Source: a virus
Direction: 5' to 3' (one strand)
DNA length: 22,592 nt
IMG/VR virus record: IMGVR_UViG_3300048006_000060
Location: 1-22,592 of that record
Shown one piece after another: positions 1-22,592 of the stretch (positions within the stretch are counted from its first letter, which is position 1; every line of letters begins with the position of its first letter). The position numbers were made by a program, and so were the translations under genes. The notes beneath the pieces were generated by a model. That model was not told the origin of the DNA. It was given only the letters and a program-made list of their open reading frames with translations, and ran no database searches.

Positions 1-185
1 ACGCCAAGGGACTCATTAGCACCCTAGCCACCCTACGCAATGCAACCAAGGACGAGACTACTCTTGAGGGTATGAGGGACGCGCTGGCTGATGCTATTGG
101 TGGCCTCATTGAGAACCTAGAGCATGAGATAGCCACTATGCCAGTACCAGAGCCAGAGGCTTCTACACAGGAGATTGCAGAATGA
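1..185 (+). CDS. Tail-fibre-like protein, C-terminal end only (5' truncated by window edge)
   Basis: An open frame enters from the left edge (codons start at position 3) and stops with TGA at 183-185. About 60 residues are visible. They form a charged, probably helical or coiled-coil stretch ending in a Pro/Glu-rich tail (PVPEPEAST). The tail segment matches the end of the next gene almost exactly: 17 residues, LEHEIATMPVPEPEAST, are identical, and the preceding 30 residues are clearly related. The next gene is fibre-like, so this is probably a paralogous tail-fibre or appendage subunit. The stop overlaps the next start (ATGA, 182-185), implying coupled translation. Its main domain lies outside the window, so the receptor-binding part cannot be judged. 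Confidence 0.85.
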   Translation, partial: AKGLISTLATLRNATKDETTLEGMRDALADAIGGLIENLEHEIATMPVPEPEASTQEIAE

Positions 186-949
186 GCAAGAACGAAAGAG
201 TAATCTCAGATCCTGAGGCGGCTGGGTGGGAGTTTGATCCTGCTACGGGCTACTGGATGTGGAAGGGCGAAGAAGGTACAGGTGGTGGCCTCTGGGAACA
301 GAGTGGCGATGACATCTACTACTCAGATGGGAACGTGGGTATCGGAGCATTTCCGCCTCCACAGCACACGCTTTACGTCAGCGGTGACGACGCCACAGTA
401 GCGGCATTCGACCACACTGGGGCTGGCTCTTACATCAAGATGACCGGTTCTGATGGAAGTGCTTTTGTCGGGCAGGAAGCTGGAGGCATGGTACTCCAGA
501 CCCAAGGTGTCACGCGCCTGAACATCGGCGCTGATGGCGATACCACGTTCTCTGGCTCCGTCAATCTTGCTGGCGGTGGGTTGAAGTACAGAACGGCAAG
601 CAATATCACATTAGATTCAGACGCTATTGCTGGATATTTAGCCATTGGTGGGGCCGAGCATTATTCTTGGAATGCAACGGACTTCCGACCACAGACAGAC
701 GCGCAATATGATTTAGGCGCATCAAACGCTACATGGAAAGATGGTTTCTTCAGCGGAGGCGTTTATGTAAAAGGCTCGCCTTTAACGCGCACAGTTGACC
801 TAATTAAGACCCTAATTGCTTTACGCGACGCCACGATGGACGAGACGCAGGACATCCGCGAAGCACTGCGCTCTGCCATAGACGAGCTTGTGGACGGCTT
901 GGAGCATGAGATAGCAACTATGCCTGTACCAGAGCCAGAGGCATCCACA
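117..949 (+). repeat. Duplicated C-terminal coding segment in two adjacent fibre genes
   Basis: Positions 117-167 and 899-949 encode the same 17 residues, LEHEIATMPVPEPEAST. By hand alignment, 45 of 51 bases match and all six differences are synonymous. The similarity continues upstream at lower identity over about 30 further residues (LISTLATLRNAT.DET against LIKTLIALRDAT.DET). This indicates duplication of a gene or of a C-terminal domain, with protein-level constraint on the tail. Confidence 0.85.
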
Positions 950-973
950 ATGCCTGCTCCTGAAGACTCCTGA
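182..973 (+). CDS. Tail-fibre / virion appendage protein
   Basis: A 263-residue protein. The N-terminal part is Trp/Gly-rich and followed by the phrase DDIYYSDGNVGIG (about residues 43-55), typical of trimeric phage fibre or appendage proteins. The middle is beta-rich, with FSGSVNLAGGG at about 122-132. The phrase DLGASNATWKDGFFSGG at about 176-192 is a common closing motif before the C-terminal part of phage fibres. Residues 207-263 form a helical segment with a Pro/Glu tail shared with the gene before it. No endosialidase-type chaperone domain is visible. The start is set by the ATGA overlap with the preceding gene. It probably mediates host attachment as a homotrimer (inference from motif style and position before the tail genes). 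Confidence 0.75.
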   Translation: MSKNERVISDPEAAGWEFDPATGYWMWKGEEGTGGGLWEQSGDDIYYSDGNVGIGAFPPPQHTLYVSGDDATVAAFDHTGAGSYIKMTGSDGSAFVGQEAGGMVLQTQGVTRLNIGADGDTTFSGSVNLAGGGLKYRTASNITLDSDAIAGYLAIGGAEHYSWNATDFRPQTDAQYDLGASNATWKDGFFSGGVYVKGSPLTRTVDLIKTLIALRDATMDETQDIREALRSAIDELVDGLEHEIATMPVPEPEASTMPAPEDS

Positions 974-992
974 TCTGAGAGGGAAACAGTAG

Positions 993-3572
993 ATGGCTAA
1001 GTATTGGGTTATTACCTCTAACGCCAAGGGGGGAGCCGCGAGTCCCTTTACCGGAGATACCGCTCGCGCTGTTCAAATGACAGAGCAAGAGTTACGTCAG
1101 GTATATCGGGACTCTGGTCAGATACAAGATCATTTTGGTTCCTTTGAAACCTACATGACTTACATTGGTGAGTCGCAGGAGTGGATACAATCTGCTGACT
1201 GGATGAATGCTACAGTTGAGTACGGCATTGGTGAAAGAGAGTGGCTTTATAATAACAGAGAAGATGTCATGTATCGTCCCGGCGAAAGGGACAAACTGCA
1301 GGTCAAAATTCAGAGCGATTTAACAAACGCAAAGCAGTCTGCTTATATGCTCTGGCTTAACGAGGGCGCTGAGCTTATGGATAAGTGGGGTCTTAACCGC
1401 GTTATCTATAACAGCGACGGCGATCAGTTTAAATGGACTGGATCAGGCTACCAGAAGACCATGAAGGTAGACGATCACCCCAGTTTTGGTGATTACGCCA
1501 AAGCTATTGTCACAACTGCGGTTACTGCGGCGGCTACTTTTGGAATTTCCAGCACTGCGGCAGGGGCGACACTAAATAGCTTCTTTACATCTGCTGGTTT
1601 GTCATCCTCAGCGGCGACTGCGGCAACCTCAAGTATCATAGCGTCAGGAATAGGCGCAACCCTAGGACAAGACGTTACTCCAGAGAGTCTACTAATTAAC
1701 GCCTTGGGTGCTGGCTTAGGCGCAGAAGTGGCTGGTCTTGCTAACCTTAGCGGGGCCGCTGGTTCGGCTCTATCTGCTACAGTTTCTGAAGCTGTTGTCC
1801 AAGGCCTCACGAACGGTGAGTTGGACTTTAGCGACCTACTACAGGCAGGATTATTAGGAGGAGCCACAGCAGTAGGCTCTGACCTATTCACGGCACTAGT
1901 CAAAGGTCAAGACTTTACGTTTGGCGGTTTAATAGATGAGGATTCTGCGCTTTGGGACTTCTTTAACGGAGAAGGTGGGATAATTACTGAAGTAAGTGCC
2001 GCTTTTGATAAGTTCTATGAGCAACAGATTACTGGCGGTGAGTGGTGGGAAAGCACTACCGAAGACTACAAATCTATAAATACGCTTGAAGACGGTACAA
2101 TAATAGCCACTAGATACGACGGCACAACTCAGAAATTTGACAATTTTAAAGCTTTTGCTGATGCTGGGTTCGTAGAAATGACAGGCAAAAGCGAAATATG
2201 GGACTTAATAAGCAAGGGAACGGACAGTATTCCAGACTCTTGGTACGACGCGTTACAGGATTGGCTAAGAGATAAAGCATCTGGAGGTTCTTATGAAACT
2301 GAAAGTGGGACTACTATTACAGGGCCTCCCACCAACGAAACAACAGACCCTGATGACTTTGACTGCTCATCAGTAAACCGACAGCAAGTAGCAGGAGCAA
2401 CTACAGGAACAGAGTGTGGCCCGTGTATAGAAGAATACGAGGCTAACGAGTTTGGTGAGTGTGTAGCAACGCTAGGTGGCGACACTTGCCCAGAAGGGCA
2501 GTATTACAACGAAGTAACTTTTGAGTGCGAAGACGAAGTGTTTTTTACTAAGGGCCAGCCCTGTAACACCGCTGACGGTCAACAGGGAATCTTTGATGAC
2601 GAAGGCGGTTGCTACGTTCCTGCTGGAAACGGCACTGGAAACGGCACTGGCGATAGCACTGATGGCAATGGCAATAGCACTGGTGGCACTGGTGGCACTG
2701 GTGGAACAGGAGAACCGGAACCTTGTAGCAACGGCGCTACTATAGAAAGCGGGTGTGAGCTATGTGAGGATGGAACGCGAGCAGATGAACACCAAGGCGG
2801 TAGATGCTCTGGAGCCTACATTGATCCCCAAGATCCCTACAGTTGTTCTGCAGGTAGGCCGAGTGCGGCAACTTTTCAACTTAGAACATGGAACGCCATG
2901 TGTGAAGCTGACTACTGCAACGATGGATCACGCAAGCAAACAGTAGATGGTGTGTACGGGGCCAACTGTGCAGAGTACGTGGCTCCTACCCCCATAGAAT
3001 CTTGTGCAGACCCTGACAGACGAACCACCAACAGCGGATCTTGTGCGGAACTCTGTAACGATGGGACTATACCAGACCAACACGAGGAAGGCTTGTGCGG
3101 TAACCCCATGATTGCAACAACAGGTGGGGAAGAGCAGAACGGAGACGGAGGAGACACCGACTGCACACTAGTAGAGTGTGATGCTCCTAGGCCTGAAGGA
3201 GAGGCGGGAGTAGCTTGGGACGAGTGCTGTAGTGACCCCGTAGTAGATCTTACTCCCGACGATGGTGAACCAGACTGTACTCTCGTAGAGTGTGAATCAC
3301 CTAGGCCTGAGGGAATTGAAGGCGCTTTGTGGGACGAGTGTTGTACGGAAACAGCAGTCCTTACCCCATCTTCAGGCGGTAGTTCTGGGGGTAGTGGAAA
3401 CAGTGGTGGTCGTGGATCGTCACTAGGAAAAGGTATGTTCGACAGTAATTCTATTAGTATGGGAGGCGACCCTCAGTTACTGGCCGCAAATCAGTTCCCT
3501 ATTACAGACTTCTTGGCGCAAGTCTTTAAACCCAAGAAACCACAAAACAACGGAGGCGGGATGCTAACATGA
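993..3572 (+). CDS. Large virion-type protein with hydrophobic Ala/Gly segment and 28-cysteine domain
   Basis: An 859-residue protein I do not recognise by family. Residues 1-165 are mixed, soluble and Trp/Tyr-rich. Residues about 168-305 are a long Ala/Gly/Ser/Leu-rich stretch (runs such as AIVTTAVTAAATFGI and LLQAGLLGGATAVG) resembling membrane-active segments. Residues 306-450 are acidic and mixed. Residues 458-784 hold all 28 cysteines of the protein, broken by an Asn/Gly/Thr low-complexity linker (about 545-573). Within this part a C..LC.DGT..D.H..G.C pattern occurs twice (588-605 and 684-702), and a 24-residue unit DCTLVEC...WDECC occurs twice (722-745ish and 761-784). The C-terminus is Gly/Ser-rich. 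The gene lies between fibre genes and tail tubular protein A, so a tail or ejection role is likely but inferred. Its stop overlaps the next start (ATGA at 3569-3572). Confidence 0.8.
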   Translation: MAKYWVITSNAKGGAASPFTGDTARAVQMTEQELRQVYRDSGQIQDHFGSFETYMTYIGESQEWIQSADWMNATVEYGIGEREWLYNNREDVMYRPGERDKLQVKIQSDLTNAKQSAYMLWLNEGAELMDKWGLNRVIYNSDGDQFKWTGSGYQKTMKVDDHPSFGDYAKAIVTTAVTAAATFGISSTAAGATLNSFFTSAGLSSSAATAATSSIIASGIGATLGQDVTPESLLINALGAGLGAEVAGLANLSGAAGSALSATVSEAVVQGLTNGELDFSDLLQAGLLGGATAVGSDLFTALVKGQDFTFGGLIDEDSALWDFFNGEGGIITEVSAAFDKFYEQQITGGEWWESTTEDYKSINTLEDGTIIATRYDGTTQKFDNFKAFADAGFVEMTGKSEIWDLISKGTDSIPDSWYDALQDWLRDKASGGSYETESGTTITGPPTNETTDPDDFDCSSVNRQQVAGATTGTECGPCIEEYEANEFGECVATLGGDTCPEGQYYNEVTFECEDEVFFTKGQPCNTADGQQGIFDDEGGCYVPAGNGTGNGTGDSTDGNGNSTGGTGGTGGTGEPEPCSNGATIESGCELCEDGTRADEHQGGRCSGAYIDPQDPYSCSAGRPSAATFQLRTWNAMCEADYCNDGSRKQTVDGVYGANCAEYVAPTPIESCADPDRRTTNSGSCAELCNDGTIPDQHEEGLCGNPMIATTGGEEQNGDGGDTDCTLVECDAPRPEGEAGVAWDECCSDPVVDLTPDDGEPDCTLVECESPRPEGIEGALWDECCTETAVLTPSSGGSSGGSGNSGGRGSSLGKGMFDSNSISMGGDPQLLAANQFPITDFLAQVFKPKKPQNNGGGMLT
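2625..2709 (+). repeat. Low-complexity GGCACTGG-type repeat coding an Asn/Gly/Thr linker
   Basis: Imperfect short repeats of ggcactgg, ggaaac and ggcaat run through this stretch and encode a Gly-Asn-Gly-Thr / Gly-Gly-Thr linker (about residues 545-573 of the 859-residue protein). It separates two cysteine-containing parts of the protein. Such tracts commonly vary in length by slippage. Confidence 0.75.
3159..3344 (+). repeat. Tandem 72-bp coding repeat with paired cysteines
   Basis: Two 72-bp units, 3159-3230 and 3273-3344, start 114 bp apart. Each encodes 24 residues of the form DCTLVEC-x-xPRPEG-...-WDECC, with four cysteines in identical places. The units are diverged at the base level but share cctaggcctga and gggacgagtg blocks. 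They lie at the end of the cysteine-rich domain. Confidence 0.85.
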
Positions 3573-4252
3573 CGTACTTAAACATAGTAAACAACGTGCT
3601 TAGACGCCTCAGGGAAGATGAGGTATCTAGCGTACAGTCTACGGCGTACAGCAAGATGATTGGTGACTTTGTTAACGATGCCAAGTCCATTGTGGAGGAC
3701 TCTTGGGATTGGTCTGCGTTGCGTAACACGTTGGCAGTAAATACCACTAAAGGAACTTCTGTGTACTCTCTGGTTGGCGCAGGGAGTGACCCTAAGGTTC
3801 TCTACGCTTACAACGACACCGCTAACTGGGACATGGAGTACCGTACGCCAGCTTGGATGGATCGTTGCTACACGATGCAAGAGCCCGTCTCTGGTTCTCC
3901 TATGTACTTCACGTTTAACGGCGTAGACAACAAAGGGGATGCCCAGATTACTGTGTACCCCGAGCCTGACAAAGATAACGTTAGCCTCTGTTTCAAAATA
4001 GTTAACCGAGGAGAGATAAAGGAAAGCTCGTCTGTGTTTCGCCCTAAGATGCTAGAGAACGATGCAGATAAGGTAGTCATTCCTTACTTACCTGTACTAC
4101 ACCTTTCGGTGGCCTTTGCGTCCCGTGAGCGTGGGGAGACGGGGGGTACGTCTACTTTAGAGTACTTTGGGATAGCTGATAAGGTACTGAGTGACGCTAT
4201 CGCTATGGATGCACAGAAGCACCCAGAAGAAACCATTTGGTACACTCCTTGA
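3569..4252 (+). CDS. Tail tubular protein A (T7 gp11-like)
   Basis: A 227-residue protein, close to the size of T7 gp11. The N-terminal helix (YLNIVNNVLRRLRE) followed by a FVNDAKSIVEDSWDWSALR helical segment (about residues 33-51) is typical of podovirus tail tubular protein A / head-tail adaptor proteins. The middle is beta-rich, with a YPEPD motif near residue 131, and a helical C-terminal part follows. In this family the protein forms a ring of subunits that joins the portal to the tail nozzle. The start is fixed by the ATGA overlap with the preceding gene, and tail tubular protein B follows 12 bp after the stop, the usual order. I am fairly confident from size, order and sequence style; a profile search was not possible. 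Confidence 0.75.
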   Translation: MTYLNIVNNVLRRLREDEVSSVQSTAYSKMIGDFVNDAKSIVEDSWDWSALRNTLAVNTTKGTSVYSLVGAGSDPKVLYAYNDTANWDMEYRTPAWMDRCYTMQEPVSGSPMYFTFNGVDNKGDAQITVYPEPDKDNVSLCFKIVNRGEIKESSSVFRPKMLENDADKVVIPYLPVLHLSVAFASRERGETGGTSTLEYFGIADKVLSDAIAMDAQKHPEETIWYTP

Positions 4253-4264
4253 GGAGACTAGTGC

Positions 4265-5833
4265 ATGTCACAGCCACTACAAAGCATTAATCTAGTTGCT
4301 CCGGGTTTCAAAGGAGTCAACACAGAAGACTCACCTATAGCACAGGACTTCTCTTTTGCGGACGTTGCTGACAACGCTGTAATTGACAAGCGTGGGCGTA
4401 TTGCGGCTCGTAAGGGTGTAGACTTATTTACTACTGACAAGACACTTCTTGGGGATAGTTACGCCACGAAGATTCACCACTTCTACGATGACGCAGGCAA
4501 CGAAGAAATCTTTGTCACAGGCAACAACAAGATATTTAAGACTTCCACTACGGTAGATCCTGAAGATACTTTAGTTGACATTACTCCGGCGGGGTACACG
4601 GTTACTGCAGACAACTGGAAGATGGTAAACTTTAACGAGAAGGCCTACTTCTTCCAGAGAGGCCTAGAGCCACTCGTGTACGACCATGCCACAGGCCTCA
4701 GGACGTTTGGCGAGGCAACCGGATCACCCACGAACACTGCTTTGTTCTGTAACGAGGCTCTGGCGGCTTACGGTAGGTTGTTTGTTGTGGACAACGGGAG
4801 CGACACACAGACTGTATACTGGTCAGACCTCTTGATAGGCACAGACTTCTCAGGAGGCTCTAGTGGCTCTATTAACGTGTCTAAAGCGTGGCCTGACGGT
4901 TACGATGAGGTTAGAGCGTTAGTCGCTCACAACGACAAGCTGATTATCTTAGGTAAGCACAGCATCCTAGTTTACGGTAACGCCTTCAGTCCTGCTCTGA
5001 TGCTCCTAGAGGACACTATTGCTGGTGTGGGGTGTATCTGCAGGAACTCTGTACAAGGCATCGGTACTGACGTTCTGTTTATGTCACAGGATGGCCTCAG
5101 GAGCTTTGGTCGAACAGTGCAAGAGAAGTCACTACCTATTTCCGACTTGAGTCTCAACGTGAAGACTGAGTTAATTGCTACAATAGACAACAGAAGCTGT
5201 CAGACGGAATCTGTGTACAGTCCGGAGAACTCTTTCTACTTGATTACGTTCCCAGACCAAGAGTTAACTTACTGCTTTGATTTGAAGGGCAGGCTAGAGA
5301 ACAACTCCTATAGGGTTACCCGATGGACCGGAGCACCTTTTAGGTCTTACGAGCGCAAGAATACAGACGGCACTCTTCTGGTAGGGACACCGGACGGCCT
5401 AGGGCAGTACTCTGGGTACTCTGACCAGTACAACAACGGAGGCACGATAGCCCCCTACAGCTACATCTTTAGGTACTTCAGTCCTGCGCTCACATTTGGT
5501 GATCCGTCGAAGCTGAAGTTTTTAAAGAAGCTTAGACCAACTCTGGTTGGCGCTAATAGTGCTATAGTTTTTGTTAAATGGGCATATGACTTTGGTACAT
5601 CGTACACTACGTCAGAGTTTACCGTAGGTAACCAGCGTTCATCCACCTACAACACACCAGATGTAGAGTACACTGTTGCAGAATTTACAGGAGGGGAAGT
5701 AATAAGCAGGCCTCCTTTAAACGGAACAGGCAGTGGTTCAGTAATTACTATTGGTCTTGAGTCAGAAATAAACGGTTTTGCTTTATCTCTCCAAGAAATT
5801 AACGTCTTAGCACTTATGGGTAAAACATTATGA
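4265..5833 (+). CDS. Tail tubular protein B / tail nozzle (T7 gp12-like)
   Basis: A 522-residue, mostly beta-rich protein. The N-terminal phrase DVADNAVIDKRGRIAARKG (about residues 33-51) closely follows the N..ID..GR...R.G pattern of phage nozzle/stabilisation proteins (T7 gp12, P22 gp10 type). Later segments such as VYGNAFSPALMLLEDT and DVLFMSQDGLRSFGR fit the beta-propeller part. It is shorter than T7 gp12 (about 790 residues) but in the range of other marine podoviruses. It would form the hexameric nozzle at the tail tip. The start has a GAGGAG ribosome-binding site about 9 bp upstream. The stop overlaps the next start (ATGA at 5830-5833). Confidence 0.75.
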   Translation: MSQPLQSINLVAPGFKGVNTEDSPIAQDFSFADVADNAVIDKRGRIAARKGVDLFTTDKTLLGDSYATKIHHFYDDAGNEEIFVTGNNKIFKTSTTVDPEDTLVDITPAGYTVTADNWKMVNFNEKAYFFQRGLEPLVYDHATGLRTFGEATGSPTNTALFCNEALAAYGRLFVVDNGSDTQTVYWSDLLIGTDFSGGSSGSINVSKAWPDGYDEVRALVAHNDKLIILGKHSILVYGNAFSPALMLLEDTIAGVGCICRNSVQGIGTDVLFMSQDGLRSFGRTVQEKSLPISDLSLNVKTELIATIDNRSCQTESVYSPENSFYLITFPDQELTYCFDLKGRLENNSYRVTRWTGAPFRSYERKNTDGTLLVGTPDGLGQYSGYSDQYNNGGTIAPYSYIFRYFSPALTFGDPSKLKFLKKLRPTLVGANSAIVFVKWAYDFGTSYTTSEFTVGNQRSSTYNTPDVEYTVAEFTGGEVISRPPLNGTGSGSVITIGLESEINGFALSLQEINVLALMGKTL

Positions 5834-6084
5834 GCAACTACACAAAGACAACTAACTTTGCCGCTAAGGATAGTTTGCCTTCTGGAGACCCCGGCAAAAT
5901 TATCCGAGGCACTGAATTTAACGTAGAGTTTGACAACATTGCCACTTCAGTAGCAAGCAAGGCAGACTCTAATAACCCAACGTTTACAGGTCAGTTAACT
6001 GTGGGCGACTTAACCGTAACGGGAGATGTCACTATGAATCTAGGTGACTCCGATACGGTGACTATTAACGGAGGGACCTACTAA
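5830..6084 (+). CDS. Short tail-fibre N-terminal / adaptor-like protein
   Basis: An 84-residue protein whose first part (GKIIRGTEFNVEFDNIATSVASKAD) matches the style of the N-terminal attachment region of podovirus tail fibres, including the common phrase FDNIATxVxxKAD followed by a PTFTG beta repeat. The remainder is a beta-repeat (LTVGDLTVTGDVTM) and ends abruptly. A complete fibre would be several hundred residues longer, so this is either a separate adaptor that joins the tail to a fibre encoded elsewhere (the genes at 1-973 are candidates) or a reduced fibre. Start and stop are both overlapped with neighbours (ATGA at 5830, TAATG at 6082-6086). Confidence 0.7.
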   Translation: MSNYTKTTNFAAKDSLPSGDPGKIIRGTEFNVEFDNIATSVASKADSNNPTFTGQLTVGDLTVTGDVTMNLGDSDTVTINGGTY

Positions 6085-6866
6085 TGGGTTGGTTAAGTAA
6101 TCTTATCGAAGGCCTAGTACCTGATGATATTGAAAACACGTTTAAAGACCCGTTAACTCAGGTAACTGCTAACGATATCTCGTTTAAGCCTTTTACTGTA
6201 ACAGGGTCGCAAGGTAGTACGGTAACTACTGATGCTTTTGGAAGTACCTCGTACAACCTAAGTCCTCAACAGCAGGCTATGCAAAGTCAGTTATTTGGGG
6301 GTGCTGGTGATTTCTTCACAAACGCCTCCATGCCGACAGCCCAGAGAGAGACTGATATTTACAACCGTATGCTGACTAATATGGCCCCAGAGCAACAGCG
6401 GCAACGCCTAGCACTAGAGGAGCGTATGTTGTCACAGGGACGCTCTGGTATCAGTACTAATCAGTACGGTGGAGCACCAGAGCAACTCGCGTTTGAGAAA
6501 GCCATTGCAGAGCAACAGAACAGCGCTTACTTAGTTGCGATGCAACAAGCACAAGCAGAGCAGGCGCAACAGGCGAGTCTAGGATCTCAGTACTTACAGC
6601 AGAGCTACGCACCTCAGGCGGCACTCTTGTCTGCCATGAGTCCTGCCCTGAACGTAGCTGGTATGGCTGACGTAGCCCGAAGACAGCAAGGTGAGTTTGA
6701 TCTAGAAGCGATGATGGCTAACGTAGAAGCTCAGCTTGGACAACAGGTTGGACTGTCTAATCTCTACGGCAACATCTACGGTAGCTTGTTGGGTGGTATT
6801 GGAGGACTTCTGTCAGGTTCCGACAGAGAGACAGGCGTACCTTGGATACTTGACAAACTATTTTAA
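6084..6866 (+). CDS. Putative internal virion protein, Gln/Ala-rich
   Basis: A 260-residue protein with no family I can name. Residues 1-60 are mixed. Residues about 60-205 are rich in Gln, Ala and Met with long helical potential (for example AMQQAQAEQAQQ near 152-163), consistent with coiled-coil. Residues about 228-246 are a Gly/Leu-rich hydrophobic stretch that could insert in a membrane. It is the first of four consecutive large genes after the tail nozzle, the place where T7-like phages encode the proteins ejected with the DNA (T7 gp14-16 positions). The role as a small ejection protein is therefore inferred from place and composition only. The TAATG overlap fixes the start. Confidence 0.65.
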   Translation: MGWLSNLIEGLVPDDIENTFKDPLTQVTANDISFKPFTVTGSQGSTVTTDAFGSTSYNLSPQQQAMQSQLFGGAGDFFTNASMPTAQRETDIYNRMLTNMAPEQQRQRLALEERMLSQGRSGISTNQYGGAPEQLAFEKAIAEQQNSAYLVAMQQAQAEQAQQASLGSQYLQQSYAPQAALLSAMSPALNVAGMADVARRQQGEFDLEAMMANVEAQLGQQVGLSNLYGNIYGSLLGGIGGLLSGSDRETGVPWILDKLF

Positions 6867-6880
6867 TAGGGGATAGGAAG

Positions 6881-8086
6881 ATGGCTTTAAACGTAGCTGG
6901 AATGTTGGCCCAATCAGGTCAAAACATAGGGCAGTCCATCGGAGCGCCTATACAGAAGTTTGGCGAAGGCCTAGGGAGTATGCTGGGGGCTCGTCAGCAG
7001 AAGCAGAGAGAGCAAGAGGAGCAGAACGAAGTAAAGCAACTTCTGCAGAAGTACGCTAACAACCCTGAACAGCTTAACGCTCTAGGGACTAATGCCGCCG
7101 CTGAAGGTAACGACCAGCTTTCTAAGGTTTTCTTTAATGCGGCTAAGATGGCTGTGGATAAGGACGCCAAGAACGCAACTAGGGGCGTACAGGGTGGTCT
7201 AGCGGCTATAACACAGGCGGCAAGCCGGGGCGTACCCCTAGCAGATCTACGGGAGGCTCAAGGGTCTGTGTTGGGTCTGGGTGGCACAAACGAGCAGATT
7301 ATGAAGGCGTACAAAGATGGTGTTGAGCTAGGCAAGAAGCCTAAGACAGAAGGCTTCACGTTATCCCCCGGCTCTATCAGGTATGATGCACAGGGTAACG
7401 AGCTTGCTAGAGCGCCCTTTAAGCCAGAAGAACCCAAGAAGCCAACTGTCAGCATCAAGGAGTCTAACGGAGAGTTTGTTGTCTTTGAGGACGGTGTAGA
7501 AGTACGTAGGTACGACACGGCTGAGAAGGCGGGACTTGCGGCGGCTGAGTTACGTAAGACTCAAAACGCAGTACGCAAGGCTCAAAACGCGCAGATCAGT
7601 ATTGCTGACGCTATCGAAATGATCGACACAAATCAAGACGTAGGCGGTTGGAAGTCTCTTCTGCGGTACTTGCCTGCCTCGGACGCTAGACGCTTTGAAG
7701 GACTTCTGACCTCTGTAAAGGCTAACGTAGGCTTTGACCAGCTTCTGTCAATTAAGGAGGCGGGCAGTACTCTGGGTCAGGTGTCTAACATTGAGAACCT
7801 GTTGCTACAGTCAACTATCGACAGCCTAGACAGCCTAACATCTAAAGAAGACCTTAAGGTTGCTCTTAATAGGATTGACGCTTACTATACGTCTTTGGTT
7901 ACCAAGGCTCAGTACGGTGAGGACGCACCTCTGAAGGACTGGGCTGGCTCAGTGAACTGGACTCAACCAGAGTTCGCCCGTATGTACGAACAGTCAGGCG
8001 GGGAGATTGTTGTAAACGAGCAAGAAGGAACTGTGCTTGTTAAGTCTCCTAGTGGAGAGATGGTCAAACTATTGGTGGACAGATGA
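6881..8086 (+). CDS. Putative internal virion protein
   Basis: A 401-residue protein, family not recognised. Residues 1-36 are Gly/Ala/Gln-rich. Residues about 36-60 are a dense Gln/Glu/Lys/Arg helix (RQQKQREQEEQNEVKQLLQKY), probably coiled-coil. The middle has a short beta-type segment (TVSIKESNGEFVVFEDG near 189-205), and the C-terminal third is helical. A ribosome-binding site (AGGAAG) precedes the ATG. Position between two other candidate ejection proteins suggests an internal virion role. Its first residues contain ALNVAGM, also found at residues 188-194 of the preceding protein. The stop overlaps the next start (ATGA at 8083-8086). Confidence 0.65.
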   Translation: MALNVAGMLAQSGQNIGQSIGAPIQKFGEGLGSMLGARQQKQREQEEQNEVKQLLQKYANNPEQLNALGTNAAAEGNDQLSKVFFNAAKMAVDKDAKNATRGVQGGLAAITQAASRGVPLADLREAQGSVLGLGGTNEQIMKAYKDGVELGKKPKTEGFTLSPGSIRYDAQGNELARAPFKPEEPKKPTVSIKESNGEFVVFEDGVEVRRYDTAEKAGLAAAELRKTQNAVRKAQNAQISIADAIEMIDTNQDVGGWKSLLRYLPASDARRFEGLLTSVKANVGFDQLLSIKEAGSTLGQVSNIENLLLQSTIDSLDSLTSKEDLKVALNRIDAYYTSLVTKAQYGEDAPLKDWAGSVNWTQPEFARMYEQSGGEIVVNEQEGTVLVKSPSGEMVKLLVDR

Positions 8087-9786
8087 ACGCTACTGTACTA
8101 GAGCTTACTGAAGAAGAGTTCGAAGAAGAGAAGGTCAGGGGCTCGAAAGCCTCTGGCGCACCTGTTGCTGTCGAAATTTCTGCTGAGGAGTTTGAGGCAG
8201 AGAAGAAGGGCGTACAACAACAACAGGAAAAACTCGCGGAGATTGGTGTATCTCCTGACGAGCCACAGGACACTAGGTCACCACTCAAGCGGTTTGAGGA
8301 CAACGCCCTAGAGTCTATCACAGGTCGCGTACAGCAGGCGTCTGACATCTACAGGGAAGAGGGAGAGTACTCTGACGGACTAGCACCCTCAAGTAAATTC
8401 TTAGGCGGCGCTGGTGCTATGGCTGGCCTAGGGTGGGACTTGTTTGGAGACATCTACACACTGTCTGCAGACGGTTACTCACTCATGATCCCTGATGACA
8501 TAGAAGACGCGGCTAAGCAAGAGATACAGGACGCCGTTACTGCTTTCGTAGAGCACCCGTTGGGTAAGAAAGCACAGCAGGCACTAGAGGCTGGTCAGGA
8601 GAAGTGGATAGAGTTTAAGAAAGAGAACCCTGAGATGGCCTTGGTTGTCGAGAGTGTGTTTAACGTGTCAGGATGGCACAGACGAGGACCAGACGCTAAG
8701 CCAGTGAGGGTAGGTGACGATTCTCTGCCTAACGTGTCTACGTTTGACGAGAAGTCTAGAACCGTTAGTCAGATGTCGGTACTTGAGCGTGGAATCTGGA
8801 AGGTCATAGCACCCCGTAAGTCTTACGAGCAGACTAACCAGCAGACTACGGAGCCTCGTGGGATATTCCGCAGGCAAGACACTATTCTGTCTCAGCTAGA
8901 GCGTAGGGTGATTGACACAGTTAAAAGGTACGCCCGTGTTGACCCGTCTAGGACTGATAGGGCTAACGCCAAGAGTCTAACGTCAGCCATTACTAACCTA
9001 GACGCCAAGCTACTGAAGCTACTGAAGGCAGACAGGTCTGAGGTATCACACGGTCAAGCACAGCAGACTATGGCTACTAAGCTGACAGCGTGGATCTCAG
9101 AGAACCAAGGCCTAGGGGCCAAGAGGCTCGCAGAAGAATCTAAACGCGCTATGGCGCAAGTTCAGCAGATACTCTCGTCACACCCGCAGACTGCTGTGGG
9201 TATGCTCGCGGCCCGTAGGGAGCTAGACCGTTGGATCAAGAAGAACTACGGTGCTGACACGCTCAAGCGTCAAGAGGGTAAGAAAGGCGCTATAGCCCGT
9301 AACGAGATCTTTGGCATCATTCGTCGCACCATGAACGAGGCTATGGACACGGGGCAGAACAAGACAGCCACAAAGATCCTGCAGGATGAGTCAGACCTTT
9401 TGACTGCTCTGGGAACCATTAACGCCAGAGTGCCAGAGGGTGACACAGTGTTCGCTAGACTCAGAGACAACTTGGGAGCCATGAATATCCACATGCCTAC
9501 CACACCTCTGGGACAGGCGGCAACCGTAAATGCAGCGATGAACAGCAAGATGTTGCCTTTCTTTGCGGGCCTCGTCACTACGTACACAGGCCTAGGTCTC
9601 GCTAAACGTGCTTACTCTAAGCTACACTACCAGAAGGAGCTAAGGTTAATTCTGGAGAGCATCAACGACGGCATCAAGGTAGCTACTAACGAGGACATGG
9701 TGAAGGCACTCAGGGCCGACAGAGCCGCTATCATTGAAGTGTACAAGGGGTACATGGAAGACGCTGAGGAAGAGTCTGATGACTGA
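8083..9786 (+). CDS. Putative internal virion protein, acidic N-terminus
   Basis: A 567-residue protein, family not recognised. The N-terminus carries two copies of a short acidic motif: LTEEEFEEEK near residue 8 and ISAEEFEAEK near residue 30. Residues about 105-125 are Gly/Ala-rich and hydrophobic. The central 200 residues are helical and strongly charged (Arg/Lys/Glu/Gln). A second hydrophobic segment lies near 483-500 (FFAGLVTTYTGLGLA). Large, mostly helical proteins with scattered hydrophobic patches are typical of proteins that podoviruses eject to form a trans-envelope channel, and the position agrees; both are inference. No lytic transglycosylase motif is visible. The start is fixed by ATGA overlap with the preceding gene. 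Confidence 0.65.
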   Translation: MNATVLELTEEEFEEEKVRGSKASGAPVAVEISAEEFEAEKKGVQQQQEKLAEIGVSPDEPQDTRSPLKRFEDNALESITGRVQQASDIYREEGEYSDGLAPSSKFLGGAGAMAGLGWDLFGDIYTLSADGYSLMIPDDIEDAAKQEIQDAVTAFVEHPLGKKAQQALEAGQEKWIEFKKENPEMALVVESVFNVSGWHRRGPDAKPVRVGDDSLPNVSTFDEKSRTVSQMSVLERGIWKVIAPRKSYEQTNQQTTEPRGIFRRQDTILSQLERRVIDTVKRYARVDPSRTDRANAKSLTSAITNLDAKLLKLLKADRSEVSHGQAQQTMATKLTAWISENQGLGAKRLAEESKRAMAQVQQILSSHPQTAVGMLAARRELDRWIKKNYGADTLKRQEGKKGAIARNEIFGIIRRTMNEAMDTGQNKTATKILQDESDLLTALGTINARVPEGDTVFARLRDNLGAMNIHMPTTPLGQAATVNAAMNSKMLPFFAGLVTTYTGLGLAKRAYSKLHYQKELRLILESINDGIKVATNEDMVKALRADRAAIIEVYKGYMEDAEEESDD

Positions 9787-11533
9787 TACGTGGGTTAGCC
9801 GCAATCTATATCTAGCGGAGCTACGTGAGAGGGCTAGAGAAACCGAGAGGCAGTACTCTGAGCAGGCCGTAGGCGCTGTGGTTGATAAGGTGTCAGACAT
9901 AGGAAGCTCTATCTCTCAGACTGCTCAAGACAGTTTTAACAGGTCTATGGAAGCCGCTAGAAAGCGCCGTGAAATGGAGATGCAGTTTGCACAAGAGGGC
10001 ATGACTGCGGAAGGCTTAGGTCGGTACGCTGAAGAGTCTCTGGCGCAGGCCGCAGGAGTCGCGGGTACTGTCCTGTCTCCTGTCACAGGTGCGGCTGAGG
10101 AGCTAACTCCGGACCTAGGCGTAACACAAGCTATCGCTGAGTCCGCTGTAGGTCAGAAAGCAGGGGAGTTAATGAAGGAGTACCCTAGGACCACGAGGAA
10201 CACGCTAAACGCTCTAGAGGCTGGAAGCTGGTTCCCCGGAATGAAGATGTTGGGGCGTACCGCTAACGCTGTCATAGACAACATGCCAACTCAGCTAGAC
10301 GGTTTCTACAGTGGTAACCCAGTAGGCGCTGTAGCCAAGGGTGCAACAGGGGCTGTCCCCGGAATGTTGGCGCAGATGCTTAGACCCCAGAGACAGGCCG
10401 AGAGGCGCGTCATAGGTACTGGAGTGGGCCGTAGGTCTGAGTACGTAACTAACCCTAAGCAGAGTGTGGTTACGGGTAATATGCTGGCTAGCTCTGCGTT
10501 AGACAAGCAGTACACTAGGACCCCAGAAGGCGGGGATAACGTAGTACAAAACAGTGCTGAGGTCCAGAGGTACGTAGACGGTAGTTTTGACGTAAGTGAC
10601 CAGAAGGCGATCAGGGCAGGCCTCGCGTCTCTGGAACCAGACACACCCGATGTGATCTTGGACGCCGCGATGGAACACTGGCAAACGGTACAGGGTATAG
10701 ACAGGAGACCCGGAGGAACCACGGCTGTAGTCCGTAGGCCGTTGTCTGGTGAGAAGCTGTCCGGAGAGGCCACAGGAACAGCTACAACAGCGTCTTCTGT
10801 GTCTAGGTCACTAGCTAGCCCTAAGACTCTAGAGGCGGCTCAGAAGGCTCTACCGGACGCTGAGGGCATAGACTTCTACAACCAGTACTTGACAATCGCT
10901 AAACACGCTAACAACGACAACGTCAGAAGGGCCGCGTATAACGAGAAGCTACCCAAAGGGACCACGGGAGCAGACCTACAGCAGGATTACTGGAGAGGCC
11001 TGTACAATCAAAGTCAAGGTAAAAAAGTAACAGAAAAACAACAGCAGGCTCTTGACTTCTTTTCGGACGCTAGTCCTATTAAGATGACAGACAGGGGGGA
11101 CGGGATCTATACGCTACAGGACACAACCAAGTCAGCCGCGCAAGACTTAGGCGGCATGAACCAGTTCTTAGCTATCGACGTAAACAAGGACAAGGTGTGG
11201 ACTATGGGATCAGACGGTCACGACCTGTTTGGAGTCAACCCTGCAGGCGCTAACGATCTGGTAAACCTCGTGCCTATCCATTCGTTTGACGTAGGCACTA
11301 AGAAATCTTATCCCAAGTCGGGAGGAGTAGAGGTAAACCTTAGCCGTATAGAAGAGCTTACAGGGATGCCTAGGCTGAAAGGAGAATCAGCAACTGCGTA
11401 TCAGAAGAGAGTCATGAGAGACTACAAGGGTACTGCTGAGTTACAGGACTACCTAGAAGTAGGTAAAAATGTTGTCGGCGCAGGAATGTTAACATCAACC
11501 GTAGCAGGAGTAAATGAAGATGAAGAAAGATAA
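9779..11533 (+). CDS. Putative internal virion protein (last large virion gene)
   Basis: 584 residues from the ATG at 9779 (MTDTWVSRNLYLAELR). An in-frame ATG lies further upstream at 9734, but 9779 gives the usual short overlap (8 bp) and has GAGGAAGAG just before it, so I prefer it. The N-terminal third is helical and rich in Ala/Glu/Arg. The middle is basic and mixed. The C-terminal part (about 375-550) looks like a compact folded domain with segments such as FLAIDVNKDKVWTMGSDGHDLFGVN. I see no catalytic signature that I can name. By position it belongs with the ejection proteins. A domain with enzymatic activity at the C-terminus is possible but unproven. Confidence 0.65.
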   Translation: MTDTWVSRNLYLAELRERARETERQYSEQAVGAVVDKVSDIGSSISQTAQDSFNRSMEAARKRREMEMQFAQEGMTAEGLGRYAEESLAQAAGVAGTVLSPVTGAAEELTPDLGVTQAIAESAVGQKAGELMKEYPRTTRNTLNALEAGSWFPGMKMLGRTANAVIDNMPTQLDGFYSGNPVGAVAKGATGAVPGMLAQMLRPQRQAERRVIGTGVGRRSEYVTNPKQSVVTGNMLASSALDKQYTRTPEGGDNVVQNSAEVQRYVDGSFDVSDQKAIRAGLASLEPDTPDVILDAAMEHWQTVQGIDRRPGGTTAVVRRPLSGEKLSGEATGTATTASSVSRSLASPKTLEAAQKALPDAEGIDFYNQYLTIAKHANNDNVRRAAYNEKLPKGTTGADLQQDYWRGLYNQSQGKKVTEKQQQALDFFSDASPIKMTDRGDGIYTLQDTTKSAAQDLGGMNQFLAIDVNKDKVWTMGSDGHDLFGVNPAGANDLVNLVPIHSFDVGTKKSYPKSGGVEVNLSRIEELTGMPRLKGESATAYQKRVMRDYKGTAELQDYLEVGKNVVGAGMLTSTVAGVNEDEER

Positions 11534-11714
11534 AGACGATCACACAGTAGAGTACACGCCCATCGACTACCACTGTCTAGGACACTCTCAGAAAGAGCGA
11601 GTGAAGTCTATGCAGTCTAAGGGAATCTCTACTCCCTATGATGCCGCTAGTACACCACAGGAAGTAGAGGGTCATGTAGCTGAGAAACGCTACGGCACTA
11701 TCTTTTTCCTATAA
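11520..11714 (+). CDS. Small hypothetical protein at the end of the virion arm
   Basis: 64 residues from the ATG at 11520. An ATG two codons earlier (11514) lies too close to the GGAG sequence at about 11507-11510, whereas 11520 has a 9-bp spacing. The N-terminus is very charged (Lys/Asp), then a mixed segment HCLGHSQKERVKSMQSKG follows, ending in the hydrophobic YGTIFFL. No family recognised. It overlaps the end of the preceding gene by 14 bp, and its last 6 bp overlap the end of the ribonucleotide reductase gene on the other strand. Confidence 0.6.
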   Translation: MKKDKDDHTVEYTPIDYHCLGHSQKERVKSMQSKGISTPYDAASTPQEVEGHVAEKRYGTIFFL

Positions 11715-13580
11715 CTCACAGTTATTACCTGTACAGGCTAGCTGTTGGCTACCCTCAGTCATATCAGAGGCTTCACTGATGTCCCAGTCTATCTGGGTCG
11801 GGAAGTCCTTCTGAAGTGCCTTGAGGGTGGCCTTATCTACAGGTTCATAAGGGGCCTGTTGGTACGTATGATCTGAGTAAGGCAGGAACGAGATTCCAGA
11901 GACCTTATCAAACTTATTGTACAGCCACTGTCCCACCTCCAGAAACTCCTCGTCACGGTAGTAGCAAGTCATCGACGGCTTGTGCTCACACCAGTAGTCC
12001 TGATAGATCTCCCACAGTTCCAACTGCTCCATAGCACCCATGTCTGAGGCTGTCACAGCGCCCTCAGGAGCCGCTATAGGGAAGGAGAATACCTTGGTAC
12101 TGGGGTTCATGAGATCGTCCTCTGACGGGACTCCTGCGGCCTCTAGGACGGAACACAGGGGGTCGCGTCCGTCAGCCCGTACCCGCCGAACATAGTGACT
12201 GCTGTACCTAGGGTGAATCCCACTAGCACTATCGACCAACTGACTAACAGTACCACTAGGCTTAACCGCAGTAATTGCGACAGACGGATTAATGCCCAGT
12301 TTCTTAGCCCACCTCTCGTTTGTAACAATCGCTTCATTTCTCATCTCCGTAAGCCACTTCTTAAGCTTAGCCTTGTCCCCACGGCCTGACAGTAGCGGGT
12401 GATCCATGATGCCTGTCAGAGATACCCCTAGGAGCGCCTCTTCTTCCGTGTTAGTCTTCCAGATGTTCCTGAGATACCTAAAGTCAGTCAGGGTAGCCTG
12501 CAGTGTACCTAGGATCGTAGCCACCCGTACCTTCTGCTTGAGTGTAGTCAGGGTGTCCTGAGGTCTTACTACGACTTCTGACAGATTGCAAAATTGATAC
12601 GGTTTTAAGATTATCTCTGAACATGGGTTAGTTCCAAAATCGCACTCACTATCCCTGCGTCCGTTCTTAGCCGCCTGCTTCTGACTAGCGACACGAGAAA
12701 ACACGCCACGTTCGCCAGAGCGTGACTCGTACAAGCTAGTCCACTCGTTCAAGAAAGCTTCAAAGTCAGGCTTCTCTGTGTAGCAGGCAGAGTTATTCGC
12801 TAGTCCACGCTGAGGCTCATCTACCCACCACTGTCCGTGCTTAGAGCGCCGGAGGCGGTCATCTGTTAGGTTGGAGAGTGAGATAAGGGCGCTTCTGCGT
12901 ACCCCTCCAACGACTATACACGATGCGATCTTACAGCAAAGATCGTGGCATTCAATGGAGCTAAGCTTTCTACCAGATGCTCCTTGAAAGAGTTCCGTGG
13001 TAAATTTGAAGAGATCGACGAGAGGTTCTGGACCACTTGCACGGCCTCCGAAAGTCTTGAGTGGGGAACCTGCGCTTCGTACGTTACTAACGTCCCATCG
13101 GGGAAGCTGACCTGAATACAGCAGTGATACCAGTTCCCTAAACGATTTCGCCCATCCGATCTTCGAATCTGCAACATGGATAACTGTGTCTGTGGCATGG
13201 AAGTCCTCCGCGACTTCTGGTAGCTTAGTGATGTACTGACGCTCTACAGAGTATCCTACACCTGTGCCGCAGAGAAGTACGTACATCAGTTCGTCAAAGC
13301 TTCTGGGGCTGTCTATAGGCAGGTACGAGCAGTTAAACCCTGCTACGTTATCACGCTCTAGGGCCTCTCCCGCAGTCATGAGTGCTCTCATGCTGGGCAT
13401 TACCTCTAGGTTAGTGATAGCCTCAGTGACTCCTGTTACGTCCTCACCCTTGAGGCTCCCCCGGTCTACCCAGAATTGCACGTAGCGGCCTACGGTTTCT
13501 TCCCAAGTCTCCCTACGCTTCTCCTCTGGCAAGTATCTAGCGTATCGGGACTTGTGTATGTACTGTTGGTATGCGTCCAT
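11709..13580 (-). CDS. nrdJ: Ribonucleotide reductase, class II (adenosylcobalamin-dependent)
   Basis: 623 residues. Reduces ribonucleotides to deoxyribonucleotides for phage DNA synthesis using a B12-derived radical, so it needs neither oxygen nor a second subunit. All key residues expected for the monomeric Lactobacillus-type enzyme appear present: NPCSE at 318-322 (C320 the thiyl-radical cysteine, E322 the catalytic acid), C331 eleven residues later (same spacing as C408/C419 in L. leichmannii), the partner C84 in GFNCSYL, PSGTVSQL at 441-448, and the C-terminal swinging pair C616/C621 (CTGNNC). No intein or split is seen. The start ATG directly abuts the TAG of the upstream gene, with AGGAGTGA as ribosome-binding site. 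It is the last gene of the replication operon. Confidence 0.95.
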   Translation of the reverse strand: MDAYQQYIHKSRYARYLPEEKRRETWEETVGRYVQFWVDRGSLKGEDVTGVTEAITNLEVMPSMRALMTAGEALERDNVAGFNCSYLPIDSPRSFDELMYVLLCGTGVGYSVERQYITKLPEVAEDFHATDTVIHVADSKIGWAKSFRELVSLLYSGQLPRWDVSNVRSAGSPLKTFGGRASGPEPLVDLFKFTTELFQGASGRKLSSIECHDLCCKIASCIVVGGVRRSALISLSNLTDDRLRRSKHGQWWVDEPQRGLANNSACYTEKPDFEAFLNEWTSLYESRSGERGVFSRVASQKQAAKNGRRDSECDFGTNPCSEIILKPYQFCNLSEVVVRPQDTLTTLKQKVRVATILGTLQATLTDFRYLRNIWKTNTEEEALLGVSLTGIMDHPLLSGRGDKAKLKKWLTEMRNEAIVTNERWAKKLGINPSVAITAVKPSGTVSQLVDSASGIHPRYSSHYVRRVRADGRDPLCSVLEAAGVPSEDDLMNPSTKVFSFPIAAPEGAVTASDMGAMEQLELWEIYQDYWCEHKPSMTCYYRDEEFLEVGQWLYNKFDKVSGISFLPYSDHTYQQAPYEPVDKATLKALQKDFPTQIDWDISEASDMTEGSQQLACTGNNCEL

Positions 13581-13841
13581 CTATTCTGTCACTCCTAGTG
13601 TCTCGTTCATGATTGCTTGAGAGGCCATCTGCAGGAGCATGTACACACCGTCAGGGTACTGCTCGTTGGAGGCCACCTCAAAAGTCTCTCCGTCTTCGTA
13701 CATGATTACTGCACACTTCATGTTTCTCCCGTTCTCCTCGTGATCCATAGCTTTACTCACGAACACCGACAGAAACTCAGAGGTTGGTACTTCCTCCCGT
13801 GTGTCTTTCTTTTTACCAAAGTCGCCGTCTATGACTTTCAT
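13581..13841 (-). CDS. Small hypothetical protein between DUF3310 and nrdJ
   Basis: 86 residues, family not recognised. The N-terminus is charged (KVIDGDFGKKK), followed by a predicted helix and a beta-type segment (CAVIMYEDGETFEVAS near 43-58) and a C-terminal helix (VYMLLQMASQAIMNE). Start overlaps the upstream stop (ATGA, 13838-13841) and its TAG directly abuts the ATG of nrdJ, so it is translated as part of the operon. It is probably a small cytosolic protein; no catalytic motif is visible. Confidence 0.75.
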   Translation of the reverse strand: MKVIDGDFGKKKDTREEVPTSEFLSVFVSKAMDHEENGRNMKCAVIMYEDGETFEVASNEQYPDGVYMLLQMASQAIMNETLGVTE

Positions 13842-14245
13842 AGGGCCACCTCCTTGATTAACCAGTCTAGATAGACCTTAGCTTTCTTAAGATCCTCCAG
13901 CCCGTTCTTGTACTCGTATCTCCACAGGTACTTCAAGCAGTTCCCCTTGAGATACCCCTTGTACTCCTGAGGGTGCATAGACGCCTTGATTGCTTCAATG
14001 GCCTCAATAGCACCTCTGTTGTAGTGGTCAGGAGCGCCTACAGGGTCGTGGTTGTCCTGCGGGTGGTACAGTTTACCCGTGAAGGTTTTGCTGACCTTGT
14101 CCCACTCAGCGGGGGTAGCATCGGTTATAGACATTTCTTTACACTCCTCAAATTTCTTTTGGCACTCCTCCGGTGGTACTCCAGACTCCTCGCACACCTG
14201 CCTGCGAATCTCACAGTTTGTGTAGTAAGTCCACTCATTATTCAC
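13838..14245 (-). CDS. DUF3310 family protein (T7 gp1.7 / SaV-like)
   Basis: About 135 residues from a GTG at 14243-14245, preceded by GGGAAGGCGA. A TTG further upstream at 14272 would overlap the previous gene by 35 bp and is less likely. The C-terminal 70 residues are a clear DUF3310 domain: DHYNRGAIEAIEAIKA, then YLKGNCLKYLWRYEYKNGLEDLKKA and a final WLI. In T7 a protein of this family (gp1.7) acts as a nucleotide kinase, so a role in nucleotide supply fits the adjacent reductase; that activity here is inference. The N-terminal 60 residues, with several Cys and Glu residues, are an extension not needed for the domain. The stop overlaps the next gene (ATGA). Confidence 0.8.
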   Translation of the reverse strand: MNNEWTYYTNCEIRRQVCEESGVPPEECQKKFEECKEMSITDATPAEWDKVSKTFTGKLYHPQDNHDPVGAPDHYNRGAIEAIEAIKASMHPQEYKGYLKGNCLKYLWRYEYKNGLEDLKKAKVYLDWLIKEVAL

Positions 14246-14393
14246 TCTCGCCTTCCCAACCGTCACATTCAAAGGTAACTATAGCCATGTAGCCCCACTC
14301 TGGTACGTCATCGTCCACCATTACTGCATCGGGGAACCCAGCCTCTTTAGCGGCCCTCATGGTCTCGTAGTACAGAGTCACGTTAAGCGTCAT
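14238..14393 (-). CDS. Small hypothetical protein
   Basis: 51 residues from the ATG at 14391-14393, preceded by GGAGGAAG at a good spacing. An in-frame ATG 11 codons upstream (14426) lacks a ribosome-binding site and would overlap the preceding gene more. The sequence (TLYYETMRAAKEAGFPDAVMVDDD, then GYMAIVTFECDGWE) suggests a small alpha/beta fold. No family recognised. It overlaps the upstream 58-residue gene by 11 bp and the DUF3310 gene by 8 bp, consistent with coupled translation. Confidence 0.65.
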   Translation of the reverse strand: MTLNVTLYYETMRAAKEAGFPDAVMVDDDVPEWGYMAIVTFECDGWEGESE

Positions 14394-14559
14394 AGACTTC
14401 TTCCTCCAGTTCCTCGTGAAACTCATCTACTTTTCGCAACAGCTTATCCTCAAACCTGTCTAGTATTTCTTCTGAAGATATCTGCAGTGCTTCTATCAGG
14501 TCATCTGGGTCGTAGTGTTGCAAGAGACGCTCCTTAATTTCGTCTAGTGTCAGTGACAT
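14383..14559 (-). CDS. Small acidic helical protein (58 residues)
   Basis: ATG at 14557-14559, TAA at 14383-14385. The start is preceded by AAGGAG about 10 bp upstream. It overlaps the end of the endonuclease I gene by 26 bp. The protein is almost wholly helical and acidic: MSLTLDEIKERLLQHYD at the N-terminus, then DDLIEALQISSEEILDRF and a Glu-rich end. Proteins of this style (LDEIKERLL...DPDDLIE.L.ISSEEILDRF) recur near phage replication genes as uncharacterised small proteins; I know no function. Without it there would be an unusual 140-bp gap in a gene-dense operon. Confidence 0.75.
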   Translation of the reverse strand: MSLTLDEIKERLLQHYDPDDLIEALQISSEEILDRFEDKLLRKVDEFHEELEEEVYDA

Positions 14560-14941
14560 AATCTACCAACTCCTTAAGTGTATCTATATTGTACCATAGA
14601 ATCCCGTTGTTGTCACACCATTCAGCCATAGTACGTTTGGTACTTTTGCTTACTTTCTGGTTAGGCTTCATCAGTACAAATATGAGTTCTTGTGATTCCG
14701 CGAGGCAGTTAGAGATCGAACGATACTTCTGCGTGTCTCCAGCGCGAAAGTATCCTTTGCACTCAATGAGGTAAGCTCGTCCGTTGCGCTCGTAGACAAA
14801 GTCCGGTGTATACTTTCGTTCGATCCGGTAGTCCACTTGGAACGGTTCGTAGCTAAAGCCAAATGGTTGTAACTTTTGTGCGACATCGTACTCAAACCCC
14901 GACCTAAATTCGTTAGGAAATTTCCGCGACTTTCGGCTCAT
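14534..14941 (-). CDS. Endonuclease I, Holliday-junction resolvase (T7 gp3-like)
   Basis: 135 residues, similar in size to T7 gp3 (149). The four catalytic positions of the T7 enzyme are present in order: E17 in FRSGFE (T7 E20), D47 in YTPDF (T7 D55), and E60 and K62 in IECKG (T7 E65 and K67). It cuts branched DNA, resolving recombination and replication intermediates and helping degrade host DNA. The start ATG has AGAGGTGG just upstream and lies 29 bp inside the end of the exonuclease gene. The family call is secure from motif order and spacing. Confidence 0.92.
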   Translation of the reverse strand: MSRKSRKFPNEFRSGFEYDVAQKLQPFGFSYEPFQVDYRIERKYTPDFVYERNGRAYLIECKGYFRAGDTQKYRSISNCLAESQELIFVLMKPNQKVSKSTKRTMAEWCDNNGILWYNIDTLKELVDYVTDTRRN

Positions 14942-15773
14942 TGACCACCTCTGTTAAGTATCTGGGACCACTTGAGTACAAAAACGTGCGTACTCCGGGC
15001 CAACATGTATGCTTGAACGGACAGTATGAACAACCGACTGCGAGCTTTTGATTTCCACTCTTGCCATCTGGTACGACTTCGTGGCATACCTCGGGCCATT
15101 CCGGTTGCTCTACTAGCTTTTTTACGCGGTCAATGTGCTCCCCTATGTCGTAAGAGATCTTGTCGTACACAGGAGCCTGCGTGTCCTCAGAGTCGTACAT
15201 TAGGTACGTCAGGTGTCCGTTCTGCTTGTCCATAGCTAGCCAGCCGAATTTTGTTTCCCCCTCCGAATGTGCATACCCTTTGATTTGAGCAACGTATCCA
15301 AACGGATCATCATAAGCCAGATTTCCATCCTTGAATTTCTTAAACCCAAAGCTCGACACAGACTTAACATCAGTGACAACACCATCAATTTTGCAGTCCA
15401 TAGAGCCTGTAATACCGTTGACTTCACAGATCTTTTGCTCATCAGTCACCTCGTGTCCAGAGAGTCTAGTGAGAAACAAGAGGAGTTCCTCAATCAAATG
15501 TCCGTACATAAACTTGACGTAAGTGTTAGGGGTAAGTTCCTCCTGTACGTCAGGGTTGTTAACCACGTTCCAGAGGTAGCGATCATCTCTTCCGATGTTG
15601 GACATTCGTAGCTTGCGTCCGTCTCGTTTCTCAGTGAAGAGGTTAGACATGAGTCGCTTACAGTTCTCCCCGAACCGTTCGATCTCCTCGTACAGATCAA
15701 CACCCTCAGGTATCTCCTTCTCTGAGACTACCTTGTAGATATCGTCTACGAGATTGTATATGTCATAGTTCAT
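14913..15773 (-). CDS. PD-(D/E)XK exonuclease, Cas4/RecB-like, with likely Fe-S cluster
   Basis: 286 residues. RecB-family nuclease motifs occur in order: GHLIEEL (91-97), a conserved D126 in GSMDCKIDG, D135-V-K137 as the (D/E)xK pair, and Q163-xxx-Y167 (the QxxxY signature). The C-terminus has C248-x2-C251-x5-C257, the spacing found in Cas4/AddB iron-sulphur nucleases; C38 near the N-terminus could supply the fourth ligand. It probably takes the place of a T7 gp6-type exonuclease in DNA degradation and recombination. No CRISPR locus is nearby, so a phage replication/recombination role is more likely than spacer capture. It overlaps endonuclease VII by 11 bp and endonuclease I by 29 bp. Confidence 0.85.
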   Translation of the reverse strand: MNYDIYNLVDDIYKVVSEKEIPEGVDLYEEIERFGENCKRLMSNLFTEKRDGRKLRMSNIGRDDRYLWNVVNNPDVQEELTPNTYVKFMYGHLIEELLLFLTRLSGHEVTDEQKICEVNGITGSMDCKIDGVVTDVKSVSSFGFKKFKDGNLAYDDPFGYVAQIKGYAHSEGETKFGWLAMDKQNGHLTYLMYDSEDTQAPVYDKISYDIGEHIDRVKKLVEQPEWPEVCHEVVPDGKSGNQKLAVGCSYCPFKHTCWPGVRTFLYSSGPRYLTEVVNEPKVAEIS

Positions 15774-16185
15774 CTTTATTCCCGTTTAAGTAAGTGATAG
15801 CGGCCTGTAGTACTTCCGTGTTGTCGTTGAACCCACCTAGCGCCCTGTTACATTTGTGACACAGCCAGCCCCTAAAGGTTTCGTTCTCGTGGTCGTGGTC
15901 TAGTACCCAGCTACCGTTCTTTGTGTTTCCTGTGCCTTTTACGTCCTCCTCTGATCCTTTGCAGATGGGGCAGTGGTAGCCCTCCTCTGGCATCCCGTGT
16001 TTCTCCCTGAGACGCTTGCGTACCTTCTGCATCTCGTTGTTACACTTTCGGCACTCAGCCCTTAGGTAGTTACCACCTGAGGCCATGTTGTAAGCGTCCA
16101 GTGGTAAGTACTGGTCACACTTAGAACACACCTTGCCGTGTCCCGCACCTAGGTCCTCGTGTTCAAAGAAGCACAACTGGTTCAT
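15763..16185 (-). CDS. Endonuclease VII-like HNH nuclease (T4 gp49 family)
   Basis: 140 residues from the ATG at 16183-16185, which overlaps the polymerase stop (TAATG). The frame stays open 54 bp further upstream inside the polymerase gene, but that extension is unlikely. It has two zinc sites: C20/C23/C45/C48 in an N-terminal ribbon, and C72/C75/C109/C112 matching the structural zinc of T4 endonuclease VII. The catalytic region DHDH (96-99) and N113 directly after the last cysteine match the T4 layout (D40, H41, H43, N62). It would cut branched DNA. Alternatively it is a free-standing homing-type HNH enzyme placed beside polA; the tight TAATG coupling favours an integrated operon member. 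Confidence 0.88.
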   Translation of the reverse strand: MNQLCFFEHEDLGAGHGKVCSKCDQYLPLDAYNMASGGNYLRAECRKCNNEMQKVRKRLREKHGMPEEGYHCPICKGSEEDVKGTGNTKNGSWVLDHDHENETFRGWLCHKCNRALGGFNDNTEVLQAAITYLNGNKDEL

Positions 16186-17834
16186 TAGTGTGTCTCTGCC
16201 CACGAGTCTCCGACTTGGTACTCTCCGTCGAGGGGGCATCGGAGTTTAAAAGATAGGCCAGCCTCCTTGATTGCGCTGACTGCGAGCCTGCCGAACATCT
16301 CTGCTTGTTCTGTAGCCACCTCCGACTGTATCTCGTCATGTATGTTCCCCACCAGTTTGTAGTCGATTCCTTGGACCTTAGCTTTGGAATCTAAGATCAC
16401 CAGAGCCCTTTTCATAACGATAGCCCCAGCCGCCTGTAGTAGTGTGTTTAGTGCACTATGCTCTGATCTAACGAAAAGCTTTCGTCCGTCGAGGCCTCTG
16501 AGCCAACCGCGCTTAGACGCTGTTCCAACTCGTGTTCGTAGAGTTTCAAGAGCAGGTGTGTTTCGTAGAAAGCGTTGCCTAAGTTCACTGCCGTCTCTTG
16601 CAGTTCCTCCGACGATACTTCCAATCTTGGCGTCTCCTGCTCCGTAGAGGAAAGCATAGATGAAAGTCTTTGCCTGAGGTCTTGTTGCAAGTCCTGAAGC
16701 AACTTGATTTCTGGTGTGAATGTCTTCTTTAAGTAGGACATCGGTAAACTCCTGATCGTTCATGTAGTGAGCCAGCATACGTAGCTCTAGTCCACTGGCG
16801 TCTGCACCTACCAGCTTACGTCCCTGTGGTACAATCCAGCACTCCCTGCACTCCTTGCCGTACTCTGAGTTACTAGAGGGAACCTGTGCCATGTTAGGCG
16901 TCTGGTGAGTCATGCGCCCTGTGACAGCACCGTTAGTAGTTACTCTCCCGTGTACCCTTCCGTCCTCCTGTACGTGCTCTAGCCACGATGATACCTGCGC
17001 GTAACGCTTCTGGTACATGAGGTAGTTAAGTACGAGCTTAGCCTCTGGTATATGCTGGTTCTCCGCAAGAGCCCTCTCATCGACCATCGGTCTGCCCGTA
17101 GGCGTGAGTTCCGTCCATACTGCACCCTTAGCCTCAAGTCGCTCTGCGACCTGTTGCCTACTGCCGGGATTGAAGACAGTAACCTTGTCCTTGAGGCGGT
17201 TCCCTGTTTTGTCAGACCACCTTTCCTCGACGATAGGCGGGAACACTCCTTGCAGTTCCGCTTCAATATCATACATAAGCTCCTTAAACAAGGCACAAAG
17301 TACGTGGCACTTACGCTCGTCCAGTAGCCACCCGTTGCGTACCTGTTCCTGTATGATCCACTGTACCTCGTGCTCTAGGTCTATGGCTTCCTGATCGAAC
17401 CCTGCTAGCTCTACCAGTAGACGCTTGTAGACAGCCTCAGTGACTTCGGTGTCTCTGATGCAGTAGTCAATCATGGCAGGTGTTAACTTAGACCAGTCAT
17501 CGTGGTCACCCTTAGGGAAGCCTAGAGTGTTGCCCCAGTTCCGTAGGGAGTGACCACCAGACCGACTAGGGTCAGCGAGTCTGGACAGTACTAAAGTGTC
17601 AAGGACCATAGTCCTGTCAAAAGTAAAATTCCAAAGACGCTCGACCACAGGCACATCAAAACCAACTCCGTTGTGGAATACGAATTTACACTCTTGACGA
17701 TTCGATACATACGCTTTGAAGTCTTCTTCATTACAGATTACCTCCGATACTCCGTTGTGTCGGCAGACAGCGCACCAGATAACTGTGGAGTCTAGGCCGT
17801 CCGTCTCGATATCACAAAAGACTAAGTCACTCAA
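16185..17834 (-). CDS. DNA polymerase, family A (T7 gp5-like) with 3'-5' exonuclease
   Basis: 549 residues. Replicates the phage genome. Exonuclease motifs: D8/E10 (DIETDG), FHNGVGFD (53-60), and Y124-xxx-D128. Polymerase motif A is D345 in GADASGLELR; motif B/O-helix has R385, K389 and Y393 (TFIYAFLYGAG); motif C is H499-D500-E501. Y393 aligns with position 762 of E. coli Pol I (Tyr, as in T7 Y526). It is about 150 residues shorter than T7 gp5, and I see no counterpart of the thioredoxin-binding thumb loop. The start is a TTG overlapping the helicase stop (TTGA, 17831-17834), with GGAG about 10 bp upstream; no ATG is available near the conserved DIETDG. Confidence 0.95.
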   Translation of the reverse strand: MSDLVFCDIETDGLDSTVIWCAVCRHNGVSEVICNEEDFKAYVSNRQECKFVFHNGVGFDVPVVERLWNFTFDRTMVLDTLVLSRLADPSRSGGHSLRNWGNTLGFPKGDHDDWSKLTPAMIDYCIRDTEVTEAVYKRLLVELAGFDQEAIDLEHEVQWIIQEQVRNGWLLDERKCHVLCALFKELMYDIEAELQGVFPPIVEERWSDKTGNRLKDKVTVFNPGSRQQVAERLEAKGAVWTELTPTGRPMVDERALAENQHIPEAKLVLNYLMYQKRYAQVSSWLEHVQEDGRVHGRVTTNGAVTGRMTHQTPNMAQVPSSNSEYGKECRECWIVPQGRKLVGADASGLELRMLAHYMNDQEFTDVLLKEDIHTRNQVASGLATRPQAKTFIYAFLYGAGDAKIGSIVGGTARDGSELRQRFLRNTPALETLRTRVGTASKRGWLRGLDGRKLFVRSEHSALNTLLQAAGAIVMKRALVILDSKAKVQGIDYKLVGNIHDEIQSEVATEQAEMFGRLAVSAIKEAGLSFKLRCPLDGEYQVGDSWAETH

Positions 17835-19462
17835 AACTCTGTCTCCGGTGGGTTAGGGTTAGCGCACTCGTGGATGCGTCCGGTAAACTTGTCGTACCGT
17901 AGGAAGCAGGCGGGTCCAGTTTCACCAGAGTAACGGTTCTTTAGGATACGTACAGTCGTAGTGTTCCTAATGTCCTCGTCTTGGTTCTGCTGGTCACGCT
18001 CCATGCCTATGACGATATCGGATAGCTGTGCTATACTCTGGCTACCACGGAGGTCCTGCAGGCTGATCCTGCCCCCGTCTTCGTGTGCTGTACCAGAGCT
18101 ACGCCGTAGGTGTGAGACTAGGAACAACGTGATACCCGTCTCAGCTACTAGCGTCCTAAGCTTGGTCATGATCTCGTCTATAGCTTTCCGTTCGTCCCCG
18201 TTCTCTTGAGAAGAAACCACGATGGACAAGTGGTCGAGGATGATATATCGACAGTCGCAGGCCTTTGCCATGTGCCGTACTCTTGAAAGAAGCTCATCGG
18301 CTGACGTTGATCCCCAGTGATCGAACAGGTAATAACGTCCAGACCCCATCGTTGCTTCCCAATGAGGTCTAAGCTCATCAATAGGCGAGTCTTCCTCCAG
18401 ATGGAGTCTCCTAGATGATGCCACCGACATAATTCCCAGAGCTGTCGTTGCGACATCTTCCTCCAGTGCAAGTACACCGATGTTGGCGTCTGTGCGCTGA
18501 AGCAAATCGTACTCAAGTTCTCTGATAAACTGGGATTTTCCCATACCACTACCGCTGGTGATAGTGACGAGTTCGAAAGGTCTGTGTCCTCTTGTGATTT
18601 CATTTAGTCCGTCCCACGGGTACGGTATGCTCTGCACCTGTCGTTTGTTTACTAGCTTGTCCCAAGTCTCGTTACCCGCAATGATGCCGTCAGGTCTGTA
18701 CGTCTTAGCGTCCCAGAAGGCCTGTGTAAACTCCTGAATCCGGTTAGCCATGAGCATTTCACTGGCGTCCTTCATCGGTAGCTTACAGATCTTCAGCTTG
18801 TTAGGACTGAATACGTCCTTGACTTGCTCTAGGGCTAGCTCTCCAGCCTTGTCCATGTCGAAACATAAGACCACCTGCTCGTAGCCCTCTAGCCACTCTA
18901 GGTTAGCCTTGATCTCCTTGGAGGCGCTGGAGGCTCCTGCCCGTAGTGACACAACATCGTACTTCTGTCCGAACATTTCGTAAACTGACATTGCGTCCAG
19001 TTCACCTTCTGTTACGACTAAGTACTTGCCTTTGCCCCGACAGTGTTTCTGTCCGAACAGGCCCACGTTACTCTGGTCACCTGATGCACTAAACTGCTTA
19101 GCTTTGACTACACGTTTCTTAGCCGCTACTAGCTCTCCAGTGTCTCTGTCGTAGTACGGGTAGTAGTGTGTCTCTATGGACCCGTCCGGAGCGTAGTCTA
19201 CGGTGACTTGGTATCGTCTACACGTAGCCTCTGAGAGCCTCCGGTCAGGGATAGCTGACACTACGCCCCGCATGTTTAAGTTTGTAGGTGTGTCCACCTG
19301 TTCAGTGCTCCTGTGGGGATCTAGTCCCTCTCCTGTGTTCCCGTTTACATGGTATCCGCAGTCTGGGGAGAAACAATGCCGCCCCCCGTTAGAGTAGACG
19401 GCAAGGTTATCCTTACTACCACACTGAGGGCACTCCTCGTGGTATAAGAATTTATCACTCAT
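17831..19462 (-). CDS. Bifunctional DNA primase-helicase (T7 gp4-like)
   Basis: 543 residues, near the length of T7 gp4 (566). N-terminal zinc-binding site: C11, C14, C30, C35. TOPRIM primase part: E152 in VVTEGELDAM, D202 and D204 in CFDMDKAG. DnaB/RecA-type helicase part: Walker A GSGMGKS (304-310), LALEED (331-336), Walker B YIILDH (406-411), the SHLRR segment (450-454), and RGSQSIAQLSD (472-482). Both activities should therefore be intact: priming on the lagging strand and 5'-3' unwinding at the fork. Start overlaps the preceding stop (TAATG at 19460-19464), and its stop overlaps the polymerase start. Confidence 0.95.
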   Translation of the reverse strand: MSDKFLYHEECPQCGSKDNLAVYSNGGRHCFSPDCGYHVNGNTGEGLDPHRSTEQVDTPTNLNMRGVVSAIPDRRLSEATCRRYQVTVDYAPDGSIETHYYPYYDRDTGELVAAKKRVVKAKQFSASGDQSNVGLFGQKHCRGKGKYLVVTEGELDAMSVYEMFGQKYDVVSLRAGASSASKEIKANLEWLEGYEQVVLCFDMDKAGELALEQVKDVFSPNKLKICKLPMKDASEMLMANRIQEFTQAFWDAKTYRPDGIIAGNETWDKLVNKRQVQSIPYPWDGLNEITRGHRPFELVTITSGSGMGKSQFIRELEYDLLQRTDANIGVLALEEDVATTALGIMSVASSRRLHLEEDSPIDELRPHWEATMGSGRYYLFDHWGSTSADELLSRVRHMAKACDCRYIILDHLSIVVSSQENGDERKAIDEIMTKLRTLVAETGITLFLVSHLRRSSGTAHEDGGRISLQDLRGSQSIAQLSDIVIGMERDQQNQDEDIRNTTTVRILKNRYSGETGPACFLRYDKFTGRIHECANPNPPETEF

Positions 19463-19836
19463 TAGAAGTCTGCAACCTCTGGTGAGCCTTCGGCTTCTTC
19501 TAACACACGGACAGCCTCAAGGTACGTAGGAGTACCGTGTACTGGGTGCGCTGGGCCTGTCTTAAACTTCAGACGGACACGGGAGTTATAAGGTACTTCC
19601 CCGTTGTACCGCCCACCTTCGGCATCGTACATACCAATGTTGTACTTAGACTTAAACTTACGTTGCTTAGCGCCCTCGTACTCCTTGATCTTGACACCCT
19701 CTGCCGCCAGAGTAGCCGCATCGTCCTCAGACATGGTGATTGTCATTGAGTACGTACCTGTGTCCTGACCGTTGTACACATCGGTAGTGGTGACGTTGCT
19801 GAAGTTTACTGTGCCTTCGATAGTCTTGCTTGTCAT
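19462..19836 (-). CDS. Putative single-stranded DNA-binding protein
   Basis: 124 residues from the ATG at 19834-19836, preceded by GGAG at 10 bp. The frame extends upstream, but only across the hairpin and the end of another gene. The protein is beta-rich (TVNFSNVTTTDVYNGQDTG, then a KQRKFKSKYN basic segment and VRLKFKTG) and ends in a short acidic tail closing with phenylalanine (ADF), as T7 gp2.5 does. It is much shorter than gp2.5 (232 residues), so it may belong to another OB-fold phage SSB family such as the Enc34/DUF2815 type. It is first in the primase-helicase/polymerase operon, the expected place. The call rests on context plus sequence style. Confidence 0.65.
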   Translation of the reverse strand: MTSKTIEGTVNFSNVTTTDVYNGQDTGTYSMTITMSEDDAATLAAEGVKIKEYEGAKQRKFKSKYNIGMYDAEGGRYNGEVPYNSRVRLKFKTGPAHPVHGTPTYLEAVRVLEEAEGSPEVADF

Positions 19837-19856
19837 ATGGATTAATCTCCGTTGGT

Positions 19857-19877
19857 TAAAAGAGTTCCCGAGGGAAC
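19857..19877 (-). terminator. Terminator- or attenuator-like hairpin before the SSB gene
   Basis: On the minus strand GTTCCC-TC-GGGAAC (19864-19877) is followed at once by TCTTTT (19858-19863). The stem is 6 bp with a very small loop, so in practice probably 5 bp with a CTCG tetraloop. It lies directly after the stop of the 48-residue gene and just before the SSB ribosome-binding site. Replication-gene transcription must therefore read through it or start within a few bases. The stem is weak, and an attenuator is more likely than a full stop. Confidence 0.5.
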
Positions 19878-19879
19878 AC

Positions 19880-20026
19880 CTATAGTATCTCACGTTTAGG
19901 GTCGTGAGTCAACCCCTTTTGCCTAGATTGGTATTTCTTGGCATATTTCTTACGGTCCCTGTGTGGTCCTCCCTTGTTGTGGTCGTGCTTAGCCACAGGA
20001 TTCCTTAGTTTAACTTTAGTATTCAT
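19880..20026 (-). CDS. Small basic protein (48 residues)
   Basis: ATG at 20024-20026, TAG at 19880-19882, with AGGAGG at an ideal spacing. It is highly basic and His-rich: the N-terminal part LRNPVAKHDHNKGGPHRDRKK is followed by YAKKYQSRQKG. The phrase NPVAKH...H.DRKK is seen in short uncharacterised phage proteins near replication genes (DUF7230-like in my recollection; unverified). The charge suggests nucleic-acid binding. It stands alone between a repeat-bearing leader and a hairpin. Confidence 0.75.
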   Translation of the reverse strand: MNTKVKLRNPVAKHDHNKGGPHRDRKKYAKKYQSRQKGLTHDPKREIL

Positions 20027-20045
20027 AAGTCCTCCTATGGTTACT

Positions 20046-20100
20046 ACTGTAGTACTACCTACAGTACTTACTAAGTTAACTACTCTAGTACTACTCTAGT
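20046..20100 (-). repeat. Short direct and inverted repeats in the leader of the replication operon
   Basis: Two perfect tandem copies of an 11-bp unit occur at 20079-20089 and 20090-20100 (ACTAGAGTAGT on the minus strand; the second overlaps the stop of the 77-residue gene). A perfect 7-bp inverted repeat, ACTGTAG-TACTAC-CTACAGT, lies at 20046-20065. The stretch 20027-20095 has no gene. The repeats could be a regulator binding site, a leader RNA structure or an origin component; the sequence alone does not decide. Confidence 0.7.
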
Positions 20101-20329
20101 AATCTTTAGTAATACTTAAGTATATTTTATCATAGTCCTCCTGCATTTGCAACACTTGATCCTGTGAAATATTACCATCATCCTCTATTGACACGGTATT
20201 CTCTAGCTCCCAGTTAGCCGCTATAGATACCGTGAGGCACTCTGTGCACAGGTCGTAGTGTACGCCCCTGTGGTCTTTCTTGAGTGTCTCTAGGTCGTCC
20301 AAGATCACATCACAAGCCTTACACCTCAT
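20096..20329 (-). CDS. Small zinc-ribbon-like protein
   Basis: 77 residues. Two cysteine pairs, C3-x2-C6 and C28-x2-C31, form a likely zinc-binding ribbon, with DVILDDLETLKKD between them. The C-terminal part is acidic (ISQDQVLQMQEDYDKIY). Small proteins of this layout, MRCKAC...LC.EC, are common in T7-like and cyanophage early regions and remain uncharacterised. The zinc site suggests binding to nucleic acid or to a host protein (inference). The start overlaps the upstream gene by 11 bp. Confidence 0.75.
   Translation of the reverse strand: MRCKACDVILDDLETLKKDHRGVHYDLCTECLTVSIAANWELENTVSIEDDGNISQDQVLQMQEDYDKIYLSITKDY
20124..20152 (-). promoter_or_regulatory. Possible sigma-70 promoter before the replication operon
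   Basis: On the minus strand TTGCAA (20147-20152), 17 bp, then TAAAAT (20124-20129). Matches to the consensus are moderate. It lies in the 3' end of the 77-residue gene and would start transcripts about 90 bases before the 48-residue gene, with the repeats in the leader. The region is AT-rich, so a chance match is possible. Confidence 0.35.
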
Positions 20330-20462
20330 CTTTAGTACCCCCTGAGAAGGCCGCAGACAGGCAGAAGTAGGCTACTACCCCTAGGGCCACTGGAATTAAC
20401 ACTGGGAACAGTAGACAAGCTCCTGCCGCCACTAGCAAATCAAAACTATCGTACTTTTTCAC
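20319..20462 (-). CDS. Small membrane protein (47 residues)
   Basis: GTG start at 20460-20462 overlaps the TGA of the upstream gene and has GGAGG 7 bp before it; an ATG at 20504 lies inside the upstream gene and is less likely. After a short basic N-terminus (MKKYDSFD) comes a 30-residue hydrophobic stretch (about 9-38) with two prolines, then a short charged tail (GGTKDEV). It is probably a single-pass inner-membrane peptide with N-terminus inside. Holin, antiholin and host-takeover roles are all conceivable; none is shown. Confidence 0.65.
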   Translation of the reverse strand: MKKYDSFDLLVAAGACLLFPVLIPVALGVVAYFCLSAAFSGGTKDEV

Positions 20463-20653
20463 CCGTTGTCCTCCGGTCCGAATATCTGAGCGTACGCTTT
20501 GCATAGCTCTTGGTAGCTCTTGTCCCTGTAACTCTGTCGTATCGAATCACGAGCTAGAGCTACCACTGACGCAAAGTCTATGAAGTTAAACTCAAACTCC
20601 GTCAGGTCTTGAATCATCTGCTCCTGTGACAGATCTGGTTCGTTGTAGTCCAC
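20459..20653 (-). CDS. Small hypothetical protein downstream of the strong promoter
   Basis: 64 residues from a GTG at 20651-20653 with AAAGGAG at 8-9 bp; the first internal ATG (codon 13) has no such site. The sequence is helical and acidic at the N-terminus (DYNEPDLSQEQMIQDLTEFEFNF), then mixed (VVALARDSIRQSYRDKSYQELCKAY). No family recognised. It is the first gene after the near-consensus promoter, with a leader of only about 20 bases. Confidence 0.7.
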   Translation of the reverse strand: MDYNEPDLSQEQMIQDLTEFEFNFIDFASVVALARDSIRQSYRDKSYQELCKAYAQIFGPEDNG

Positions 20654-20676
20654 GTTTAGTTCTCCTTTGGGTCTAT

Positions 20677-20705
20677 ATTATAACATAAGTTAAAGCAAAA
20701 GTCAA
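20677..20705 (-). promoter_or_regulatory. Near-consensus sigma-70 promoter, leftward
   Basis: On the minus strand TTGACT (20700-20705), a 17-bp AT-rich spacer, then TATAAT (20677-20682). That is 11 of 12 consensus bases at optimal spacing. Transcription would start near 20670, just before the AAAGGAG of the 64-residue gene. It should drive the small genes and possibly the replication operon using host RNA polymerase. The -35 box overlaps the stop codon of the 44-residue gene. Confidence 0.85.
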
Positions 20706-20836
20706 GTAAAATATATAAGTAATAGTACCGTTATTAGTGCTAGCGTCCCTAGCCACAGGATAGCCTGTAAAACTTCTACAAACTCACCCACCGTGAGCGT
20801 AAATACTAAAAATAACGCTAGTATCACCCAGATCAC
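20702..20836 (-). CDS. Tiny two-span membrane protein (44 residues)
   Basis: GTG start at 20834-20836 with GGGAGG 9 bp upstream; TGA at 20702-20704. Two hydrophobic segments, about 1-16 (MIWVILALFLVFTLTV) and 23-43, are separated by a short acidic turn (GEFVEV). Almost the whole protein would lie in the membrane. It fills what would otherwise be the longest gap in the right arm. A minimal holin-like protein is one possibility. The reading frame is short, so coding status rests on the ribosome-binding site, hydropathy and tight placement. Confidence 0.6.
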   Translation of the reverse strand: MIWVILALFLVFTLTVGEFVEVLQAILWLGTLALITVLLLIYFT

Positions 20837-20837
20837 C

Positions 20838-21314
20838 CTAGACAGCCTCCCTACCGTACCACTTCATCGGTATACCACGGGCGTCCCAGTCATCAGCCTT
20901 GAAATTGTAGTAAATCTGGTATCCTAAGACAGCGTCAGGCCGTTTGCACTCGTCCGGCATACACTGAGGCGGGTCAGTGAACCCACGGATGCCCTGTAAG
21001 GCCACAGGAGGCCGCTGAAGAGCTTTAAAGTGCTCCCTAATGGTCTTGTGTACCTTAGAATAACGTCTCTCGTACTCCCTCCCAAGGGCTCCTAGGTGGT
21101 ACAAGGTCCACTCGTAGTGGTCTAGGGATGACCGGACCCAGACTGCACTAGGATGGTTCTTGTGGGTAGGCTTGTACGCCACCTGTACACCGTCTAGCTC
21201 TACGTGGGCAGTACTGAGAAGCTGGGCAGTCTCTAGGATCATCTTAACCACGTGTCGGTCACACTGAGCCTCAGCGGCCTGTGTGGGGTCACGTGACAGG
21301 TAAAATATGTTCAT
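20838..21314 (-). CDS. Conserved phage protein of MNIFYL..DP / CDRHVVKM type
   Basis: 158 residues from the ATG at 21312-21314, preceded by TGGAGG and one base after the upstream stop. Signature phrases are MNIFYLSRDP, CDRHVVKMILETAQLLSTAH (about 18-37), YKPTHKNHPSAVW (about 47-59), and a C-terminal QCMPDECKRPDAV (about 116-128) followed by an aromatic YYNFK and W. I recall this as a widespread but uncharacterised phage family, with only a loose resemblance to the pyrimidine-dimer glycosylase (Pyr_excise) pattern. Conserved His, Asp and Glu residues suggest an enzyme. I do not assign a reaction. Confidence 0.8.
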   Translation of the reverse strand: MNIFYLSRDPTQAAEAQCDRHVVKMILETAQLLSTAHVELDGVQVAYKPTHKNHPSAVWVRSSLDHYEWTLYHLGALGREYERRYSKVHKTIREHFKALQRPPVALQGIRGFTDPPQCMPDECKRPDAVLGYQIYYNFKADDWDARGIPMKWYGREAV

Positions 21315-21315
21315 T

Positions 21316-21519
21316 CTAAGCCTCCAGTATGCGTGATAGCTGAGTATACACGGAATACATGGCACTTTCAACGTCTACCGTGTCCCCTAGTCTACCCTGT
21401 ACAAAATCTTCTATTGTCATACCCTCCAGATCAGCAGTACAGCCAGAGTAGTTTAGTAACTCTGTCAACACTTCGGCTTGCTTCTCAGTAATGGTTAAGT
21501 GTACTGCGTCCCTGTGCAT
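21316..21519 (-). CDS. Small hypothetical protein
   Basis: 67 residues, ATG at 21517-21519 with GGGAG about 9 bp upstream. Largely helical and acidic: LTITEKQAEVLTELLNYSG then DLEGMTIEDFVQGRLGD and a C-terminal helix. No family recognised. It lies 2 bp after the upstream gene and 1 bp before the conserved 158-residue gene, so it is part of the same transcript. Confidence 0.7.
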   Translation of the reverse strand: MHRDAVHLTITEKQAEVLTELLNYSGCTADLEGMTIEDFVQGRLGDTVDVESAMYSVYTQLSRILEA

Positions 21520-21521
21520 TT

Positions 21522-21740
21522 TTAGTCGCTCCCTAGTAGAATGTTGTCCTCAATCAAGGCCTCAAAGTAATCCATGTTCCAGCCCTCGTGCATATCCTTA
21601 CCGCCTACTGTGATTTTGTCAATGGTCACTAGGTCCCTGTAGTCATCACAATCTAGCGTCCAGTGCACTGTAACATCTAACGTAGCCCACTCGCAGTCTA
21701 ATTCAAAGTCATCCTGATAACTTCCATATCGTTTACTCAT
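21522..21740 (-). CDS. Small hypothetical protein
   Basis: 72 residues from the ATG at 21738-21740, which overlaps the stop of the 28-residue gene (ATGA) and has GGGAG about 9 bp upstream. An in-frame ATG five codons earlier lacks a ribosome-binding site. The sequence is acidic and beta-rich (FELDCEWATLDVTVHWTLDC), ending in a helix (WNMDYFEALIEDNILLG). No family recognised. Confidence 0.7.
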   Translation of the reverse strand: MSKRYGSYQDDFELDCEWATLDVTVHWTLDCDDYRDLVTIDKITVGGKDMHEGWNMDYFEALIEDNILLGSD

Positions 21741-21823
21741 GTAAAGTACTCCCATAGTAAAAGTGCGCTAGTGAACACAGACACAAACAGCAGAGCCGCT
21801 AGCATTTCGTTGTCTAAGTGCAT
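21737..21823 (-). CDS. Miniature membrane peptide (28 residues)
   Basis: ATG at 21821-21823, TGA at 21737-21739. After MHLDNE comes a single hydrophobic segment (about 7-24) ending in WEYFT. It begins 2 bp after the upstream peptide's stop, and its stop overlaps the next start (ATGA). A GGAG lies 11 bp upstream, slightly far. Coding is suggested by exact tiling and hydropathy; so short a frame could still be chance. Confidence 0.5.
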   Translation of the reverse strand: MHLDNEMLAALLFVSVFTSALLLWEYFT

Positions 21824-21825
21824 AC

Positions 21826-21906
21826 CTATGTCTTCTCCGAAAAGATAAGCCAAGCTATCACCACTAGGCAACCTAGGCCCCATAACCATACTATCTCAGT
21901 TTCCAT
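21826..21906 (-). CDS. Miniature membrane peptide (26 residues)
   Basis: ATG at 21904-21906 overlaps the upstream TAA (TAATG) and has GGAG 9 bp before it; TAG at 21826-21828. The sequence is a short acidic N-terminus (METE), a Trp-rich hydrophobic span (IVWLWGLGCLVVIAWLIF) and a charged end (SEKT), a classic single-span layout. Its reality rests on start-stop coupling and hydropathy. Confidence 0.5.
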   Translation of the reverse strand: METEIVWLWGLGCLVVIAWLIFSEKT

Positions 21907-22034
21907 TAGTCAAGGCTCCTGTGTGCGGCCTTTAGCGAGCTAAATTCGTGCCACTGTCCTGTGGCGTCCCTGTAGGAGTATTTCTCGTACCACTGCTGGA
22001 TAGAGACTCCCCTGTACTCGTGTAGTCTAATCAT
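21906..22034 (-). CDS. Small hypothetical protein (42 residues)
   Basis: ATG at 22032-22034 with AGGAGG 10 bp upstream; TAA at 21906-21908. The phrase YRGVSIQQWYEKYSYRD followed by FSSLKAAHRSLD resembles very short phage proteins of the pattern Y.G..I...Y..Y...F.SLK.A...ID, all without known function. It begins 2 bp after the 74-residue gene. Confidence 0.65.
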   Translation of the reverse strand: MIRLHEYRGVSIQQWYEKYSYRDATGQWHEFSSLKAAHRSLD

Positions 22035-22036
22035 GT

Positions 22037-22261
22037 CTAGTTATCCTCCTGAAGATCACTGTACCCTCTGTACTCGCTCATTACACTGAGACGGACTATA
22101 ACACAGTCCAGATCCGAGTGCAACCGAATGTGCTCAATCATACAGTCTCTAGCGGCCCACTCGTCTGTAAATACTCCTTCCTCGTACCACTTGTTAGTGT
22201 GTCCACTCCTGTAGTACAGGGCAAACGCTGGGTAGCCTCTGTCAAATGTATCTTTGTCCAT
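22037..22261 (-). CDS. Small hypothetical protein
   Basis: 74 residues, ATG at 22259-22261 with AGGAGGG 9 bp upstream. Aromatic-rich beta segment (FALYYRSGHTNKWYEEGVF), a helix with DEWAARDCMIEHIR and a final strand (LDCVIVRLSV). No family recognised. The tail YRGYSDLQED is near in style to the start of the next small protein, but I do not regard that as homology. Confidence 0.7.
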   Translation of the reverse strand: MDKDTFDRGYPAFALYYRSGHTNKWYEEGVFTDEWAARDCMIEHIRLHSDLDCVIVRLSVMSEYRGYSDLQEDN

Positions 22262-22263
22262 TT

Positions 22264-22386
22264 TTAGTACCCTCCTGTTAATCTAATACTGAGGTCTTGA
22301 TCGTCTGCCTCAAAAGTTAAGCCTAACATAACTAGTTTGTAGATGCCAGCATAAAACGCGTCATCGGTCTTGTAACATATTACCAT
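22264..22386 (-). CDS. Small hypothetical protein (40 residues)
   Basis: ATG at 22384-22386 with a full AGGAGGT about 7 bp upstream; TAA at 22264-22266, two bases before the next ATG. The sequence MVICYKTDDAFYAGIYKLVM then LGLTFEADDQDLSIRLTGGY is mixed alpha/beta. No family recognised. The excellent ribosome-binding site is the main support. Confidence 0.65.
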   Translation of the reverse strand: MVICYKTDDAFYAGIYKLVMLGLTFEADDQDLSIRLTGGY

Positions 22387-22408
22387 TAGTCAAACCTCCT
22401 GTCTAGTG

Positions 22409-22592
22409 TTAGTCAAAGCGTCCTATTCTAGTCTCGCCTGTGTCGTTGTCCCTGATCGCCGTGATAGCGTAAGGGTAACAGTACATGGTGAACCTGTCAA
22501 GGTAGCTGATAGTGGCGTACGGCTCTAGGTCAGGGTCCTCAGGGCTCTGGTACGCCCCTGAGTCTGCTACTGTACCCCCAAACGGGTACTGA
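22409..22592 (-). CDS. Hypothetical protein, C-terminal part only (5' truncated by window edge)
   Basis: The frame is open from the right edge to TAA at 22409-22411, giving about 60 residues. Visible sequence includes PFGGTVADSGAYQSPEDPDLEPY and later MYCYPYAITAIRDNDTGETRIGRFD. An internal ATG exists, but the frame continues upstream without a stop, so the true start is probably outside. No family recognised. Confidence 0.6.
   Translation of the reverse strand, partial: QYPFGGTVADSGAYQSPEDPDLEPYATISYLDRFTMYCYPYAITAIRDNDTGETRIGRFD

Follow-up and report, generated by a model that had tools for sequence, protein, structure and literature searches.

How does a virus made inside a bacterium come to encode a putative virion protein whose cysteines are crowded into one part of the chain, and what could these cysteines be for? 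Disulphide bonds are unusual for proteins made inside a bacterium, and an architecture of many small disulphide modules is characteristic of the extracellular proteins and venoms of animals. The gene in question lies in a 22.6-kb IMG/VR record, all 22,592 nucleotides of which were analysed and are called here the window. The window comes from an uncultured T7-like marine podovirus and has a structural cassette on the + strand and replication genes on the − strand (class II ribonucleotide reductase, endonuclease I, endonuclease VII, family A DNA polymerase and T7-like primase-helicase). The cassette consists of a fibre-like gene, the gene under study, an SU10-type adaptor gene (PF24175), a nozzle-like gene, a short fibre-like N terminus and four larger proteins, which resemble ejection proteins by position and composition. 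In the sequence ATGA the stop codon of the gene under study overlaps the start codon of the adaptor gene. We refer to the position directly before the adaptor gene as the slot, and to its occupants as slot genes and slot proteins. The division of the cysteine-rich region into eight units (4, 2, 2, 4, 4, 4, 4 and 4 Cys) is our own, made from the spacing of the cysteines and from homologues. The features are as follows.

993..3572, + strand: slot gene, encoding an 859-residue modular Cys-rich protein (same position and overlap in relatives)
993..1472, + strand: N-terminal domain, residues 1–160, without cysteine (AF2 pLDDT mostly 70–94); one among several alternative N-terminal types in the family
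1485..1907, + strand: Ala/Gly-rich, mildly hydrophobic helical region, residues 165–305 (low-confidence model)
2364..2462, + strand: Cys module 1, CSSVNRQQ...ECGPC...GEC, 4 Cys at residues 458, 475, 478 and 490 (sequence and homologues)
2487..2528, + strand: Cys module 2, CPEGQYYNEVTFEC, 2 Cys at 499 and 512 (sequence and homologues)
2562..2612, + strand: Cys module 3, putative single-disulphide hairpin CNTADGQQGIFDDEGGC, 2 Cys at 524 and 540 (sequence and family pattern; the hairpin pattern has 66 matches in the family)
2613..2723, + strand: Gly/Thr/Asn-rich linker without cysteine (sequence)
2724..2807, + strand: Cys module 4, CSNGATIESGCELCEDGTRADEHQGGRC, 4 Cys at 578, 588, 591 and 605 (sequence)
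2844..2969, + strand: Cys module 5, residues 618–659, 4 Cys at 618, 637, 642 and 659 (sequence)
3003..3098, + strand: Cys module 6, CADPDRRTTNSGSCAELCNDGTIPDQHEEGLC, 4 Cys at 671, 684, 688 and 702 (sequence)
3159..3230, + strand: Cys module 7a, DCTLVECDAPRPEGEAGVAWDECC, 4 Cys (sequence and family pattern)
3273..3344, + strand: Cys module 7b, DCTLVECESPRPEGIEGALWDECC, 4 Cys, tandem copy of 7a (sequence and family pattern)
3348..3569, + strand: Gly/Ser-rich hinge and putative C-terminal anchor motif (DPQLLAANQFPITDFLAQVF...), common to Cys-free slot proteins
3569..4252, + strand: adaptor gene (SU10_adaptor, PF24175), which fixes the slot (Pfam; relatives)
4265..5833, + strand: nozzle or tail-tube-like structural gene, a syntenic marker (relatives)

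As the original prediction had stated, all 28 cysteines fall between residues 458 and 784 (window positions 2364–3344), and the remaining 532 residues contain none. Elsewhere in the cassette the structural proteins have 0–6 cysteines each, several of them 0 or 1, so the slot protein stands out within its operon. Residues 450–790 contain 70 acidic and 12 basic residues. Two motifs had been predicted to occur twice each. The 24-residue DCTLVEC...WDECC unit (LVEC unit) does so, at residues 723–746 and 761–784; with 53 of 72 nucleotides identical, it is a genuine tandem repeat whose copies are separated by 114 bases. The pattern C..LC.DGT..D.H..G.C was fitted exactly by one stretch (CAELC, residue 684 onward), and its supposed second copy (CELC, residue 588 onward) has the spacing C.LC; the two are related motifs that differ in spacing by one residue.

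The set of slot proteins was gathered through the adaptor gene and not through the Cys-rich protein itself, which removed the bias of searching by cysteine motifs. All relatives are metagenomic contigs. More than 100 contigs of marine podoviruses have a slot gene directly before an SU10-type adaptor gene; in the mapped relatives its stop codon usually overlaps the adaptor start. The slot is hypervariable: the proteins vary widely in length and content, some are short and free of cysteine, and the IMG/VR relatives build the Cys region from the same set of modules, differently ordered and in different numbers. The named phages closest to the window by DNA polymerase infect Pelagibacter and roseobacters; they are HMO-2011-type and related phages such as HTVC103P, CRP-3 and CRP-235 (46–49% for HTVC103P/104P/115P), which are also among the nearest by the nozzle-like protein. 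Where phages of this type were examined, the capsid region is followed by the adaptor gene and there is no Cys-rich slot gene.

The number of cysteines in the slot proteins is even. Cysteine occurs in 70 of the 118 distinct full-length slot proteins (2 to 80 residues each), and not one of the 70 has an odd number. The first set comprised 57 distinct full-length proteins (39 with cysteine, none odd). A second set, which served as a held-out test and makes up about half of all slot proteins, was collected by means of two further adaptor profiles; it comprised 62 (32 with cysteine), with one odd count, the 33 cysteines of L127. The slot gene of L127 (2449–4638) is frameshifted: the reading frame ends without the anchor, and the next frame adds nine cysteines and the anchor up to the adaptor gene. 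This break is either a frameshift or an assembly error, and L127 is left out of the total of 118.

Fifty-two of the 118 proteins have at least 10 cysteines (mean 40.6, 21 distinct counts). In these same proteins 15 other residue types gave odd numbers in 20–31 of the 52, and the cysteine counts of other ORFs from the same contigs were 57 odd and 48 even. Slot proteins cut by a contig end, in which parity may have been lost, were odd in 7 of 26 cases. The adaptor tree requires at least 60 changes in cysteine number, all of them even, and the 29 Cys-rich proteins of the first set fall into 16 clusters at 50% identity. Because the slot sequences are related to each other, a chance probability of 2^-70 would overstate the case. 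Tandem duplication was ruled out as the source of the even counts, the effect being absent from all 15 other residue types, and so were wrong start codons, as parity was kept despite automatic choice of the start. In sequence analysis an even number of cysteines is accepted as a signature of pairing (PMC3177088; PMC7678975). It has been used as such for hyperthermophilic archaea and the viruses that infect them, whose intracellular proteins are rich in disulphides; in those hot environments the trend runs through the whole proteome (PMC3177088), whereas here, with no exception in the sample, it marks one protein family of marine phages beside Cys-poor virion proteins.

The original prediction had offered two roles for the cysteines, disulphide formation and metal binding. 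Binding of metal, in zinc ribbons or knuckles or in iron-sulphur clusters, would be in keeping with the CxxC motifs (CGPC, CELC) and with the histidines in DEH and DQH. The numbers point elsewhere. Of the 52 Cys-rich proteins 24 have counts of 0 modulo 4 and 28 of 2 modulo 4; as the counts split evenly, the unit is the pair and not a four-cysteine metal site, and on these counts such sites are excluded as the general unit. Many units have just two cysteines, histidine is scarce (mean 2.9 per protein against 40.6 for cysteine), and no metal-binding family was found in Pfam for the slot protein, even at E-values up to 5. We consider metal binding extremely improbable. The absence of odd counts strongly supports the disulphide alternative, which is nearly certain on the evidence of the sequences, and every cysteine is very probably disulphide-paired in the mature protein.

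Are the pairs formed within the modules or between chains? The LVEC unit has four cysteines in all 34 sequence windows across the family; the counts of the other modules rest on patterns that fix the cysteine number and are no independent evidence. In slot proteins with a single pair the two cysteines are 10–31 residues apart. Because of the constant LVEC count and the short distance within single pairs, the modules are likely to be closed locally. There is a precedent for the opposite arrangement, in which inter-chain disulphides join the copies to each other, making a stiff rod or locking the tail. In Agrobacterium phage Milano, which has Cys-rich structural proteins, the solved structure shows disulphides in the tail; they hold sheath and baseplate together between chains, the gain proposed for them is extracellular stability, and the authors ask how the bonds come to be reduced when the phage infects (PMC10811340). 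Milano and the slot family would be alike in having Cys-rich virion proteins whose disulphides form despite assembly in bacteria (PMC10811340). The Milano bonds join sheath and baseplate subunits, whereas the slot family has apparently locally closed modules, up to 80 cysteines per chain and a T7-like podovirus background. Cross-linking between chains would allow odd counts, the spacing of single pairs fits local loops, and the linkers are long and flexible in make-up. Parity thus argues against extensive inter-chain cross-linking, and a Milano-like architecture appears improbable. The suggestion that the domain stiffens an appendage stands in part: the beads themselves are probably closed and compact, but with flexible Gly/Thr/Asp linkers between them the chain would be a robust flexible string and not a rod.

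The Cys modules, of two or four cysteines each, are self-contained and are gained and lost whole. The slot proteins of L050 and L051, whose adaptors are identical, are 99.5% identical outside a 74-residue block with 10 cysteines located at a repeated CAEYAAANPEECG; the N terminus of L051 is longer than that of L050. Between the window and its nearest homologue, L006, identity is 84.7% in the Cys region, 59% in the adaptor and 38% in the N-terminal part; between the window and L010 the adaptor is 87% and the Cys region 54% identical. Since Cys region and adaptor disagree in these two comparisons, the Cys region is exchanged independently of the backbone. On the adaptor tree the state Cys-rich or Cys-poor changed at least 17 times. 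The slot protein lies within the structural cassette, carries a conserved segment that could anchor it, and turns over faster than the neighbouring structural genes, as judged by comparison with the adaptor.

Fast turnover fits receptor binding; it also fits a neutral or an immunity-evading spacer. The Cys region could be a neutral spacer whose sequence carries little weight, with selection acting on the anchor only, as the wide variation of the slot in length and content and the occurrence of short, Cys-free proteins might suggest. Against this, all 28 cysteines are conserved between the window and L006, 16 homologues keep every one of the eight cysteines in the first 91-residue block, and no intact gene breaks parity. 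These observations make a neutral spacer highly improbable.

Several contigs have a second Cys-rich gene close before the slot gene: L049 (1949–4306), L055 (2273–4246), L061 (1379–3565) and L085 (1264–2979), with 22, 14, 16 (from the first ATG) and 14 cysteines, respectively. Further such genes in L149 and L192 have 48 and 54 cysteines, counted from stop to stop. By their C-terminal tails, which are of the same kind, and their even cysteine numbers, we class the six as tandem slot paralogues. Among Cys-poor occupants of the slot, the protein of L002 (7911–9815) has one cysteine pair, long GTG/GDGTGD repeats and a thrombospondin-3-like acidic stretch (DTNDSDGDGIPDRFD); in others TTD, NNT, PPETVL or collagen-like GAD repeats replace the Cys modules.

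Known domains were sought in the window protein and six relatives with Pfam and PHROGs; no match was found in the Cys region. EGF-like, furin-like, TIL and CBM14 domains gave no Pfam match above the curated cut-off (CBM_14, E 4.5, and Antistasin, E 3.3, were both below it). In three relatives (L008, L011 and L016) the slot protein carries a fused DUF4214 domain at its N terminus. No cultured phage matched the protein; tblastn of three family members found nothing among 50,697 phage records, and two scans of bacteria and archaea, one genome for each of 84,980 species, found no match either. A sequence profile against the PDB gave weak matches only, nearly all to linkers of antibody constructs. 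The original prediction had named a confident match to a known metal-binding or non-virion domain as evidence against it; Pfam, PHROGs and the PDB returned no such match. We found no report of a Cys-rich slot family in the literature.

The AF2 model of the whole protein was poor (pLDDT 54), and that of the first Cys block was moderate (79.5), with short beta hairpins. Foldseek searches of the PDB and BFVD and VIA-align comparisons with the AF2 models found no significant fold match (no VIA-align Z of 2 or more). The top Foldseek matches of the moderate model were mostly small disulphide-rich domains of animal proteins (EGFR/HER, mGlu5, factor IXa); with E-values above 1 they are not significant, and the EGFR-like matches were set aside as evidence of homology. 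The slot family resembles EGF-like, furin-like and other small animal modules in its short repeats, spacings of the type CxxC..GY......C, even cysteine numbers and shuffling of units. It differs from them in having no Pfam or PDB sequence match and no significant fold match, in its cysteine spacing, in being encoded by phages and in lacking a signal peptide.

Both Cys-rich and Cys-free slot proteins end in tails of the kinds FPITDFLAGLFTG or QKDYMxELDxxIxRSLFEGM, usually after a run of glycines. A profile made from the tails of Cys-rich proteins matched 48 of 93 Cys-poor slot proteins and 9 of 740 other ORFs, most of these nine being tandem paralogues that occupy a second slot. As the tail is conserved, it is likely to be a virion-docking peptide. 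At the other end of the chain, a hydrophobic signal-like N terminus was found in none of the 52 Cys-rich slot proteins, which makes secretion before assembly unlikely. The position of its gene, the C-terminal anchor that it shares and an N terminus unlike a signal lead us to infer that the slot protein is probably attached to the virion.

Two other destinations have to be weighed. The protein might be a secreted or lysis-time effector that shares the late operon by chance; this would agree with the missing family match. The fixed place within the structural cassette, the anchor common to otherwise unrelated slot proteins and the absence of signal-like N termini speak against such an effector, which we regard as rather improbable. 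Alternatively, the protein could be packaged and, like an ejection protein, ejected into the cell envelope together with the genome, so that its modules are oxidised in the periplasm. The bacterial periplasm oxidises thiols, the Cys modules are preceded by the Ala/Gly-rich, mildly hydrophobic helical region (best 19-mer hydropathy 1.44, under the typical membrane-helix level), and likely ejection-protein genes follow later in the same cassette. However, the window's four candidates for ejection proteins contain 0 or 1 cysteine each, the slot gene lies before the adaptor gene and adjoins fibre-like genes, and hypervariability is less expected in a translocation channel. Neither PHROGs nor Pfam matched the slot protein to T7-like ejection or internal virion proteins. 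Ejection seems unlikely.

The best supported reading, and one that we consider fairly probable, is a virion appendage made of a string of disulphide-closed mini-domains, which would be oxidised after lysis and reshuffled in the manner of receptor-binding proteins. The slot protein would be made and attached in the reducing cytoplasm, its short C-terminal peptide docking it on the neck or tail near the adaptor. The Cys-rich part would consist of mini-domains of about 15–40 residues with two or four cysteines each, carried on flexible, strongly acidic Gly/Thr/Asp linkers. The cysteines would pair within each module after lysis, in oxygenated sea water, or at contact with the periplasm of the next host, and each oxidised module would be a compact bead resistant to protease and salt. 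As each bead would be closed by its own cysteines, recombination could then insert, remove and swap beads, and no cysteine would be left unpaired. Such shuffling would result in rapid turnover of the host-facing surface, as expected for a receptor-binding or adhesion device. We lean slightly towards such a role for the slot protein. Marine phages vary their host-recognition genes most (PMC3909814), and the slot gene is like their host-recognition islands (tail fibres, C1q, lectin-like; PMC3909814) in being a structural-region gene that outpaces its neighbours in turnover. The identifiable genes of those islands carry known binding domains (PMC3909814), whereas slot proteins carry none.

Tentatively, the shuffling of disulphide-closed mini-domains at one fixed genomic slot might be how a large marine podovirus clade diversifies the appendage that binds its hosts, an appendage made in reduced form inside the cell and folding only once the burst releases it into oxygenated water. 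If true, this would be a bacterial-virus counterpart of the EGF- or knottin-type modular receptors of animals. The slot may decide the host choice of these marine phages. A phage protein family with up to 80 strictly paired cysteines and no secretion signal was absent from every library searched. It makes testable the question of when and where a phage particle folds its outer parts, and whether release into oxygen is the trigger, and the family may be a source of new disulphide-rich scaffolds.

Genes for thiol chemistry were sought in ten related records. The thiol oxidase Evr1_Alr was found in none, in a search that had no working control. Glutaredoxin-family ORFs are present in three of the ten (behind L036, L042 and L158); they may serve thiol handling, and ribonucleotide reduction explains them as easily.

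Two further genes of the window deserve mention. An 84-residue ORF (5830–6084) is homologous to the N-terminal 70 residues of an 810-residue fibre-like protein of L002, whose gene has another place in the gene order of L002; the ORF is either what remains of a fibre cut down to its attachment domain or an attachment adaptor. On the − strand, positions 20838–21371 encode a pyrimidine dimer DNA glycosylase-like protein (PF03013).
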